From contig NC_021184.1 of assembly GCF_000233715.2 (NCBI RefSeq), forward strand, positions 2,194,001-2,258,000: DNA of 64,000 nucleotides, written 5' to 3'. Both the position numbers and the translations under genes were made by a program. Shown here piece after piece: positions 1 to 64,000 of this stretch. The notes beneath the pieces are model-generated. The model was given only the letters and a program-made list of their open reading frames with translations, was not told the DNA's origin and did not search any database. This stretch comes from Desulfoscipio gibsoniae DSM 7213. GTDB lineage: Bacteria; Bacillota; Desulfotomaculia; Desulfotomaculales; Desulfallaceae. How positions within the stretch are numbered: the first letter of the stretch is position 1; each line of letters begins with the position of its first letter.

Positions 1-1549
1 CTTCCCGGCAGGGAGTACACTTACCGCAGGACTCGGACTGGGTAAAGGTAAGGAAGAACTTGGCCACGTCCACCATACAGGTGGTTTCATCCATTACCAC
101 CAAGCCCCCGGAACCCATCATAGCCCCGGCAGCGGTGAGGGAATCATAGTCCACTGGCAGGTCCAGGTTTTCTTCGGGGATACAGCCACCGGAAGGTCCG
201 CCTATCTGCACGGCTTTAAATTTTTTGCCGTTTTGAATGCCGCCGCCAATGGTGAAGATAATGTCCCTTAAGGTCATCCCCATGGGTACTTCCACCAGGC
301 CGGTGTTGTTCACTTTACCGGTCAATGCGAAAATCTTGGTGCCCTTGCTCTTTTCAGTGCCCAGCTTGGCGTAGTTTTCACCGCCGTTGCGCAGTATATA
401 GGGCACGTTGGCATAGGTTTCCACGTTATTCAGGTTGGTGGGTTTGCCCCATAGACCGCTTTGAGCCGGAAAGGGCGGCCTTACCCTGGGCATGCCGCGG
501 TTGCCTTCGATGGAGGTGAGCAGCGCGGTCTCCTCCCCGCATACAAACGCACCGGCACCGGCTTTAATTTTAATATGGAAGTTAAATCCAGAATTCAATA
601 TGTTATCACCCAGTATGCCGTATTGTTCGGCCTGGGCAATGGCGATTTTCAAACGCTCAATAGCCAGGGGATACTCGGCCCGCACGTAAATATAGCCCTC
701 ATCGGCACCTACCGCGTAACCGCAAATCATCATGCCTTCCAGTACGGCGTGGGGGTCGCCCTCCAGCACGCTGCGGTCCATAAAGGCACCCGGGTCGCCT
801 TCGTCAGCGTTACAGACAACGTACTTCTTATCGCCCTGTGCCTGGCGTACAAAGCCCCACTTCATGCCGGTGGGGAATCCGGCACCGCCGCGGCCGCGCA
901 GGCCCGACTTTTTCACATCCTCAATGACTTCTTCTGGAGTCATTTCAAACAGTGCCTTCACAAAACCTGCATAGCCGTCATTGGCAATGTATTCGCCTAC
1001 ATCCTCGGGGTTGATATGACCGCAATTGTGTAGCACGAGGCGCTGTTGTTTAGCGTAAAAGGGCACGTCATTATAAGTTTTGGACAGCTCGCCGGTGGTG
1101 TGGTCTTTGTAGAGCAACCGCTCCACCACCTGGCCGCCCACCAGGTTTTGCTCCACTATTTCAGGCACATCGGTATCTTGTACCCGTACGTAAAAAGTCT
1201 TGTCGGGTTCCACAATCATTAACGGGCCTTGCTCGCAAAAACCATGGCAGCCTGTGATGGTGATCTTCACTTTGTCAGTGAGGTTATGCTTCTGCAGTTC
1301 TTCCTTTAAAACATCCACCAGTTTTTTAGAACCGGAGGAGGTGCAGCCTGTACCGGCACAAATAAGTATGTTTTTCTTATCAGAACCTACCGGAAGGTGT
1401 ATATTAGCCAGTAACTCCTGCCGTTTTTGCCGGCAGGCTGCGTCGTCATGGCAGATAGGGCCTTCTTTGATGCACTTGATGAAGTCCCGGCAGGGATTTT
1501 GTGGTTCGTGGGTGCATTTGTCACAGCACTTGTCCAATAGATTGTTCAA
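1..1549 (-). CDS. nuoF: NuoF/HydB-type NADH-binding flavoprotein subunit (3' end beyond window)
   Basis: About 516 codons are visible before the reading frame leaves the window. The start is a TTG behind a GGAAGGAGG site, 17 bases after the nuoE stop. Residues 1-34 are unusually Cys-rich (Cys 8, 9, 12, 20, 26, 33). A thioredoxin-like [2Fe-2S] domain follows (CAGTGC near residue 65, CHGFC further on), then the 51-kDa flavoprotein core with GRGGAGFPTG, the FMN/NADH glycine loop. At the window edge is SCGKCTPCREG, the [4Fe-4S] ligand motif. The N-terminal [2Fe-2S] domain is typical of HydB of electron-bifurcating [FeFe] hydrogenases and of NADH-dependent formate dehydrogenases rather than respiratory complex I. 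It would pass electrons between NAD(H) and a partner subunit. The partner, probably a hydrogenase or dehydrogenase catalytic subunit, should lie left of this window; that is inference. Confidence 0.93.
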   Translation of the reverse strand, partial: MNNLLDKCCDKCTHEPQNPCRDFIKCIKEGPICHDDAACRQKRQELLANIHLPVGSDKKNILICAGTGCTSSGSKKLVDVLKEELQKHNLTDKVKITITGCHGFCEQGPLMIVEPDKTFYVRVQDTDVPEIVEQNLVGGQVVERLLYKDHTTGELSKTYNDVPFYAKQQRLVLHNCGHINPEDVGEYIANDGYAGFVKALFEMTPEEVIEDVKKSGLRGRGGAGFPTGMKWGFVRQAQGDKKYVVCNADEGDPGAFMDRSVLEGDPHAVLEGMMICGYAVGADEGYIYVRAEYPLAIERLKIAIAQAEQYGILGDNILNSGFNFHIKIKAGAGAFVCGEETALLTSIEGNRGMPRVRPPFPAQSGLWGKPTNLNNVETYANVPYILRNGGENYAKLGTEKSKGTKIFALTGKVNNTGLVEVPMGMTLRDIIFTIGGGIQNGKKFKAVQIGGPSGGCIPEENLDLPVDYDSLTAAGAMMGSGGLVVMDETTCMVDVAKFFLTFTQSESCGKCTPCRE

Positions 1550-1565
1550 TTGCCAGGCCTCCTTC

Positions 1566-2051
1566 CTACTCGTATTTTTTAACTATGGCTACGGCTTTGT
1601 CCGGTGTTAAACGGCCGTGGGTGTCGTCATTGACCATCATCACTGGGGCAAGCCCGCAGGCACCCAGGCAAGCCACGGTTTCCAGCGTATAGCGCAGATC
1701 CTCGGTGCTTTCATTGCGGCCTACGCCCAAATCGGTGGATACAGCGTCAAATACTTTGGCGGCACCCCGTACGTGGCAGGCTGTACCCTGGCACATGCGG
1801 ATAATGTTGCGTCCCCTGGGTTTCAGGTGAAACTGGGAATAAAAGGTGGCCACCCCGAAGGTTTTGCTGAAGGGTACACCAATTTCTTGGGAGATTTTTT
1901 TCATTACATCGCCGGGCAGGTAACCGAAAATTTCCTGGGCTTCCTGCAGCAGGGGAATCAAAGCTCCCTTAAAATTCCGGTACTTGTCGAAAACCTCTTG
2001 CAATTGTTGGTACTGAGACTCCTGGCTCTGTTCGCATTTACAAGCTGCCAA
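1566..2051 (-). CDS. nuoE: NuoE/HydC-type [2Fe-2S] subunit
   Basis: 161 residues, TTG start behind GAGGAGGG. The family's thioredoxin-like [2Fe-2S] fold is marked by four cysteines: CQGTAC near residue 87 and CLGAC near residue 128. The N-terminal helical part (roughly 15-80) matches the NuoE 24-kDa subunit. It sits directly upstream of nuoF on the same strand, the usual order of the diaphorase module of bifurcating hydrogenases and NAD-dependent formate dehydrogenases. Its job is one-electron transfer next to the FMN of NuoF in a soluble complex. A short Cys-containing N-terminus (MAACKC) is an extra feature. No gene lies upstream on this strand for 158 bases, so this is probably the first visible gene of the operon. 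Confidence 0.93.
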   Translation of the reverse strand: MAACKCEQSQESQYQQLQEVFDKYRNFKGALIPLLQEAQEIFGYLPGDVMKKISQEIGVPFSKTFGVATFYSQFHLKPRGRNIIRMCQGTACHVRGAAKVFDAVSTDLGVGRNESTEDLRYTLETVACLGACGLAPVMMVNDDTHGRLTPDKAVAIVKKYE

Positions 2052-2209
2052 ATTATTTCCCTCCTCTCATTAATGCACAACATTACATTAGCCCGGACGG
2101 TTAATTTTCGGCCGGGTATTTATTGGTAATGCTTCCTAAATATTTAGCGAAACTATGCCCATATGTTGGCACCGCACATTTGACTGAAAATTGATAATGC
2201 AAGAATTAT

Positions 2210-2791
2210 CTAGCATTTTGGGCGAAAATCCAATACTCTGTCTTCAGTTATCAGTATGTGTATGGGTACATCGTACTCGCCGGGATAAACATTAGGTCTG
2301 ACCTGCAGTTCAAAAGCCAGAGAAACTAGAGTTGCGTCTTTCCTGATGCGAAGTAGAAAACGGTCGTAAAAGCCTCCTCCATATCCCAACCGGTTGCCCG
2401 CGGTGTCGAAAGCCACTCCAGGTATGATAACCAGATCGATTTCTCCTGGTTCCACGGGTCGCACACACTCGGGCTTGGGTTCTAAAATACCCCAGGTGCC
2501 CGGGGTCAGGTCATTTGGGAAATGAATCACCTGTGACGGTATCAGCTTTTTATTAGCCACGTCTGTAATGGGCACCACCAGCCGCTTACCTTGCTGCAGT
2601 ATGCTTTTGTTAATAAATGCGGTCTGCACCTCGTTGCGAAAGTCGACATATGCCATCACCGTGGTAGCCCGAATATACTCGGGCAAAGCCAGAACTTTAT
2701 CAGCAATGGCAGCGCTTGTTGCTTCTATTTGATGCAGAGGCATGGCGTTGCGTCCGGCAATCACATTCTTTCTTAATTCGTTTTTGGACAC
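2210..2791 (-). CDS. 5-formyltetrahydrofolate cyclo-ligase
   Basis: 193 residues, the normal length for the family. The signature GYGGGFYDR (near residue 137), which forms the ATP/phosphate-binding loop, is intact, and the N-terminal KNELRK stretch fits the family. The enzyme converts 5-formyl-THF to 5,10-methenyl-THF using ATP, returning stored folate to the one-carbon pool. It is a monocistronic minus-strand gene; the gene upstream ends 377 bases away. ATG start with a GGAGGAATTACC ribosome-binding site. E. coli calls this fau/ygfA and Bacillus yqgN; no symbol is assigned here. Confidence 0.93.
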   Translation of the reverse strand: MSKNELRKNVIAGRNAMPLHQIEATSAAIADKVLALPEYIRATTVMAYVDFRNEVQTAFINKSILQQGKRLVVPITDVANKKLIPSQVIHFPNDLTPGTWGILEPKPECVRPVEPGEIDLVIIPGVAFDTAGNRLGYGGGFYDRFLLRIRKDATLVSLAFELQVRPNVYPGEYDVPIHILITEDRVLDFRPKC

Positions 2792-3051
2792 GGTAATTCC
2801 TCCAAAAAATCATACTGTTATTAATTTTTCATTGCGTTTATTAGTTCAGGTTCTACCAGGTTTCCCTGAAAGGGCGCTTAAAGACACCGGCGTGATGATG
2901 CTGTGCTATTATATGTTAAGCTTGGCCGGTTTGGGACTGTACGCAATAAGTGCACTGCTCTGGGAAAGCCAATCTTTTAATAGTGACAAAAAAAATACAA
3001 GATGCTTGTTTGCGACACTCAAAATACCATTTGTATGCAGTATTTCGCCGA

Positions 3052-3087
3052 ACAAAAAATAAATCCTCCTGTGTTACGGGAGGATTT
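3052..3087 (-). terminator. Rho-independent terminator after the ACT-domain gene
   Basis: On the minus strand the stem AATCCTCC / GGAGGATT with a short loop is followed by a T-rich tract (TTTATTTTTT). It lies about 80 bases past the stop of the ACT-domain gene at 3169. The rest of the 2792-3168 gap shows no supported gene. Confidence 0.7.
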
Positions 3088-3168
3088 GAATAATGTACCA
3101 ATACTTTGCACAAAGACATGAGGTATCTGACTCACGTTTAGTTTTATTAATTTTAAGCCTGACCCCTT

Positions 3169-3600
3169 TTACAAACTGTATACCTGGCTTTCAGTCAATA
3201 TGCTGACATTGTTCTTCTGCAGTACTTCGACGGCTTCGCTTAGCTGTTCCACCCTGAATACCACCAGTGCGGCATTAGTGGCTTTTTGCAAAAATGCGTA
3301 CAGGTATTCGATGTTAATATTTTCCTGTTGTAGTATCTCCAGCACGCCGGCCAGCCCGCCGGGTTCGTCTTTTATTTCCACCGCAATGACATCAGTAGTG
3401 CTTACGGTAAAACCGGACTCTTTAAGCACCCGGTAGGCCTCGTCGGGATTACTGACAATTAATCGCAGTATGCCAAAATCAGTGGTATCGGCGATGGACA
3501 GAGCTCTGATGTTTATGTCGTTGCCACCTAGCACCCTGGTTACTTGAGCCAGACGCCCGTACTTATTCTCCAAAAAAACAGATATTTGTTTTACTTTCAT
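3169..3600 (-). CDS. Tandem ACT-domain protein
   Basis: 143 residues made of two ACT domains, about 1-69 and 70-142. The first opens with the strand-loop-helix pattern [19 protein letters not shown]; the second contains the [12 protein letters not shown] pattern, where the glycines line the amino-acid-binding loop. ACT domains bind small ligands, usually amino acids, and regulate enzymes. Stand-alone two-ACT proteins of this size are common in Clostridia and often sit beside a phenylacetate-CoA ligase-like gene; no such gene is near here. No enzymatic domain is present. The ribosome-binding site is GAGGGGGCGG, eight bases before ATG. The biological ligand cannot be told from the sequence. Confidence 0.85.
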
Positions 3601-3710
3601 AAATCCGCCCCCTCAAGGATTTTTATTGTTTAACACCTGTTGCGGTATAATTTTCTACTTTCGCCACCTGATTATAAAAGCATAGCACAACTTGTTGTTA
3701 AAAAAAAGCT

Positions 3711-4050
3711 TTTTCCACAAGCCCGTAAAATATCCTATGTACAGTGCACAGCGAAATTATGTTACCTGGCAGCTCAATAAAATAGCCAATTGTTAAATTC
3801 TATCATTAGGATCGGTGCTTGTTCACCCACAGGCAAAACTCCTTGCTGCCAAGTTATTAACAGACTTATCCACATTATCCACAGGAATAACTTTTTGGGA
3901 GTATTTCAATTAAACTATCAAGCAGCAAAATATTTAAATGCGGATAAATTGATAACCTGTAATAACAAGGGTTTGGTGGGTTGCTGCCACCAGTGATAAT
4001 TTTCTGTAAACACAGCTATGTTAATAGGTTGTGGATTTTTTTGTGGATAG
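3711..4050. promoter_or_regulatory. Cluster of DnaA-box-like 9-mers in an intergenic gap
   Basis: The 3601-4059 gap holds two perfect head-to-tail TTATCCACA boxes at 3866-3883. Near matches are TTTTCCACA (3711-3719, 8 of 9), TGTGGATAG (4042-4050, 8 of 9 in the other orientation) and TGTGGATTT (4030-4038, 7 of 9). The surrounding DNA is AT-rich. No dnaA, dnaN or gyrase gene is in the window, so a full oriC is not supported. A DnaA-regulated promoter or DnaA-titrating site is possible. Confidence 0.5.
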
Positions 4051-4059
4051 GTGTATCTT

Positions 4060-5082
4060 TTAATACCGATCCTGGCCCAGCGGTAAATTGGGTACTGCAT
4101 TTAAGGTCAAAGGGGCGAAATCACCGCGCAAATATTTATAATAGGCAGCACAGCCAATCATAGCTGCGTTATCGGTACATAAAACCGGCGGTGGATAAAT
4201 CAGCCGACGGGCTTCCTGATGTGCCCGTCGGGTCATTTCTTCTCTTAATAGCTGGTTGGCTGCCACCCCGCCCGCCAGCATAATAGTGCCTGTATTGTGC
4301 TGCCGGGCCGCCAGTAAAGTTTTGTCCACCAGCACATCCACAGCGGCCCGCCGAAAACTGGCCGCCACATTGGCTTTATTTACATGAAAACCCTTTTGGC
4401 TTGCCCTGTGCAGATGGTTAATCACCGCTGTTTTAAGACCGCTGAAACTAAAATCCAAGCTGTCTCCGGCAAGGTAAGCTCTGGGCAGGGGAATGGCAGT
4501 ATCATCGCCGGACGCTGCCAGCTTGTCAATTAGCGGCCCACCCGGGTAACCTAGACCCAGCACCCGGGCTACTTTATCAAATGCTTCCCCTGCTGCGTCG
4601 TCCCGGGTGGCACCTAAAAGATCGTACTGGCCAAAACCGGAAATCAGCACAAGATCGGTATGTCCTCCCGACACTACCAGGCAAATAACAGGGAAATTCG
4701 GTTTGGGTTCCACTAAAAAATTAGCGCTTACGTGCCCCTCTAGATGGTTGACGCCAATTAAAGGTATATCAAGTCCAAATGCAATTGCTTTAGCGGCAGC
4801 AACACCTACCAGCAGCGCCCCTACAAGACCGGGACCGTAGGTAACGGCCACTGCGTCCAGCTCGTCAAAATCAATGCCGGCTTCGTCCAGTGCTTCCCGG
4901 ATTACGTGGTTGATCAGCTCCAGGTGCTTGCGAGAGGCCACCTCGGGCACCACACCTCCAAATTTGCGGTGCACGTCCACTTGTGAAGATATGATATTGG
5001 ACTTAACGATGGTGCCGTCCACCAGCACGGCAGCGGATGTTTCATCGCAAGATGTTTCCACGCTTAATATGATCAAACTCAT
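4060..5082 (-). CDS. tsaD: tRNA N6-adenosine threonylcarbamoyltransferase TsaD
   Basis: 340 residues, standard length. The N-terminus SVETSCDETSAAVL and the metal-binding HLEGH motif (near residue 113) are the hallmarks of the Kae1/TsaD/Gcp family; GGHTDLVL and the C-terminal CTDNAAMIG are also present. With TsaB and TsaE it transfers the threonylcarbamoyl group from TC-AMP to A37 of ANN-decoding tRNAs. tsaB/tsaE are not adjacent, although they often are in Firmicutes. ATG start with an AAAGGAG site 13 bases upstream, which is rather distant. The upstream gene is divergent. Confidence 0.97.
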   Translation of the reverse strand: MSLIILSVETSCDETSAAVLVDGTIVKSNIISSQVDVHRKFGGVVPEVASRKHLELINHVIREALDEAGIDFDELDAVAVTYGPGLVGALLVGVAAAKAIAFGLDIPLIGVNHLEGHVSANFLVEPKPNFPVICLVVSGGHTDLVLISGFGQYDLLGATRDDAAGEAFDKVARVLGLGYPGGPLIDKLAASGDDTAIPLPRAYLAGDSLDFSFSGLKTAVINHLHRASQKGFHVNKANVAASFRRAAVDVLVDKTLLAARQHNTGTIMLAGGVAANQLLREEMTRRAHQEARRLIYPPPVLCTDNAAMIGCAAYYKYLRGDFAPLTLNAVPNLPLGQDRY

Positions 5083-5228
5083 CTGTTACTATTTCTCCTT
5101 TGTGGTACCATTAAGTGGCATATGCGCCAAATATAGTTACAATGTATAGTAGTAAAACTATTTTAACACCAGTGTTGTTTATTTATAGCCTGCATAATAT
5201 TAATTTAAAAGTCCTAAAAGGTGTGTAT

Positions 5229-5924
5229 ATGAAGATAAGCGTGCTTTCTTATAATATTAGAAACTGTCGCGGTATCAACAACAGGGTTTCTTTAGATGCA
5301 GTGGCCTCGACCATCGCTGGTACCCGGGCAGACATAATAGGCTTACAGGAAGTGGATTATTGTAATCCCCGCAGCGCCTTTGCCCACCAGGCAGCCAGGC
5401 TGAGCAATATGCTGGGTATGTATTATGTTTACGGACCCAATGTCACCTGGGGCTGTATAGCCCGGTTCGGCAATGCCGTACTTTCGCGCTATCCTATTCT
5501 ATGCTGGCATAACTACCCGCTGCCCAGCTATGGCGAACAAAGGGGGTTGCTCCGGGTGGAAATCAAGCTCGCCGGGCAGTCCACGGTTTTTTTTACCACT
5601 CACCTGGGGTTAAATCATCAAGAACGAATGCAGCAGGTGGAAAAAATTATGCAAATAGTTCACGGCGTATCCAGCCCGCTGCTTTTAACCGGCGATTTTA
5701 ACGCCAAACCATATAGTGAAGAAATCAAACGCATACAAAACTTATTACAGGCAGGTGATTTGACTGGAGCCGGGTTGACTTTTCCGTCCGATTACCCGAA
5801 ATATAAAATTGATTATATTTTTCATTCTCACCACTGGACTTTGACCGAAACCAAGGTATATAGCAGTCTAGCCTCGGACCATTTACCGCTGTTGGCTAAA
5901 GTGGAGCTGGCCCGGGCTGAGTAG
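5229..5924 (+). CDS. Endonuclease/exonuclease/phosphatase (EEP) superfamily hydrolase
   Basis: 231 residues from an ATG preceded by AAAAGG. An upstream in-frame ATG at 5115 would add 38 poorly conserved residues and has no ribosome-binding site, so 5229 is preferred. EEP-fold landmarks are in order: LSYNIRN, the metal ligand in QEVD (near 38), TTHLG, GDFNAKP (metal and catalytic Asp/Asn, near 160) and the C-terminal SDHLPL histidine. These define a Mg2+-dependent phosphodiesterase that may act on DNA, sugar phosphates or lipids. No signal peptide is seen, so it is probably cytoplasmic. It stands alone, divergent from tsaD and convergent with the sirtuin gene. Confidence 0.85.
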   Translation: MKISVLSYNIRNCRGINNRVSLDAVASTIAGTRADIIGLQEVDYCNPRSAFAHQAARLSNMLGMYYVYGPNVTWGCIARFGNAVLSRYPILCWHNYPLPSYGEQRGLLRVEIKLAGQSTVFFTTHLGLNHQERMQQVEKIMQIVHGVSSPLLLTGDFNAKPYSEEIKRIQNLLQAGDLTGAGLTFPSDYPKYKIDYIFHSHHWTLTETKVYSSLASDHLPLLAKVELARAE

Positions 5925-6014
5925 AGAGGCCTGCTATGCTATAGGATCAGTAATGCCAAATAGCGCATGGCCGGTTTATTTGCATGGGCTTTGTGCAGTA
6001 GAGGTACTTGGCTT

Positions 6015-6764
6015 TTAGAATCCTTTGCTCATTTCGGCCATAATATCCTGGAAAGCCTGGCCGGTATTCTCATGAACAACCACCGCCGCTTCTTCGTCAT
6101 AGGGGGTGGGGGTGCGGTTGATAATGACAATTTGTTTGGCCACACCCGGCAAACCGGCCACGGGATATACAGTGAGGCTGCTGCCTGCCACCAGCATGAG
6201 CTGGCAGCCCGAAATCACCTGGGTAGCCTGGTAAAAATCTTCATTCATACGGTCTTCAAACAATACCACATCAGGTCGCAAAACGCCCTTGCATTTAGCG
6301 CAGCGAGGTGGGTTGTCACCGCTTTTAAAGTTTTGCACAAGATAATCAAAGCTGTATGATTCCCGGCATTCCATGCAGTGGCAGGTGCGCAGGTGGCCGT
6401 GTACTTCCCATACCCGGGCAGCTCCTGACCTCACGTGCAGGCTGTCAATATTCTGAGTGATTACCCCCGTCAATAGCCCCATTTTCTCCAGCTGGGTCAG
6501 TGCATAATGGGCGGCATTGGGTTTGGCATGGTTAAAGGCGATCCAGCGATTCAGGTTGACGCTGTAAAAACGGGCGGGGTCTTTGCGCAGGGCTGAAAGA
6601 CTAGCCGTCTTGGCCGGGTCGTGCTTTTCCCAAAGACCGGTGCCCGGGCTGCGGTAGTCGGGTATACCGCTTTCGGTACTAATGCCCGCTCCTGTAAGAG
6701 CCAGAGTTTTCTTAGATTCCCTGACCAAGCGGACTATTTCCTTGATTTTTTGATTATATGACAA
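6015..6764 (-). CDS. cobB: Sir2-family NAD-dependent protein deacylase
   Basis: 249 residues from a TTG start with GGGGG seven bases upstream. A longer frame opens at 6824 (also TTG) but has no ribosome-binding site. Sirtuin motifs: GAGIS (NAD binding), TQNID, catalytic His in VHGHL, and a four-Cys zinc site (CMEC about 20 residues before CAKC). It removes acetyl or other acyl groups from lysines using NAD+, producing O-acetyl-ADP-ribose. The window also encodes a macrodomain protein (15701-16243), a family that hydrolyses that product, though the two genes are not linked. Confidence 0.94.
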   Translation of the reverse strand: MSYNQKIKEIVRLVRESKKTLALTGAGISTESGIPDYRSPGTGLWEKHDPAKTASLSALRKDPARFYSVNLNRWIAFNHAKPNAAHYALTQLEKMGLLTGVITQNIDSLHVRSGAARVWEVHGHLRTCHCMECRESYSFDYLVQNFKSGDNPPRCAKCKGVLRPDVVLFEDRMNEDFYQATQVISGCQLMLVAGSSLTVYPVAGLPGVAKQIVIINRTPTPYDEEAAVVVHENTGQAFQDIMAEMSKGF

Positions 6765-6900
6765 TTTTATACCCCCATTCTGCCTCAATACCTTAATTAT
6801 CTTGAAAACATTTTTTGCTGTCAATCTTTTACGGGCAGGATATAGTATTGTTCTTGTTGAAAAATGTAATTATATTTGCAAAAGGAGGAAAAAAAACAGC

Positions 6901-7335
6901 ATGGCTGGAATTATTAATAATCTATTAAGCCGGGTTGGGCTGGCTCAAAAGCCTGAAAAACAAGCTAAAGAAACAGCAGCTGACACTACGCGCAATACCA
7001 ATGCCTTTTTAACTATAGTTGCTGTTATTGATGATATGGTGGCCCAGGGTGAAACCAGGCTGAAGAAAATGGAGGATAATTATGCGGTAATTTATATGCT
7101 TGGTGATAAAAAAATACTGCATATCACTAAAAACGCTGATCCCCCCCGCACATTTTTCTTATATTCAGGTGCTAACCGTATAGCCCGGGGTATGGATGTA
7201 CCCGGTTTGCGGGTGGTTTCAAAAAATGAAGCTAAACAAAAAAAATATGGGCCGGTTAAGGCTGTATATACTGGTACCAATACCGATGTAGTTAGGGATA
7301 TGCTTAAGATGATGGACAGTGGTAAAACTGCATAG
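6901..7335 (+). CDS. Hypothetical protein, 144 aa
   Basis: Start ATG behind a strong AAAGGAGG site; the open frame upstream to 6802 is not needed. Residues 1-35 form a charged region, and about 38-135 look like a compact alpha/beta domain (TIVAVIDDMV, YAVIYMLGDKKILHI, GPVKAVYTGT). No membrane segment, signal peptide or cysteine is present, so it is probably a soluble cytoplasmic protein. The family is not recognised. It is monocistronic with its own terminator just downstream and is divergent from the sirtuin gene, sharing a short promoter region. Confidence 0.75.
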   Translation: MAGIINNLLSRVGLAQKPEKQAKETAADTTRNTNAFLTIVAVIDDMVAQGETRLKKMEDNYAVIYMLGDKKILHITKNADPPRTFFLYSGANRIARGMDVPGLRVVSKNEAKQKKYGPVKAVYTGTNTDVVRDMLKMMDSGKTA

Positions 7336-7346
7336 CACAAAATCAA

Positions 7347-7395
7347 ACCGGTGCTACGAGAGTAAAATACTGCTCTTGTGCACCGGTATTTTTGT
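7347..7395 (+). terminator. Rho-independent terminator
   Basis: A two-part stem: outer ACCGGTGC / GCACCGGT with an inner ACGAGAG / CTCTTGT stem, followed by ATTTTTGTG. It begins 12 bases after the stop of the 6901-7335 gene. Confidence 0.85.
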
Positions 7396-7495
7396 GTCCG
7401 TAAATTAAATTTGTCATGTGTTAGAAAATCGCACCTCGGTGCGGAATGCCGGCCGGGGTGCCAATATAAGCATTTTAAACCGGATATTTGCCGGC

Positions 7496-7732
7496 TTATC
7501 GTTTAAGCATAAACTCGAGAAGTTCGACAAAACGCTGGTTCAATATTTCCTGTACGGTTCTGCCGGATTCGGCAGCTTGTTTTTCAATAAACTGAACCTG
7601 ATGCATCAAATGGTCGTAGATGATGGTTTCCACTACTACCTCCTGGGGTTGACCGGTTTTACGACTTAATTCATCTATCATGGCCTGAGTGTGCTCAGAA
7701 AATTCCAATGATAATTCCTTATCCTGCTCCAT
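7496..7732 (-). CDS. Small helical hypothetical protein, possible ribbon-helix-helix type
   Basis: 78 residues, ATG start behind GAGAGGTGG. The sequence begins with a short beta-prone segment (ELSLEFSEHT) followed by two predicted helices containing RKTGQPQEVVVETIIYDHL, a pattern like MetJ/Arc-type ribbon-helix-helix regulators. The C-terminal half is strongly helical and charged. The match is by pattern only. If correct it would be a DNA-binding regulator or antitoxin-like protein, but no partner toxin gene is adjacent. The flanking genes are unrelated. Confidence 0.6.
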   Translation of the reverse strand: MEQDKELSLEFSEHTQAMIDELSRKTGQPQEVVVETIIYDHLMHQVQFIEKQAAESGRTVQEILNQRFVELLEFMLKR

Positions 7733-7938
7733 TTGTTACCACCTCTCTTTCAATACGCTAATCATGTGCATTTTTAAGGACGCGAACCAGCAAAAATATT
7801 AAGATTGGTTCCATGTATGCATATGAACCCGGCCAATTTTTATCGAACCTGCTGTTGATCTAAGGCCCTAATAATTGAACACATAATATTAATACGGTAT
7901 TAAGTAATAAAAATAATTCAGATTATTTTTCGCTAATA

Positions 7939-8346
7939 TTATTCCACTACCCGCTTGCCGCAGTAACTGCAGTACTTGCCTCCTGTTGGCAACTCTTTGC
8001 CACAATCCGTACAAACAGGCTCTTCGGGCTGTAACGCGTTTATTTGTTTCTCCAGTTCATCAATTTCTTTTTCCAGTTCCTTTGTGGCATCCAGCAGTCT
8101 GTCCAATTCTTCCTTTACATCATCCTGCCCTGACTGCTGCTGATAATACAGTGCACCGATCCCGGCCAGATTATTTTCCAATTCTCTTTCCAACTTTTTC
8201 ATTTCGTGCTTCATTTTGGTGACTTCAATCAGATCAGATGATTTTTTGGTAATATCTCTGGCTTTGTCCCCAGCCATGCCGCTAAAATCTTTGGCCCGGC
8301 TGCCCAACTGTTTAGCACCATCAGCCATTTTTTGTATAAAACTCAT
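7939..8346 (-). CDS. Coiled-coil protein with C-terminal zinc ribbon
   Basis: 135 residues. Residues 1-40 are polar, 40-105 form a long predicted coiled coil (EMKKLERELENN, KELEKEIDELEKQI), and the C-terminus carries CTDCG...YCSYCGKRV, a double-CxxC zinc ribbon. Such proteins occur widely in Firmicutes as one-domain zinc-ribbon/coiled-coil proteins, often of unknown function. No signal peptide or membrane helix is visible. Ribosome-binding site GGAGGTGATCCC. It is followed by no clear terminator; the gap to the next gene downstream on this strand is 206 bases. Confidence 0.75.
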   Translation of the reverse strand: MSFIQKMADGAKQLGSRAKDFSGMAGDKARDITKKSSDLIEVTKMKHEMKKLERELENNLAGIGALYYQQQSGQDDVKEELDRLLDATKELEKEIDELEKQINALQPEEPVCTDCGKELPTGGKYCSYCGKRVVE

Positions 8347-8440
8347 GGGATCACCTCCGCATTATTTTTACTTTTTATATTCTGCGTACTCGCAGGTAAT
8401 CCTTTTCATTTTTAATTAGTATTGGTAATATTTCAGTTAA

Positions 8441-8467
8441 TAAAAAAAGAGCGGCGACCGCCGCTCA
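8441..8467 (-). terminator. Rho-independent terminator
   Basis: On the minus strand a perfect GAGCGGCG / CGCCGCTC stem with a 2-base loop is followed by TTTTTTT. It overlaps the stop codon of the small gene at 8465-8611. Confidence 0.88.
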
Positions 8468-8611
8468 CTTTGTGGATTTTTCTTTGGGATCACACACATT
8501 GGGATTAGGTTCTACATAAACCTCTGCCGGCTTAATCCGGTATGGTTTGTAAAACTGGCCAGGCTCAGCCAACCCGGTCTTTTTATTATCGGTTTGTGCC
8601 ACTTTGCCCAT
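8465..8611 (-). CDS. Hypothetical protein, 48 aa
   Basis: A short frame with an AAGGGGGG site six bases before its ATG, ending inside a strong terminator, which supports a real gene. The protein is hydrophilic, Pro- and Lys-rich (PGQFYKPYRIKPAEVYVEPN), with one Cys and no membrane segment. It lies 25 bases downstream of the 65-residue Cys protein gene and is probably co-transcribed. The function is unknown. Confidence 0.6.
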   Translation of the reverse strand: MGKVAQTDNKKTGLAEPGQFYKPYRIKPAEVYVEPNPNVCDPKEKSTK

Positions 8612-8636
8612 GTCCCCCCTTGTGAAACAATATGAT

Positions 8637-8834
8637 TTATTCACTGCGGGTCAGGTGAAAGTGATTATGCTGTATTCTTACGGTATGCATGGCCCCGCAA
8701 TATGGACATTGTTTTGCTTCCCCATCTTTGTAACGAATCTCGCCAATATGTTTTTCACAGCAAGTTATTTCAATGCTGATAATTTGATCTTTATCACGAA
8801 AGTTTACCCGGTAATCCATCCTTTTATTGTTCAT
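8637..8834 (-). CDS. Small Cys-rich protein, 65 aa, zinc-ribbon-like
   Basis: ATG start with GAGGTGATG just upstream. It contains TCCEKHIGEI and CPYCGAMHTV, so a CC...CPYC arrangement that could bind one zinc, like a minimal rubredoxin/zinc-ribbon knuckle. The His-rich C-terminus (IQHNHFHL) could add metal ligands. It is likely the first gene of a two-gene unit with 8465-8611. The family is not recognised. Confidence 0.65.
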   Translation of the reverse strand: MNNKRMDYRVNFRDKDQIISIEITCCEKHIGEIRYKDGEAKQCPYCGAMHTVRIQHNHFHLTRSE

Positions 8835-8964
8835 TTTATCATCACCTCAATTTACCTTATTTTACCTCAATGGTGATATTTTAAACCAAAAAAAATTTGT
8901 TAAATAATTCCTTGATTAAACCAGCATTTATTTGTTTATGCTTAAGCTTGCTGGTATACGATCG

Positions 8965-9858
8965 TTATATGGCTGCTGCACCTGCATGCCGCTGGGCCGC
9001 CATATTAACAGCCATCAGCGCGTCACAAACCGTGTCGATGATGTGTACACAGCCATCACCTTTGCCCAAAAGAGCGGCAACTTGTTTTTTGCCCAGATTA
9101 CTAGCATCATGACCCTGCAGATGCTGTAAAAAGATAGTGGCTTCCCGGCAAATTTCGTCCGGTGCCCGCAGTAATGTGCCTAAAACACCAGTAATCACCA
9201 AATTGTTATCCATATCCAATATTACGCTTAGTTCATGAAAAGAATCGCTAAAAGTGGCAACAACATGGTAACCGCCACCTGAAACAGCATAAACGGACTG
9301 TGCTTTAAAACGATTAAACAGGTTACCGGTGCGCATGTAATAAACATATTCATCCCAGCTTTTACTCACTTTTTCAAGGTTGCTAAAATAACGACAAGAA
9401 TTGATATAAAACTTTTCCCAGTGTTTGCTGTACTCAGCAGCTGAAGTAAAACCCCGTTCTGTGAATAAAAATGTTTCCGCCTGTATAATGCCACGTATTG
9501 TCTCGGCAAACAGCGCGCGGGCAAAAGACCCCAAATCGGCCAGCGCTTTAATTGCCGGTCCGCAGTTGAAATAAGCCTCTAAGCCACGCATCCCGGGAAC
9601 ATCGGTGATGGCCACAGGAGGGGAATAATTTTCCCAAATGGCTTCTTTAATTTTGAAGCTTATTGGGTCCACCCACAACCGGGTACCAACTTCGCAGTCG
9701 GTACCGCAATACACCGTTTGTGCTTGTATTTGCCCGGCCGTTTGCTGGTGCTCTGCGCTGCCAGTAAAGTCCGCATGGTATGCAGCAGTCGCACCGTCCG
9801 GGGTGGACGAGTCGAAGTGCACAGTGGTAACCCAATGGCGTTGGAGAACATTAATCAT
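8965..9858 (-). CDS. DUF2889-like hypothetical protein, 297 aa
   Basis: The frame opens with an ATG and a GGAGTGAAGCC site. The C-terminal GKGDGCVHIIDTVCDAL resembles the conserved GCxHL end of DUF2889 proteins, and the N-terminal half has the expected HADFTGSAEHQ and DPISFKIKEA strands. The resemblance is from pattern memory, not a search. No signal peptide or clear membrane helix is present. Cysteines near 51, 55 and 98 could be structural. The function of the family is not known to me. It is monocistronic. Confidence 0.65.
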   Translation of the reverse strand: MINVLQRHWVTTVHFDSSTPDGATAAYHADFTGSAEHQQTAGQIQAQTVYCGTDCEVGTRLWVDPISFKIKEAIWENYSPPVAITDVPGMRGLEAYFNCGPAIKALADLGSFARALFAETIRGIIQAETFLFTERGFTSAAEYSKHWEKFYINSCRYFSNLEKVSKSWDEYVYYMRTGNLFNRFKAQSVYAVSGGGYHVVATFSDSFHELSVILDMDNNLVITGVLGTLLRAPDEICREATIFLQHLQGHDASNLGKKQVAALLGKGDGCVHIIDTVCDALMAVNMAAQRHAGAAAI

Positions 9859-10005
9859 GGCTTCACTCCTTTGACCTATTATACCGGAAAATGAAGGTTT
9901 TGTTGGTTCTAAAATTAAAAATTTAACCTTATTTAATTATGAGCAATGCAATTCCGGTTAGCGGGTCATTGCAGCCATAATATAATTGGCCTGGTGTTGC
10001 AGGTG

Positions 10006-10031
10006 AAAAAAAACACCTCGCATGGCGAAGT
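10006..10031 (-). terminator. Rho-independent terminator
   Basis: Minus strand: CACTTCGC / GCGAGGTG stem with a CAT loop, followed by eight Ts. It lies about 100 bases past the stop of the 10128-10424 gene. Confidence 0.7.
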
Positions 10032-10127
10032 GCTGGGTAGTATGTTAATTTTTATAAAAACCTGTAACAGACAGTATGTTCTTATTGGCGTGAGCTGCCT
10101 GTGATTGAATTGTTTAAATATCCTTGA

Positions 10128-10424
10128 TTACTGACTTACAGTTTTCTTATTAACCATAGATATAGCTTTAGCGGTGAGAACAATGGGAAAACAGCGAATA
10201 TACCGGGGACGCAGAAATGTTGCCGGTAAAAAAGCGTTAGTTGATATAAGTTGCTTATCCATTAGCATTTTAGCCAACTCTATAGCCTGCTGTTCCGAAA
10301 GGGAAAACTGGTCCATGATTTTACCCATCGCGTCTTCCATAAAAAAGGTGCATTTTTGGGCTGTATAAAGCTCGCGCAGAATCTTTTCAAGGCGCAGATT
10401 TTCCAGACTTAACATGCTGGTCAT
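10128..10424 (-). CDS. Hypothetical protein, 98 aa
   Basis: The start at 10424 is chosen because GGGGAGG lies eight bases upstream; ten extra residues to 10454 lack a site. The protein is mostly helical (ENLRLEKILRELYTAQ, DQFSLSEQQAIELAKMLMDKQ), with a hydrophobic strand near the C-terminus. One Cys in the N-terminal half and one near the C-terminus. It is not recognised. It has its own terminator and lies between two unrelated minus-strand genes. Confidence 0.6.
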   Translation of the reverse strand: MTSMLSLENLRLEKILRELYTAQKCTFFMEDAMGKIMDQFSLSEQQAIELAKMLMDKQLISTNAFLPATFLRPRYIRCFPIVLTAKAISMVNKKTVSQ

Positions 10425-10520
10425 TATTATTCCTCCCCATTTTTTAAAAGACACTTGAGTACTTGCTGCCAGTATTTGGTTTTAAACCTTTTTTTGCGGC
10501 TTTGTGCCGGCAAGTTTACC

Positions 10521-11084
10521 CTATTTTCGATGCATGGCTGATGTAATAATTTTACAAATCTGTGACCAGGAATGAACGCGCCGTGCCGGACTTGGCAAAG
10601 GTGCCCGGTTATAGGGTGCGTCCAGCAGTAATACAGGTATACCCCGGGCGCCTACCTGCAGGGCGTTATCTAGTCTATCTTCAATGAAAAAATCTAATTC
10701 CAATTTTACGCATGTTTCGGCTTTGTCGTGGTTGCCCAGTAAAATTAACTCATCCCAGTAGAAGCCGTGCCGCTGTAACCAGTTTTCGGTGCGCTGGCGT
10801 GACTTTTCCATGCGGGCAGATATTAATGCCACAAATGCTTTGTAGCGCAGGTTATTGATGCACTCTAATGCATTAGGTACAGGGGCCGGGCCATCCAGGA
10901 GCAGGTCCTGCTTAAGTTGGGCAAACTCCACCAGTTGCTCTCTTTCTATGTTGTATACCTTACCAATGTCGTAATCGATAATTTCATCATAGCTCAGATT
11001 CTTGTTAAAGAAATTATTTAACTCTCGCACAAGTAAAGGAAAGGTATTGGCAATAACGCCGTCAATATCAATTCCGATACGCAT
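10521..11084 (-). CDS. HAD-superfamily hydrolase, 5'-nucleotidase type C-like
   Basis: 187 residues. Motif I is GIDIDGVIAN near the N-terminus (nucleophile Asp-5 and acid Asp-7), motif II is the Ser in LISAR, and motifs III/IV lie in NHDKAETC and FFIEDRLDNA. This layout fits the C1-cap pyrimidine 5'(3')-deoxyribonucleotidase/YqfW-like branch of the HAD family, acting on small phosphorylated metabolites. The substrate cannot be fixed from sequence. ATG start, preceded by GGAGGTTATAA. It lies upstream of the 10128 gene on the same strand with a 96-base gap. Confidence 0.8.
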   Translation of the reverse strand: MRIGIDIDGVIANTFPLLVRELNNFFNKNLSYDEIIDYDIGKVYNIEREQLVEFAQLKQDLLLDGPAPVPNALECINNLRYKAFVALISARMEKSRQRTENWLQRHGFYWDELILLGNHDKAETCVKLELDFFIEDRLDNALQVGARGIPVLLLDAPYNRAPLPSPARRVHSWSQICKIITSAMHRK

Positions 11085-11143
11085 TTATAACCTCCGTTTG
11101 GTGCGATATTGTAAGATTTCAAATTAAACGCAGTTATGTTATC

Positions 11144-11512
11144 CTATCGCTGCGGTGGATAGCGCGGATCATTGGCTGCCCTACCCCCGGCTTCATGGTT
11201 TGCTTGCCCTGCGGATAGTATTTCCGGTAAGACTGCGACCAGGTTTTCCAAGGGGTTTATGGCCTGGGCAGGTCTTAATGAAAATACACTGATATTATCC
11301 TTTTTTACTGCTACTACTGCCACCGGATCAAGTCGGATTCCTCCACCACCTGCGCCCTGATGTGAGGTGGTACCACCATAGGCTGCGGATATGGATAAAA
11401 CGGGTAGCAGTGTGGTTTCCTGTACTATTACGGGTTTACCCAGCACCATATGTTCAAATGAAGTTTTTCCCCAACCGGACAATATGTCTGCCAGTTTGCC
11501 ATCACTTAGCAT
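11144..11512 (-). CDS. gerW: GerW/YtfJ-family spore germination protein
   Basis: 122 residues. The GerW pattern is clear: a short helix, LGKPVIVQETTLLPVLSIS, a glycine-rich loop (AGGGGIRLDPVAVVAV) and KKDNISVFSL. In Bacillus, GerW (YtfJ) is a forespore protein needed for normal L-alanine germination. This copy is slightly shorter in the Gly-rich loop than YtfJ and ends in a polar tail. It supports the view that the organism forms spores. ATG start with a weak AGGTAG site. Confidence 0.85.
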   Translation of the reverse strand: MLSDGKLADILSGWGKTSFEHMVLGKPVIVQETTLLPVLSISAAYGGTTSHQGAGGGGIRLDPVAVVAVKKDNISVFSLRPAQAINPLENLVAVLPEILSAGQANHEAGGRAANDPRYPPQR

Positions 11513-12153
11513 ATTTAACTACCTGGTTTAAAAGAATATTCATGAAATAATACCAGAATATATGCAATTCAGCCATCCTTTCCAGACCAGGTTTTCGCTC
11601 CTTTCAGTGTATATCTGTCCACTTAAGTAAAACGAAAGAAAGAGCAATTCCGGCTGAACAATACTTTGAAGTGTATTCAGCTTAAAGTATAGGTATTAAT
11701 TTGGTTACAAAGTTCATCTTAGTGTACATGAAGAATATACCTAAATGTTTCCTGGATTATAGTTTTTAGAGTAGTATACCAGCATTTTGGCCAATTGCAA
11801 AATAACTCCAAACATTCAGGATGTGGTTACACCAATGAATAACGGCCACAGGGATTAAAAGCACACCCTGTCTCCTCTGTTTCAACACGCTGTTTATCGC
11901 CCCGTACGCGATATGCCGGCCCTTTGTCACCACATTGGGAATACCCCATTATAGTGTTCGCAGCAATACCCGTGATTTGCTCGGCTTATTAAAACCCGCT
12001 TCATTAACTTATTCGCACGCTTCTAAGTCAATTATAACACTTTTTACAAACTGTTGGTTAAAGTATGAAACAAAGCATTTTTATGTATCAAATCTACCCA
12101 AATTGTCAATTAATAATGTACAATAGAGAATAGATTTTTATGGAGGGTAGAAC
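11513..12153. other. 641-base gap with weak coding traces
   Basis: No convincing gene. On the minus strand two overlapping short frames (about 11825-11945 and 11910-12000) together encode YCCEHYNG and then CGDKGPAYRV...ETGCAFNPCG. They would read as one Cys-rich polypeptide only with a frameshift near 11935, so they may be the remains of a zinc-ribbon gene. Neither has a good ribosome-binding site. The 40 bases before 12154 probably hold the promoter of the next gene. Confidence 0.35.
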
Positions 12154-12549
12154 ATGCAAACAGCCAACATACTTGAATTTCCCACCACCGATGACCAGCA
12201 TGTCATAAGGGCCGCCGTTGATGCGTTTTTATTTACTCAGACCGGTAAAACCCGGGAGATCATGCTCAAAACCATTCGATCTGTGCTGGACCGTTACCAT
12301 ATTACCAAGTTTAGCTTTGCAGATTATTATGTATATGCCACCCGGGAGCCCAAATGGTCCCTCATTAAAGCGAAAAATATCATCAATGGGGATAACTGTC
12401 CCGGCTGTGGGGATCATATTTATACATACAAAAGTAATGTGCGCATTTTAAGCATCGAGGAAAACCTGCGCTACCACTATGTAACATACGGATGCCGCTG
12501 CGGGCACGTGTTCGGTAAATGGGAACCTGCCGTAGGTGCTGAACACTAA
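12154..12549 (+). CDS. Hypothetical protein with C-terminal zinc ribbon, 131 aa
   Basis: ATG start behind TGGAGGG. Residues 1-80 are a helical domain (TREIMLKTIRSVLDRY); residues about 87-122 contain CPGCGDHIYTYKSN and CRCGHVFGKW, a CxxC...CxC pair that likely binds zinc. There is no membrane segment. The family is not recognised; zinc ribbons of this form occur in nucleic-acid-binding proteins. It is the first gene of a probable three-gene run of small proteins (next genes at 12596 and 12872). Confidence 0.7.
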   Translation: MQTANILEFPTTDDQHVIRAAVDAFLFTQTGKTREIMLKTIRSVLDRYHITKFSFADYYVYATREPKWSLIKAKNIINGDNCPGCGDHIYTYKSNVRILSIEENLRYHYVTYGCRCGHVFGKWEPAVGAEH

Positions 12550-12595
12550 CAGTTATTTAAGTACCATACTCAGTACTTGAAAGGAGAGCTGTTCA

Positions 12596-12853
12596 TTGTC
12601 CGAAGTGAGAATAATTCAAGCAGATCAAAGAGCCGGGCAGGCCGGCACAAAAGTATATGTTGATAATACGCCGGATTTAGGGGATTTTACCGGCGAGGCA
12701 CTCTTAAATAATATTGAACAGGCAGTTCATGAATGCCGTGGATTACTTAACCAGGGATACCGTCTCACTTCCTTTTGGACAGATCCAGATAAAGGTATCG
12801 AGTTTGTACTAAGACAGTCTCCAGGCAGCGGTGCAAAGGGCCAACACGGGTAA
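12596..12853 (+). CDS. Hypothetical protein, 85 aa
   Basis: TTG start with AAAGGAGAG nine bases upstream. The protein is soluble with a central helix (EALLNNIEQAVHECRGLLNQGY) followed by strands RLTSFWTDPDKGIEFVLRQ. A single Cys sits in the helix. No family is recognised. It follows the zinc-ribbon gene after 46 bases and precedes the small membrane protein after 18 bases, suggesting co-transcription. Confidence 0.65.
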   Translation: MSEVRIIQADQRAGQAGTKVYVDNTPDLGDFTGEALLNNIEQAVHECRGLLNQGYRLTSFWTDPDKGIEFVLRQSPGSGAKGQHG

Positions 12854-12871
12854 AGCAAAGGGATGGGTATA

Positions 12872-13042
12872 ATGCATATGGATTGGCAACGTAACCTGGG
12901 CAGCATCGATAGAATTGTGAGAACTGTAATCGGTCTTTTAATCATCGGCTTAGTCTTATTGAAGGTGCTAACAGGGATCTGGGCGGTTTTAGCGGTACTA
13001 TTCGCTGTAGTTCAATTTGCCGAAGCTTTATTTGCTTACTGA
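12872..13042 (+). CDS. DUF2892-type small membrane protein, 56 aa
   Basis: Start ATG preceded by GGGATGGG. The pattern NLGSIDRIVRTVIGLLIIG followed by a second hydrophobic helix (GIWAVLAVLFAVVQFAEALF) is the DUF2892 (YgaP-like C-terminal) signature: two short membrane helices and the motif N-x-G-x2-DR. In other proteins this domain anchors rhodanese domains; here it stands alone. It is the last gene of a three-gene run. Confidence 0.75.
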   Translation: MHMDWQRNLGSIDRIVRTVIGLLIIGLVLLKVLTGIWAVLAVLFAVVQFAEALFAY

Positions 13043-13341
13043 TTTGTTTATGACCTTTTGGGTTGGTCAACCCTTAATAGGCAATCCCGGGTTTGACACC
13101 CCGGGTGGAACTGTATAGCGGCGAGGCAGTTTCTTAAATGATGCAATTTATAAGCCGATGGTCCAAAAGCAAGGAATCATCGGCTATCTTTATGACTATA
13201 CCAATGGCTAAAATTAAATCGGGTCTTTTTAAGTGGCAAACTAGAACATCATGGGATCCATGAGCTTTGATTGACGGCAATGGCTTTTTTGGTGTTTAAT
13301 GTAATAGGTAATAAGCAATTTTTTGGCGGGAGGAATTTTTT
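13043..13341 (+). other. Non-coding leader region of thrC
   Basis: Just under 300 bases. It holds a CCCGGG-flanked hairpin (13086-13105) and a GCCGATG / CATCGGC hairpin followed by TATCTTTATG (13154-13184) that could act as terminator or attenuator. No T-box, SAM or other riboswitch signature was recognised. The thrC ribosome-binding site GGGAGG lies at its end. Confidence 0.35.
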
Positions 13342-14859
13342 ATGTTATATACTAGCACCAGAGGTAATTATGGGCCGCTGCCCGCCGCAGGGGCCATTAA
13401 GCTGGGGATTGCTCCCGATGGCGGGCTATTTGTGCCTACTGATCGGGTTATGCTCTCTGTGGAGGATATTCAAGCCATGACCCACATGTCTTACCAGCAG
13501 CGGGCCGCAAACATACTCGGGCCATATTTAGCTGATTTTACCCCAAACGAAATTAAACGTTCGGTGGATAACGCTTACGATGCAGGCAGTTTCGATCACC
13601 CGGATGTGGCCCCACTGGTTGACCTGGATGCCGGGCTCAGCGTGCTGGAATTGTGGCACGGCCCTACCTGCGCATTTAAAGACATGGCCTTGCAGATACT
13701 ACCCCATCTGCTGGTCAAGTCTATGGAAAAAACCGATGAGGACGCAGGCATACTCATTTTGGTGGCCACTTCAGGTGACACCGGCAAGGCCGCCCTGGAA
13801 GGTTTTAAGGATGTGCCACGTACAGCCATTATGGTGTTTTACCCGGAAAAAGGGGTCAGCCAGGTGCAAAAAATGCAAATGGTCACTCAGGAAGGCGGCA
13901 ATGTGGGTGTTTATGCCGTGCGGGGTAACTTTGATGATACACAGAGCGGCGTTAAGGCCATATTTGGCGATGCCGATATGCAGCATGCCGCAGCCGAACG
14001 TGGTTATAAGTTTTCCTCGGCCAATTCTATCAACTGGGGCAGGCTGGTGCCCCAGATAGTATATTATTTCTCGGCCTACGCAGACCTTTTGGCCCGGAAA
14101 CGGGTGCAGCCAGGCGAGGCTGTCAACTTTGTGGTACCCACGGGCAACTTCGGGAATATACTAGCCGGCTTTTATGCAAAGCAGATGGGCCTGCCTGTGC
14201 ACCGGCTGGTGTGCGCCGCCAACGAAAACAATGTACTTACCGATTTTATCGCCACTGGGACCTATGACCGCAACCGTGATTTTAAGCGTACCATCTCCCC
14301 TTCTATGGACATTTTGATTTCCAGCAATCTGGAACGGCTGCTGTACGAGCTTACTGGTCACGATGCAGCCCGGGTGCGCCAGTGGATGGCCGATCTTATG
14401 GCAAAGGGCCGGTACACTGTGGATGACGAAACGCGGGAACAGGTGCAGTCACTGTTTTGGTCAGAATATGCCGATGATACTGCCACTATGTCGTCCATCA
14501 AGGATACGCATCGCCGTTACGGTTATGTAGTGGATACCCATACGGCAGTGGGACTATACGTTTATCACCGTTACCGCCAGAGCACGGGCGATGAGCGGCC
14601 AACCGTTGTTTTGTCCACTGCCAGCCCATTTAAATTTAACGCCAGCGTTGCCCGGGCACTACTGGGCGAGGAGCAAACGTCGGGAAGGGACGAATTCGAG
14701 CTGTTGCAAATGCTTTCCGATTTCAGTGGCCTGCCCGTACCCCCCGGCCTAAGCGGTCTATCCCGGCGCCCGGTGCGGCATACCACCGTGGTGGATCGCG
14801 AACAAATGCCCCAAGCGGTACTAAACTTTGTGGCCCAAAATCAGCAGCGCCGTAATTAA
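13342..14859 (+). CDS. thrC: Threonine synthase
   Basis: 505 residues, the length of the long (type II, E. coli/yeast-like) threonine synthases. The PLP lysine lies in HGPTCAFKDMALQ (near residue 112), and the phosphate-binding loop VATSGDTGKAAL follows. The N-terminal YTSTRGNYGPLPAAGAI is typical. It converts O-phospho-L-homoserine to threonine, the last step of the pathway, in the cytoplasm. Start ATG with GGCGGGAGGA. No hom or thrB gene is nearby, so the threonine genes are dispersed. The next gene downstream is a small membrane protein, 17 bases away. Confidence 0.96.
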   Translation: MLYTSTRGNYGPLPAAGAIKLGIAPDGGLFVPTDRVMLSVEDIQAMTHMSYQQRAANILGPYLADFTPNEIKRSVDNAYDAGSFDHPDVAPLVDLDAGLSVLELWHGPTCAFKDMALQILPHLLVKSMEKTDEDAGILILVATSGDTGKAALEGFKDVPRTAIMVFYPEKGVSQVQKMQMVTQEGGNVGVYAVRGNFDDTQSGVKAIFGDADMQHAAAERGYKFSSANSINWGRLVPQIVYYFSAYADLLARKRVQPGEAVNFVVPTGNFGNILAGFYAKQMGLPVHRLVCAANENNVLTDFIATGTYDRNRDFKRTISPSMDILISSNLERLLYELTGHDAARVRQWMADLMAKGRYTVDDETREQVQSLFWSEYADDTATMSSIKDTHRRYGYVVDTHTAVGLYVYHRYRQSTGDERPTVVLSTASPFKFNASVARALLGEEQTSGRDEFELLQMLSDFSGLPVPPGLSGLSRRPVRHTTVVDREQMPQAVLNFVAQNQQRRN

Positions 14860-14876
14860 TTGAGGGTAGGTCAAAA

Positions 14877-15044
14877 ATGAGCAAAACTTTTTTACCTATG
14901 ATGCTCACAGTGTTTGCATCGATGGGTACGTATTACCTTTTGGCCACCGAAGTAGGCCTTGAGGAGTATCTAAGCATGACCGGCGGCATTGCCGTGGGGG
15001 TTTTAGGTGCCGTAGCCACCAGTAAGATTTTGCGTAGAAGATAG
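14877..15044 (+). CDS. Small membrane protein, 55 aa
   Basis: ATG start behind GAGGGTAGG, 17 bases after thrC. Two hydrophobic stretches (FLPMMLTVFASMGTYYLLA and the Gly/Ala-rich TGGIAVGVLGAVATS) are followed by a basic tail (KILRRR). The topology would be two membrane helices with the tail in the cytoplasm. Unrecognised; it is probably co-transcribed with thrC. Confidence 0.55.
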   Translation: MSKTFLPMMLTVFASMGTYYLLATEVGLEEYLSMTGGIAVGVLGAVATSKILRRR

Positions 15045-15079
15045 GTAGACAACAGCGATTAAATCAAACTACTCCAGGG

Positions 15080-15307
15080 CTAACTCCTCCGGTACTCCTC
15101 TTTGACATACCATTTGCCGTCGATTTGGATAAGCATTTCATGTACATCGTTCACCGCTAAAAAGGCCCAACCCTGGGCCTTTTTATTATTGCACAGTCAA
15201 GCCCACTCCTTCATTAAAAGCGGCAGGTTAAAATGGTTGGTCACCCAAACTTCATACGTTTCAGGATTATATAAAACTCCTTTGACATCCGACCTTGCTT
15301 CAAGCAT
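15080..15307 (-). pseudogene. Small gene interrupted by in-frame TGA
   Basis: From an ATG at 15307 (GGAAGTGA site) the frame encodes 36 residues containing NPETYEVWVTNHFNLPLL, then TGA at 15197-15199. The same frame continues for 38 more codons (AFLAVNDVHEMLIQIDGKWY) to TAG at 15080. Both halves look protein-like. A terminator hairpin (15159-15184) lies within the second half and encodes KAQGWAF. I read this as a decayed gene; a recoded TGA is a less likely option. Confidence 0.4.
15159..15184. terminator. Bidirectional Rho-independent terminator
   Basis: AAAAAGGCCCA - ACCC - TGGGCCTTTTT: a perfect stem with A and T runs on both sides. It can serve the plus-strand thrC unit, 115 bases past the small membrane protein gene. 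Confidence 0.75.
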
Positions 15308-15363
15308 TTGTTGGTCACTTCCTTTCCAACTCTGTAACGAGCATGTTTTTTTGTATTTATTAT

Positions 15364-15522
15364 CCTGTGAGTGTGGCGATCGTTTAATCCATAACCTGAG
15401 GAAAAGATGAAATTTTTTGTGCCGCCCTCGGGATTGAAACCGTAAGCTACGGCAATTGCCTCTAAAATAGTTGATTTACCCTATCCGTTTTCATCTATAA
15501 TAAAAGTATCCGCATTAAGCAT
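15364..15522 (-). pseudogene. AAA-type ATPase remnant with stop codon in the P-loop
   Basis: The minus strand encodes TFIIDENG, then TAG (15481-15483), then GKSTILEAIAVAYGFNPEGG and TKNFIFSSG. This is the Walker A region of a Rad50/SMC-like or OLD-like predicted ATPase, in which ENGSGKST is usual and the Ser codon is now a stop. Everything else of the protein is absent. It is clear debris of a larger gene; the surrounding bases are also degraded. Confidence 0.7.
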
Positions 15523-15602
15523 TATTGATCATTAGTATAAGTTAAAGCTCATCGCCCCATGCCACCATCCATTGCTTCTATAGTACACTCCTTTCCCCCA
15601 CG

Positions 15603-15667
15603 GGAGCAAGAGAACTGTCTTCGTGCTTTCCAGCCGACGGAAGCAAGAGAACCGTCCCCGTGCTTCC
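15603..15667 (+). repeat. Two copies of a GC-rich 29-base repeat
   Basis: Copies at 15603-15631 and 15639-15667 share the pattern GGAAGCAAGAGAACCGTCC then CCGTGCTTCC with four differences. Each copy can fold because its ends (GGAAGCA and TGCTTCC) are complementary. Further short fragments follow to 15680. Such elements look like REP/BIME-type dispersed palindromes. They end only 20 bases before the macrodomain start codon. Confidence 0.7.
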
Positions 15668-15700
15668 AGAGAACGTCCCTAAAAGGAGGTGATAAAGTAT

Positions 15701-16243
15701 ATGTCAAACCACATCCGAGTGGAATTTGTGCTGGGTGACATTACTAAACAGGATACCGATGCTATAGTTAACGCGGCCAATTCAAGTTTGCTGGGGGGCG
15801 GTGGCGTGGACGGTGCCATTCACCGGGCCGGCGGGCCACAAATACTGCAGGAGTGCAAAGAAATAAGGTCACGCCAGGGTGGCTGCCCTACCGGCCAGGC
15901 GGTAATTACCAGCGGGGGAAATTTACCTGCACGCTACGTTATTCATACCGTGGGACCGGTATGGCATGGGGGTGGCCACGGCGAGGCGGCGCTACTGCGG
16001 GAGTCTTACCTTAACTGCCTGCGGTTGGCCAGGGAGAAAGGCATTAAAAGTATTGCCTTTCCTTCCATTAGCACCGGAGCCTACCGCTACCCCGTCGAGC
16101 AAGCGGCATCTATTGCAGTGGCTGCGGTGCGTGAATTTGCGGATAATCATGACTTGCCCGGGCAAATAAGGTTTGTGTTGTTTAATGACCGGCACCTGGC
16201 AGTTTACCTGGCCGCATGGAACAAGGCAGCCGAATGCCAATAA
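15701..16243 (+). CDS. Macrodomain protein, O-acetyl-ADP-ribose deacetylase type
   Basis: 180 residues, a single macrodomain. Key motifs: LGDITKQDTDAIVNAANSSL, with the catalytic Asn/Asp region, then GGGGVDGAIHRAGG (ADP-ribose loop) and STGAYRYP. This matches the MacroD/YmdB branch, which hydrolyses O-acetyl-ADP-ribose and removes mono-ADP-ribose from acidic residues. ATG at 15701 with AGGAGG 12 bases upstream; the GTG at 15689 overlaps the site and is rejected. It is functionally linked to the sirtuin gene at 6015, whose product makes O-acetyl-ADP-ribose. Confidence 0.92.
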   Translation: MSNHIRVEFVLGDITKQDTDAIVNAANSSLLGGGGVDGAIHRAGGPQILQECKEIRSRQGGCPTGQAVITSGGNLPARYVIHTVGPVWHGGGHGEAALLRESYLNCLRLAREKGIKSIAFPSISTGAYRYPVEQAASIAVAAVREFADNHDLPGQIRFVLFNDRHLAVYLAAWNKAAECQ

Positions 16244-16266
16244 TAATTATATTTTGCATTGGTGAA

Positions 16267-16313
16267 GCAGGCGCAAAAAAGGACAGCATCCAGCTGTCCT
16301 TTTTCGCGCCTGC
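16267..16313. terminator. Bidirectional terminator between convergent genes
   Basis: An extended palindrome: GCAGGCGC outside, AAAAAAGGACAGC / GCTGTCCTTTTT inside. It separates the macrodomain gene and the coat protein gene, and serves both strands. Confidence 0.85.
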
Positions 16314-16314
16314 T

Positions 16315-16872
16315 TTAACTAAGTTGTGGCATTTGGGCCATATTAAAGGAATTAATCATGGTGCTGGTAGTCATTTGCTTCATTGTGGGAACCTGGTATA
16401 TCCCCTTTTGGTTCATATAATTCCATACCTCAAAAGACTGTTCACTGCAGTTTATCGCACCTTGCTGAAGCATTCTTCTCAAAGTGGGATCCGCAAATTC
16501 GAGTGAAGCCATCATTCTGAAATTGGCGGATGCTTTATGGCAGCCCAACATGCCGCTGGCTACATCCCTATCGTCCATTTCATCAGGTGAAATATTGGGT
16601 GCGTTGGGCGATGGGTTTTTTAATCCATACGCCGGAGAAGTATTTTTAACCCTACGGTAGGGAATTGCCTCGCTTCTGCTTTGTTGCTGCACGGTTTGAA
16701 CCATATTGTTATATTCCTGGGTCATAAAGCCTATCTGATTATCTAATACTGTGCGCAATTGTGGGTCTTGCACATGGGGACGATAAAGTTGAAATTGATT
16801 GATACCGTCAATGGTATCTGTTAAAACTTCATGCAATTGCATAATCTCGTGTGCTCCCAGTTCCGCGGCCAT
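16315..16872 (-). CDS. CotF-like spore coat protein (ferritin-like helical)
   Basis: 185 residues. The N-terminal LGAHEIMQLHEVLTDTIDGINQFQLY and the later GCHKASANFRMMASLEFADPTLRRML follow the coat protein F pattern of helical bundles rich in Gln, Asn and Met. The C-terminus is YQVPTMKQMTT, as in CotF-family proteins. These are structural proteins of the inner or outer spore coat in Bacillus and Clostridia. A GGAGGG site precedes the ATG. Expression is probably from a mother-cell sigma factor; no promoter was identified. Confidence 0.8.
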   Translation of the reverse strand: MAAELGAHEIMQLHEVLTDTIDGINQFQLYRPHVQDPQLRTVLDNQIGFMTQEYNNMVQTVQQQSRSEAIPYRRVKNTSPAYGLKNPSPNAPNISPDEMDDRDVASGMLGCHKASANFRMMASLEFADPTLRRMLQQGAINCSEQSFEVWNYMNQKGIYQVPTMKQMTTSTMINSFNMAQMPQLS

Positions 16873-17066
16873 TAAAACCCTCCTTTAATAAGTTTATTTC
16901 TATATTGCCCGGTAACTTAATGAGCATGCTATATAAATAATGGTAAACAAATTGTATTACTTTATTCCTTACCTAAAATAATTTATCTTGGTCATGAAGT
17001 GCGCAACACGCTGACTATTGTACATAGTTTGGTGCACTTAAACATACTTTTGCCTTGCATAAACGA

Positions 17067-17101
17067 ACCCTCCATAAGCATATAATGGAGGGTTCTTCTT
17101 T
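17067..17101 (-). terminator. Terminator after hdrA
   Basis: AACCCTCCAT / ATGGAGGGTT stem with a loop of about eight bases, 70 bases past the hdrA stop. On the minus strand it is followed by CGTTTATG, a weak U tract; on the plus strand by CTTCTTTG. Confidence 0.55.
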
Positions 17102-17163
17102 GTTTGTAACATATCGCTGTTTTTTGTAATTAATTTCAATATATACAGACGTGACGGGTACCG

Positions 17164-20100
17164 TTATTGTTGGGGGTGGTTGAACATACCCTCCACCTGG
17201 GCGGTTAGCTGCTTATGGCTGTAGCTTTGCAAGGTGATGGCCTTGTTGGGGCATTCACCGGCGCAGGTGCCGCATCCCTGGCAAATAACCGCCTCTATTT
17301 CCGCCAGGTGATTTTCAGCAATGCGTGGGGCCTTGAATGGACACAGCCGCACGCAGGTTAGGCAGGCCGCGCAGAGATCCTGGTTCACCACTGCCACCAC
17401 GCCCTTGGACTCCAGCTTATCATGGCTTAAGATACTGGTAGCTCGACCTGCGGCCGCTTTAGCCTGGGAAATGCTTTCATCAATGGATTTGGGACCATGA
17501 GCCAACCCGCACATATAAATGCCCTCGGCGGAAAAGTCAACTGGGCGCAGCTTCATGTGGGCTTCCTGGAAGAAATTATCCGGATTCAGGGGCACCTTGA
17601 GCAGCTGGGACAGCCGATGGTTAGACTCGGGCGGCACAATAGGTACTGCCAGGGTGAGTATGTCTGCGTCAATATCATATGTTTCGCCCATGATATGATC
17701 AGTGGCGGTGACCCGCAATTTGCTCTGGCCGTTTTGGCCCACCAGCTCTACTTTGGGTTTATTATCCACATCGTAGCGGAAAAAGATCACACCCTTGGCA
17801 CGGGCCTCCCTATAATAGTCCTCGTTAAAGCTGTAAGTACGGATATCCCTGTAAAGCACAATAATGGACACATCGGGGTTAATTTCCTTCATCTTAAGGG
17901 CTAATTTCATAGTCTTGGTGCAGCAAATACGGCTGCAATAGGGACGGTTTTCCTCCCGCGAGCCTACACACTGGATCATTACAATATTCTCGGCCGACTT
18001 GACCCGGGGGTCGTTATTGGCGATTGCTTCATCCAGCTCTAGCTGGGTTAACACCCGGCTGTCCTGGCCGTATAGATACTCGGTGGGCTTGGCCTCCTCA
18101 CCCCCGGTGGCGATTATGGATACACCGTGCTCCAACACTTGCCCACTGGATAACTTAGTTGTAAAATTGCCGATGTAGCCTGTTACTTCATCTATATCAC
18201 TGCCTGTATACACGTCTATTTTAGGACTGTTATTGACATTGTTAACTAACTGTTGCACAAATGCCGGTATATTCTCACCGTTGAATCCTTCGTGGATACG
18301 CAGCGCCATACCGCCCAGCTGTTCGCTCTTTTCCAGCAAATGTACATTATAGCCCTGATCCACCAGGCTTAGCGCTGAAGTCATGCCGGACACGCCACCA
18401 CCAATGACCAGTGCGGTGTTGGTTACGTCCACCGTCACATTTTTAGCAGCACTCAGTGTGGCTGCCTTGGCCACGGCCGCGCTTACCAAATCCTTGGCTT
18501 TAATAGTAGCCTTGTCGGGTTGTTGCTGGTGCACCCAGGAACACTGGTCCCGGATATTGGCCATCTCGAACAATGCAGCATTCAGGCCTGCTTCTTTCAT
18601 GGTCTCCTGGAAAAGGGGCTTATGGGTGCGGGGGCTGCACGAGGCTACTACAATGCGATTGAGTTTGTGCTCCTCGATTAGTTCCTTCATGGCCAACTGG
18701 CTGTCCTGGGCACAGGCGTACAAACTGTTAGTTGCGTAAACCACATAGGGCAGCTGTTTTACATGCTCTACCACCGCAGGTACATCCACCACGCTGGCAA
18801 TGTTAATACCGCAGTGGCACACAAACACCCCGATGCGCGGCTCTTCTTCGCTGACGTCCTTCTCCTGGGGGAATTCCATTTCGGTTACCTGGGTATTACG
18901 CACTGATGACAAAAAGGCCGCAGTGTCTCCAGCAGCAGCGCTAGCCTGCATCACGGTTTCGGGTATATCTTTGGGGCCGCTGAACACACCGGCTACGTAA
19001 ATCCCTTTTCGGGAAGTCTGGACGCCGGAAAGTTCCTCAAGCTGGCAGAAGTTATAGCCGTTAAGCTCAATGCCTAGTATCCCGGCTAATTCAACAGCCT
19101 CCTGGGTAGGTTTTAAGCCAACGGATAGCACCAGCATTTCAAAATCTTCTTCCATCATTCCTTCAGGGGTGCGGTAGCGTACCCGCAGCTCTTTGGTCTT
19201 GGGCAGTTCTTTAACCGATGAAATCATACTCTTGATATAGCGCACATTAGACTGGTTCTGAGCGCGGTTATAATATTTTTCATAATCCTTACCGAACGCC
19301 CGGATGTCCATATTAAAAATGGTAGTATCAAGCCCGGGCACGTGCTCTTTGGCAATAACGGCCTCTTTGGTGGCGTACATACAGCAAACCGAAGAGCAGT
19401 AACCGTTGCATAAAGATACATCCCGGGAGCCCACGCACTGGATAAAGGCGATTTTCTTGGGGGTGGTACCGTCGGCTTTTTGCACATGGCCTTCGTATGG
19501 ACCGGAGGCGCTCAGCATGCGCTCAAACTGCAGGCTGGTAAGCACGTTTTCATATACGCCGTAGCCGTATTCACCCCGGAGCTCAGCGTTAAATAAATCA
19601 TAGCCCGGGCAAAGTATTATCGCCCCTACATTTAAGGAAACAATTTCTTCCTGCATATTATGGTCAATGGCATTGGACTGGCAGACTTTGATACATTTAC
19701 CGCAGGCTTTGGGATTTTTCATCTTCAAACATTTGGTGGCATCAATCATATAGGCGTTGGGATACGCCTGTGGATAGAGTTTGTAAATGGCCTTACGCTG
19801 GCCCAGGTTTTGGTTGAACTCGTTGGGTACCTTCACCGGGCAAGCCTCGGCGCAGGAACCGCATCCCACGCATTTGTCGGGATCCACATAGCGGGGTCGC
19901 TTTTTAACCTGGACAGTGTAGTTGCCGGCGTCTCCGGAAAGTCCAATTACATCAGAGCAGGTTAATACATCAATATTGCGGTGCCGTCCACATTCCACCA
20001 GTTTGGGGGAAAGGATACACATGGAGCAGTCGTTGGTGGGGAAAGTTTTGTCCAGCATGGGCATGCGTCCGCCAATGGCCGGCGATTTCTCCACGATATA

Positions 20101-20229
20101 AACCTTATACCCCACCTCTGCCAGATCCAGGGCGGACTGCATGCCGCTGATGCCCGCGCCGATAACCAGCACGGTGCCCACCATTTTGCTGTTATTTATG
20201 CGATCGGATTTGTTTTTACTCACAATCAA
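17164..20229 (-). CDS. hdrA: HdrA-family flavoprotein, 1021 aa, duplicated HdrA module
   Basis: A TTG start with TGGAGG seven bases upstream. The protein has two HdrA-like halves. The first has a GAGISGMQ FAD loop (near 24), a 4Fe-4S site CVGCGSCAEACP (near 120), CGKCIKVC, and the Cys cluster CVGSRD...CNGYCSSVCC. A linker domain starts with CHCGINI (near 470). The second half has GGGVSGMTSA (near 612), CVGSREENRPYCSRICC, and C-terminal ferredoxin sites CAACLTCVRLCP and CQGCGTCAGECP. Standard HdrA is about 650 residues, so this is a fusion. It is expected to bifurcate or relay electrons via FAD among ferredoxin, a thiol/disulfide carrier and another donor. It is the last gene of hdrC-hdrB-hdrA. 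Confidence 0.95.
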   Translation of the reverse strand: MIVSKNKSDRINNSKMVGTVLVIGAGISGMQSALDLAEVGYKVYIVEKSPAIGGRMPMLDKTFPTNDCSMCILSPKLVECGRHRNIDVLTCSDVIGLSGDAGNYTVQVKKRPRYVDPDKCVGCGSCAEACPVKVPNEFNQNLGQRKAIYKLYPQAYPNAYMIDATKCLKMKNPKACGKCIKVCQSNAIDHNMQEEIVSLNVGAIILCPGYDLFNAELRGEYGYGVYENVLTSLQFERMLSASGPYEGHVQKADGTTPKKIAFIQCVGSRDVSLCNGYCSSVCCMYATKEAVIAKEHVPGLDTTIFNMDIRAFGKDYEKYYNRAQNQSNVRYIKSMISSVKELPKTKELRVRYRTPEGMMEEDFEMLVLSVGLKPTQEAVELAGILGIELNGYNFCQLEELSGVQTSRKGIYVAGVFSGPKDIPETVMQASAAAGDTAAFLSSVRNTQVTEMEFPQEKDVSEEEPRIGVFVCHCGINIASVVDVPAVVEHVKQLPYVVYATNSLYACAQDSQLAMKELIEEHKLNRIVVASCSPRTHKPLFQETMKEAGLNAALFEMANIRDQCSWVHQQQPDKATIKAKDLVSAAVAKAATLSAAKNVTVDVTNTALVIGGGVSGMTSALSLVDQGYNVHLLEKSEQLGGMALRIHEGFNGENIPAFVQQLVNNVNNSPKIDVYTGSDIDEVTGYIGNFTTKLSSGQVLEHGVSIIATGGEEAKPTEYLYGQDSRVLTQLELDEAIANNDPRVKSAENIVMIQCVGSREENRPYCSRICCTKTMKLALKMKEINPDVSIIVLYRDIRTYSFNEDYYREARAKGVIFFRYDVDNKPKVELVGQNGQSKLRVTATDHIMGETYDIDADILTLAVPIVPPESNHRLSQLLKVPLNPDNFFQEAHMKLRPVDFSAEGIYMCGLAHGPKSIDESISQAKAAAGRATSILSHDKLESKGVVAVVNQDLCAACLTCVRLCPFKAPRIAENHLAEIEAVICQGCGTCAGECPNKAITLQSYSHKQLTAQVEGMFNHPQQ

Positions 20230-20249
20230 TCCAGACCTCCATCACAAAT

Positions 20250-21104
20250 TTAGTCCGCCAGTGACAATGATTGCAACAGCGGGTTGGGGTTTATCAAATG
20301 CAGGTTAAACCATTTTTTAGTGTCGGGCAGACCCAGCGCCAGGCCGATCAGTTCTGTGAAAAAAAATGCCGGCAGGTCGGTGCCTTTTTCTTTGCGGCGC
20401 ATTTCCAGGTTGGACTGACATAACGGGCAGGCGGTAACAATAGCCATAGCCTCTACTTCTTTGGCCGCTTCAATTAAACGGTTAACCATGCCCTGGACCA
20501 CCTTGGTGGAAGTTAAACCAAGATTAGCTCCGCAGCAATCCGTTTTATACGACCATTGTATGGTCTCGGCGCCCAGAGCTTTCACTATTTTATCCATTGA
20601 CATGGGATTTTCAGTGTTGTCAAAATTGGTCACTTCGGGGGGCCTGACCAACAGGCATCCGTAGAAACATACCACCTTTAGTCCTTTTAGTGGCTTTTGC
20701 ACCTTATTGGCGATGGCCTCTACACCCACCTGGCTGACCAGCGCCTCCAACAGCGAAACGACATTAACTTTTCCATTATATTTAAAATCAACAACGCCCT
20801 CAATTTCCTTGCGTAAGTCGTCATTATTGCGTAAAACATAGTCGGCCTTTTTAACCCGGCTGTAACAAGCCGAGCAAGGTATGGCCAAATCCATACCTGC
20901 CTCCTGGGCGAGGGCCACGTTACGCGACGGCAGGGCGACGGATAGCAAATGATTGGTGCTGTGAGCTGATGTGGCCCCGCAGCAAACCCAGTCCTTGAGC
21001 TCGACCAGCTCCATGCCCAGTGCCTGGCAGGCGGCCCGGGCGGACATATCGTATTCTTTAGCGGTGGACCCTAAAGAACATCCGGGGAAATAGGAAAGTT
21101 TCAA
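20250..21104 (-). CDS. hdrB: HdrB, heterodisulfide reductase subunit B
   Basis: 284 residues. Both CCG domains are present: GCSLGS...WVCCGAT...CSACYSR in the N-terminal half, and CFYGCLL...TDCCGANLG...CPLCQSN in the C-terminal half. In methanogen HdrB these cysteines hold two non-cubane [4Fe-4S] clusters that reduce the disulfide. ATG start with AAAGGAG. It lies between hdrC and hdrA, 20 bases before hdrA. The physiological disulfide in a non-methanogen is not known. Confidence 0.95.
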   Translation of the reverse strand: MKLSYFPGCSLGSTAKEYDMSARAACQALGMELVELKDWVCCGATSAHSTNHLLSVALPSRNVALAQEAGMDLAIPCSACYSRVKKADYVLRNNDDLRKEIEGVVDFKYNGKVNVVSLLEALVSQVGVEAIANKVQKPLKGLKVVCFYGCLLVRPPEVTNFDNTENPMSMDKIVKALGAETIQWSYKTDCCGANLGLTSTKVVQGMVNRLIEAAKEVEAMAIVTACPLCQSNLEMRRKEKGTDLPAFFFTELIGLALGLPDTKKWFNLHLINPNPLLQSLSLAD

Positions 21105-21160
21105 TTTATGTAACTCCTTTCCTTTAATGGCTGATTAAATAGCTTGTCGGTTATTGTAAA

Positions 21161-21700
21161 TCAATGGGTGGTTTTGCTAAATATATCCTTAATTTTACCC
21201 CTGGCCTTGATACGATGCGGCAGTACCGGCATCTTGCCCTTTCTGAACATTTCCAATCCTACATCCATGTCTGAGAACAAATCGCCGCTTTTAATCTTAT
21301 AAATGACCATCATACTGGTTTCATGCACCCGGCCGTGGGACCGTACCGAGTTTAAAAAGGTATTGTGGAACAAATTAATGTTTTTCTCCTTAACCATACC
21401 GGCTGCAATGGCCATTTCCTTCAGCGCGTCCATCACTTCGGCAGTATTAATGCCGTTGGGGCACCGCGCTCCGCAGGTTTCACAGCTAGAACAAATCCAG
21501 ATGCTGGAGCTGTTTAATACGCGCTCTTTTTGTCCCAGCTGTACCAGGCGAATAATTTCATTGGGGTAAAAATCGGCATACCCCGTAGCTATGCAACCTG
21601 ACGCACATTTCTGACATTGGTAGCATAACTCGATGGGCTGTCCACTTTTTTCCCTGACTTCATTGAAAAATTTTCTCTTTTCTGCGTCAATGAAACCCAA
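21161..21700 (-). CDS. hdrC: HdrC, heterodisulfide reductase subunit C
   Basis: 179 residues. Two ferredoxin-type [4Fe-4S] binding motifs: CYQCQKCASGC near residue 26 and CSSCETCGARCP near residue 70, the HdrC signature. It is soluble and relays electrons from HdrA to HdrB. First gene of the operon; GGAGGGGGG precedes the TTG/ATG start region. The 715-base gap upstream holds the promoter. HdrABC without MvhD or a hydrogenase beside it means the electron donor is encoded elsewhere. Confidence 0.95.
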   Translation of the reverse strand: MGFIDAEKRKFFNEVREKSGQPIELCYQCQKCASGCIATGYADFYPNEIIRLVQLGQKERVLNSSSIWICSSCETCGARCPNGINTAEVMDALKEMAIAAGMVKEKNINLFHNTFLNSVRSHGRVHETSMMVIYKIKSGDLFSDMDVGLEMFRKGKMPVLPHRIKARGKIKDIFSKTTH

Positions 21701-22415
21701 CTGAATCCCCCCTCCTAAATAAACTTTATTTCTTTTAAAATGCTCATAATGAATAATAATTCATAAAAAGCATTGGTTAATACAACACATTTTTTAATGC
21801 AATAATTGATTGCCTTAAAACTTTAGAAATTTTATGAACTATGACCAAGTAATATGACTTTATCATAGTGTATACAACAATTTGCTTATACTTATTTATA
21901 GTTTCGCTATTAATAAATATATGAAAAAATGGTTTGGGCGTAACTAAATTATATGTTAATTGCTAAAAAAAGAAAAGAATTATCTTATAATTCAATGTCA
22001 GTTCTAAAATATATAATTCGCCTGTTGAAAATGCGGAAATATTTTGTATAAATATACATATGCTGGTTAGGGATAGCGAAAAAATACCCCGCCAAGGGGG
22101 CAGAAAAAATTTTACATTATACATTATTATGAAAAGGAGCATATGTTTATAATACTATATTATCTAAAAACTGATTTCTGTCAACTAGACGACATGATGT
22201 GCCAGATTTATAGCGATCAGTGCCAAATTCCTTTATTACTATAATTAGGAATTTAATATCAACTTATCTGTTTTTATAAATAAAGGCGGTTACTCAGCCA
22301 GTAAAATTTAAACGGTGATGCTTTAGCAATAAATGTCTAGTAATATTGGTTTCTAGTCCTTGATATTTTAAGCATAAAATGATATATTAATGTTTGCGAC
22401 CAGATAAGTTATTTT
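21701..22415. other. 715-base AT-rich gap upstream of hdrC and tRNA-Leu
   Basis: No supported gene. A short frame at 22143 has only a 3-base ribosome-binding-site spacer and an implausible composition. A few TGGCAC-type sequences occur near 22200 on the minus strand but fail the sigma-54 spacing. The bases just before 22416 must hold the tRNA-Leu promoter. Confidence 0.4.
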
Positions 22416-22499
22416 GCGGGCGTGGCGGAACGGCAGACGCGCTGGACTTAGGATCCAGTGGGGCAACTCGTGGAGGTTCAAATCCTCTCGCCCGCACCA
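22416..22499 (+). tRNA. tRNA-Leu (anticodon TAG)
   Basis: 84 bases with the long variable arm of class II tRNAs, acceptor GCGGGCG / CGCCCGC, anticodon loop CTTAGGA (TAG), and an encoded CCA end. Its 3' 54 bases are exactly repeated at 23990-24043. Confidence 0.95.
22446..22499 (+). repeat. Direct repeat copy 1 (att site in tRNA-Leu 3' end)
   Basis: 54 bases from the anticodon loop to CCA inside the intact tRNA-Leu; identical to 23990-24043. This is the classic structure left by tyrosine-recombinase integration at a tRNA 3' end, which preserves the tRNA. Confidence 0.9.
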
Positions 22500-22508
22500 G
22501 GCATAAAT

Positions 22509-22541
22509 AAAGGCTTCCCGAAAATGGGGAGCCTTTTAAAT
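22509..22541 (+). terminator. tRNA-Leu terminator
   Basis: AAAGGCTTCCC - GAAAAT - GGGGAGCCTTTT hairpin, starting 10 bases after the encoded CCA. Confidence 0.75.
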
Positions 22542-22584
22542 TTAGTCGCAATCGGTTTTTAGTCACGAAATAGTCACATGAGTT

Positions 22585-22623
22585 TTACTCGTCAAATAAC
22601 AGCTTGTCCAGTTTTAATGTCAT
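22585..22623 (-). pseudogene. Possible integrase C-terminal remnant
   Basis: A 12-codon frame (KLDKLLFDE then TAA) directly next to the tRNA att site, where the tyrosine-recombinase gene of such elements normally ends. Its ATG overlaps the hicA stop (TAATG). The short sequence resembles integrase tails only loosely. Confidence 0.3.
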
Positions 22624-22847
22624 TATAACAATTCAATTAATTCCTCAACAGTTAGGCCCGCTTGTTCTAAAATGCTTTTGATTAATATTGGGCTTAATGT
22701 CTCCCCTGCATGAACGGGCACTGTTACCAGTTTATTCCCTGGCTTATGTAAATGGTGATGGCTGCCGGTTACTCTTACCACTGTGAAGCCGGCTCTTTTG
22801 AGGGCTGTTACAACCTTCTTGCCGGTGGTCCTGGGCATCCTCGTCAT
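22623..22847 (-). CDS. hicA: HicA-family mRNA interferase toxin
   Basis: 74 residues. The HicA double-stranded-RNA-binding-like fold is shown by GKKVVTALKRAGFTVVRVTGSHHHL, with the catalytic His in GSHHHL, and VPVHAGETLSP. The start overlaps the hicB stop (ATGA), giving translational coupling. It would cleave mRNA when not bound by HicB. Gene order here is xre-hicB-hicA, with the antitoxin gene first. Confidence 0.92.
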   Translation of the reverse strand: MTRMPRTTGKKVVTALKRAGFTVVRVTGSHHHLHKPGNKLVTVPVHAGETLSPILIKSILEQAGLTVEELIELL

Positions 22848-23071
22848 GAAACACTTACCTGCACTTCAGCAAATTCAACGTCTCCCTGTGGGACTGGCTC
22901 ACCAATTAACTTTAGGGCCTCAATATGGCCGGTAATAGCTTCCTGGATACGCTCCAATGCTTCTTCCCGGTTCTTCCCCTGGGTAACACAGCCTGGTAAG
23001 GCAGGAACGGTTACAACATAAACCTGTGTTTCATTATCCCAGGAAAGGATAACTTTGAACTTGCGCGGCAT
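22844..23071 (-). CDS. hicB: HicB-family antitoxin
   Basis: 75 residues with the HicB RNase H-like pattern: ETQVYVVTVPALPGCVTQGKNREEALERIQEAI. No C-terminal DNA-binding domain is present; the separate XRE protein encoded just upstream may take that role. AAGGAGG site before ATG. The gene start overlaps the end of the xre gene by 38 bases. Confidence 0.92.
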   Translation of the reverse strand: MPRKFKVILSWDNETQVYVVTVPALPGCVTQGKNREEALERIQEAITGHIEALKLIGEPVPQGDVEFAEVQVSVS

Positions 23072-23285
23072 CAGCGGATTCCTCCTTTACATATTCCATT
23101 AAGTCCCCGGGTTGGACGTTTAGAGCGGAACAAATACGATCTATAACAGAGACATCCACTCTGGTAATAGAGCCTTTGTAAATCGCGTAAAGAGTATTTT
23201 TATTAACACCGCTCATTTCTTGTAATTTGGGTATTTTCATGTTTCCTTTTTCAAAAAGCAATCTATCAAGTTTAAATTTAATCAT
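23034..23285 (-). CDS. XRE-family (Cro/CI-like) regulator, 83 aa
   Basis: Start ATG at 23285 with GGAGGG; a 12-residue upstream extension is unlikely. The helix-turn-helix is KIPKLQEMSGVNKNTLYAIYKGSITRVD, followed by DRICSALNVQPGDLMEY. This is a DUF739/Cro-like transcriptional regulator. It overlaps hicB and probably represses this promoter; a TGTACA repeat array lies about 80 bases upstream (23367-23393). Confidence 0.85.
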   Translation of the reverse strand: MIKFKLDRLLFEKGNMKIPKLQEMSGVNKNTLYAIYKGSITRVDVSVIDRICSALNVQPGDLMEYVKEESADAAQVQSYPFLG

Positions 23286-23366
23286 GGCAAACCCTCCTGG
23301 CAATATATGTACATTATACAATGAATAAAATAAAAAATCAAATTAACGTAATAATTTATACAATTA

Positions 23367-23393
23367 ACAATGTACAATGTACAATGTACAATG
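23367..23393. repeat. Four-unit 7-base tandem repeat
   Basis: ACAATGT repeated four times, the last unit ending ACAATG. This creates three overlapping palindromes of TGTACA with 7-base spacing, upstream of the xre-hicBA operon. It is a candidate operator for the XRE protein. Confidence 0.6.
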
Positions 23394-23684
23394 AAGTCAA
23401 GAATTATTACCATGATGTATGTAAAATAACCCGCGTTTCCAGGGGGAGTTTCCTGGAGGGATGCACACCCCAAAAGTGCTGCCCTGAGTGGTAAGAGTAT
23501 GAGACCTGAACAGTCCACCAGGGCGAAAAAAGCAAAACTGTTGAAGCCAACCAACTGCCGGCAAAGCGCAGCAGCTCCCCTGGCCCGGGTGCTGCACACA
23601 CCAGAATTGATTATTGTACATGCTACCGGGTTGGGCGTCCCCCGGGACAAACGGGATCCCGTCACAACGAGGGAGGTTAAGACC

Positions 23685-23909
23685 ATGTATTTTAAAAACA
23701 AAGCCCACAGGGAGTTATTTGAACAATACAGGTGGCTTTCCCAGGCCGGCAATGACCGGGAATACAACTCATTGTGCTACCTGCTGGCCGCTATTGGCAA
23801 GCCTTTAGAAAGGTACTTCAAGCCTCGTAATGTGGCTATCAGGGGTATTATGGCAGCCTTCAGAGGATGGAGCAGCGGTGAAATAGCACTTGTCAAACTT
23901 TGTCTATAG
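23685..23909 (+). CDS. DUF6075-like small protein, 74 aa
   Basis: ATG behind GGGAGG, although the frame stays open to 23499. The N-terminal MYFKNKAHRELFEQY and the C-terminal AFRGWSSGEIALVKL resemble the phage/element-associated DUF6075 family, which typically runs a few residues longer, so the C-terminus may be shortened. The 400 bases before it (23286-23684) are non-coding, with GC-rich hairpins such as CAGGGGGAGTTTCCTGG. Function unknown. Confidence 0.5.
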   Translation: MYFKNKAHRELFEQYRWLSQAGNDREYNSLCYLLAAIGKPLERYFKPRNVAIRGIMAAFRGWSSGEIALVKLCL

Positions 23910-23989
23910 CAAAAATAATAACCCTTATTTCATGCGGGTTTCCGTAGACAGGAAAAATGCAAAATATGTAAAAATAAGAAAATTATGAA

Positions 23990-24043
23990 ACTTAGGATCC
24001 AGTGGGGCAACTCGTGGAGGTTCAAATCCTCTCGCCCGCACCA
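23990..24043 (+). repeat. Direct repeat copy 2 (tRNA-Leu 3' half)
   Basis: Identical to 22446-22499. No 5' half of a tRNA precedes it, so it is not a functional tRNA but the distal att site. Confidence 0.9.
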
Positions 24044-24044
24044 A

Positions 24045-24100
24045 TAAAAAAAGCAGTACATCACTACCTTTGGTAGTTGTGTACTGCTTTGTGTTTATTT
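24045..24100. terminator. Strong hairpin terminator
   Basis: AAAGCAGTACA / TGTACTGCTTT with an inner CACTACC / GGTAGTTG stem. It lies directly beyond the att repeat and can end transcripts from either side, including the 24121 gene on the minus strand. Confidence 0.7.
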
Positions 24101-24120
24101 GTCCATATAAAATTACTGCT

Positions 24121-24369
24121 TTAGGACATTTTAGTTACATTGTCGGCATTCATTCTATCGGAGCCTTTCGGTACAAAGGTTTTGCAGCAGGTGGCCATGC
24201 AGGAGTCCGCAGCCGCCGGAGTTAACTGTTTAGCCATTGTGGCATCAATGTTATCCGGCTGGTTTGATGCAAAGGCATCGGGGGTTACTAAAATTTCATT
24301 GGCTACACACTTGTTGCCTTCCGCCCAGTAATGGCAATTATTAATAATGCAATGGATGTGTTGATTCAT
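24121..24369 (-). CDS. DUF1540-domain protein, 82 aa
   Basis: Two Cys pairs: HCIINNCHYWAEGNKCVANEI near the N-terminus and SCMATCCKTF near the C-terminus; the first is the DUF1540 signature (C-x5-C-x8-C pattern with YW). DUF1540 proteins are small metal-binding or disulfide proteins found in clostridial spore formers. An AAGGAGG site is 13 bases upstream of the ATG, longer than usual. Function not established. Confidence 0.75.
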   Translation of the reverse strand: MNQHIHCIINNCHYWAEGNKCVANEILVTPDAFASNQPDNIDATMAKQLTPAAADSCMATCCKTFVPKGSDRMNADNVTKMS

Positions 24370-24499
24370 TTCTTTAATCTTTCCTCCTTATTTAATAACG
24401 TTTAAATTCCACATTTATTATCCCCGCATATTATTAATTTATTTGCCAGATGTAATAAAATTTTAGTTGCGTAAATAATTTGTCACTAGTTCTTATGAA

Positions 24500-25069
24500 T
24501 TAATACCAGTAGTCTGGATATTTACGTTCGCTGGAAATGTTATTAACTAATAAGGCAATGACTAGCAGGCATATTATACCAAGTCCCACGGGTGATAAAA
24601 TGAAGCTAAAATCTTGGTGTGTGTAAATGGCTAAAAAGGCTGTTGCCCCGCCGGGCGGGTGCAGGGTATAAGTTAATGTCATAACAATAATGGCCAGTGT
24701 CACGCCCAGGGGGATAACCCACCATGCATAACCAAACAGCCGATATACCAAGACACCTATAAATGCCGAGATTACGTGCCCGCCCAATACATTCCTGGGT
24801 TGTGCCATAGGTAAGTGACAGGCCGCATAAAGCAGTGCTGCCGATGCGCCAAAGGAAGGAAGTAGTAGTGGCAGTCCATAATGATCAGCCAGAGCAGCCA
24901 CCAGCCCCAACCCGGCAAAGCTGCCCATGGCGGTGATTAATATACTGGAAAGTGATATCTTAGGTATGCTGGTGCAGTGTCCACCCTTCATTTTACACAG
25001 ATAAGCAGTAAGTGTTTTCCACTTTGAAGGATAGGTATCCTGCATGGCTCGTTCAAGGGAGTTTTTCAT
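24500..25069 (-). CDS. HPP-family membrane protein
   Basis: 189 residues with four hydrophobic helices and the family motif LHPPGGATAFLA. N-terminal residues are polar. HPP-family proteins of bacteria and plastids are linked to nitrite/anion transport. The start at 25069 is chosen because AAAGGATG is well spaced; the frame opens three codons earlier. It is monocistronic. Confidence 0.85.
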   Translation of the reverse strand: MKNSLERAMQDTYPSKWKTLTAYLCKMKGGHCTSIPKISLSSILITAMGSFAGLGLVAALADHYGLPLLLPSFGASAALLYAACHLPMAQPRNVLGGHVISAFIGVLVYRLFGYAWWVIPLGVTLAIIVMTLTYTLHPPGGATAFLAIYTHQDFSFILSPVGLGIICLLVIALLVNNISSERKYPDYWY

Positions 25070-25144
25070 TATTATCATCCTTTGCCTGCACTTGTGTCAT
25101 ACATATTACAAATGATACGCAGTTTTACAATGCATTGTATGCCA

Positions 25145-25444
25145 TTAATTAACCGGTGTGCTAAAAAGCACAATGATAACAAAGTTTTCTCCGTTAGGCT
25201 TGAAAATCCTCCCGTCAGCTGCCACATCACCGGCTTTACCATCATCATTAACATATCCGGCGTTTCCAGTTTTTTTAGGTTTTCTTATTTTATGCCTTTG
25301 GGATTTGCTCGTGGCAACATTATCTTTGTCGTTATTTTCGCTTATGAGTTCTTGCTCTTCACCCGTTTCCACCAGGGAAAAATCAACGTGATCGGGTGGC
25401 CCGTTATAACCAAGTATTTTTCTAGCCCAATGTTTAAACTGCAT
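25145..25444 (-). CDS. Hypothetical polar protein, 99 aa
   Basis: ATG with AAGGTGAG. The first 35 residues (QFKHWARKILGYNGPPDHVDFSL) look like the beginning of a membrane-associated protein such as a GerA subunit N-terminus, followed by a low-complexity, Lys/Asp/Asn-rich segment and a hydrophobic C-terminus (FVIIVLFSTPV). It may be a truncated gene. No family is certain. Confidence 0.5.
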   Translation of the reverse strand: MQFKHWARKILGYNGPPDHVDFSLVETGEEQELISENNDKDNVATSKSQRHKIRKPKKTGNAGYVNDDGKAGDVAADGRIFKPNGENFVIIVLFSTPVN

Positions 25445-25584
25445 TTACTCACCTTACCGCGAAACAAAAAGCTTATAGCATCAAATTTACTTTTGTACGG
25501 GTAATATCAGATAATCTGCTGTAAAAGGTTTCCCAAAAGGTGTAAACTTTATTGCCACTGCAAATACCTTCCACCATTTATTAA

Positions 25585-25610
25585 ATAAAAAACCTCCTTA
25601 ACGGAGGTTT
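25585..25610 (-). terminator. Rho-independent terminator
   Basis: Minus strand: AAACCTCCG / GGAGGTTT stem followed by TTTATTT, 18 bases past the stop of the 25628 gene. Confidence 0.8.
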
Positions 25611-25627
25611 GGGTCTCACAATTAAAA

Positions 25628-26020
25628 TTAATGCTTTTTTATCAAGCCCAATAAGCGCAATACTAAAAATCTACAAAACAAGTAAACACCCAGCAGAACC
25701 AGAAATCCCCACAGGCTGGCCAAAACATCTCCCAGTTCCATACCGCCACGACCGGTCAACTTTTGCTCTACCTCCAGGATTAAAACCAGGATAGATATAA
25801 TGGCAGAAGTAAAGAAAAAGGAGATCAAGGAGACATTAAATTTAGCCAGCCATTTAAAAAGAACGTCTGTAAATATGAAAAAAAACACACCGAGGAGGCC
25901 TATGATCCAAAAATGCAAATCCTTATCTGTAAAAGGGAGTCCTAAATGCCTGCTATATGCCCAAATGCTATCATGCAGGTCGTTAATAAAATTAGTGATT
26001 TGACTGATTAATGTCATCAT
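25628..26020 (-). CDS. Membrane protein, 130 aa, three predicted helices
   Basis: Hydrophobic stretches: FWIIGLLGVFFFIFTDVLF, LISFFFTSAIISILVLIL and LWGFLVLLGVYLFCRFLVL. The N-terminal 30 residues are amphipathic and the C-terminus is basic (LIKKH). ATG pair at 26020/26017, where AAAGTTGG is a weak ribosome-binding site. The family is not recognised. Confidence 0.65.
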   Translation of the reverse strand: MMTLISQITNFINDLHDSIWAYSRHLGLPFTDKDLHFWIIGLLGVFFFIFTDVLFKWLAKFNVSLISFFFTSAIISILVLILEVEQKLTGRGGMELGDVLASLWGFLVLLGVYLFCRFLVLRLLGLIKKH

Positions 26021-26188
26021 ATTAAACACCAACTTTCACTAGTTATATTATGCTTATTTAGTATATTTTGTTAAAGATTATAAAATCTTTTTTCTAAAAT
26101 TTTTCTTTTGACTCCACAACAATTTTTCTGTATAATAATATTGTTCGCTTCAGACGAGCGATTAATTTAATAACTGTTACGAAACCGG

Positions 26189-26262
26189 GCGGGTGTAGCT
26201 CAATGGTAGAGCCCTGGCCTTCCAAGCCAGTCGTGTGGGTTCGATTCCCATCACCCGCTCCA
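26189..26262 (+). tRNA. tRNA-Gly (anticodon TCC)
   Basis: 74 bases; acceptor GCGGGTG / CACCCGC, D-loop TAGCTCAATGGTAGAG, anticodon loop CTTCCAA (TCC), T-loop TTCGATT, encoded CCA. Confidence 0.97.
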
Positions 26263-26269
26263 ATTTTAT

Positions 26270-26346
<77 letters not shown>

Positions 26347-26354
26347 AAAAAAGT

Positions 26355-26390
26355 AAGGGAGTCGCAATGGTTTGCGGCTCCTTTAATTTT
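26355..26390 (+). terminator. Terminator of the tRNA-Gly/Arg unit
   Basis: Stem GGGAGTCGCAA / TTGCGGCTCC followed by TTTAATTTTG, directly after the encoded CCA. Confidence 0.7.
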
Positions 26391-26493
26391 GTGTCAACCA
26401 GGTTGACCATCGTTTTGGTTGACGGTGGTTGCCTTCGCTTTTGTAGCATCACCTGGGGACATTATAGCAAACGTTCGTTTGCCTGGAAAGGTT

Positions 26494-26515
26494 AAAAAAA
26501 CGCCCAGAAGGGCGT
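26494..26515 (-). terminator. Rho-independent terminator
   Basis: Minus strand: ACGCCC / GGGCGT stem with a TTCT loop and a run of seven Ts. Two bases past the small gene at 26517. Confidence 0.8.
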
Positions 26516-26516
26516 A

Positions 26517-26657
26517 TTAAATGTTTCTTGTTTCTTCATCATTAAAAACAGTGGTCTTAGTTTTATTTTTGCCTATATTATCTTTCTTATTGTTTACATC
26601 TATACCTGGTGTTATAACGGTTGTTTCCTTGTGGAATTTCTTTTCTGATTTGGGCAA
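26517..26657 (-). CDS. Small Lys-rich protein, 46 aa
   Basis: TTG start with an AAAGGAGG site, chosen over the longer frame to 26753, whose added residues look non-coding. The sequence is highly charged (KSEKKFHKETT, NNKKDNIGKNKTKT) and lacks hydrophobic stretches, like small acidic/basic spore or unstructured proteins. The terminator directly downstream supports expression. Unrecognised. Confidence 0.55.
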   Translation of the reverse strand: MPKSEKKFHKETTVITPGIDVNNKKDNIGKNKTKTTVFNDEETRNI

Positions 26658-26778
26658 TTGAATACCTCCTTTCTCTGGATTTAAAAATATTATGTCCAAT
26701 TTCTTTTGCAAAAAACAAAAACCCCCGCGGGTTAAAATTATGTATGACTTCATATTTAGTGACCCAAATTTTCCGCAT

Positions 26779-26811
26779 AATTAAAAGCCCCTCCCATTAC
26801 GGCAGGGGCTT
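26779..26811 (-). terminator. Rho-independent terminator
   Basis: Minus strand: AAGCCCCT / AGGGGCTT stem followed by TTAATTATG. It closes the unit with the small genes at 26811-26975. Confidence 0.7.
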
Positions 26812-26864
26812 CATAAAAGTGTTTCTATTAGGCATAACTCCATATTTTAGTACCTCCTCATAAT

Positions 26865-26975
26865 TTAATTATTATACAGTCCTGTACGAAATCTAAAGTA
26901 TAAATAGCCGTAACAAACCATCCATACACCTATTACAAGTTTTTCATATAGCTTTTCTTTCATTAAATGTAACAT
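26865..26975 (-). CDS. Small membrane-type protein, 36 aa
   Basis: ATG behind AAAAAGGAGGAAAAGA. Residues 12-28 (KLVIGVWMVCYGYLYF) are hydrophobic, followed by FRTGLYNN; a single-pass small membrane protein is likely. Just downstream is a 10-codon frame (26811-26843, MELCLIETLL) with its own GAGGAGG site, then a terminator. Function unknown. Confidence 0.5.
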   Translation of the reverse strand: MLHLMKEKLYEKLVIGVWMVCYGYLYFRFRTGLYNN

Positions 26976-27167
26976 CTTCTTTTCCTCCTTTTTTAATCGT
27001 AAAATTCTGATAATTTATATTAGCATGTATACTACAAGACAGAAAGTTTTTGTCCGTGAATAGTTAATTTTAAATACTCTAAATTTCACAATATACTTGT
27101 TTTATTTTCTTATCCGTTAGCCACGACATATTGCAGCTCAGGTAAGCATAAAGTATACAATCTCATA

Positions 27168-27198
27168 AAAAAATAACCCCGGCCACATGGGCCGGGGC
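27168..27198 (-). terminator. Rho-independent terminator
   Basis: Minus strand: CCCCGGCC / GGCCGGGG stem with a short loop, then TTATTTTTTTATG. Probably the terminator of the thioesterase/phosphoesterase unit, after the intervening degraded segment. Confidence 0.8.
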
Positions 27199-27284
27199 TG
27201 CGGTGAATAATAAAAAAGAAATTGAGCAAGGGCTTATCAAAGCGCCAAATGGTATGGTCCTCAGCTTCTCCCTGATGCAGCACC

Positions 27285-27425
27285 TCAAAGTCTGCTACCT
27301 TTATGGCCAGTGAAGTCCGCCCGGTACTTAATTGGTCTAACATAATTCCCGGAAGATGTCCGATAAGCCGGTTGCAATTCAAACTCCGGCTGTAAATCCA
27401 GTTCAAATAGACAATTGTATGGCAG
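27285..27425 (-). pseudogene. Fragment resembling a DUF1064 phage protein
   Basis: A minus-strand frame without a start encodes CLFELDLQPEFELQPAY and YVRPIKYRADFTG before a stop. The QP...F.L and IKY.ADF pattern is that of DUF1064 (phage-associated, nuclease-like fold). A second frame to 27170 (VADFEVLHQGEAED) overlaps and may be its shifted continuation. It is a remnant. Confidence 0.4.
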
Positions 27426-27430
27426 CGAAA

Positions 27431-27907
27431 CTAACCCTCAGGGAAGTTATCATCAATTTTTTCAGGTTGGTGATAGTCATCCTCACAAAAATCACCAATT
27501 ACAAAATAAGAAGCCTGAGACCTTACAAGGAGTTCTTGTTTATTAAATATTTCACCTATAGCACGCATGATTGTTTTACCATTACTAATAACCTTGCCGA
27601 CTGCAGTAAGTGTTGTACCTGTAGCTGTAGGTGCATTTTTTATATAGCTTATGCTCATATCAATAGTAACCACACGTTTTCCCAGTGTTTGACAGGAAAC
27701 TCCCATTGCCACATCGGAAATAGAAGCTAAAGTACCACCATGTATAAAACCATATCTATTGCAATGTCTGTCAATAATTTTTGTACTATAAATTATCTTT
27801 CCCTCTTCAATTTCAATAATTTGAAGTTTAAGAAAGTTTTCAAGTATTGGTGTTTGATAAATTTGCTCCAAATAATTACGCATCCACGAAAGGTGATCTT
27901 GTTTCAT
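27431..27907 (-). CDS. PaaI-type hotdog thioesterase
   Basis: 158 residues from an ATG with GGAGG, nine bases upstream; four residues more upstream are not needed. The hotdog core has the HGGTLASISDVAMGVSC motif (the HGG loop at the active site), VTIDMSISYIKNA and AVGKVISNGKTI. These enzymes hydrolyse acyl-CoA thioesters in the cytoplasm. It follows the phosphoesterase gene after 14 bases and is likely co-transcribed with it. Confidence 0.85.
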   Translation of the reverse strand: MKQDHLSWMRNYLEQIYQTPILENFLKLQIIEIEEGKIIYSTKIIDRHCNRYGFIHGGTLASISDVAMGVSCQTLGKRVVTIDMSISYIKNAPTATGTTLTAVGKVISNGKTIMRAIGEIFNKQELLVRSQASYFVIGDFCEDDYHQPEKIDDNFPEG

Positions 27908-27921
27908 GGTGACCTCCATTT

Positions 27922-28395
27922 CTATAGCGAGAAAATTTCCCCCTTTGCGCCGTCTGTTCCAATGTCCAATATTCCGAAGCTCGCTTTTACACCAGGCGGG
28001 GGGCGTGATGTGCTGCCAGGATTAAATAGTAACACATTGTTTTGCCATGTATTTACCGGCACATGGGTATGTCCGAAAACCGCCACTTGCGCTTCCACTT
28101 CTTGAACCCGGTAATACAATAACTGGAGGGTGTTCTTAACCCGGTAGAGATGGCCGTGGGTGATGTAAATTTTGTAATCCCCAAGCGTAAAGATTAGTTC
28201 CTCCTGCCCCGGGTCCGTAATATCACAGTTACCTGTCACAGCATAAACAGGCACTTTAATATCGGAACTGATTTGCAGTGCGTCGCTGTACAAGTCACCG
28301 GCGTGGATCAATGCGTCTATCGTTCCCATTTTATTAATTGCCTGCATGGCTGTGCTGAATGAACCGTGCGTATCGCTAATCACACCAACGCGCAC
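27922..28395 (-). CDS. YfcE/MJ0936-family metallophosphoesterase
   Basis: 158 residues from a GTG with GGGGAAG eight bases upstream; the upstream extension to 28476 is not family-like. Motifs: VISDTHGS (metal ligands), HAGDLYSD, TGNCD, and FGHTHVPV with LLFNPGST. It is a small cytoplasmic Mn2+-dependent phosphodiesterase of the calcineurin-like fold. First gene of a two-gene unit with the thioesterase. Confidence 0.92.
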   Translation of the reverse strand: MRVGVISDTHGSFSTAMQAINKMGTIDALIHAGDLYSDALQISSDIKVPVYAVTGNCDITDPGQEELIFTLGDYKIYITHGHLYRVKNTLQLLYYRVQEVEAQVAVFGHTHVPVNTWQNNVLLFNPGSTSRPPPGVKASFGILDIGTDGAKGEIFSL

Positions 28396-28628
28396 AATTT
28401 CACTTCCCCTTCCTTTGTCAGCAAAACCACAAAATAGTACATGGTGCTGTGTTTGTTTAGCAAGCATTTTTAACAAGTATTACTTTCTTACCACCCATGA
28501 TCGTTTAATAACCTGTACAAAGGGGATTTTCTCTCACAATACCCCATAACTGCCGGATAGGTAATCATTTTTCTTTTTAAGTATACAATTATCCATACAT
28601 CAGTCGGGTTCATATAGGGCAAAACAGC

Positions 28629-29294
28629 TTATATATTGCCGTCATTCGCCGCTGCTTTCAATATATCCCTGACCTTTTGTAGCGCCCTTCCCCGGTGGCT
28701 GATGGCATTTTTTATGGCGCTGTCCAGCTCGGCAAATGTTTTGCCATACTGGGGTACTAAAAATAAGGGGTCGTAACCAAATCCGTTTTCCCCCCTGGGC
28801 TCATCAATAATTATACCCTCGCAGCTTCCCTGTGTGGTGGCAACCTGGCCGTCGGGAGTGGCTACCGCAACTACACAGCAAAAACGTGCCGTGCGCTTTT
28901 GCTGTGGTACGTCATTTAGTAGCTGCAAAAGTTTACGGTTATTGGCTGCGTCATCATGACCCGGTCCTGCAAAGCGGGCCGAATGCACCCCGGGGGCCCC
29001 ATCCAGGTAATCCACCACCAGCCCGGAGTCGTCGGCCAGGGTGGTTCTCCCCAGTGCAACCGCCACCTCCCGTGCCTTTTTTACAGCATTGGCCTTAAAT
29101 GTGTCACCATCTTCCACCACTTCAGGCACGTCAGGGTAGCATGCCAGTGATTCCACTTTAAAATCAGTACCCAATAACAGCTGCTGTAATTCCCGCACCT
29201 TGCCTTCATTGCGAGTAGCTAAAATAATGGGGTCAGACTTAAACTTTCTTAAACTAACTATAATATCTTGATAATTAGATGTGTTTCCATCCAC
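28629..29294 (-). CDS. rdgB: XTP/dITP diphosphatase (RdgB/HAM1)
   Basis: 221 residues from a GTG with GGGTGAT. Family motifs: LATRNEGKVRELQQLL, LADDSGLVVDYLDGAPGVHSARFAG and FGYDPLFL, SHRGRAL. It hydrolyses non-canonical purine triphosphates to monophosphates. The family usually begins at the LATRNEGK strand. Here about 23 residues precede it, and residues about 14-22 (LRKFKSDP) come from a dispersed repeat (29229-29255), so the native start appears to be displaced. It lies downstream of rph with 44 bases between. Confidence 0.95.
   Translation of the reverse strand: MDGNTSNYQDIIVSLRKFKSDPIILATRNEGKVRELQQLLLGTDFKVESLACYPDVPEVVEDGDTFKANAVKKAREVAVALGRTTLADDSGLVVDYLDGAPGVHSARFAGPGHDDAANNRKLLQLLNDVPQQKRTARFCCVVAVATPDGQVATTQGSCEGIIIDEPRGENGFGYDPLFLVPQYGKTFAELDSAIKNAISHRGRALQKVRDILKAAANDGNI
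29229..29255 (-). repeat. Dispersed repeat, copy in the rdgB 5' coding end
   Basis: Minus-strand sequence of 25 bases ending TTTAAGTCTGACCC is identical to 35999-36023; a partial copy (TTTTAAGCCTGACCCC) is at 3151-3166. It is read as part of rdgB. Confidence 0.75.
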
Positions 29295-29338
29295 TATTTT
29301 ATCACCCTTTTATATTTCATTTGATACATTGAGTCCAT

Positions 29339-30088
29339 TTATCTGGGGCCTCCGATACCGTCAGTCAATGTGCCGAGAATGCTTTTTTGATATTCCACCA
29401 ACTGCCTGATGCCCAATTCAGCCAGATCCAGTAACTGACTGGTTTCATCTCTGCTAAATGAAGCCTCTTCTCCGGTACCCTGGATTTCCACGAACCGGCC
29501 GCTGCCGGTCATTACAATATTCATATCAACTTCAGCAGTGGAATCTTCGGAATAACAAAGATCCAAAACCAACTCGCCGTTGACCCGTCCCACACTGGTG
29601 GCGGCCACCAGATCCCTAAGCGGCATTTTCTCCAGCTTGCCCTTTAATACCAGGTTATGCATTGCATCAGCCAGTGCGACAAAGGCACCGGTTATGGAAG
29701 CTGTCCGGGTGCCCCCATCCGCCTGGATTACGTCACAGTCAAGGGTTACAGTATAATCACCCAGTGCCTGAAGGTCGGTAACCGAACGCAGCGCCCTTCC
29801 GATAAGACGCTGTATTTCCAGACTGCGCCCGTTTTGCCTGCCCCGCATGGCATCCCGCATCATGCGCTGTCCCGTGCTCCTGGGCAGCATACCGTATTCG
29901 GCGGTAAGCCACCCTCCCTTGCCTTCCATCTTGCGCCAGCTGGGCAAGCGTTCTTCCACCGTAGCAGTACAGATAACTTTGGTATCGCCCACTTCAATTA
30001 AAACGGATCCTTCAGCATGTTTATTTATGTTCCGGGTTATTTTCACCGACCGCATGTCACTATTTTTCCTGCCATCCACTCTATTCAT
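29339..30088 (-). CDS. rph: Ribonuclease PH
   Basis: 249 residues, the standard length. Motifs: [35 protein letters not shown], and the phosphate-binding/catalytic [28 protein letters not shown]. Rph trims tRNA 3' ends phosphorolytically, forming a hexameric ring. In Firmicutes it is commonly paired with rdgB, as here, with 44 bases between stop and start. ATG with TTGGAGGAAAAA. Confidence 0.97.
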
Positions 30089-30199
30089 TTTTTTCCTCCA
30101 ATTTATATGTAATGTAAATGGTAATACATGGTAAAATATAGCACTGAAATAATTTTTTATTTACCCTGTTAGCGCCCATCATATTACAGCAGTTTTACT

Positions 30200-30991
30200 T
30201 TAAGGCCACTTAAATACCGCGTCCTGTTCTGCTGCCGACACCGAATTACCAAAGGACTCCCGGGCTTGAGCCAGTAAATCATGGACGTTATATTCGGGCC
30301 AGAAGTGTGTAAGTATGAGCCGCTGTACTTTGGCCTGTTGGGCCAGGGTAGCGGCCTGCCGGGCTGTCATGTGCGCTCCGGCCAGATAGTCTGCGTCTTT
30401 ATCCAGTCCGCTGGCCTCGCAAAGCAGTAGCTGGACATTATGGGCAGCACCCACTATATCCGCCGTGGGAGCAGTGTCACCGGTAAAAAAGAAAGATTGC
30501 TCCCCCGTGCGGGCCAGCACGGCGTAACCGGGGAGGGCGTGCGCTGTGGGAATAAAATACAGGGTAAGATCATTTAGCCTGGCAAATTTAGCCGACACAT
30601 CTTTAATAGCACCTGTTGGGGACAAGATAACAGCGGGCAGATCTTCTATGTTGACTACATTAAAGGCCCCGGTATAACTCGCCAGCTGACGGTATATTTC
30701 CACAGGTTCCGGTGGTATAAACAGTTTAATGGTGTTTTCCATACGGCCATCACGCCTGGCTCCCTCGATGGCGTGGCGCAGGCAGTATATGTCGGCATAA
30801 TGGTCCATGTGGTAGTGGGTGACCACCAGCCCAGCAAGCTGATGATAATCAATATGTTTGGTCAACCGGGCAAAACTGCCGTGACCTGCCTCCAGCATCA
30901 GTGCCGTGGCCCCGGCCTGCAGCAGGTAGCCCGAGCAGGCTTCCCCAGGTCGGGGGTAGGGCGCCCAGCACCCTAGAACAGTTAATTGCAT
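30200..30991 (-). CDS. MBL-fold metallohydrolase (YhfI-like)
   Basis: 263 residues. The binuclear zinc motif THYHMDH (near residue 58) is intact; other ligands lie in FTGDTAPT and LTHFWPEY. The N-terminal VLGCWAPYPRPGEACSGYLL resembles ribonuclease Z/YhfI-type proteins. Likely a cytoplasmic phosphodiesterase. The substrate is not known. Start ATG with GGAGATGAGC. It is monocistronic. Confidence 0.85.
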   Translation of the reverse strand: MQLTVLGCWAPYPRPGEACSGYLLQAGATALMLEAGHGSFARLTKHIDYHQLAGLVVTHYHMDHYADIYCLRHAIEGARRDGRMENTIKLFIPPEPVEIYRQLASYTGAFNVVNIEDLPAVILSPTGAIKDVSAKFARLNDLTLYFIPTAHALPGYAVLARTGEQSFFFTGDTAPTADIVGAAHNVQLLLCEASGLDKDADYLAGAHMTARQAATLAQQAKVQRLILTHFWPEYNVHDLLAQARESFGNSVSAAEQDAVFKWP

Positions 30992-31230
30992 GTGCTCATC
31001 TCCACCAGTTTTTGCACCCTATTTCTATTACATCCATATCCTTTCCCGCACCATAACGTTATAGTACAAATTTACAAGCTCCGAGTAGGCTGCCTAAGGG
31101 CAATGACCATAATGGTAGTTCTATAAGTTTATTAAGAACCCGCAGCCCACCATATTGTACCACTTTTTTAGCCTAAAACGTATTCTATAAAACATTGGTC
31201 ATCAATTATTTTGCCACATTTTCAAACAGC

Positions 31231-31273
31231 AAAAAAAAACCGATGCTCCATGTATTAGGGAACAACGGTTTTA
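31231..31273 (-). terminator. Rho-independent terminator
   Basis: Minus strand: AAACCGTTGTTCC / GGAGCATCGGTTT imperfect stem, then nine Ts. It starts 16 bases past the amidase stop. Confidence 0.75.
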
Positions 31274-31288
31274 ATTAACTAATTAAAA

Positions 31289-33667
31289 TTAAGGTGCAAA
31301 ATAATTATTCAGTGCCAAGGCCAGTGCTTCCGCCACTTTAGCTCGCACCGTTTCCTGCCGCAACATTTGTTCTTCCTCGGGGTTGGATATGAATGCCACC
31401 TCCGCTAGGACTGCCGGTACAGTTGAAGTGCGCAATACTACAAAATTGGACTGTAACACACCCAGGCTGCGCCTGCCCAGCGTCCGGAGCAGTTCCGATT
31501 GGACGGCCCCGGCCAAGCGCCGGTTATCTGCTTGATCTATACCCGGGGGAAATTCTCCGGTATCACGACGGTAATAAGTGCTAGTGCCGTTTTTGTCGCG
31601 ACTTGCATTGGCATTGCTGTGGATGCTCAAGAATACCTCGGCACCTTCCCGCTGGGCTATAGCAGTGCGCTCATATAGATCAACAAATCTATCGTCGCTC
31701 CTGGTCAAAACGACCCGGGCTCCATTTTCATTGAGCAATTGCGCTAACTTCAAGGAAATGTCCAGGTTAACATCTTTTTCTTGAAGGCCGGTGGGCCCGA
31801 TGGCGCCCGGGTCACTGCCGCCGTGTCCGGGGTCAATGGCTATGACGCGCCCCTGCAAAAATTCGCCCAACTCGGGAACGTAAATATCCAGGTCCAGCTG
31901 CTGCCGGTCGCTGGACAGCTTGTCCACGCTAACCACCGCTTTTTTTAAGTCCAAAACCACCCGCACCGCCGGTGGGTCTGTGCCAAATAAGCCGGTGCGC
32001 ATTTGTGCTACCGCCTCGGTATTTACCGTCACATTTTCAGGTAAATCACCGATATTGGTGTTCTTAAGATCAATTACCAACCGCTGGGGATTGGTCAACA
32101 AAAACATGTCGTAGTTTAGTTCCCCGGCGGCCTTGATGGATACCAGGGTATGGTTGTTTTCCTGTTTTACTTCAATTTTTTCCAGATTTAGGGATGTTCC
32201 AGGATTAATTTTATCGCTTTGGTCGGTGTCCTCGGTTTCCACGGGCGGATCTCCCGGTGCCGGGGAAGCCTCAGCCTGTTCAATATCAACCATCCAACCG
32301 GCCACCCAGCCAATTACGCCGCCCTCCAAGCTGACTTTGTACCAGTCGCCTGTTCGCTCCAGCACCCCTAACCGTGCACCCCGGCTGACCTGGGCGACTA
32401 TATTGTGCTGTGTACCAGGGCCGCCTCGCAAATTGACGTCGTTATCATTGATCACTACCTGCACGTTACCGGTGTCGTTGATGCCGGTGTTATCTGAGTT
32501 ATCACCATTACCTGTATTGCCAGTGCCGCCGGAACCACTACTGCTGCCCTGGGAAGGGGCATTTGGCTGAGCCGCAGCAACTTCGCTGACGCCGGCCAGC
32601 CAGGCGGCAATCCACCCGGCTTTGCCCCCGGGCAGGCTAATTTTCAACCACTGGCCATTAACTTCAGTAACAGTATATTTTTCACCTTGATTCACTTTGG
32701 CTATAGTGCTGTTCGAAGTTCCAGGCCCTGACCGCACATTAACTGCTGTGGCAGTAATGGTAGCTTGCTTTATCTTTACGCCGCCGGTAGCAACGGTGTT
32801 GCTGCTTGCTGACGGCTGGGTCTGGGCCGGTGGTCCCGTATTATTGTCTCCGGTATGAGCGGCTGGCTGGTTTATTGCAACTTCGCTGACGCCGGCCAGC
32901 CAGGCGGCAATCCACCCGGCTTTGCCCCCGGGCAGGCTTATTTTTAGCCACTGGCCATTAACTTCGGTAACAGTATATTTTTCACCTTGATTCACTTTGG
33001 CTACTATGCCGTTTGAAGTACCAGGCCCTGACCGCACATTAACTGTTGAAGCGGTTATCGTGGCCTGTTTTACTTGGACCGTATTGTTTTGGCTGCCAGG
33101 CTGGCTGCTGCTTTGGTCAGCCTGACCGGCTGACGGTACCTGCTGGGCCGGTGTTGGCTGATCGCCGGACTTTTGTATTTGCACCAGCCAGCCGGCCACC
33201 CATCCAGCGCCACCACCGGGCAGCTGCACCTTCACCCAGTCTCCGGAAAGTTCCAGTACGGGAAGTTTCGTATTAGCATTGACCTGGCTTACCACCGTAT
33301 GGCTTGTCCCCGGCCCACCCCGCACATTTATGGAGTTGGACTTGACTACGGCGTAACTGGTGGGAGTATCGGCCACCGTTTTAGCCTGCACCAGCCAGCC
33401 GGCAATCCAGCCCTCTGCATTGCCCACTTTGATTTTGTACCAATCGCCACGCTGATCAAGGGCCGTAAACTGTTCCCCTTTATGTACACTGGCTACAATA
33501 GCGGTGTTGGTGTCCGGTCCGCCCCGCACGTTAACGGTGCTGCCTCCTACGGTCAGCTGGGTGGCGGCAGAAACTGCCGAAGGTGCGAGTATCAGTCCCG
33601 CCGTAAACAGGCAGGATATAATAAATCCTTTTTTTATCTTCTGTTTCCAGTTCCAATGCTTTTTCAT
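31289..33667 (-). CDS. N-acetylmuramoyl-L-alanine amidase with five SH3 domains and an AMIN domain
   Basis: 792 residues from an ATG with GAGGAAA. An N-terminal signal peptide (KKGFIISCLFTAGLILAPSAVSA) is followed by five bacterial SH3 domains, each with the VNVRGGPGT/VNLRGGPGT motif (near residues 45, 115, 213, 314, 415). Domains 3 and 4 are nearly identical. An AMIN domain (about 495-605) precedes the Amidase_3 catalytic domain (IDPGHGGSDPGAIGP, with zinc ligands including SIHSNAN). It cleaves the amide between muramic acid and L-alanine in peptidoglycan, outside the membrane. The family serves sporulation, germination or cell separation. SH3 linkers are rich in Ser, Gly, Asn and Gln. Confidence 0.95.
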   Translation of the reverse strand: MKKHWNWKQKIKKGFIISCLFTAGLILAPSAVSAATQLTVGGSTVNVRGGPDTNTAIVASVHKGEQFTALDQRGDWYKIKVGNAEGWIAGWLVQAKTVADTPTSYAVVKSNSINVRGGPGTSHTVVSQVNANTKLPVLELSGDWVKVQLPGGGAGWVAGWLVQIQKSGDQPTPAQQVPSAGQADQSSSQPGSQNNTVQVKQATITASTVNVRSGPGTSNGIVAKVNQGEKYTVTEVNGQWLKISLPGGKAGWIAAWLAGVSEVAINQPAAHTGDNNTGPPAQTQPSASSNTVATGGVKIKQATITATAVNVRSGPGTSNSTIAKVNQGEKYTVTEVNGQWLKISLPGGKAGWIAAWLAGVSEVAAAQPNAPSQGSSSGSGGTGNTGNGDNSDNTGINDTGNVQVVINDNDVNLRGGPGTQHNIVAQVSRGARLGVLERTGDWYKVSLEGGVIGWVAGWMVDIEQAEASPAPGDPPVETEDTDQSDKINPGTSLNLEKIEVKQENNHTLVSIKAAGELNYDMFLLTNPQRLVIDLKNTNIGDLPENVTVNTEAVAQMRTGLFGTDPPAVRVVLDLKKAVVSVDKLSSDRQQLDLDIYVPELGEFLQGRVIAIDPGHGGSDPGAIGPTGLQEKDVNLDISLKLAQLLNENGARVVLTRSDDRFVDLYERTAIAQREGAEVFLSIHSNANASRDKNGTSTYYRRDTGEFPPGIDQADNRRLAGAVQSELLRTLGRRSLGVLQSNFVVLRTSTVPAVLAEVAFISNPEEEQMLRQETVRAKVAEALALALNNYFAP

Positions 33668-33917
33668 ATCAAGTTTCCTCATTTCCCAAAAAATTATCTG
33701 GCATACCTATAGTTCAACAAAAAACTTCAAATACCTTTTGGGGATGCTGGCTGCTAAAAATTGCTATAGAAAGTGCAAATTACCAATGGTTGTTCTCATA
33801 AATAATAAAAAGACGTTCAAAGCAGCGGAAAAGTTCCCTATCCAGTAAAAAAAATGGATAGTTTGTCTTTTCCGGCTGCATAATAAAAAATAAACAATGA
33901 CAATGGGGGAATATGTT

Positions 33918-35030
33918 ATGGATAAGCTGAAAGTGGGGATTATCGGCACAGGTCTGGCCTTTTCACGGCTGCATTATCCCGCTTACCAGGAACTGTCCGA
34001 TAAGTTTGAAATCGTGGCCCTTTGCGACCCGGAGCCCGATAAAACCCGCCCCTGGGCTGAGCGGTTAGGCCTGGGTGGCAATAATGTTTATACCGATTAC
34101 CGTCCCATGCTCTGGCGGGGCGATATTAACGTTTTTGATATTATGGTTCCTATTGAACATAATTTTCGGGTCACCGAGGACGTAGCCCGGGCTATATCCC
34201 ATCAGCCCGGCCGGGCTATTATTTGCGAGAAACCACTGGCTGCTAATTATGAACAGGCCCGGGCCCACGCCGAACTGCCCCGTCGCTATGGTGTGCCCAT
34301 TATGATCGCGGAGAATTACCGTTACAGTGAGGAAATCAATATCATTCGTGATTTAGTCAGGCAGAAGAGAATAGGTAATCCCATTTATTTCATCCACAAC
34401 CGGGTGACTTGTTTCCCGGAGGATATGCTGAAAAATGAATTTGCAAGGGAGGAATGGCGCCAGCACCCGGTATTTGCGGGCGGCGTAATCATGGATAGCG
34501 GGGTGCACGATGTCGCCGCCCTGCGCCATATATTCGGTGCAATTGATAAACTACAGTCTTTTGGAGTGCCACAGCACGATGACTTCGCCCCCTATGCTGT
34601 GATTAACGTAAACATACGCTTTAAAAGCGGTGTAACCGGTCAATTTAGCTTTTACAGCGCGGGCAAGGAAATGCAGCGTCCCCTTATCGGCCTGCGCATA
34701 TTTGGTACTGCCGGGATGATTTACCTTGAGGAGAAGGATTGCGGTACTATTAATATCGCGTATAACGACGGCCGGGCAGAGCAAATCAATTACCGCCCGC
34801 AGCGTGGTTATTACAATGAGCTGCTGAATCTTTATAATGCCATGGCAGGTCGGGAAGTAATTTCCGTCACTCCGGAAATGGAGTACGGGGACGCCAAAAC
34901 AATTTTGGATATGCTGCGCTCCGCCAGAGATGGCAGCACAATTGCAGTGGACGGCGGCCATGACTATATCCCTGCCTACCGTTCGGCCCATCAGCCTGAT
35001 TTTGAGTTTCAACAATTAAGTTGGCATTAG
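33918..35030 (+). CDS. Gfo/Idh/MocA-family oxidoreductase
   Basis: 370 residues from ATG at 33918. Motifs: GIIGTGLAFSRLHYPAY (Rossmann NAD(P) loop), ALCDPEPDKTRPWAERLG, and the conserved CEKPLAA. The C-terminal part has the substrate-binding alpha/beta domain. Such dehydrogenases act on sugars, inositols or related polyols; the substrate is not predictable here. The site GGGGGAA is present but closely placed; an ATG seven codons upstream at 33897 is an alternative. It is monocistronic and divergent from the amidase gene. Confidence 0.9.
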   Translation: MDKLKVGIIGTGLAFSRLHYPAYQELSDKFEIVALCDPEPDKTRPWAERLGLGGNNVYTDYRPMLWRGDINVFDIMVPIEHNFRVTEDVARAISHQPGRAIICEKPLAANYEQARAHAELPRRYGVPIMIAENYRYSEEINIIRDLVRQKRIGNPIYFIHNRVTCFPEDMLKNEFAREEWRQHPVFAGGVIMDSGVHDVAALRHIFGAIDKLQSFGVPQHDDFAPYAVINVNIRFKSGVTGQFSFYSAGKEMQRPLIGLRIFGTAGMIYLEEKDCGTINIAYNDGRAEQINYRPQRGYYNELLNLYNAMAGREVISVTPEMEYGDAKTILDMLRSARDGSTIAVDGGHDYIPAYRSAHQPDFEFQQLSWH

Positions 35031-35051
35031 CTCTTTTAGGAATACCGCATA

Positions 35052-35756
35052 CTATTTATACTGCACCTGTGCACTGGCCCTGATCAGCTCACTGTCTCGG
35101 GTAAGCGGCACACTGACATCCAGGTGGCCAGCAATGGATTCAACAACTTGCCCGTCCACCAATATCTGCACTTGCTCTACGCTGCTGAACTGGGTTAAAG
35201 TGTTTACTATCGAATAAACCGTAGCGTTTTCCGAACCTGACCCGCCGCTGTGCTTGGAAACCAGTTCCCGGCTAAAATTGACGGTGCACAGACCGTTTCG
35301 AATATTAATATCCAGCAGCCGGGTACCATCGGGCATGGTAGCGGATAATCCCTGGGTACGCGGGCCCCGGCATAATTCCTGCATGGCCTGCCGGGCTATA
35401 CCAGCTGTTTTATTAACGGAACGCCGTTCAGCTTGTAGATAGCCATCTGCATCGGCAAAGTACAGCACTACCGTAGTGGTTGCAGCCCCGGTTGCTGTTT
35501 GGGGATCGGCTGTATTGTCAGGCGTGGTGCTATTTGCAGCGTTGTTGGAGGACATGCTGCCCATTTCCTGTCCATTCTTCACAGACGTTTGGCCGTTAAC
35601 TGCTGTTTGGTTACCGATAGCATCATTTGGTACCTGCCCTTGCTCTGAGGTGACATTCTGACCTGCAGAAACTTGTGCATCACTGGCACAGCCGGAGGAA
35701 TATAAAGCTACTATAATCAGTCCCAGATAAATAAAAAATTTGATGGCCGCCTTCAT
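35052..35756 (-). CDS. GerM-like sporulation/germination lipoprotein
   Basis: 234 residues. A lipobox (YSSGC, near residue 23) follows a hydrophobic signal segment. A Thr/Asn/Gln-rich spacer precedes a GerMN domain: VVLYFADADGYLQAERRSV, ICRGP-like QELCRGP, and VNFSRELVSKH. The family is known from B. subtilis GerM, needed for sporulation and germination. ATG with GAGGGGG. It converges with the Gfo/Idh gene. Confidence 0.85.
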   Translation of the reverse strand: MKAAIKFFIYLGLIIVALYSSGCASDAQVSAGQNVTSEQGQVPNDAIGNQTAVNGQTSVKNGQEMGSMSSNNAANSTTPDNTADPQTATGAATTTVVLYFADADGYLQAERRSVNKTAGIARQAMQELCRGPRTQGLSATMPDGTRLLDINIRNGLCTVNFSRELVSKHSGGSGSENATVYSIVNTLTQFSSVEQVQILVDGQVVESIAGHLDVSVPLTRDSELIRASAQVQYK

Positions 35757-35998
35757 ATTTTGATGGCCCCCTCTCTTAGAGTTTGTCCATTTATCTTTAT
35801 GGGCTTAACCTCCGTTTTATGACAAATAAACATGGGAATATACCCTGCGCAGTATGGGAAAATTAATTGTGCAAGTGCAGTCTCATAGATGTGATTTGAA
35901 AATTTGTCTTTAATTGTTGTTCGTGTATGTTTGTAATTTGTATTTTAATTGCAATATGTGTTTGATTCTTATCATTGCAATATCCATTAATACACTTT

Positions 35999-36023
35999 GT
36001 TTAAGAAAGTTTAAGTCTGACCC
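35999..36023 (+). repeat. Dispersed repeat, copy upstream of the L,D-transpeptidase
   Basis: Identical over 25 bases (minus versus plus) to 29229-29255. It ends 12 bases before the ATG at 36036 and overlaps the sequence adjoining the GGAGGGGG ribosome-binding site. Confidence 0.75.
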
Positions 36024-36035
36024 TGGAGGGGGAAA

Positions 36036-37022
36036 ATGCTTAAGCAAAAAAAAATCAGTTATATAGGCATGTTTGTAGCAATATTCTTACTTACCTCGTT
36101 AACGGTTGTGGCAACAATCCTGGGTGCCGGCCCTACCCGGGCGGAGGCAGGTATCGTGCCCGGTTGTCCCTATTATGATCCGGCGCTGGAGGTAAAACGA
36201 GATCTAATGGTTAAGGAACCAGCTCTTGTGGGTGATGATGTAACTCAGTTGCAAGAGCGGTTAAAAGAATTAGACTATTACCATGGTCCCATTGACGGTG
36301 TATACGGGGGGGCTACTATAGAAGCGGTGAAAGAATTTCAAAGGTCCCATGGACTTGAACCTGATGGTGTTGTAGAGGAATTTGTCTGGCAGGAACTCGA
36401 TGAGGTTCAGTTTGTATGGGGCGCTCAAAATAAAACGCCGCCTCCCCCAGGCGAGGTGAGTATTGTTGTGGATACCTACCGGCGCAAATTGACAGTGCTA
36501 TCAGACGGTGAACCTTACAAACAATACCCGGTGGCGGTGGGTAAATATAAAACTCCCTCGCCCATTGGAAACTTTCAAGTGCTGCGCAAGGCCGCGAACT
36601 GGGGTACTGGATTCGGCACCCGTTGGCTCGGGCTGACAGTACCCTGGGGCATCTATGGTATTCACGGAACAAATAAGCCCCATGCCATCGGTAGTTATGC
36701 CAGCCACGGCTGTATCCGCATGAACAACCATAATGTGGAGGAGATTTACCCCTGGGTCAAGCCAGGCACACCGGTAACGTTAATTGGCAACCAGTTTCGC
36801 TACCAGCCCAGCCAATATAGAACCATGCGGCGGGATGAGCGCGGAGGTGATGTTATGGAAGTGCAGCTACGACTGCAAAGGCTGGGCTTCTATGATGGCC
36901 CCATCGACGGTATCTGGGGCGGCGGCATGGAAAAAGCCGTGCTGCAATTCCGTGAAAGCCGGGGCTTGTCCAGAGATAATTCGGTCAATGCTGAAGTGTA
37001 CCACCTGCTGGGCCTGCAGTAG
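36036..37022 (+). CDS. L,D-transpeptidase (YkuD) flanked by two peptidoglycan-binding domains
   Basis: 328 residues. Signal/anchor at 5-35 (SYIGMFVAIFLLTSLTVVATIL), PG_binding_1 at about 60-110 (YYHGPIDGVYGG), a YkuD catalytic domain about 120-250 with the SHGCIRM active site (Cys in the HGCIRM motif), and a second PG_binding_1 domain at the C-terminus (FYDGPIDGIWGG). It forms L,D-cross-links in peptidoglycan, exported. ATG with TGGAGGGGG. The two repeats of FYDGPIDG-type binding motif are a feature of spore and cell-wall enzymes. Terminator at 37096. Confidence 0.93.
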   Translation: MLKQKKISYIGMFVAIFLLTSLTVVATILGAGPTRAEAGIVPGCPYYDPALEVKRDLMVKEPALVGDDVTQLQERLKELDYYHGPIDGVYGGATIEAVKEFQRSHGLEPDGVVEEFVWQELDEVQFVWGAQNKTPPPPGEVSIVVDTYRRKLTVLSDGEPYKQYPVAVGKYKTPSPIGNFQVLRKAANWGTGFGTRWLGLTVPWGIYGIHGTNKPHAIGSYASHGCIRMNNHNVEEIYPWVKPGTPVTLIGNQFRYQPSQYRTMRRDERGGDVMEVQLRLQRLGFYDGPIDGIWGGGMEKAVLQFRESRGLSRDNSVNAEVYHLLGLQ

Positions 37023-37095
37023 TTATAACGATATATTTACGGCTGAAAAGTAATAACAATTAACCAAAACTAAATACATCAACTGTAAGGTAACC

Positions 37096-37125
37096 AAGCG
37101 GGGCTGCTTACCCCGCTTTTGCTAT
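37096..37125 (+). terminator. Rho-independent terminator
   Basis: AGCGGGG / CCCCGCT stem followed by TTTTG. It lies between convergent genes and is also AAAA-flanked on the minus strand. Confidence 0.75.
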
Positions 37126-37141
37126 AGCCATAGTGTTCAAT

Positions 37142-38512
37142 CTAATCCCCTGCCTTGCCGCCGGCCTGGGGCAACGGTCGCTTGCGCTGCCTGGCAGCCC
37201 CCTTTTGGGCCTGATGCCGTTTCTTTAGCTCGGGTACCACCACGTTTACGTACCAGAAGCAGAACAGCAGGCCCAAGCCGATATACAACAGCACATTGGG
37301 GAAACTGGCAAATACAGCCAGTGTCAGGCCGGTGAAAACTACCACGCAGGTGACCGGGATAATATAACCACCCGGTATGCGGTAGGGGCGGTTGGCACCA
37401 GGCATTTTTTTGCGCAGTCTAATCACGGCCAACCCCGCCAGGGCGTATATAATACTCTCCATGGCCGCGGCCATGTTCACCAACACAAGGTACCGCTGTG
37501 TCACCAGCACAACCGTGGAAATAACCAGGCCAATGATAAATATAGCAAGCACGGCTACCCACGGTGTAAAGAAGCGCATGCTCAGCTTGCTGAACACCTG
37601 TGGCAGAACATGTTCCCTGGACGAAGCATAAATAAAACGGGATACGCTGATTAAGCCGGCGTTAAAAGTAGTAATAGAAGCTGCCAGAGTTATGACCACC
37701 ATCCAAACCACCCCGGCACCACCAAGTAAACTGCGGGCGAAAATCAGCTGGGGTATGGGTGAGCCGGCCAGCACCTCGCGGCTTACTGTGGCAGTCATGG
37801 CCATAGTAAAAAGTGAGTAAATAACACTGAGAAGACCAATGGCCAGCAACATGCCCCGGGATATGAGACGGTGGTGGGTCACTTCTTCAGCCAGCGGGGT
37901 TACCCACTCGAATCCCACAAAAAGGAAAATACCCACCGCCACCGCGTTAACCAGTCCCACCGCACCGCCTGTAGCCACTGGAGCGGTAATTTGAAAATCC
38001 ACCCGGACCAGGGCGATGAATGCTATAGACACCAGAGACAGAATCAAACCGTAGGTAATCATATCCTGAAAACCACCGGCGATTTTAATACCCACCATAT
38101 TGATCACCGTAACAGTAATGAACATGACCAGTATCCAAACCAGTGCGGGTACGGACGGCCAGACCTCGTTTAAAACCTGAGCCAGTATATAGCTTTCCGC
38201 TCCAATCACCCCCATAATGACCAGCATATACAGCATGGACACTGTAAGGGCAAGCCGGTCATTAAAAGCCCGGCTAAAATAAAGGCGGATACCCGCCGCC
38301 GAAGGAGTCATACCATTCAATTCACTAAAACAAAGGGCCGCTGTCATACACAGCAGCCCACCAGTAAGAATAGCCAGCCAGGCGGCATCGCCCGCCAAAA
38401 AGCCGGCCACCTGCACCGCTGCCGCAAAAGTGGCACTGGATAGTGTCAGACCGGCGCTGGTGGCCACAATAGTACGCAGGGTGAGCACTTTTTTCAACTG
38501 CAAGTCACTCAC
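37142..38512 (-). CDS. APC-family amino acid permease
   Basis: 456 residues, GTG start inside the stop region of the SCP2 gene (overlap of 8 bases, GGGGTGAGTGA). About 12 hydrophobic helices; the N-terminal helix TIVATSAGLTLSSATFAAAVQ and the later FLFVGFEWVTPLAEE resemble APC-superfamily transporters, with an intracellular basic C-terminal tail (KKRHQAQKG). Substrate unknown. Translational coupling with the SCP2-domain gene is likely. Confidence 0.85.
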   Translation of the reverse strand: MSDLQLKKVLTLRTIVATSAGLTLSSATFAAAVQVAGFLAGDAAWLAILTGGLLCMTAALCFSELNGMTPSAAGIRLYFSRAFNDRLALTVSMLYMLVIMGVIGAESYILAQVLNEVWPSVPALVWILVMFITVTVINMVGIKIAGGFQDMITYGLILSLVSIAFIALVRVDFQITAPVATGGAVGLVNAVAVGIFLFVGFEWVTPLAEEVTHHRLISRGMLLAIGLLSVIYSLFTMAMTATVSREVLAGSPIPQLIFARSLLGGAGVVWMVVITLAASITTFNAGLISVSRFIYASSREHVLPQVFSKLSMRFFTPWVAVLAIFIIGLVISTVVLVTQRYLVLVNMAAAMESIIYALAGLAVIRLRKKMPGANRPYRIPGGYIIPVTCVVVFTGLTLAVFASFPNVLLYIGLGLLFCFWYVNVVVPELKKRHQAQKGAARQRKRPLPQAGGKAGD

Positions 38513-38861
38513 CCCAAATCATCAGTGATATAAAGTCCAGGCGCACAATATCATCCTCTGTACCCTGAATAACCAGAGTGCCGTTCATGTATGGTTCAGT
38601 AGGGGTAATATCGCCGTAAAACATGTCCGCCAGTGTTTCGCTGTCCGATGTAACCACCAAATCCGCAGTTTGGCCCGGCGTACCCTGGGTTAGTGACAAC
38701 TCACCGTTATGCAGGGTCAGGGTATGCTGGGAGTCTATATCATTAGCCTTAATTACAATGATCCGGTTCCAATCACGGTTCATTAATTTCAGCTTTTGAT
38801 TATTTTGATAACCTTCACAAAAAGCCTGTAAGCTAGCAGCAATTTCTTCATGTGTAGCCAT
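38505..38861 (-). CDS. SCP2 sterol-binding domain protein, 118 aa
   Basis: A single SCP2 domain of alpha/beta form: RIIVIKANDIDSQHTLTL, ELSLTQGTPGQTADLVVTSDSETLADMF and FISLMIWGE. Start at 38861, because GGAGG abuts the first ATG and is well spaced for the second. SCP2 domains bind hydrophobic ligands such as acyl chains. It forms an overlapping operon with the APC permease. The link between lipid-binding protein and transporter is not explained by known function. Confidence 0.85.
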   Translation of the reverse strand: MATHEEIAASLQAFCEGYQNNQKLKLMNRDWNRIIVIKANDIDSQHTLTLHNGELSLTQGTPGQTADLVVTSDSETLADMFYGDITPTEPYMNGTLVIQGTEDDIVRLDFISLMIWGE

Positions 38862-38932
38862 AAACATCCTCCACTTGCTGAAATACTGTTAATCAAAAGA
38901 GAGCCTGCTGGGGGAGCACGGGTAAAGGTTAA

Positions 38933-39850
38933 TTAATTCACCATTTCAATAATACGCGGTTTGAAGTCGAGCTGCTTGATGATTCCCAGATAGTCAACAG
39001 GGTTGATATTCTCCCAGGGCTTACCTAACAGTGCAACCAGTGCACCCTCAATTACATTGGTGCCAAAGGAGCGTCCTTCAAATACCGGGGTGGTAGTCAC
39101 CAAACGGCCGGCACCACATTGACTTAAAAGTTCTAAATCTGCAGCAGTAGTGGTATTGGTGATAATCATCTGCCCGTTCAGCTTGTCCGGCAAATAACGT
39201 TTGATGAAATGAAAATCACCGGCGATAACCTCGGCATCCTGGTAATATTGGGCAAATTTTTGCGTCTTTTCTTCGTCCCGGGTTTCCTGCTGCTTGCCAG
39301 TGGGATAAAGCATATGAAATGGCAGTTTAGTCATTTCCGGCAGCAGCCTGGCGGCTATTTCTTCCAACTCCTGCAAAGTTTTAATGGGATAAGGTATACC
39401 GGCGGCAAAAATTAAATCGCCATAGGTGATATCGCATTGTGCTGTCGCAAAAGCCTCGGCCATGCCAAACCGGTCCACCGCGCTGACCATGAGCACCCGG
39501 GTACCTTTTTTTATATAATCTGTATTCTGTAGCAAATATGTAACCGTTTCACGCTCTAGAGTGTTTTTTAAACCACTGCCGTCCACCACCGGAGTGGTTT
39601 TTACGGCTTCCATTAATCTCAGCCCGTCCTTAAAGGCGTATCGTTTATTGCCTGCATATACATATACATCGATACCGCCCAGTCCGATGGCATCCACCTG
39701 CCCGTCCAGTTGCTGCAATTTGGCCAGGGCTCGGTCAAAATCGCCGTCCATGCCCAGGCGACTGATTTCAAACTGCTCGCCCAGCAGTTCCACCAGCACC
39801 TGGTGATCCCGCCTGGATGAACCCAGGCTGACACTGACCACGCGTTTCAA
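38933..39850 (-). CDS. Protein of the group usually labelled quinate 5-dehydrogenase
   Basis: 305 residues from TTG with TTGGAGG nine bases upstream; a longer frame to 39901 lacks a site. The sequence KRVVSVSLGSSRRDHQVLVELLGEQF, then GGIDVYVYAGNKRYAFKDG and VVDGSGLKNTLER, is the pattern of the Clostridia group commonly annotated quinate 5-dehydrogenase. I see no normal Rossmann GxGxxG loop at its start, so the enzyme activity may be wrong. Two large inverted repeats (39897-40009) lie upstream. It has no gene partner. Confidence 0.65.
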   Translation of the reverse strand: MKRVVSVSLGSSRRDHQVLVELLGEQFEISRLGMDGDFDRALAKLQQLDGQVDAIGLGGIDVYVYAGNKRYAFKDGLRLMEAVKTTPVVDGSGLKNTLERETVTYLLQNTDYIKKGTRVLMVSAVDRFGMAEAFATAQCDITYGDLIFAAGIPYPIKTLQELEEIAARLLPEMTKLPFHMLYPTGKQQETRDEEKTQKFAQYYQDAEVIAGDFHFIKRYLPDKLNGQMIITNTTTAADLELLSQCGAGRLVTTTPVFEGRSFGTNVIEGALVALLGKPWENINPVDYLGIIKQLDFKPRIIEMVN

Positions 39851-39896
39851 ACCGCAAGACCTCCAATCGTCTGCTCTGGTGATTTTAGTTCTTTGA

Positions 39897-39949
39897 AGCA
39901 AGTTCTTAATTCAGGGGGAGATTCAACTCCCCCTGAATTTTAGAACTGC
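39897..39949. repeat. Near-perfect inverted repeat upstream of the 38933-39850 gene
   Basis: Arms of about 22 bases around a 6-base loop: GCAAGTTCT...TTCAGGGGGAG / CTCCCCCTGAA...AGAACTGC. It starts about 47 bases before the TTG start, so it would lie in the 5' leader or the promoter of that gene. Confidence 0.75.
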
Positions 39950-39963
39950 AAATGCATGACTTA

Positions 39964-40009
39964 GTTGGCGTTGTACTCCCACTTATAGAAGTGGGAGACT
40001 TACGCCAAG
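39964..40009. repeat. IS605/omega-RNA-type hairpin remnant
   Basis: Outer TTGGCGT / ACGCCAA and inner CTCCCACTT / AAGTGGGAG stems with an ATAG loop. This resembles the terminal hairpin beside tnpB genes of the IS200/IS605 group. No tnpA or tnpB is present. Probably a relic. Confidence 0.45.
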
Positions 40010-40138
40010 TTAGTCAGGTTAAAATTACCTTCTTATATTTATAAGCACCTTTACCATTGTAACCAAAAAAAGCAAAAAAGACAAGCTGCTCAGGGTTTAC
40101 CGCGTTTAATGGGGTTATTTTGGTGTTTGATGAACAAC

Positions 40139-40182
40139 AAAACCAGCCTCCGGCCGGCATGAAAGAACGGAAACTGGTTTGG
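40139..40182 (-). terminator. Terminator of the 40207 gene
   Basis: Minus strand: AAACCAG...TTCCG / CGG...CTGGTTT stem with an internal loop, then TGTTGTTC. It begins 25 bases past the stop. Confidence 0.6.
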
Positions 40183-40206
40183 TAATAAACTATAGCTGGC
40201 TGCTAT

Positions 40207-40416
40207 CTACTGGTCAATGTAATGGGCGGACCGGTCCTCCAGAACATCCATCGCATTCACCTGTTGGGCATCTTCAAGTACATCTAGAGCATCATCAAAA
40301 GTATCAATGTAATCGGATTCCAGTACATTAAGCCACTCAGGCGATAGTATGGGCACCTCCTGTTCCTCGCGCATTTGCTCTGCGTAAAGGGACAGGTTAT
40401 TAGGTTCCTCCGGCAT
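40207..40416 (-). CDS. Small acidic protein, 69 aa
   Basis: ATG with AAAGGGGG. Strongly acidic: EEPNNLSLYAEQMREEQEV and LESDYIDTFDDALDVLED. No membrane segment or cysteines. It may act as a small disordered or DNA-mimic-like protein, but this is not shown. Own terminator downstream. Unrecognised family. Confidence 0.65.
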   Translation of the reverse strand: MPEEPNNLSLYAEQMREEQEVPILSPEWLNVLESDYIDTFDDALDVLEDAQQVNAMDVLEDRSAHYIDQ

Positions 40417-40495
40417 TTATAAACCCCCTTTCTGCACCATATTTTGCGGATGTCCCGGGTGTTTAACGCTATTAGCCGAAATATTGAAATTTCGC

Positions 40496-40891
40496 CTAAA
40501 GTTTGCCCCCGTTATTTTTTAGTATCTCCTCTGCCCTGCCGGTATAATCATCAGTAGTCACTACAGTGACTAAAAAGGCGCTTCCGCCTGCCACCCCGTA
40601 ATCGTGGTTGCCGTAGCCGCTGACTGATGGGTCGGCCCCCAACAGCACCCGGGTGTCGTTATCAACAAAACTATCAGTGCCGGCGGAATAAAGGGTTAGA
40701 CCGGTGATGGTCTCTGCCCTTCCCATTAGGGCATTATTTATTTCGGCATCATTGGTGGCACCATACCGGCTAACCCGGTCCACCTGAACGGTATCATAAT
40801 CATTATTCCTCAATTCCTTCGCTGCTGACTCAGCGGCGCTGCTGCTGGGGAAGTAAGCCAGCAAAGCTCGTTCTCCCGGTGATAATTGCAT
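40496..40891 (-). CDS. YflT/general-stress-type protein, 131 aa
   Basis: A short alpha/beta protein: ALLAYFPSSSAAESAAKELRNN, then SRYGATNDAEINNALMGRAETITGLTLY and GGSAFLVTVVTTDDYTGRAEEILKN. The AESAAKELR and Gly-rich segments match the heat/general-stress YflT-like proteins only loosely. ATG with AAGGAGTGAGG. It is monocistronic, between the acidic protein and acuA. No function is assigned. Confidence 0.55.
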   Translation of the reverse strand: MQLSPGERALLAYFPSSSAAESAAKELRNNDYDTVQVDRVSRYGATNDAEINNALMGRAETITGLTLYSAGTDSFVDNDTRVLLGADPSVSGYGNHDYGVAGGSAFLVTVVTTDDYTGRAEEILKNNGGKL

Positions 40892-41039
40892 ATTACCTCA
40901 CTCCTTTGTGCATATAGTACACTACTTAGCATAGTCTTTGCCGATAAAGTGCCCGGCACTCATTTTACCCATTGCATAACTTGCGGTAATAATTGGGGTT
41001 AAAATAAACGTGGATGTTTACATAAATTGCCCAGTGGAG

Positions 41040-41074
41040 CAAATAAAATAGCAGCCGTGTAAAACTACGGCTGC
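41040..41074 (-). terminator. Terminator of the acuA unit
   Basis: GCAGCCGT / ACGGCTGC stem with a loop of about eight bases, followed on the minus strand by TATTTTATTT. Confidence 0.7.
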
Positions 41075-41110
41075 CTAAAAGTTCTTTTTATAATTGCGTT
41101 TATCGCATGA

Positions 41111-41728
41111 TTAAAGCATTGATTTTTTAAATTGTAATCTTTCGAAAAGTATTAGATCATCCTTGTTCAATTCCGAGCCGGCGCGGGCCATTAAAGCATT
41201 GACCGAATGTTCCCGAATATCGGGGTCGTCGGTTGGTTTGACAACAAATCCAAACTTTCCAAAAAGCCGGTCCAACATTTTTCTGTATTCCCAGACATTC
41301 ATTCGGTTGCCGTTTGTATCCCAGTGCCGGAAGTATTCAGTGGTAATAACAATATTTTTTTCCATAAGCCCGCTGCTTAAAGCTATTTCAAGTAATCTAG
41401 AAGCCACATGGTTGTGCCTGAAACTATTGGCTACTTCAATACCCCCCAGTTCCAGCACTGCAGGGTGCCTGCGCCACCTGCTGTAACCATCAGGGTAGTG
41501 AAAAGTAACATAGCCGATGACTGTCTGGCAGTTGCGGACAATAAATACCATGCCCTCAGGAAAATCTGTAATTTTGCACAGCGCGGCTTTTTGAAGATCC
41601 GGCGGCCGAAAATTGCTTAATTCAGCATGCATGTTATAATTGGCTAATAATTCGCCTTTAACCGGCCCTTCAAATACCAGTAAGCCGAGCTTGGTTTCAA
41701 TGGTTTTCGATATATACATATTAGACAA
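41111..41728 (-). CDS. acuA: AcuA-like GNAT acetyltransferase
   Basis: 205 residues from TTG with GGGGTG. The AcuA pattern is strong: FRPPDLQKAAL, VIGYVTFHYPDGYSRW, ELGGIEVANSFRHNHVASRLLE (GNAT acetyl-CoA loop), then ITTEYFRHWDTNG, VWEYRKMLDRLFGKFGFV and TDDPDI. In B. subtilis AcuA acetylates acetyl-CoA synthetase and turns it off. Here it is not with acuB/acuC but overlaps the end of a ParA-like gene by 8 bases. An ATG at 41719 is an alternative start. Confidence 0.88.
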   Translation of the reverse strand: MSNMYISKTIETKLGLLVFEGPVKGELLANYNMHAELSNFRPPDLQKAALCKITDFPEGMVFIVRNCQTVIGYVTFHYPDGYSRWRRHPAVLELGGIEVANSFRHNHVASRLLEIALSSGLMEKNIVITTEYFRHWDTNGNRMNVWEYRKMLDRLFGKFGFVVKPTDDPDIREHSVNALMARAGSELNKDDLILFERLQFKKSML

Positions 41729-42485
41729 AAAAATTTTCACCCCATATTTTGTCGGCAATTTTACCCACTTCTTCAGTAAACCGGTTGGTGCGGTTCATAG
41801 TAAAAATCCTGGCGTAACCTTTTTTCCCAGTTAAATCCGGATAATTGGGCAATACTCCGTAAAGGGGTACCCCCAGGGCCCGGCTTATTTCCAGGGGGTC
41901 TTCCTCAGCATAGGTAGGATAACGATTCAGCACCAGCCCAAACTTGTCCATACTGAACCCCTCATCAACCAGCAGGCGCACAAAAGCTTCCGCATTTGGC
42001 AAAGAAAAGCCAAATGGCTCAGCAACTAAAAGCACTTTATTCATTCTGAGCAACATATTTAATGTATAATCGCGCACTTCTTCATTAGTGTCAAATATCA
42101 ACACATCAAATGATGTATCCAGCAAACTGCGCAGCAAGACATCGACACCGTTTAGCAGCAATGGTGAACCGGCTAAATTGCCTTCAGTGTTACTGGCCAG
42201 TACTGATAAGCCATCAAAGGTTTGCAAGTATGGTTCTATTTCATCCATGGTATATTTAATTTTCCAGCAAGGTATACTATCCAGCCACTTAAATATATCC
42301 TTTAGCCATATGCCGATGTTCGGTGAGCTGTTCAAGCCCAGCCTTTCAGCCAAGTTACCCTTTACAAGATCCATATCCACCAGCATGGTACTGCGGCCCT
42401 GTAGATGAAAAAAACCGGCTAATTCCTTAGCTACGGAGGATTTGCCCGTACTGGCAGCAAAACCGTAAACTGCCACCGTTTTCAT
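41721..42485 (-). CDS. ParA/MinD-like ATPase with an atypical Walker A
   Basis: 254 residues. The P-loop reads GFAASTGKSSVAKE: the GKSS part is intact, but the deviant lysine near the N-terminus of the usual KGGTGKSS is replaced by Ala/Ser. The second motif (Asp in STMLVDMDLVKGN), DVLIFDTNEE (Walker B-like) and LVLNRYPTYAEEDPL follow MinD/ParA structure. The C-terminus lacks the MinD amphipathic membrane helix. ATG, weak site. The gene overlaps acuA downstream, suggesting a functional pair not described to my knowledge. No origin or parB is adjacent. Confidence 0.8.
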   Translation of the reverse strand: MKTVAVYGFAASTGKSSVAKELAGFFHLQGRSTMLVDMDLVKGNLAERLGLNSSPNIGIWLKDIFKWLDSIPCWKIKYTMDEIEPYLQTFDGLSVLASNTEGNLAGSPLLLNGVDVLLRSLLDTSFDVLIFDTNEEVRDYTLNMLLRMNKVLLVAEPFGFSLPNAEAFVRLLVDEGFSMDKFGLVLNRYPTYAEEDPLEISRALGVPLYGVLPNYPDLTGKKGYARIFTMNRTNRFTEEVGKIADKIWGENFFV

Positions 42486-42728
42486 ACTACCCCTCCCTTA
42501 CATTTAAATTCACCGGGTACCTGTCTTTTCCCTTTTAATATTGAATGAAATTTGAAAATATGTAACGAGGTAATAATTGCCATAATTTAATGAATGTTTA
42601 AGAAAATATTTAATGTTTATTAATGCCTAATAATTATAATGTATGGCAATATTTTCACCCAAACGTACAAGCACTTAAATACTGTTACAAATATCAAACT
42701 TTCCGTGTGATTAATCTAAACCCCGGTA

Positions 42729-42744
42729 TGTGAGCTATATCATA
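42729..42744 (+). promoter_or_regulatory. CRP/FNR-like half-site pair upstream of hcp
   Basis: TGTGA - GCTATA - TCATA is one base off the TGTGA-N6-TCACA consensus, 80 bases before the hcp ATG. CRP/FNR-family regulators (for example HcpR) often control hcp genes. This is a weak single-site prediction. Confidence 0.3.
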
Positions 42745-42824
42745 GTGACCGGCAGCTGTTTAAGGTAAATTATATACATCAAAAACACCACGAAAAAAAA
42801 ATACAACCAAAGGAGGAAATAAAC

Positions 42825-44108
42825 ATGTTTTGCTACCAATGTGAACAAACAGCAGGTGGAACCGGATGCACCAAAGTAGGGGTTTGCGGTAAAAATGAGG
42901 ATGTTGCCAGCTTGCAAGATGCCTTGATTATCGGGCTCAAAGGCGTAGCAGCTTATGCCTATCACGCCAGAGAGCTGGGCCTGCGGGATGAAAAGGTAGA
43001 TGCCTTCATGCACGAAGCCCTTTTCACTACCCTGACCAACGTCAACTTTGATTTAAATGACCATGTTAAAAAAGTGCTTGAATTAGGCGAAATGAACCTG
43101 CGGGCAATGGAAATTTTGGATAAAGCCAATGTTGGGCGGTTTGGATCCCCTGAACCCACCCAGGTATTCACAGGCTTTAAACCGGGCCCGGCCGTGTTAA
43201 TTACCGGCCACGACTTTCTAGATATGTACGAACTGCTGGTGCAAGCAGAGGCAGCAGGAGTAAACGTATACACCCACGGCGAAATGCTGCCGGGTCATGC
43301 TTATCCCGAACTGAAAAAATTCAAGAACCTGGTTGGCCATTACGGCTCCGCCTGGCAGAACCAGAAAAAAGAATTTGAGGAATTCCCCGGGGCAATTTTA
43401 GGCACCACCAACTGTGTACTACTGCCCAAGGAATCATACAAAGACCGTATGTTTACCTGCGGTATTGCCAAACTGCCTGAAGTAACCCACATAGAAAACC
43501 GTGATTTCACAGCGGTAATTGAAAAAGCTAAATCCCTGGGCGCACTGCCCGAGAAACCGGGCGGCACACTGACTACCGGCTTCCACCACAATTTTGTGCT
43601 CTCTATTGCCGACAAAGTAGTTGACGCTGTTAAAGCCGGTAAAATTCGTCACATTTTCCTGGTAGGGGGTTGCGAAGGTGCAAAAGCCTCGCGCAGCTAT
43701 TACACTGATTTGGTGAAGCAAATACCGGAGGACTGCATCGTTATCACCCTGGGCTGCGGCAAGTACCGTTTCAACTACCTGGATCTTGGCGACATCGACG
43801 GCATTCCGCGCATGCTGGACATGGGGCAATGTAATAACGCTTACTCGGCCATTCAGGTAGCTGCGGCGCTGGCTAAAGTATTTAATTGCGGTGTAAACGA
43901 CCTGCCCTTGAGCCTGGTGCTGTCCTGGTTCGAACAAAAAGCAGTGTCCATACTGTTCACCCTGCTGCACCTGGGTATTAAGAATATCCGCATCGGCCCG
44001 TCGGCACCTGCGTTTCTGACACCCAATGTGCTGGCGGTTATTCAGGAGAACTACAACCTCCAGCTAATCACCACGCCGGAAAACGACCTGGAAAACATGC
44101 TTGCTTAG
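42825..44108 (+). CDS. hcp: Short hybrid cluster protein (hydroxylamine reductase-like)
   Basis: 427 residues, the short (class III-type) form rather than the 540-550 of class I/II. N-terminal CYQCEQTAGGTGCTKVGVC gives a CX2CX8CX5C cluster motif. Hybrid-cluster ligand regions FTGFKPGPAVLITGHDF, GTTNCVLLPKESYKDR, GGCEGAKASRSYY, LGCGKYRFN and FEQKAV are present. Hcp reduces NO or hydroxylamine and protects against nitrosative stress in anaerobes. ATG with AAAGGAGG; terminator at 44258. Monocistronic. Confidence 0.93.
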   Translation: MFCYQCEQTAGGTGCTKVGVCGKNEDVASLQDALIIGLKGVAAYAYHARELGLRDEKVDAFMHEALFTTLTNVNFDLNDHVKKVLELGEMNLRAMEILDKANVGRFGSPEPTQVFTGFKPGPAVLITGHDFLDMYELLVQAEAAGVNVYTHGEMLPGHAYPELKKFKNLVGHYGSAWQNQKKEFEEFPGAILGTTNCVLLPKESYKDRMFTCGIAKLPEVTHIENRDFTAVIEKAKSLGALPEKPGGTLTTGFHHNFVLSIADKVVDAVKAGKIRHIFLVGGCEGAKASRSYYTDLVKQIPEDCIVITLGCGKYRFNYLDLGDIDGIPRMLDMGQCNNAYSAIQVAAALAKVFNCGVNDLPLSLVLSWFEQKAVSILFTLLHLGIKNIRIGPSAPAFLTPNVLAVIQENYNLQLITTPENDLENMLA

Positions 44109-44257
44109 GTTAAAATTTAATTGGTTAGTTGGTGCCGGGTGTTGAAAGTTGAAAGTTGAAACGACCGCAGTAAAAATAGAAAAAATGTTCTCAGGTAATG
44201 GCCTCAATAAGTAATTTTCGCTGTATTATTAAGCAAATAGATAGATATATATCAATT

Positions 44258-44300
44258 AAGTGCTGCCGGTAAACTTGCCGGCAGCACTTAATCTTTTTTA
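44258..44300 (+). terminator. Terminator of hcp
   Basis: AAGTGCTGCCGG / CCGGCAGCACTT stem with a TAAACTTG-type loop, followed by AATCTTTTTTA. On the minus strand it could also end the opposite transcript, but the T tract is weaker there. Confidence 0.8.
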
Positions 44301-44378
44301 TTTCTTATTTAAATCTTTAATTTTAATAGGCTTTTTGAAAACTACCTTCTTGTTTCCTGGTTTCTGAAACCTAAACAT
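44298..44378 (-). CDS. Basic micro-protein, 26 aa
   Basis: An ATG frame encoding a Lys-rich peptide (FRFQKPGNKKVVF, KKPIKIKDLNKK), ending in the inverted-repeat terminator. No convincing ribosome-binding site precedes it. It lies just downstream of the raiA-like RNA on the same strand, so it may be the ORF of that transcript. Low confidence. Confidence 0.35.
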   Translation of the reverse strand: MFRFQKPGNKKVVFKKPIKIKDLNKK

Positions 44379-44411
44379 ATCTGATTTATAAAGGATAATC
44401 TAGATTTATTT

Positions 44412-44645
44412 AGCTTTCTCTCCCGCCGACTAACGGAAGGCAGTGTCACAGGATTCAACTGCTCAGCTATGGACTCTCGTCCATATTCCGGGTGGCTCAC
44501 CCCGAAGGGTTACCCGCCGCTGCCAAAAAGCTAGCGTCCTGCCCGGAAGGGGGTGTTACCCACCGCCTGGTTGATTTCAACCTCCGCGCCCGACTTTCAC
44601 TATGTGTCTTTGCGACGCGTCATTGGTTGTAACTGCTAAGAAACC
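44412..44645 (-). ncRNA. Large structured RNA, raiA-motif-like
   Basis: About 234 bases on the minus strand, closed by GGTTTCTT / GAGAAAGC. Inside are GGGCGCGGAGGTTGAAATCA, CCAGGCGGTGGGTAACACC, CCTTCCGGGCAGGACGCTAG, CTTTTTGGCAGCGGCGGG and ATCCTGTGACACTGCC. This order resembles my memory of the clostridial raiA RNA motif, a widespread noncoding RNA of unknown role. No coding frame explains the GC-rich block in an AT-rich gap. A sigma-A-like promoter (44701-44730) and a 4-codon frame with AGGAGG (44663-44677) precede it. The identity is not verified by covariance model. Confidence 0.55.
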
Positions 44646-44700
44646 TTTTCCTTTCTTTTTTTTTACTTAACACTCATATGCCACTTCACCTCCTGTATCT

Positions 44701-44730
44701 ATTTTACAATGGAACAGGTGTTTGTGGCAA
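44701..44730 (-). promoter_or_regulatory. Candidate sigma-A promoter of the structured RNA
   Basis: Minus strand: TTGCCA (-35) then 18 bases then TAAAAT (-10), about 55 bases upstream of the 5' end of the RNA at 44645. Confidence 0.4.
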
Positions 44731-45006
44731 TGGCTTTTTGTATATTTTATACCTTTTATTCAACTATTTTGTAACTGCTTTAAACCTCCTTTATTACTCC
44801 CGTCGTCATCCTCCTCACTACTATCTTTATGTCCTGTTAATACAAATTTTTTAGCTGGCATGAAAGCTAATCGATAAATAGGTTCCTTTTTAGTATACAG
44901 CACCTGATTCTATAGAATTTGCATCTAATTAAGTAACACCATTAGCATCTTTTACATAATTTGGTTTAAGTGATTACTGAAATTTATTGCTTTGGAGGTA
45001 TGCATT

Positions 45007-45435
45007 TTGAATAACAAAGACGATAAAAAGCCGGATCAGGTTAAGGTGCAGTCTAAAGACCATAAAACCGGTGCCGCAGCATCAACCGGTCTGGGGCCGG
45101 TCCCCGGTCAGCCGGGTGGAACTGACCCGCATCAACCCCTTCAGCCCGTTGATCCAATGTATGCACCCTTTGACCCGGTGCAGTCTGACGGTTTGCCGCC
45201 CTATCCCGGCCAGCCAGGCTTCGGTCCCGGTTATCAACCAGGAAAACCAGCTCAACCCGGTTACCCTGATTATCCCGTTTACCCGGGGTACCCCGATCAA
45301 CCCGGCGTCTACCCGGGAATGGAACTGGCCAGGGCGTACATTCTCATACAGAGGTGGGGGAAAGTAAATACCCCTGCCCGGGCATTGGAAACGGGCACTT
45401 TGTTTCCTGAATTGTATAGACCATACCCGTACTAA
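45007..45435 (+). CDS. cotJA: CotJA spore coat protein with a long Pro-rich N-terminus
   Basis: 142 residues; TTG start with TTTGGAGG eight bases upstream; the longer frame from 44992 overlaps that site. Residues 1-95 are low-complexity, Pro/Gly/Tyr/Gln-rich (PGYPDYPVYPGYPDQPG). The last about 40 residues (ELARAYILIQRWGK, ALETGTLFPELYRPY) are the CotJA domain. Typical CotJA is about 80 residues, so the N-terminal tail is an extension. First gene of cotJA-cotJB-cotJC, inner-coat proteins synthesised in the mother cell. Confidence 0.9.
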   Translation: MNNKDDKKPDQVKVQSKDHKTGAAASTGLGPVPGQPGGTDPHQPLQPVDPMYAPFDPVQSDGLPPYPGQPGFGPGYQPGKPAQPGYPDYPVYPGYPDQPGVYPGMELARAYILIQRWGKVNTPARALETGTLFPELYRPYPY

Positions 45436-45454
45436 TTTACGGAGGTGAATTATT

Positions 45455-45718
45455 GTGGATCATCGCAACCAAGTACAAATGCTCTTACAGATACAACAAT
45501 TATCAATCGTGGCCACGGAACTGAACTTGTTCTTGGATACCCATCCCAATGACCAGCAGGCGCTGAACATGTTTAACCAGGTACACAATGATTTATTAAA
45601 AGCTGTGCGCAACTATGAGAAAATCTACGGTCCAATGCTTAATTACGGTTATTCTCCGGCTGTGCAAAATCGCTGGAAATGGATTGATAGCCCGTGGCCC
45701 TGGGAAATCAAGTACTAA
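45455..45718 (+). CDS. cotJB: CotJB spore coat protein
   Basis: 87 residues; GTG start with GGAGGTG. The helical LLQIQQLSIVATELNLFLDTHPND and LNMFNQVHNDLLKAVRNYEKIYGP pattern and the C-terminal WKWIDSPWPWE identify CotJB. It acts with CotJC in the spore coat. 20 bases after cotJA. Confidence 0.93.
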   Translation: MDHRNQVQMLLQIQQLSIVATELNLFLDTHPNDQQALNMFNQVHNDLLKAVRNYEKIYGPMLNYGYSPAVQNRWKWIDSPWPWEIKY

Positions 45719-45741
45719 TATAAAGGAAGGGATATGTGAGT

Positions 45742-46314
45742 ATGTGGGTATACGAGAAGAAATTGCAAATACCCGTACGGGTAAGCGCGCCTAACCCCAA
45801 GCTGGCCAAATACATCATTACTCAATACGGCGGTCCGGAGGGGGAACTTTCCGCCTCCTTACGCTACCTGAATATGCGTTACACTATGCCCACCGCCATG
45901 GCCAAGGGGGTGCTTACCGACATTGGCACTGAAGAGCTGGCGCATATGGAAATAGTTGCCACACTGGTATATAAACTCATCGAAGGCGCTCCCATTGAAG
46001 CCATTAAGGCAGCAGATTTAGGAAGTCATTATGCGGATCACGGACGCGCCTTGTACTGGGAAAATGCTGCCGGGGTACCCTGGGTTGCCGCTTACGTTTC
46101 CGCCACCGGAGATCCGGTAGCTGATTTACACGAAAACCTGGCCGCAGAGCAAAAAGCCCGGGCCGTATATGAAAACCTGCTTCATTTAACCGATGACCCG
46201 CAGGTCAAAGACGTGCTGCGCTTTTTGAGGGAGCGGGAAGTCGTACACTTCCAGCGCTTTGGTGAAACATTGATGTATGTCGAGGATTATATGAATAAAA
46301 AGAAAGTTTTTTAA
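45742..46314 (+). CDS. cotJC: CotJC manganese-catalase-like spore coat protein
   Basis: 190 residues; ATG at 45742 (MWVYEKKLQ matches the family; a GTG two codons before is alternative). The ferritin-like dimanganese ligands lie in DIGTEELAHMEIVATL and AEQKARAVYENLL, REREVVHFQRFGE. It is the catalase-fold coat protein of spore formers. Site AAAGGAAGGGA. The gene ends the cotJ operon; a long hairpin follows at 46389. Confidence 0.93.
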   Translation: MWVYEKKLQIPVRVSAPNPKLAKYIITQYGGPEGELSASLRYLNMRYTMPTAMAKGVLTDIGTEELAHMEIVATLVYKLIEGAPIEAIKAADLGSHYADHGRALYWENAAGVPWVAAYVSATGDPVADLHENLAAEQKARAVYENLLHLTDDPQVKDVLRFLREREVVHFQRFGETLMYVEDYMNKKKVF

Positions 46315-46388
46315 TCCCCTACTGGGAAGCACAGTTAAAGGAAGCAGGAGGAGGGTTCTTAAAGGTTCCAATTAGAAGTTTTGCGGGA

Positions 46389-46460
46389 GAAAAAAGGTCC
46401 AATGTCAGGCAACCCCTGATTTTGAGCCTTAATAAGTCATTGCCACTGGCATTGGACCTT
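46389..46460 (-). terminator. Long imperfect hairpin
   Basis: AAGGTCCAATG / CATTGGACCTT stem with about 17 pairs and a 27-base loop; on the minus strand it is followed by TTTTTTCTCC. It may end transcripts of the short frame at 46519. Confidence 0.5.
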
Positions 46461-46518
46461 AGCTAAATTAATTCATCGTCCTCAAGGCCTTTTTATACCG
46501 CATCTGCTTTAATAAGGG

Positions 46519-46611
46519 CTATTCATTGTGCTTCACCCCCAGTGCCTTGGCAAAGGACAGGCCGGAGCGTTCTTTAATCTCATCTATGTGTTCCTGGATA
46601 ATAGCCTGCAT
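46519..46611 (-). pseudogene. Short C-terminal fragment, 30 codons
   Basis: Minus-strand frame ending MQAIIQEHIDEIKERSGLSF and AKALGVKHNE, open upstream to about 46660. No ribosome-binding site. The sequence looks protein-like but has no recognised family; probably the end of a lost gene. Confidence 0.35.
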
Positions 46612-46767
46612 GGCTTTTTCTAGAACACTATAAGTTCCAATATTTATTGATGATATATGCAATTAGTGCTAAAATATTGATATCTAATCGATATATCGCA
46701 ATACCAGGATATGGTATAAATTACTTATGATTACCATATTAGCCTCATTTGGCCCGGGGATGTGATA

Positions 46768-46896
46768 GTGTTTATGGATGTTCATCGGAAAGATACAGGT
46801 AACCGAATAACCAGGAAGGAATTGCATATTAAATATTTTGAATTGTTAAACGAGGTGGGGATAAATAGAATAATAAAAAAGTATGTTTTTGATTAA
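46768..46896 (+). CDS. Small protein upstream of the MCP gene, 42 aa
   Basis: GTG start (GGGG eight bases upstream) then MDVHRKDTGNRITRKELHIK and YFELLNEVGINRIIKKYVFD. Amphipathic, basic; no membrane segment. Not Spo0E-like. It may be a leader peptide or small gene co-transcribed with the chemoreceptor, 35 bases downstream. Confidence 0.4.
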   Translation: MFMDVHRKDTGNRITRKELHIKYFELLNEVGINRIIKKYVFD

Positions 46897-46931
46897 AAAA
46901 TGATTAATTAAATTTTGGAGAGGAGTAGGAC

Positions 46932-48494
46932 ATGTCATTACAATTAAAAATTCTTAGTGGTTTTATTTTTGTTATAGCTATATTTACAATTGCTGCAGGT
47001 ATTGTTTATCATAAGATTGGAGACGTACAGGTTAATGTGAGCAACATCCCTCATGAGTTTGAAAGAAGTCAGCAGCTAAGTAATATTAGGAATAATTTTA
47101 CTGCTCAATCGGCTGCCATGCGAGGGTATATGTATTATAAGCAGGATAATTACGTTGAACAGCTTAGACAACTGGGTGAGGAAAATATCTCCATCCTTCA
47201 AACCATGATAGATACGGCCAGACAGTCCTCAAACAAAGAAAAGTTTCAGACATTAAAGGATTACCAGGATCAATATAGTGCATTATTCCTGGATAAATAT
47301 ATTCCCCTTATTAGAGAGGGTAAAGAAGAAGAAGCTAACGCAGTGGCTATAAACGAAGGGTTACCATTAGCGAACAATATTAATAACGCTACGGACTCAT
47401 ATGCGAAAGAACGAAACAACAACCTTATGACAATTGTCCAAAATATCAACACGGAATTTACTTCCATGAAGAGAATAGCATTGTTTTCCAGTATTTTAGC
47501 TTTGCTAATAGGCTTATTGCTGGGCTTTTTCCTTGCCCGCTCAATTTCCCTGCCACTTAGAAAAGTTGCCGCAGAGTCAGCTAAAATTGCTGAGGGCGAC
47601 CTAACTGGTAAAGAAATTGACATTAAAACAAAAGATGAGGTTGGCCAGTTAGCAATGGCTTTTAATAAAATGATACTAAACTTAAGGAGTTTAGTTATTC
47701 AAATTCAGGAAAAATCTCAGGTTATTGCTTCATCCTCAATGCAACTTTCAGCAAGTTCACAAAATGTCGCCGCAGGTGCTCAGGAAACAGCATCAACAAC
47801 TAATCAGGTGGCCAGTACCGTTGAACAGGTCACTGTTAATACGCAGCACATAGCAGAAATATCAGAACAGGCCACTACATATGCCCGGGAAGGAAACGAG
47901 GGAATAAACCGCATAGGTATACAGATGGAGGCCATTGAAAACGCTACTACCACCAGCGGTGAAGTTATTAACGCATTGAATGAATCTGCAACAAAGATCT
48001 CTCAAATTGTAGAACTAATTACCCAAATCGCTGAACAAACCAATTTACTGTCCTTGAACGCTGCTATTGAGGCAGCTAGAGCGGGGGAACAGGGACGCGG
48101 TTTTGCAGTGGTTGCCGAAGAGGTAAGAAAGCTTGCCGTACAGTCGGCAGACGCTGCAAAAGAAATTCATGATCTTATTACATCAATCCAGCAGGAAACA
48201 AATAAAGCTGTTCAAAGTATGACTGACAACATCGCCCAGGTAAAAGAAGGAGCAGCTGTTGTATCGGATGTAGGAACAACGTTTGAAAAAATCATTTCGG
48301 CAGTTCAGAATCTCTCAGGAGAAATACAGTCTGTAGCGTCAGCCGCAGAGCAGATGTCTTCGGGTGTGCAAAACGTTGCTGCAACGGCCGAGGAACAAAC
48401 GGCAAGTGTAGAAGAGATTTCTTCGACAAGTCAGAACCTTGCCGGGATGGCTGAGGAGCTTGATAGTTTGTCCAAACAATTTAAAGTAGCGTAA
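46932..48494 (+). CDS. Methyl-accepting chemotaxis protein
   Basis: 520 residues. One N-terminal helix ([20 protein letters not shown]), a four-helix-bundle-type ligand domain to about 185, a second membrane helix ([21 protein letters not shown]), a HAMP domain (about 205-260) and the cytoplasmic MCP signalling domain with the hairpin tip [35 protein letters not shown]. It senses an external ligand and controls CheA. ATG with GAGAGGAG. Near the flagellar operon but on the other strand, with an IS between. Family class by heptads not checked. Confidence 0.96.
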
Positions 48495-48529
48495 AAGATT
48501 TTCACTGCTCAAGTAAATATCGGAAGGCC

Positions 48530-48536
48530 CTAATTA
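48530..48536 (+). repeat. Target-site duplication, left (CTAATTA)
   Basis: CTAATTA immediately left of the IS; matches 50198-50204. Confidence 0.75.
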
Positions 48537-50197
48537 GGACTTGCTGAACTAAACAAAAACCCAATAAAATCAAGGATTTAGGAGCATATTTGTCGAAATA
48601 AGATGCATGGAAAATGCGGTAAAGATTGCAAAAACCGTGCACCTGGAGGCAAAAAATATGTTCCGTAAAGTGGAAAACCAATATTATCTTGAAGAATTTA
48701 TATTGCCTTTTGAAGGCAAATTAAGAGCTGATAACCGCTGGGTAAAACTAGCTAAAATTATCCCCTGGGAAAGCATCGAAGAACGCTATGCCAATCTTTT
48801 TCCCAGCAACCGTGGACAGTTGGCTAAACCCGTCAGAATGGCCCTTGGTGCCTTAATCATTAAAGAGAAATGTGGCTATAGTGACCGTGAAACAGTGGAG
48901 CAGATCACTGAGAATCCCTATTTGCAATACTTTATCGGTCTAAGGGAATACCATGATCGGCCGCCATTTGATTCTTCACTAATGGTCCACTTTCGTAAGC
49001 GTTTTGGCTCTGAAACCCTAAAAGATATCAACGAAGAAATCTGTCGTGCCGCCAAGAAAGCGGAAGAGCAAAAGAAGGACGATGACAACAAGCCTAAACC
49101 ACCTTCAGGTGGCAAAAAAACGCACGCGAAAGAACCAAATAGCCCAAAAAGCAAAGCCTCTTCTTTTGAGGTATATCCGGCAAACAAAGGCAAACTCATC
49201 TTGGATGCCACCTGCGCCCCGGCAGACATACGCTACCCCACTGACTTATCCTTGCTTAACGAAGCTAGGGAGAAGTTGGATAACATTATCGATCTCGTGC
49301 ACAAGACTCTTGGTAAGCCAGGTAGAAGACCACGTACTTATCGTCAAATAGCTCGTAAAGCCTACCTTAACATTGTTCACAACAGAAAGCCTGGTAAAAA
49401 AGCTATCCGAAAAGCCATCGGCAAGCAGCTGCGCTATGTGAGGCGCAACCTAAGTGCTGTAGACCGCCTACTAGCTATGGCCGGTGATAGTCATGGTCTA
49501 AGTCAGAAACAACAGGATACATTGCGCACCATACGTATGGTCTATGAACAACAACTCCATATGTATACCTACCGCAAACACAAGATAAATGATCGCATTG
49601 TAAGCATCAGCCAGCCGCATGTGCGTCCCATTGTCCGAGGTAAAGCCACAGCTGATGTCGAGTTCGGTGCCAAAGTCGCTATCAGTATGATAGATGGTTA
49701 CGCCTTTGTGGAAACGCTAAGTTGGGACGCCTTTAATGAAGGGGTAACCTTGCAAGAATCGGTGGAATATTACCGCCAAAAGTACGGGTACTACCCTGAA
49801 GCCGTTCAGGCAGACAAAATATACCGGAATAGGGAAAACCTGCGCTTCTGCGATAGATATAACATACGGCTCAGTGGACCACGGCTAGGAAGACCACTGA
49901 TTGATAAAGTACTACAGAGAGAACAGAGACGCATAGAACGGCAAGATGCCAGCGAACGCAATGCTGTAGAAGCGAAATTCGGAGAAGGCAAGCGTCGCTA
50001 TGGATTGGCACGTATTATGGCACGTCTAAAAGAGACCGCCGAAAGCGTGATCTGCCTGCAGTTCCTAGTAATGAATTTGGAACGTAGGCTCCGTGTTCTT
50101 TTGTTCTTTTTTATGCGGCGTCTGTTTCGGTATAATCTGGGTTTTCAAGAACCGTTATTATACTGTTTTAATTAAAATAAGTTCGGTTCAGCAAGCC
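48537..50197 (+). mobile_element. IS5/IS1182-type insertion sequence, intact
   Basis: 1661 bases. The left end GGACTTGCTGAACTAAAC and right end (complement of GTTCGGTTCAGCAAGCC) are imperfect inverted repeats with about three differences. The same 7 bases (CTAATTA) flank both ends, so it is a recent insertion. One transposase gene fills it. It sits between the MCP gene and fliY, in the non-coding gap, and disrupts no gene. Confidence 0.85.
48658..50175 (+). CDS. IS5/IS1182-family DDE transposase
   Basis: 505 residues from ATG at 48658 with CTGGAGG; the frame opens upstream at 48607 without a site. The DUF772-type N-terminus (LPFEGKLRADNRWVKLAKI, GALIIKEKCGYSDRETVEQI) is followed by an insertion rich in Lys and Pro (about 150-180), then the DDE part: LILDATCAPADIRYP (first Asp), VQADKIYRNRENL (second Asp) and the last acidic residue in ERNAVEAKFGEGKRRYG. 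Complete, so the IS may be active. Confidence 0.92.
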   Translation: MFRKVENQYYLEEFILPFEGKLRADNRWVKLAKIIPWESIEERYANLFPSNRGQLAKPVRMALGALIIKEKCGYSDRETVEQITENPYLQYFIGLREYHDRPPFDSSLMVHFRKRFGSETLKDINEEICRAAKKAEEQKKDDDNKPKPPSGGKKTHAKEPNSPKSKASSFEVYPANKGKLILDATCAPADIRYPTDLSLLNEAREKLDNIIDLVHKTLGKPGRRPRTYRQIARKAYLNIVHNRKPGKKAIRKAIGKQLRYVRRNLSAVDRLLAMAGDSHGLSQKQQDTLRTIRMVYEQQLHMYTYRKHKINDRIVSISQPHVRPIVRGKATADVEFGAKVAISMIDGYAFVETLSWDAFNEGVTLQESVEYYRQKYGYYPEAVQADKIYRNRENLRFCDRYNIRLSGPRLGRPLIDKVLQREQRRIERQDASERNAVEAKFGEGKRRYGLARIMARLKETAESVICLQFLVMNLERRLRVLLFFFMRRLFRYNLGFQEPLLYCFN

Positions 50198-50204
50198 CTA
50201 ATTA
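50198..50204 (+). repeat. Target-site duplication, right (CTAATTA)
   Basis: Matches 48530-48536. Confidence 0.75.
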
Positions 50205-50249
50205 TAAATGAAAATAGACTTTTTATTGCAAGTATATCTCTTTTACTTT

Positions 50250-51638
50250 TTATCCTTTTAAGGTATCAATCCTTGCTTTGGTAGAAATTATACTGTTAAT
50301 TTTAATACCGAAGTTTTCATTTACCACCACAACCTCGCCTTTTGCAATTAACTTTCCGTTAATCAGTATATCTACAGGTTCATCGACTAATGTTTCCAGC
50401 TCTACAATAGCTCCCGGGGTCATTTGTAATACCTCTTTAATTTGTTTTTTAGCACGACCCAGTACTACCGATACTTTCAAAGGAATATCCAAAAGTAAAT
50501 TAAGTTTATCAAGAGCCACACCGGATAAAATATTTTTTTCCATATCTTGTGGTTGGTTTAGCTCTTCTTCACTTTTCGTAAAACTTGCTTCAGTTACTTC
50601 ATGAAGAATTTGTTCTCCGGTCGATGCACTTGCGTTAAGATCGAGTACCTTTTCATGCCCCGCCGGTTTTTGGGGAACAGATGTAATTAGTGCATCATCT
50701 CCGCCACTAAGCTTTTTCCAAAGTAGCATAGCCTGTTCACGGGCAGTTTCTATATCTAGCACCTGCATAATACTTGTATCTAATAAATCTTCTATCTTCA
50801 TACGGAATGAAATAACTACTATGGGATCACCGAATGGTAGAGTAACGTTTATTTTTTCTGTGTTCTGAACTATATCGGTTTCCGGAGGTAATATATAAAA
50901 CTTTCGTTCCAGAAGGTCTGCCAAGGCTGTTGACGCGGTGCCTATCATTTGATTCATGGCTTCTGAAGCGGCGCTGATTTCCATTTCAGAAATCTCTTCC
51001 GAAAGTTCGGACCCGTCGCCGCCCATCATCAAATTAGCCATAATAATGGCATCATGCATTTTTATTATTAGAACATTGTAACAATCAAAGCCCTTCGTAA
51101 ACTTTACCTTAATAATTAAATAAGGACTATCAAACTGATTAAAAAAATCATCTTGGTTGGTTACAATTACTTTAGGGCTGGTAATTTGCACTCGCTTGTT
51201 TAATAACTGGGATAAGGTAGTGGCAGAAGACCCCATAGAAATATTACCTATTTCACCCAGTGCGTCTTTTTCTTCTACAGTTAAGTCCGAAGTTAAATCT
51301 ATTAGGGCCTCAGTATTATTAAACGACGCTCCCTCATTGTCTTGCTCATCTTCATCAACTAGCCGCTCATTATCCAAATCCTCACCCTGGCGTTCAAGTA
51401 ATTCCTGCCGGTCGTTTTGGGCAGTCATTATGAGAGCATCAATATCATTTTGATCTAAATTTTGATCTTTATCAGATTGAGATAACTGGTAGCTGTCTTG
51501 AGCGCCCCGGAGCATTTTATCTATTTCATCTTGTGTTAAATCGCTGCCATTATCATTTTCAGGTTGTTTTTGTTGAATATCATTTCCATTTAACAGAGCA
51601 TCTATTTCCTCTTGTTGGAGTAGTTTATTATCAATCAT
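50250..51638 (-). CDS. fliY: Flagellar motor switch phosphatase FliY
   Basis: 462 residues. An N-terminal FliM-like peptide (QQEEIDALLNG) and Asp/Gln-rich linker are followed by CheC-type phosphatase modules (LGEIGNISMGSSATTL and EAMNQMIGTASTALADLL, each with the E-x2-N active-site pattern) and a C-terminal FliN/SpoA domain (LLDIPLKVSVVLGRAKKQI, GAIVELETLVDEPVDILING). FliY dephosphorylates CheY-P and is part of the switch C-ring. ATG with GGGGAATTTAATA; it overlaps the fliM stop by 8 bases. Last gene of the operon. Confidence 0.95.
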   Translation of the reverse strand: MIDNKLLQQEEIDALLNGNDIQQKQPENDNGSDLTQDEIDKMLRGAQDSYQLSQSDKDQNLDQNDIDALIMTAQNDRQELLERQGEDLDNERLVDEDEQDNEGASFNNTEALIDLTSDLTVEEKDALGEIGNISMGSSATTLSQLLNKRVQITSPKVIVTNQDDFFNQFDSPYLIIKVKFTKGFDCYNVLIIKMHDAIIMANLMMGGDGSELSEEISEMEISAASEAMNQMIGTASTALADLLERKFYILPPETDIVQNTEKINVTLPFGDPIVVISFRMKIEDLLDTSIMQVLDIETAREQAMLLWKKLSGGDDALITSVPQKPAGHEKVLDLNASASTGEQILHEVTEASFTKSEEELNQPQDMEKNILSGVALDKLNLLLDIPLKVSVVLGRAKKQIKEVLQMTPGAIVELETLVDEPVDILINGKLIAKGEVVVVNENFGIKINSIISTKARIDTLKG

Positions 51639-52629
51639 TATTAAATTCCCCTTCAATAAGCGAAACAATTTGAATAGCCAAATTTTCGTCTACTAATCCC
51701 ACCTGCGCGCCAAATTTTAAGTTTTCTCCAACTAATACATTAATGTCACTATTAATATTCTGATCAAGTACAATAACGTCACCTTGTTGTATTTGCAAAA
51801 GGTCATTAACCGTTATTTGGGTATCGCCCAGCACAGCAGTAATATCGATATTGCAATGATTTAACCAGTGTAAAATATTAGCATAGTCGTCTTCATGGGA
51901 AGATGAAAAGTTTCTGATGAACTGCTGTCGCATTGAAAGTTTGGCAATTACGGGATCCAGCGTAATATACGGGTAACATAAATTTATCATTCCCTGGATA
52001 TTTTCCCCTAGTGATACAGTAAACGTTAAAAGTGCTACCACTTCATTTGGCGAATAAAGCTGCTGCAAACGGGGGTTTGTTTCTACGGAATATAATTCCG
52101 GTTTAACCTCGAAAATATCCTGCCAAGTAGGAATAAAGTATTCTAAAATTTTGGTCATTATTTTTTTAGTTACCTGAATTTCAATATCGGTTAATTCCCT
52201 GTTTAAATCTCCGGTAGAACCGTTCCCACCAAACATTAAATCAATTACAGGGAATATAAAAGCATTATTAGCCTCCAATATAACTGATCCATTCAAAGGC
52301 AACAAGTCAAATATTGTAAGTACTGTAGGAGTTGGTATAGAACGTATAAATTCGTCAAATATGGTCTGGCTCACAGAAACTAATTCAATGTTTACATTTG
52401 ATCTTAAATAGCCTGACAAAAAACTTGTTACATGTCGAGCAAAAAGGTTGTGCAGTATTTCCAGGGTTCTTAAATGTTCCTTGGAAAATTTATTTGGCCG
52501 GCGAAAGTCGTAACTTTTAATTTTTATTTCTTGACCGGTTTTCGTATCAATTTCCTCTATAGGGATGTCACCAGTATTTAATGCATCCAATAATGCGTCA
52601 ATTTCACCCTGAGAAAGGATTTCCTGCAT
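51631..52629 (-). CDS. fliM: Flagellar motor switch protein FliM
   Basis: 332 residues. The CheY-P-binding N-terminal peptide LSQGEIDALLDAL is followed by the middle CheC-like domain (SSHEDDYANILH region) and the C-terminal SpoA domain (GDIVVLDQNINSDINVLVG-type). Start ATG with GGGGGATAAATATG. It binds phospho-CheY to set rotation. It overlaps fliY downstream. Confidence 0.95.
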   Translation of the reverse strand: MQEILSQGEIDALLDALNTGDIPIEEIDTKTGQEIKIKSYDFRRPNKFSKEHLRTLEILHNLFARHVTSFLSGYLRSNVNIELVSVSQTIFDEFIRSIPTPTVLTIFDLLPLNGSVILEANNAFIFPVIDLMFGGNGSTGDLNRELTDIEIQVTKKIMTKILEYFIPTWQDIFEVKPELYSVETNPRLQQLYSPNEVVALLTFTVSLGENIQGMINLCYPYITLDPVIAKLSMRQQFIRNFSSSHEDDYANILHWLNHCNIDITAVLGDTQITVNDLLQIQQGDVIVLDQNINSDINVLVGENLKFGAQVGLVDENLAIQIVSLIEGEFNND

Positions 52630-52646
52630 ATTTATCCCCCAATTAT

Positions 52647-53012
52647 TTATCTATTCATAACTCTTTCAATAGCTTGAGCAATCCTATCTTGTTTAAATGG
52701 TTTGACAATAAAATCCATAGCCCCGGATTGAATAGCCTCCATAACCATAGATTGCTGACCCATAGCACTGCACATAACAATTTTAGCATTGGGATCTATT
52801 CTTTTAATTGCCTTGACTCCTTCAATACCATCCATTTCCGGCATAGTTATATCCATAGTTACCAGATCCGGTTTAAGCTCAGAGTATAACTCTGCAGCCT
52901 GTTTACCGTTTTCTGCCTCCCCCACTACTTCGTAACCCAATTTGGTAACAATATTTTTGATCATCATACGCATAAAAGTTGCATCATCAACTATAAGAAT
53001 TCTTATTGACAT
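52647..53012 (-). CDS. cheY: CheY chemotaxis response regulator
   Basis: 121 residues: a lone receiver domain. Acidic pocket ILIVDDATFMR, phospho-acceptor Asp in LVTMDITMPEMDG, Thr/Ser in VMCSAMGQQ and Lys in DFIVKPFK. No output domain. Phosphorylated by CheA, which is not in this window. It lies 17 bases upstream of fliM. Confidence 0.95.
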   Translation of the reverse strand: MSIRILIVDDATFMRMMIKNIVTKLGYEVVGEAENGKQAAELYSELKPDLVTMDITMPEMDGIEGVKAIKRIDPNAKIVMCSAMGQQSMVMEAIQSGAMDFIVKPFKQDRIAQAIERVMNR

Positions 53013-53030
53013 TATTTTCCCCCCACTGTA

Positions 53031-53651
53031 TTAATCTTCTATACCTAAAGCAATAAATAGTTTATTAAATGACTCCGGATCAGGCATTAAGAAAAAAAAG
53101 CCATTTATTTTACGATCATCTCGATACATCTCGGTTTTAATAGTTAAAACATTATCTCCCTCTGGTTGACCGCTGGTGGTTATTAATGTCGTAAATATAG
53201 CCGCCAGCATGTCAAAGGCAAAAATCGGCGTAGATGGTATGATCTTTAAATTAGTAAAATTGCTAATTGCAGATATAAATGATCCCGTTAAAATATTACC
53301 TATTTCATTAATTGTAGAAGTGGCCATATCATCCAGTCCGTTTGTAGTTCCGTCTTCGAACCCCATCAGCATGTCTACCAATTTATACGTACTAGATTTG
53401 TTAAAAATATAAAATACAATACCATTGATATCACCATCCAGCTTTAAGCTGACACAGGAGACCAGTTCCTCATATCCCCCAAGAATATTTATTACTTCTT
53501 CCATGCTAATAAAATCCGCATGTGGAACGTCCATGCCAATTTTTCTTTCCAACATCTCCGACAGTGAAGTTGCGGCATGCCCTAAACCAATGTTACCTAT
53601 CTCCCGCAGCGCATCAATTTGTAGTTCCGTTAATTTGTTGGATTCAAACAT
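53031..53651 (-). CDS. cheC: CheC CheY-P phosphatase
   Basis: 206 residues from ATG with AAGGGG. Two pseudo-repeated active sites, REIGNIGLGHAATSLSEML and NEIGNILTGSFISAI, carry the E-x2-N pattern. CheC removes phosphate from CheY and its activity is stimulated by CheD, encoded two genes upstream here. The frame opens 8 codons earlier without a site. Confidence 0.94.
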   Translation of the reverse strand: MFESNKLTELQIDALREIGNIGLGHAATSLSEMLERKIGMDVPHADFISMEEVINILGGYEELVSCVSLKLDGDINGIVFYIFNKSSTYKLVDMLMGFEDGTTNGLDDMATSTINEIGNILTGSFISAISNFTNLKIIPSTPIFAFDMLAAIFTTLITTSGQPEGDNVLTIKTEMYRDDRKINGFFFLMPDPESFNKLFIALGIED

Positions 53652-53677
53652 GATATCAACCCCTTCATCCCACACGG

Positions 53678-54451
53678 CTAGAAGTTTAGTTTTCTATAAA
53701 AACACGGAGATAATTTTTCAAAACCTAATTCCCGGTAATTAAATAACATTTCACTTCCGCCAATAAATAGCACCCCTCCGGGATTTAAAGATTTATTAAA
53801 TTTCTTATGTATCTCATCTTGTGCTTCCCTGGTAAAATATATAGTAACATTACGGCAAACAATAAGATCATAGCTTTTCTGATAGTCATTATTTAAAAGG
53901 TTATGATAACGGTAGAAGACCTTTTTTTTAATAGTATCTTTTAATAAATATAAATCACCTTGCTTGATAAAAAAACGATTGATCCTTTCCTCACTGACAT
54001 TTTTAAGACTATCATGTCCATACCTGGCTTCCATTGCTTTATTTAATATTGTTCTATCTATATCAGTTGCATGGATGCTGCTCCTTGAAGACAGCCCTAA
54101 CTCTTCTAAAATAATAGCAATCGAATAAGGTTCCGATCCATTAGAGCAGGCGGCACTCCATATTTTTACCGGATGACGTCCTTTGAATAATTGCGGAAGG
54201 TATTTTTCTTTTAATTCAACAAACCTCTGTGGATCTCTGAAGAATTCTGAAACATTAATAGTTAAAAAGTCCAAAAACTTTTCGTAGCAATCCTTTTCTT
54301 TGGTAAGTTGATTAAATAGTTCTTCATAATTTTTTAATTTTAATCTATTAAGATAAGAATCAAGGCGGCGCTGTAACTGTTTTTCCTTATAACTATGTAA
54401 ATCCAAACGGAATGTGGCCATGACTCTGGTTTTAAAATCATTAATATGCAT
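53678..54451 (-). CDS. cheR: CheR chemoreceptor methyltransferase
   Basis: 257 residues. N-terminal helical domain (LQRRLDSYLNRLKLKNYEELF) and an AdoMet domain with FFRDPQRF, VKIWSAACSNGSEPYSIA and LIVCRNVTIYF. It methylates Glu residues of MCPs. It begins exactly where cheD ends. Confidence 0.95.
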   Translation of the reverse strand: MHINDFKTRVMATFRLDLHSYKEKQLQRRLDSYLNRLKLKNYEELFNQLTKEKDCYEKFLDFLTINVSEFFRDPQRFVELKEKYLPQLFKGRHPVKIWSAACSNGSEPYSIAIILEELGLSSRSSIHATDIDRTILNKAMEARYGHDSLKNVSEERINRFFIKQGDLYLLKDTIKKKVFYRYHNLLNNDYQKSYDLIVCRNVTIYFTREAQDEIHKKFNKSLNPGGVLFIGGSEMLFNYRELGFEKLSPCFYRKLNF

Positions 54452-54952
54452 TTAAATCACCTTTATATTTTTTCCGAGCGTTTTCACCAGTACTTCTCCC
54501 GTTACGAGATCCAGGTACATGGTCCGGCCTTTATTTCCCCCTACATCTTCACCAATAATTCGTATAGACATTTCTTTTAATATTTTACGCGACATCTCAA
54601 CATTTCGTTCACCAATATTAAATATTTGCTTTTGATTAACACCGGTAAACATCTGGGCCCCCCCTATAAGTTTGGCTTGTAGCATGTTCTTACTGGTACC
54701 TTGCTTAACCATATCTTTAATCAAAAGTGGTATGCCCAAATCAGCATATTTCTCGTATTTATTTATTCTGTTGAAATCTTTACTGTTTGGCAGCATTACG
54801 TGTAGTAGGCCACCTAATTTATTTTTTGGATCCCACAAACTAACTCCCACGCAAGACCCTAACCCCAAAGTAACAAGACGCCCCGGACTCCTAGAAATCT
54901 TATACTCACCAATGCCAACGTGAAGATCATTAACATTTTTGGTTAATTGCAT
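54452..54952 (-). CDS. cheD: CheD chemoreceptor glutamine deamidase
   Basis: 166 residues. Motif TLGLGSCVGVSLWDPKNKLGGLLHVMLP gives the catalytic Cys (GLGSC) and His (LLHVML); Thr site nearby. CheD deamidates receptor glutamines and stimulates CheC. ATG with AGGTGAGGC. Translation of cheR follows with no gap. Confidence 0.96.
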   Translation of the reverse strand: MQLTKNVNDLHVGIGEYKISRSPGRLVTLGLGSCVGVSLWDPKNKLGGLLHVMLPNSKDFNRINKYEKYADLGIPLLIKDMVKQGTSKNMLQAKLIGGAQMFTGVNQKQIFNIGERNVEMSRKILKEMSIRIIGEDVGGNKGRTMYLDLVTGEVLVKTLGKNIKVI

Positions 54953-54970
54953 TGCCTCACCTATATTTAT

Positions 54971-55741
54971 TTATTTTTGTAGGTTGTTTGTGATATTCCA
55001 CATTTGATCAACAGTTGTTATTGTCTTTCCATTAAATTGAATAGATCGCTGCGTTTCAATTAATAACTTCATTTCCATTACCAAATCTACGTTTGAAGTT
55101 TCAAGATTACCCTGTCTAATAAAACCCGTTTCCTTACCCGGAATCACACTATCAGGTGTATTGTTTTCATCATGAGGTATAAATAAACTATCACCTAATG
55201 CATTAAGCTCCTGAGACGGGCTCTTAAAGACCGCAAGTTCTATTTGTCCTACTACTTGTAAATCTCCGTTTTCATCTTTACAGGAAATTTCACCTGTATC
55301 ATTAATAGCCAAATCACTATAATTATCGGGCAATTCTTCGTCTATTAACTTATACCCCTGGCTATTTGATATCCTACCATCAGCGTCCACATGAAAACTA
55401 CCGTCCCTAGTATAATAAATTTTACCGTCATTATCGGTTATCTGAAAAAATCCCTTTCCTTCAATAGCCAGATCAAGTGGCCGTCCGGTATATTTCAATA
55501 ATCCCTGATTAAAGTGGCGTTTGGTAACAGCGACACCACCTCCATGTACACCAGAAGCCTTATTTTCATTATTATCTTGTTGTTCACTTTGTACCAGACT
55601 TTTTTCCAACAGCTCTACAAAGTTGACAGATTGCCTTTTAAACCCTGTAGTGTTAAGGTTGGCAATATTATTAGCGACAACATCAAGCTTTTGAATCTTA
55701 GCTGATAAATTAGATCCTTCAGTATTAAGTGAATTAAACAA
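54971..55741 (-). CDS. Flagellar basal-body rod protein, FlgF/FlgG family (1)
   Basis: 256 residues. N-terminal rod pattern LDVVANNIANLNTTGFKRQSVNF and C-terminal LETSNVDLVMEMKLLIETQRSIQFNGKTI match the FlgG-type proteins (FlhP-like). With the adjacent paralogue it forms the rod/hook base outside the membrane. Middle: YYTRDGSFHVDADGRI, shared with the other copy. Start ATG with GGGGGAAGCATTTTG. Confidence 0.93.
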   Translation of the reverse strand: MFNSLNTEGSNLSAKIQKLDVVANNIANLNTTGFKRQSVNFVELLEKSLVQSEQQDNNENKASGVHGGGVAVTKRHFNQGLLKYTGRPLDLAIEGKGFFQITDNDGKIYYTRDGSFHVDADGRISNSQGYKLIDEELPDNYSDLAINDTGEISCKDENGDLQVVGQIELAVFKSPSQELNALGDSLFIPHDENNTPDSVIPGKETGFIRQGNLETSNVDLVMEMKLLIETQRSIQFNGKTITTVDQMWNITNNLQK

Positions 55742-55757
55742 AATGCTTCCCCCTGCT

Positions 55758-56534
55758 CTACCTTAATAACCCAACTTTATTTATGGCTATATCTAACATA
55801 CTATCTTGAGATTGTATAATCTTTTGTCCGGTTTCATAGGCGCGGGTGGCACTGATCAGTTCTACAGTTTCCTTTACAGGTTCAACATTTGCATTTTCTA
55901 AACAACTTTGAATTACAATTGGTTCTTCTACTGGTATAGGTTCCTGATTTTGAGGTAAGAGAAAATTACTTCCAAATCTGTCTAAATCATCTGTATTATC
56001 AAATGTTACAATCTCAAAAGTATTTACTACTACATCTTCTTCCATTACATTTCCTTTATTGTCGACCCAAAAGCTATCTACATTATTAACTGTAATAGCA
56101 CCATCATTACCCATGACTCGCAGACCCATATCATTTACCAAATATCCATCAGGGTCGATACTAAAACTTCCGTTACGTGTGTAATAAATATTTTCTTCAT
56201 TATCTGGATCCATTAAGGTAAAAAAACCCGGTCCTTGTAAAGCAAAATCAGTATTGTTACCTGTTATACTTGTTTGTCCATTAGACAAGTCTATATATAC
56301 TTGTTCAACTTTGGCCCCGTTATTGGTTTCTCCCAATACACTCCTATTTGGTAATAAGTTTGTGTTGTTTAGCTGCCCGACACTTAATTGTACAAGCTCT
56401 TGAAATGGCTTAACTATTATAAGATCTTTTTTAAAACCGGGTAAATTGGCATTGCTTAAATTGTAGGAAGCATTTTCAGTTCTAGAAATTTGCACATTCA
56501 TACCTGCTACGGTGTCATATATCCCCCTGATCAT
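55758..56534 (-). CDS. Flagellar basal-body rod protein, FlgF/FlgG family (2)
   Basis: 258 residues from ATG with AAAGGGG. N-terminal TENASYNLSNANLPGFKKDLI (the usual NIAN element is NLSN here), YYTRNGSFSIDPDGYLV in the middle and VKETVELISATRAYETGQKII at the C-terminus. Adjacent to the paralogue; likely FlhO/FlgF-type. The frame extends 10 codons upstream of the chosen start. Confidence 0.92.
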   Translation of the reverse strand: MIRGIYDTVAGMNVQISRTENASYNLSNANLPGFKKDLIIVKPFQELVQLSVGQLNNTNLLPNRSVLGETNNGAKVEQVYIDLSNGQTSITGNNTDFALQGPGFFTLMDPDNEENIYYTRNGSFSIDPDGYLVNDMGLRVMGNDGAITVNNVDSFWVDNKGNVMEEDVVVNTFEIVTFDNTDDLDRFGSNFLLPQNQEPIPVEEPIVIQSCLENANVEPVKETVELISATRAYETGQKIIQSQDSMLDIAINKVGLLR

Positions 56535-56564
56535 GAAAAGCCCCTTTCTTACAAATACATTCAT

Positions 56565-57305
56565 CTACAGAAGATTGGTGAGACGTTCTCTTAACCTTTG
56601 AATTGCCTTAGAGTGCAATTGGCAAACTCGGGATTCTGTAACTTCAAGGATACTGCCGATTTCCTTTAAAGTAAGTTCCTCTTGATAATAAAGAGCCAAT
56701 ATAAGCCTATCTCTTTCCGATAATTCTTTAATTGCAGCTACCAGTATTTCTTTCTCAGTTTGCTCTGTGATAAATTCCAGCGGATCCGGGCTCTTTTGAT
56801 TACATATAGATTCCGCCAGTGTAATCTCAATGCCTTGTCCATTGTTGTTATCTAGAGGTATAGAGAATGCATTACTATATTCTGCTGCTAGCTGCCTTAA
56901 TTGAGCACTATCTATGCCCATTTCTTGAGCCAATTCTTTTTCATTTACGGAATTTCCCTTTTGCAACAACCTATCCTTAGCCTTGTTTAACTTGTCGAAT
57001 TGTTGCCATTTGCTGCGAGGTACCCAGTTTTGCTTGCGAATCTCATCCAGCATTGCCCCCCGTATTCTGGTATAAGCGTAGTTTGCAAATTTAGTACCTA
57101 GCTTACTGTTATATTTTTCAATGGCATCCAGCAGTCCTATAACACCATAGCCCTCTAGATCCTCCCGGTCCATACCCGATGGTGTATTAACCGCTAGACG
57201 ACCGGCCAGGTACTTAACCAGATTAAGATGTTCTAATACTAACTGTTCTTTTAGAGAAGAGGATTTTGTTAGGTTATAATGTTCCCAAGTTATTGAGTCG
57301 CCCAT
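56565..57305 (-). CDS. fliA: Flagellar sigma factor sigma-28 (FliA/SigD)
   Basis: 246 residues from ATG with GGGGTG. Sigma-70 region 2 (MDREDLEGYGVIGLLDAIEKYN and ANYAYTRIRGAMLDEIRKQNWVPR), region 3 and region 4 with a helix-turn-helix (EIGSILEVTESRVCQLHSKAIQRL). The FliA/WhiG/SigD type. It would direct transcription of late flagellar and chemotaxis genes; no FlgM is present here. It lies in the middle of the export/motor operon, as in Bacillus. Confidence 0.95.
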   Translation of the reverse strand: MGDSITWEHYNLTKSSSLKEQLVLEHLNLVKYLAGRLAVNTPSGMDREDLEGYGVIGLLDAIEKYNSKLGTKFANYAYTRIRGAMLDEIRKQNWVPRSKWQQFDKLNKAKDRLLQKGNSVNEKELAQEMGIDSAQLRQLAAEYSNAFSIPLDNNNGQGIEITLAESICNQKSPDPLEFITEQTEKEILVAAIKELSERDRLILALYYQEELTLKEIGSILEVTESRVCQLHSKAIQRLRERLTNLL

Positions 57306-57318
57306 TTTTTCACCCCGT

Positions 57319-57963
57319 TTAACACAGGCGCTTTTGCTGAGCCATTCTTTCAAAGATATAGCGAACAATTAAATCTTGCTCCTTATATGTTATGTTCTCA
57401 TATTTTAATCCCAAATGATATATCTCCCTGTCTGGTTCAGCTTTCTCACTACGAACAACAATGGCTTTGACCTGTATTAATTCTGGTTTGTTTTGCAGCG
57501 GCAGATTAAACTTTAATAATAAACGTTCATGCTTGCGAATTTTTTTGGACACTGCCAATTTCATACCGCCGCCACTTATGTCGATTACCGTTCCTTTGTT
57601 ATATTTACTTTTATCTTCTTGGCAAGCGTATTCCACATCCATACTAATTACTTGAAGACGAAAATGTTTTCGCTGCTGAATCCTTATTATCTCTTTAGGA
57701 TAAGCCAACTGGTATAATTTGATTTTATCCATCACCAATCCGATTACTTGAGTGCTAAACATAAAACTGGCGTTTTTGGCAACGACTCGAACTCGTATAA
57801 TTTCATTTTGATACAATACCAAAGGTCTTTCTTTATTATAGGGTATAGCTATACTGATAGTTTCCATACCGGTGTCTTGAATTATGGAATTAAACCATAT
57901 ATCATTATTCTCTTTTGCCACCTGTATTTTTTGGTTAATATGAAGTTTTAACTCTTCAGGCAA
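57319..57963 (-). CDS. YcgR/YpfA-type PilZ flagellar brake protein
   Basis: 214 residues. An N-terminal YcgR domain (about 10-95) and a C-terminal PilZ domain with RKHFRLQVISMDVEY and TVIDISGGGMKLAV, the c-di-GMP-binding signature (RxxxR upstream, DxSxxG). It slows the motor when c-di-GMP is high. The position between flhG and fliA is typical of Firmicutes. Site TAAGGAGGACTT before the ATG. Confidence 0.9.
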   Translation of the reverse strand: MPEELKLHINQKIQVAKENNDIWFNSIIQDTGMETISIAIPYNKERPLVLYQNEIIRVRVVAKNASFMFSTQVIGLVMDKIKLYQLAYPKEIIRIQQRKHFRLQVISMDVEYACQEDKSKYNKGTVIDISGGGMKLAVSKKIRKHERLLLKFNLPLQNKPELIQVKAIVVRSEKAEPDREIYHLGLKYENITYKEQDLIVRYIFERMAQQKRLC

Positions 57964-57978
57964 AATAAGTCCTCCTTA

Positions 57979-58863
57979 TTACCTGAATAACCTAGTCATT
58001 TTATTTATAAAGCTACGCATTCCTCTATCTTCAATTACTTCAGGTTCTTTTTTATAAAGCATGGTATAGGCAATTTTTTTAACTGCAGCGCTTGCTTTGG
58101 CATTAGGGTTATGTAGTAAAAATGGTTGTAGGCTTTTAACTGCTCTACATACTGATTGATCATATACTATATCGCCTAAAAAATTAATTTTGATAAATAG
58201 ATATTTAGCTGCCACATCCTTTAACCGATTAACCGCTCCCGCAGATTCATTATGACTACGAGCCTGGTTGACGATAAGGTGAATTTCACGATGTAATTTA
58301 AACTTATCCAACACTTTAATTAGCCCGTAAGCATCAGTTAATGACGTGGGTTCAGGAGTAATAACTATAACCACCTCGTTTGCAGCAGCACAAAAAGCTA
58401 AAACATCCTTAGAAATACCCGCGCCGGTATCAATTAATATAAAATCAGCCAGTTTGTTGAGCTTATCTATATTTTCCATCAGCCAGAAACGTTGGGTATT
58501 GGAAAGATTGGCCAACTCCATAAACCCTGATCCGCCGGCAATAATTTTAAGCCCACCGGGTCCCGGTAATAAAATATTTTCGATTGGTACATTCTTGTAC
58601 AGGTGGTCATATAGGGTTAACTGTGGAGTTACGCCAAGCAGTACATCCACATTAGCCATTCCCAGGTCGGCATCAAATATGATCACCCGCTGTTCGAGCT
58701 GTAACAAAGCGATAGCCAAATTAACCGCTAAATTGGTTTTTCCTACACCACCTTTTCCGCTGGTAATAGTGATAATCCGGGGGCCCCAGACCGGTACCGC
58801 TCTTTGGGCGGAAGAAACTTCTTTTGTATCTTCTTTAGTAAAGATACGTTTAATAATCCTCAT
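57979..58863 (-). CDS. flhG: FlhG (YlxH), MinD-like flagellar placement ATPase
   Basis: 294 residues from ATG at 58863; the frame extends 6 codons further. Full deviant Walker A (TSGKGGVGKTNLAVNL) and FDADLGMANVDVLLG, IDTGAGISKDV follow. It regulates the number and location of flagella with FlhF. It overlaps the flhF end by 14 bases. The N-terminal 28 residues before the ATPase are basic (IIKRIFTKED). Confidence 0.94.
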   Translation of the reverse strand: MRIIKRIFTKEDTKEVSSAQRAVPVWGPRIITITSGKGGVGKTNLAVNLAIALLQLEQRVIIFDADLGMANVDVLLGVTPQLTLYDHLYKNVPIENILLPGPGGLKIIAGGSGFMELANLSNTQRFWLMENIDKLNKLADFILIDTGAGISKDVLAFCAAANEVVIVITPEPTSLTDAYGLIKVLDKFKLHREIHLIVNQARSHNESAGAVNRLKDVAAKYLFIKINFLGDIVYDQSVCRAVKSLQPFLLHNPNAKASAAVKKIAYTMLYKKEPEVIEDRGMRSFINKMTRLFR

Positions 58864-60100
58864 CTGTTTCCGCGCCCCCAAGTAATATTTCAGCCAAACG
58901 TTTGGGAGTTATCTGTTCAATATCATCCGGCACATTTGAGCCATTAGCAATATAAACTATAGGTACGCCGGTATTACTGATAAGATTGAGCATGGAACCG
59001 TATGTATCCGTTTCATCTAATTTAGTCATGATTATTTTATTGAAACCGGTGGGCAAAAAATCGTTGGCAATTCTTATTAAGTCCCGGTTTTTGGTGGGGG
59101 TGCCTAAAACAAGACAAATATTTTGTTGTTCACCCACTGCTCCTAAAAAGGACTGTAACTCCAGCACTTGACTGCGGTTCTTGGACGGTCTGCCCTCAGT
59201 ATCAATAAAAACTGCTGTTTTGTTGCGGTGTGCCTCAATTGCCTTAATAAGCTCAGTGGGACTTGTCACTATATCAACAGGACAATCTATAATTTCACCA
59301 AAAATGCTCAATTTATTTATGACGCCAAAACGGTGATTAAATATACTAATCAGCCCTATTTCTTTTTTCTCTACCACTTTTAACCTGGTAGCCAGTTTGG
59401 CCAAGGTAAGCGTCTTCCCTACCCCCGAAGGTCCAATAAAAGTATAAATCCGGGCTGACTTATGTTCATTATAAGCGGGTTTAAGTAGATCCACTATTTT
59501 ATTTTTGATATGTATTTTAAAAATATCTTCATCTAAGGCATTATCATTAATACTGTTTTTAGCCAAATCATTAAAAATATTATTGATTAATGTATCATCG
59601 ACTTCCATATAGCGAAATATTTTTTTCCATTTATCAACCATACCATTCTCCATACTGTTCTCCATACCGTTACCTCCTTTATCCATTTCTTGCTGCAACA
59701 TAACTTTAAACCACTCGTTATCTTCCTGGTTGGCAATTGCCAAGATCGGCTCCGGTAGCTTAGAAGGAATTAATCTACCCGGTATTATTTGCGCAGGCAA
59801 TTTATTGTTAACTGTTCTTTTAGCTATTCCATATTCTATTTGTACTTGTTGCTCATAATCATTGTTGGCATCTGTACTTAAATAACGTTGCGAAGCTTCT
59901 ATTATAGTGTCCCCGGGCTTATTCTGTATTACATCGTCTACTGCGGCTGTTATCTCGACATTCCGATGACCCAAAAGATGTCTAATATTCCTGATGGGTT
60001 CTTTGATAGTGCTAACTATAACCGCGTCTTCCCCCAGTTCCTGGCGGATTTGTTGCATCGCCAATTGCATATCCGGGGCCACAAATTTTTTAATTTTCAT
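58850..60100 (-). CDS. flhF: FlhF, SRP-type flagellar GTPase
   Basis: 416 residues from ATG with GGTGG, overlapping the flhA end by 11 bases. N-terminal B domain (VAPDMQLAMQQIRQELGEDAVIV), then an N domain and the G domain with GPSGVGKTLTLAKLA, IDTEGRPSKNR and KLDETDTYG. It is the SRP54-like GTPase positioning early flagellar components. Central linker is Met/Asn-rich (NGMENSMENGM). Confidence 0.95.
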   Translation of the reverse strand: MKIKKFVAPDMQLAMQQIRQELGEDAVIVSTIKEPIRNIRHLLGHRNVEITAAVDDVIQNKPGDTIIEASQRYLSTDANNDYEQQVQIEYGIAKRTVNNKLPAQIIPGRLIPSKLPEPILAIANQEDNEWFKVMLQQEMDKGGNGMENSMENGMVDKWKKIFRYMEVDDTLINNIFNDLAKNSINDNALDEDIFKIHIKNKIVDLLKPAYNEHKSARIYTFIGPSGVGKTLTLAKLATRLKVVEKKEIGLISIFNHRFGVINKLSIFGEIIDCPVDIVTSPTELIKAIEAHRNKTAVFIDTEGRPSKNRSQVLELQSFLGAVGEQQNICLVLGTPTKNRDLIRIANDFLPTGFNKIIMTKLDETDTYGSMLNLISNTGVPIVYIANGSNVPDDIEQITPKRLAEILLGGAETDEDY

Positions 60101-62189
60101 TAATAACCACCGTCCCCACAGCTTCAATTTCTATATCAGTAATAACTTCGTTTACAGATATTACAGCGGTAGCCGGCATCTGCCTAACTATAAACCTTTT
60201 AAGTGGCAAGCGTAAGCGCGCTGAGCAAAGCAACACCGGTGCATATCCCCGGCCCATTGCTTTTTCCACTGTTTTTAAAATACTGTTTAATAATTGTCTG
60301 GCCAATCCCGGTTCCAGTACAGGATAAGATCCCAGCTGGGTGGGCTGTATAGAATCCGACAGCATTTTTTCCACATTGGGGTGCAATGTAATTACCTGTA
60401 ATTTATTTTCGTTATTAAGTAAACTGCGGCAAATACTGCGCGCTAATGAATGGCGAACTTTTTCTATTAAAAAGTCTAAATCTTTATTGACACGGGCTCC
60501 GTCACCCAATGCTTCAAGGATGGTAATGATATCTTTAACCGGTACATTTTCCAGCAGCAAATTCTGCAACACTTTTTGTATTTCACCTATCGACATAAGG
60601 TCGGGAAAGAGTTCTTCAACTACCGCCGGATTTTTTTCTTTAACTACATCAATCAGTTCTTTTACATCCTGACGTCCCAGTAATTCATGGGCATGTTTTT
60701 TAATAAATTCCGTTAAATGAGTAACTAATACAGTAGGACAGTCGACCACCGTCAAACCGGACATTTCCACCCGGTCTTGCTGATCCTGGGTAACCCACCA
60801 GGCCGGCAGCCCAAATGTAGGCTCAGTGGTAGGTATGCCGTGAATGTTAATTTCCTGTCCTGTAGGATTCAGCGCTAAAAAGTGATCAGGCATTAGCTCA
60901 CCGCTTTCAATTTCTTCGCCGCGGATAATAAAAGTATACTGGTTCGGCGGCTGCTGAAGGTTGTCCCTAATGCGAATGGGCCGTACATAAATACCCATTT
61001 CCACGGCACACTGCCGGCGCACGGAAGCCAGACGTTGCAGCAGGTTACCGCCGGATCTTTCATCCGTCAAAGGTATCAGATTATAGCCGATCTGAATCTG
61101 CAGCGGATCGGTTTCCATATAATGTAATACGTTTTCGGGCTCGTGGGGTTCCTGTACCTGTCTCCGGGCATCTTCTTGCTGTATATAAACCTCCTGCTTC
61201 TTTTTGTCGTTCAGCAGTGTATAGCCCCAAAAACCCAAAGCACCTGCTAGTGTTAAGAATACTATGCCGGGCATAGCAGGAATAAGACCGATGACAAATA
61301 AAACCCCAGCTACAACAAACAATATTTTGGGAAAGTTTAAAAACTGCTGGGCCAGATCTGCGCCAAAACTGGCATCTGAGGAGGCCCGAGTGACAAGTAT
61401 ACCTGACGAAGTTGAAATTAACAAAGCCGGTATCTGGGAAACCAGGCCGTCACCAATGGTTAAAATAGTATATGTCTGTATGGAAGTCATCACATCCATA
61501 CCTTTTTGCAGTACACCTATGGTAATACCGCCAATAATATTAATAATAATTATCACGATACCGGCTATGGCATCACCACGTACAAATTTACTGGCACCGT
61601 CCATAGCTCCGAAAAAATCAGCTTCCCGCTGCAATTTGCGACGGCGTTCGCGGGCCTCGTCTTCACCGATCAGGCCGCTGTTAAAATCAGCGTCAATACT
61701 CATCTGCTTGCCCGGCATAGCGTCAAGAGTAAACCGGGCCCCCACCTCAGAAACCCTTCCGGCACCACTGGTAATAACAACGAACTGAATTACAGTAATG
61801 ATGATAAATACAATGGCCCCCACCACGTAATCGCCACCAATTACAAACTGTCCGAAACCATTTATAATTTTACCGGCCTCAGCCTCACCTAAAATTAACC
61901 GGGTTGAAGAAATGTTTAGGGATAGGCGGTATAAAGTTGTCACCAAAAGCAACGTCGGGAAAATTGAAAATTGCAGCGGCTCAGTGGTAAACATGGTAAT
62001 CATAAGTATTACCAGCGACAGTGTAATGCTGATGGTAAGAAAAATATCCAGTGCCAGCGGTGGCAGGGGAATTATTATCAGCAGCACAATCCCCAAAATG
62101 GCAGCGGCAATTACTAAATCAGTATTATTTTTAACAAGCTGTCTAATGTTTGGCTGGGGATAAGTTGCCAACGTTATTTCCCCTTCCAT
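60090..62189 (-). CDS. flhA: Flagellar export gate protein FlhA
   Basis: 699 residues, full length. About eight N-terminal membrane helices (LVIAAAILGIVLLIIIPLPP, LVILMITMF), the FHIPEP signature region (SIDADFNSGLIGEDEARERRRKLQREADFFGAMDGASKFV), and a large cytoplasmic C-terminal domain binding substrates and chaperones. The GAMDGASKFVRGDA motif is intact. It is an integral membrane component of type III export. Confidence 0.97.
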   Translation of the reverse strand: MEGEITLATYPQPNIRQLVKNNTDLVIAAAILGIVLLIIIPLPPLALDIFLTISITLSLVILMITMFTTEPLQFSIFPTLLLVTTLYRLSLNISSTRLILGEAEAGKIINGFGQFVIGGDYVVGAIVFIIITVIQFVVITSGAGRVSEVGARFTLDAMPGKQMSIDADFNSGLIGEDEARERRRKLQREADFFGAMDGASKFVRGDAIAGIVIIIINIIGGITIGVLQKGMDVMTSIQTYTILTIGDGLVSQIPALLISTSSGILVTRASSDASFGADLAQQFLNFPKILFVVAGVLFVIGLIPAMPGIVFLTLAGALGFWGYTLLNDKKKQEVYIQQEDARRQVQEPHEPENVLHYMETDPLQIQIGYNLIPLTDERSGGNLLQRLASVRRQCAVEMGIYVRPIRIRDNLQQPPNQYTFIIRGEEIESGELMPDHFLALNPTGQEINIHGIPTTEPTFGLPAWWVTQDQQDRVEMSGLTVVDCPTVLVTHLTEFIKKHAHELLGRQDVKELIDVVKEKNPAVVEELFPDLMSIGEIQKVLQNLLLENVPVKDIITILEALGDGARVNKDLDFLIEKVRHSLARSICRSLLNNENKLQVITLHPNVEKMLSDSIQPTQLGSYPVLEPGLARQLLNSILKTVEKAMGRGYAPVLLCSARLRLPLKRFIVRQMPATAVISVNEVITDIEIEAVGTVVINEN

Positions 62190-62221
62190 AGAAAATATTC
62201 CTTGATCATACTTCCATGATT

Positions 62222-63292
62222 TTACCCTGTTTTATCCTTTAACCTGTAAACCATAGCTATTATCTCTGCGATGGCCTGGTAAAGTTCCACAGGTATCTCA
62301 TGACCTAACTCCACGTTGTGGTATAGTGCGCGGGCTACCGGCGGATTTTCTACTACAGGTACGTTGTTTAAACGGGCCAGTTTTTTCATCACTTGCACAA
62401 GTTCGCCCGCCCCTTTGGCTGTCAGCACCGGAGCCCCCATTTGCTGCTCATCATATTTGACAGCCGCTGCCACATGGGTAGGGTTGGTAATTACTACTGT
62501 TGCTTTGGGTACTTCCTGGCGAATAGCATTCATAACTAATTCACGCTGCCTGCGGCGCAGCCAGGATTTTACCATTGGGTCTCCTTCAGTTTGTTTAAAT
62601 TCGTCTTTAACTTCCTGCTTGGACATGCGCAGGTTCTTAATGTGCTCGTATTTTTGAAACAATAAGTCAAACACGGAGACAACAAAGAATGCCCCACCCC
62701 CCGCAAATGCAGTTACCAGCATAGTATCGGCAATTAAAACCAGCAATTGAGCGGGGGTTTTAAAGTACATCAGCAACATTTCCGATAAGCGACCTTTAAC
62801 TATGAAAAAAGCTGCTGTAGCCACTATAATTATTTTCAGTAAATTTTTTACCAGCTCAAATAAGCTGCGCCGGCTAAAAATCCTTTTAAAGCCTTCTATC
62901 GGGTTAAGCCGCTCTAATTTTGGCTGCAAGACCTGCGGTGCAAACATAATACCTGTTTGTATAATATTAGCCGCCACTGCAGCTATAACAATTATAATAA
63001 ATACAGGTAACAGAATTAGGCTCATTTGCACTAAAAAACCAAATAGGTAATTAGGTAGGTTCTCTGCCGGTAAATCCATTGTTAAACTGTTACTAAAATA
63101 TTCAACTAAAAGATTTTGCATGGAAGAAATTATAGAATCTTTTATAAAAGCAATTAACGCCAGGGCAGATAACAAAATAACCGCTGCGCTAAAGTCCCGG
63201 CTTTTGGGAACCTGACCTTTCTTACGTGCCTCCCGTATTTTTCGCGGGGTTGGCGCTTCTGTTTTTTGCTGAGATGAATTATTGCCTGCCAT
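62222..63292 (-). CDS. flhB: Flagellar export switch protein FlhB
   Basis: 356 residues. Four membrane helices in the N-terminal part and a cytoplasmic C-terminal domain with the autocleavage NPTH site (VVITNPTHVAAAVKYDEQ, cleaved between N and P). It controls substrate switching. ATG with AAGGGAATGACC; it starts where fliR ends (overlap of one base). Confidence 0.97.
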   Translation of the reverse strand: MAGNNSSQQKTEAPTPRKIREARKKGQVPKSRDFSAAVILLSALALIAFIKDSIISSMQNLLVEYFSNSLTMDLPAENLPNYLFGFLVQMSLILLPVFIIIVIAAVAANIIQTGIMFAPQVLQPKLERLNPIEGFKRIFSRRSLFELVKNLLKIIIVATAAFFIVKGRLSEMLLMYFKTPAQLLVLIADTMLVTAFAGGGAFFVVSVFDLLFQKYEHIKNLRMSKQEVKDEFKQTEGDPMVKSWLRRRQRELVMNAIRQEVPKATVVITNPTHVAAAVKYDEQQMGAPVLTAKGAGELVQVMKKLARLNNVPVVENPPVARALYHNVELGHEIPVELYQAIAEIIAMVYRLKDKTG

Positions 63293-64000
63293 CAGGTCAT
63301 TCCCTTCAATAGAATTACGATATCCTCCTCAATAACCCCGCAGAGGGAATAGATAATGCGTACCAATACAGGTACCATTATACTGAGCGTAATTAAACCA
63401 AAAATAATTTTAATGGGAAAACCCAACATGAACACATTTATTTGGGGCGCAGTACGGGCTAATAAACCCAGCGTAACGTCGATTATCAGCATAACGGCTA
63501 TAATTGGAGCTGCAATTTGCACACCGATACTTATGGCCTGGGCAAAAGTTTTTATTAGATGCATAGCTGCGTTCCCGGTAACCACCGCCGAGTTTAACGG
63601 CACAACTTCAAAACTGCGCACAATAGCAGCTAAAATCATATGATGGCCGTCAAAGGCAAAAAGTACTGCCAACCCTAAAAGGTATATAAATCGTGAGATT
63701 ATGCCGGACATGGCTGAAGCCACCGGATCAAAAATCAGGCTCATAAAAAAACCAATTTGCATATCAATAAGGTTACCGGTAAACATCAGCGCGCTGAGCA
63801 CCAAATTGGCGACAAAACCCAAAGCCAGCCCTACCAGTACCTCCCGCACCAGGGCAAAAACATAATTCCAGCCGTCTATGGAATAATTAGGTATGGACAG
63901 GTATATAATCGGGAAAGTGATCAGGCTTATTAAAAGTGCCAGGCCAATCTTAACTATTCCCGGAATATTAGACATTGAGAACAAGGGTGCCGTAACCAAA
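63292..64000 (-). CDS. fliR: Flagellar export protein FliR (5' end beyond window)
   Basis: About 236 codons visible, running off the right edge; the family is about 255-260 residues, so roughly 20 N-terminal residues are missing. Visible: TAPLFSMSNIPGIVKIGLALLIS, VLVGLALGFVANLVLSALMFTG and a C-terminal NVFMLGFPIKIIFGLITL. The export gate core subunit. The operon continues upstream beyond the window, probably with fliQ and fliP. Confidence 0.95.
   Translation of the reverse strand, partial: LVTAPLFSMSNIPGIVKIGLALLISLITFPIIYLSIPNYSIDGWNYVFALVREVLVGLALGFVANLVLSALMFTGNLIDMQIGFFMSLIFDPVASAMSGIISRFIYLLGLAVLFAFDGHHMILAAIVRSFEVVPLNSAVVTGNAAMHLIKTFAQAISIGVQIAAPIIAVMLIIDVTLGLLARTAPQINVFMLGFPIKIIFGLITLSIMVPVLVRIIYSLCGVIEEDIVILLKGMT

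Follow-up and report, generated by a model that had tools for sequence, protein, structure and literature searches.

The tRNA-Leu(TAG) gene of the genome studied here (coded G000) holds a 1.5-kb unit which we consider, with a probability of nearly 0.8, to be a minimal decayed integrative element (CIME) that has lost its integrase and kept its toxin-antitoxin (TA) pair. The window analysed, i.e. the whole stretch of 64,000 nucleotides, corresponds to bases 2,194,001-2,258,000 of a single 4,855,529-bp contig. Moving outward from the tRNA, there are a hairpin, an arm-like repeat, 12 codons, hicA, hicB, xre, a non-coding block, a DUF6075-like open reading frame, a 25-nt motif and a half tRNA, as follows (positions in the window):

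22416-22499, + strand: complete tRNA-Leu(TAG), attL side (ARAGORN; Rfam tRNA, 58.5 bits)
22446-22499, + strand: 54-nt repeat, copy within the intact tRNA, from 3 nt before the anticodon (ARAGORN, repeat finder)
22509-22537, + strand: hairpin AAAGGCTTCCC..GGGGAGCCTTTT, just 3' of the tRNA; the layout recurs at other tRNA integration sites
22556-22579, + strand: integrase-arm-like direct repeat TAGTCAC..TAGTCAC (pattern search of the genomes of the order)
22585-22623, - strand: MTLKLDKLLFDE plus stop, putative 3' end (12 codons) of the integrase gene that was lost, directly adjoining the stop of hicA; similar tails at two other sites
22623-22847, - strand: hicA toxin, 74 aa (PF07927, 1.6e-19)
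22844-23071, - strand: hicB antitoxin, 75 aa (PF15919, 2e-11)
23034-23285, - strand: xre/HTH_26 regulator, 83 aa, at the head of the operon, with its ATG at 23285 (PF13443, 3.1e-17)
23371-23393, no strand: tandem repeats of TGTACAA, possibly an operator, upstream of xre
23420-23684, no strand: non-coding block (folding against shuffles; Rfam)
23685-23909, + strand: DUF6075-like fragment, 74 aa (weak PF19552 match; relatives of 115-116 aa)
23918-23942, + strand: 25-nt motif ATAACCCTTATTTCATGCGGGTTTC, near the right end; a 21-nt core recurs in other mobile elements
23990-24043, + strand: 54-nt repeat, free-standing 3' part of tRNA-Leu, attR (repeat finder)

A single 54-nt family was returned by the repeat finder, with both copies 100% identical, 1544 nt apart from start to start, and spanning from 3 nt before the anticodon to the CCA of tRNA-Leu(TAG); only these two copies of the 3' part of the tRNA were seen in the region searched (21000-26500). 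The segment between the anticodon loop and CCA is a usual target of tyrosine integrases that use tRNA genes, and 54 identical bases are beyond chance. The unit is flanked by attL and attR direct repeats from the 3' end of its target gene, matching at 54/54 nt. A first-pass annotation of this DNA had described the repetition of the last 54 nt of the tRNA without mismatch, which was confirmed with ARAGORN and the repeat finder, and had read it as site-specific insertion at tRNA-Leu, which the repeat together with the tRNA call supports. The plain tandem duplication of the tRNA that it had raised as an alternative was not seen, the two copies not being arranged in that way; nor were element-free relatives carrying a second half tRNA, since G001 and G003-G006, of the same genus, have a single full-length copy of the repeated part (93% identical in G001 and 100% in the others). 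G002 was set aside as uninterpretable, with two copies, one of them at a contig end, two hdr clusters and 5% contamination.

An exact empty site was not found in G001-G006 and further relatives. The absence of a clean empty-site joint is explained by the rearrangement of the region, given that in G001 and G006 tRNA-Leu and its promoter region have the opposite orientation with respect to the flanks on either side (window 22200-24090 against loci L026 and L029), with the flanks staying in order at 21600-22194 and, in G006, at 24092-24478. The sequence past attR gave no convincing match in 14 relatives (best shuffle p 0.02 with G005; 0.073 with G001). At the matching tRNA-Leu of G006, a hicB fragment (PF15919, 5.1e-7) follows a related hairpin and TTTTAGTCACATA. 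Among the relatives examined, tRNA-Leu, DUF1540 and tRNA-Gly/Arg vary in their order and strand, and in G003 (L025) about 4 kb with an IS3-like transposase, recognized by eye, and other genes lie 3' of tRNA-Leu; no further exact copy of the end of the tRNA was found in those 4 kb.

With respect to gene content, hicA, hicB and xre are open frames whose products pass the Pfam cut-offs, and the HicA and HicB domains are encoded in one operon by overlapping genes. HicA is an RNA-cutting toxin and HicB its antidote. The TA system proposed in the first-pass annotation was thus borne out, HicA, HicB and the HTH_26 regulator all being confirmed by Pfam, and judging from its reading frames the module looks intact. 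With PADLOC and NCBIfam, the sole matches were weak ones between Xre and regulators; HicA, HicB and the DUF6075 fragment had none. As in known xre-hicB-hicA operons (type II TA), HicA and HicB score above the Pfam cut-offs, and the gene order is that of G001, contig 42 of G034, and G046; the window differs in its short HicB of 75 aa, whose best match spans positions 2-57 of a 123-position profile, and in having a separate gene for the regulator. Values of dN were well below those of dS for hicB between G000 and G067 (0.036 and 0.814) and for hicA between G000 and G046 (0.074 and 1.02), which indicates that the hicBA family is under constraint, as measured between species and not since decay in G000. 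Between G040 and G049, of one genus and both at tRNA-Val, the values were 0.012/0.195 for hicB and 0.030/0.081 for hicA, from few changes. As for the DUF6075-like gene described earlier, its relatives in G066 and G077 (115 and 116 aa) span nearly all of PF19552, one with 25.5 bits and the other with 21.6 bits (cut-off 23.8); the window frame itself matches weakly (E 0.15, below the cut-off) and, with 74 aa against 115-116 aa in the relatives, is a truncated fragment in which the C-terminal third is missing rather than a whole gene. A TTGTACATG site at 23614-23622, before this fragment, and the TGTACAA repeats could be Xre operators.

The left end of the unit retains the layout of an attachment site. 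The arm pattern TTAGTCACNAAANAGTCACAT, allowing up to one mismatch, was found in 3/113 genomes of the order, once in each, and the reversed-pattern control in none. All three sites adjoin tRNA-Leu: that of the window, that of G102, next to an intact tRNA-Leu(TAG) (ARAGORN), and that of G100, next to a half tRNA, by eye of tRNA-Leu(CAA), with a second 24-nt copy around 1.6 kb further on. Similar tails follow the three arm sites (LDKLLFDE, LDDILFNK and LDNILFKKQVP, each ending at a stop codon), and tRNA-Leu(TAA) in G096 constitutes a fourth site, where the hairpin and a single copy of the repeat are present. The tail in G102, of 20 residues, aligns to the C-terminus of a purpose-built integrase profile with E 0.26, and the 12-codon tail of the window is absent from the profile matches at E <= 1. 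The frame that the first-pass annotation had tentatively taken for 12 codons of an integrase is indeed present at 22585-22623 on the - strand, but its origin is putative, the profile giving no match; such a tail is too short to prove homology, and it is perhaps that of an integrase. The succession of tRNA 3' end, hairpin, short direct repeats and integrase 3' end was also observed in G000 at tRNA-Arg(CCT), with an integrase frame of 414 aa, and at tRNA-Gly(CCC), where the frame is shorter (235 aa), and tRNA-Arg(TCT) of G006 has an identical layout with a 413-aa integrase frame. The window has this layout, with the integrase cut down to the putative 12-codon tail.

Flanks were also compared with shuffled sequences, in 28 comparisons (the two window flanks against 14 relatives). 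The attL flank stood out against G102 (equalled by 0/300 shuffles) and G006 (p 0.003); in another five comparisons p was 0.02-0.05, somewhat above chance expectation among 28, and no meaning was drawn from them. In a scan of 398 genomes of the phylum, the arm pattern was found in G000 and, within a gene, in G167, while the reversed pattern had four matches, so that a single arm match at that scale is at chance level. No relative was found with the arm-like repeat of the window plus a complete integrase. In the window, no open reading frame of at least 40 aa matched the profile, built from 14 integrases, at E <= 0.01, which supports the earlier statement that the integrase is lost, except perhaps for its tail. 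A search with the whole element gave matches in G040 and G009 that begin exactly at the hicA stop (22623), where the putative tail starts, as would be expected if a deletion junction lies there.

The interior and right end of the unit were analysed as well. The non-coding block had been described as structured, but it folds no better than shuffled sequences (MFE -87.7 vs -85.0 +/- 4.8 kcal/mol, z -0.56) and Rfam gave no match within 23420-23684 up to E 5, so a structured RNA was rejected there. A hairpin in the block (AACAGT/ACTGTT, 23504-23546) has a counterpart in G001 (L050), with one covarying pair by eye; its pattern was present in 3/113 genomes, the third not being complementary by eye, and in no viral contig, and on these grounds it was dropped as a conserved RNA. 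A 60-nt piece of the block was found again in G001 (L050) beside an excisionase-like gene, and of three further short matches to the block two (L048, L051) fall inside coding sequence. Near the right end, the 21-mer CCCTTATTTCATGCGGGTTTC (23922-23942) occurs in 23 exact stretches of the genome contigs, against approximately 0.12 expected at random, and in two viral contigs, being spread over Clostridia and Proteobacteria. In 11/23 cases it lies within 40 nt of TTCCCACTC, identified in the three cases checked (L056, L071, L074) as the 3' terminus of a GMP synthase gene. A whole or half tRNA-Pro is close to the 21-mer in G022 and G023, and a serine recombinase in L058. A search of 5.39 million open-access papers gave no match to the motif strings tried. 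Integrative elements that are otherwise unrelated may share the 21-mer as a conserved feature of their ends; the motif was not adopted as an integrase core site, because it is found near tyrosine integrases (L059, L067, L074) and the serine recombinase (L058) alike.

HicB homologues (E <= 1e-6) are present in 63/113 genomes of the order, and besides the window 29 loci returned for the best HicB matches were scanned over around 1.5 kb on each side, several being ended by contig ends. A tRNA or tmRNA gene was found in 13 of the 29, and in 13/13 the nearest such gene is oriented with its 3' end towards hicB. The distance is below 1 kb in 12 of them (105-689 nt) and 1,218 nt in the remaining one, where integrase fragments intervene. 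Outside the graded series described below, most of the loci count as inserted elements by position alone, a second tRNA copy not having been found there. Loci of ParE, the one control family, fetched likewise (30 loci, 7 of them shorter than 3.1 kb), gave 0/30 (Fisher p 1.7e-5), a comparison in which the hicB loci are not fully independent, since G040 and G049 share genus and tRNA, and G019 and G034 belong to one family and both have tmRNA. The targets comprise tRNA-Leu(TAG), Val, Arg, Gly and Thr, and tmRNA. In G067, from another family, a 95%-identical HicB is encoded 136 nt from tRNA-Leu(TAG), and a 30-residue integrase fragment around the HGLR box lies between them (E 2.7e-6).

Searching 29 regions, window included, with the integrase profile revealed a graded series. 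At tRNA-Gly, G025 has a full-length integrase of 405 aa, with arm-binding, SAM-like and catalytic domains, in an element of about 11 kb with attR at 45/45, xre-hicBA, and Toprim/AAA and helicase genes. Split or truncated integrases were identified at five loci: G046, at tRNA-Leu(TAA), where the gene is split over two frames and no second tRNA copy was found in 11.5 kb; G018, with 166-aa and 138-aa fragments whose frames differ; contig 42 of G034, with a 139-aa integrase, a DUF6075 remnant, xre and hicBA, and a 55-nt tRNA repeat at 89%; G022, with 66 aa and no tRNA in the 11 kb examined; and G067. At the end of the series, no integrase was found and hic lies between tRNA repeats in the window, G090 (48/48), G040 (39/41) and G064 (33/40), the cassettes having approximately 0.65-1.5 kb between repeats (0.8 kb in G090). 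The match in G056 was borderline (E 0.001), and that in G006 corresponds to a separate element at tRNA-Arg. The hicA frame is broken and hicB open in G067 and G106, and in G099 hicA was not found and hicB is open; both genes are damaged in G009 and G064, and both open in G040, G049 and G090. Prior loss of the toxin thus seems common, but not the rule. The G025 locus (L192, 3900-15738), at tRNA-Gly(CCC), has an accretion structure, in which the integrase element is followed by a half tRNA and a second hicBA.

According to PMC5704250, CIMEs (cis-mobilizable elements) are ICEs or IMEs that have decayed, losing integration and transfer genes and keeping attL and attR. The window unit resembles this description in that attL and attR flank it and integration and transfer genes are gone, and a tandem (accretion) example exists at the related G025 locus; it differs in its size of only 1.5 kb and in having the TA operon as practically its sole whole genes. 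Elements of the ICE/IME type with a TA module as a possible addiction system are mentioned in the same source; they are alike in having a TA operon in a tRNA-inserted element, whereas in the window the TA operon appears to outlive the element. Leaving aside the parent element (ICE, IME or phage satellite), the unit fits the CIME features tested and no new category is needed, although its small size and the survival of the TA operon alone are unusual.

The course of events could have been the following. A tyrosine-integrase element with xre-hicB-hicA and a DUF6075 gene would have entered tRNA-Leu(TAG) in the segment from the anticodon loop to the 3' end, supplying a new 3' part of the tRNA and displacing the old one to the far side. 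Deletions would then have taken all the sequence separating the hicA stop from the final 12 codons of the integrase gene, and on the other side truncated the DUF6075 gene. What remains would be attL and its arm-like sites, attR, and in between a HicBA addiction module that apparently works; this remnant would be unable to excise by itself, and HicBA would make its loss costly. One observation counts against slow decay, namely that the distal half tRNA, which is unconstrained, shows no drift (54/54) though most of the element is gone; this fits fast decay, and also arrival as an already small element.

The latter corresponds to a second model offered in the first-pass annotation, a trans-mobilised satellite, according to which the unit would be a 1.5-kb non-autonomous cassette moved by the integrase of another element. 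Both att ends and the arm-like sites are kept, the repeats are identical in such a tiny unit, as they also are in the 0.8-kb cassette of G090 (48/48), G000 has 30 Phage_integrase matches, and related integrase-free hic cassettes lie between repeats at tRNA-Val and tRNA-Thr. However, among 113 genomes the junction between hicA and the integrase tail was found only in G000, in a sample with one genome per species where recent movement between strains would stay invisible. A search with 22500-22640, which gave any match at E <= 0.1 in 20/113 genomes, the own one included, returned from other genomes only pieces of 18-42 nt, the best (E 0.0016) being the arm site of G100. The arm-like repeat occurs once in G000 (up to one mismatch), so no sibling element with matching ends is visible. 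In viral contigs the att and arm patterns had no exact match, and in the 20 phage records listed (of 48), as in each of the 7 plasmid records, similarity is confined to the tRNA part and at most 12 nt beyond. Moreover, related loci have integrase remnants that differ in length, which speaks for decay in situ. We thus regard mobilisation in trans as improbable: of the two models offered, the graded remnants favour the decayed element, and the satellite has found no positive evidence.

An accretion scar, in which the right half tRNA and the left end would come from successive elements at tRNA-Leu and the middle would be a mosaic, overlaps with the decay model and seems rather unlikely as a separate explanation. 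The tandem arrangement in G025 of tRNA-Gly, an integrase element with hicBA, a half tRNA and a second hicBA offers a precedent, and the right-end motif of the window occurs in elements at other attachment sites, but there are just two copies of the tRNA 3' part in 21000-26500. Much less credit can be given to a partial duplication of the tRNA by local rearrangement with hicBA there by chance, which was already disfavoured. The region does rearrange, as the inverted tRNA segment in G000 versus G001 and G006 indicates; nevertheless, the copy is single in G001 and G003-G006, the hairpin and arm-like repeat are common to other tRNA-Leu sites, and a tRNA or tmRNA 3' end faces hicB at 13/29 loci. 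Decay of an integrative element remains our preferred reading.

Beyond this locus, hicBA cassettes, often xre-hicBA, framed by tRNA 3'-end repeats might constitute a recurring class of integrase-free mini-islands in the order, either mobilised in trans by whichever integrase has the tRNA in question as its target, or left time and again as the last survivors of decay, a generalization that we put forward only tentatively and think more apt to fail than to hold. In the titles, abstract openings and portion of one review covered by our literature search, no account of hicBA left at tRNA 3' ends was found. If the cassettes are indeed last survivors, tRNA and tmRNA 3' ends would become graveyards of addiction modules. 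The debate on whether decaying islands are retained through their TA modules usually draws on individual cases. In our data, one HicB family provides a stepwise natural series across several different tRNA genes, which begins with a full-length integrase and ends with att repeats plus hicBA alone. The notion that addiction outlives the element thereby becomes countable across genomes, both as to the order in which the two genes are lost and as to whether TA cassettes persist more often than neutrality would predict.
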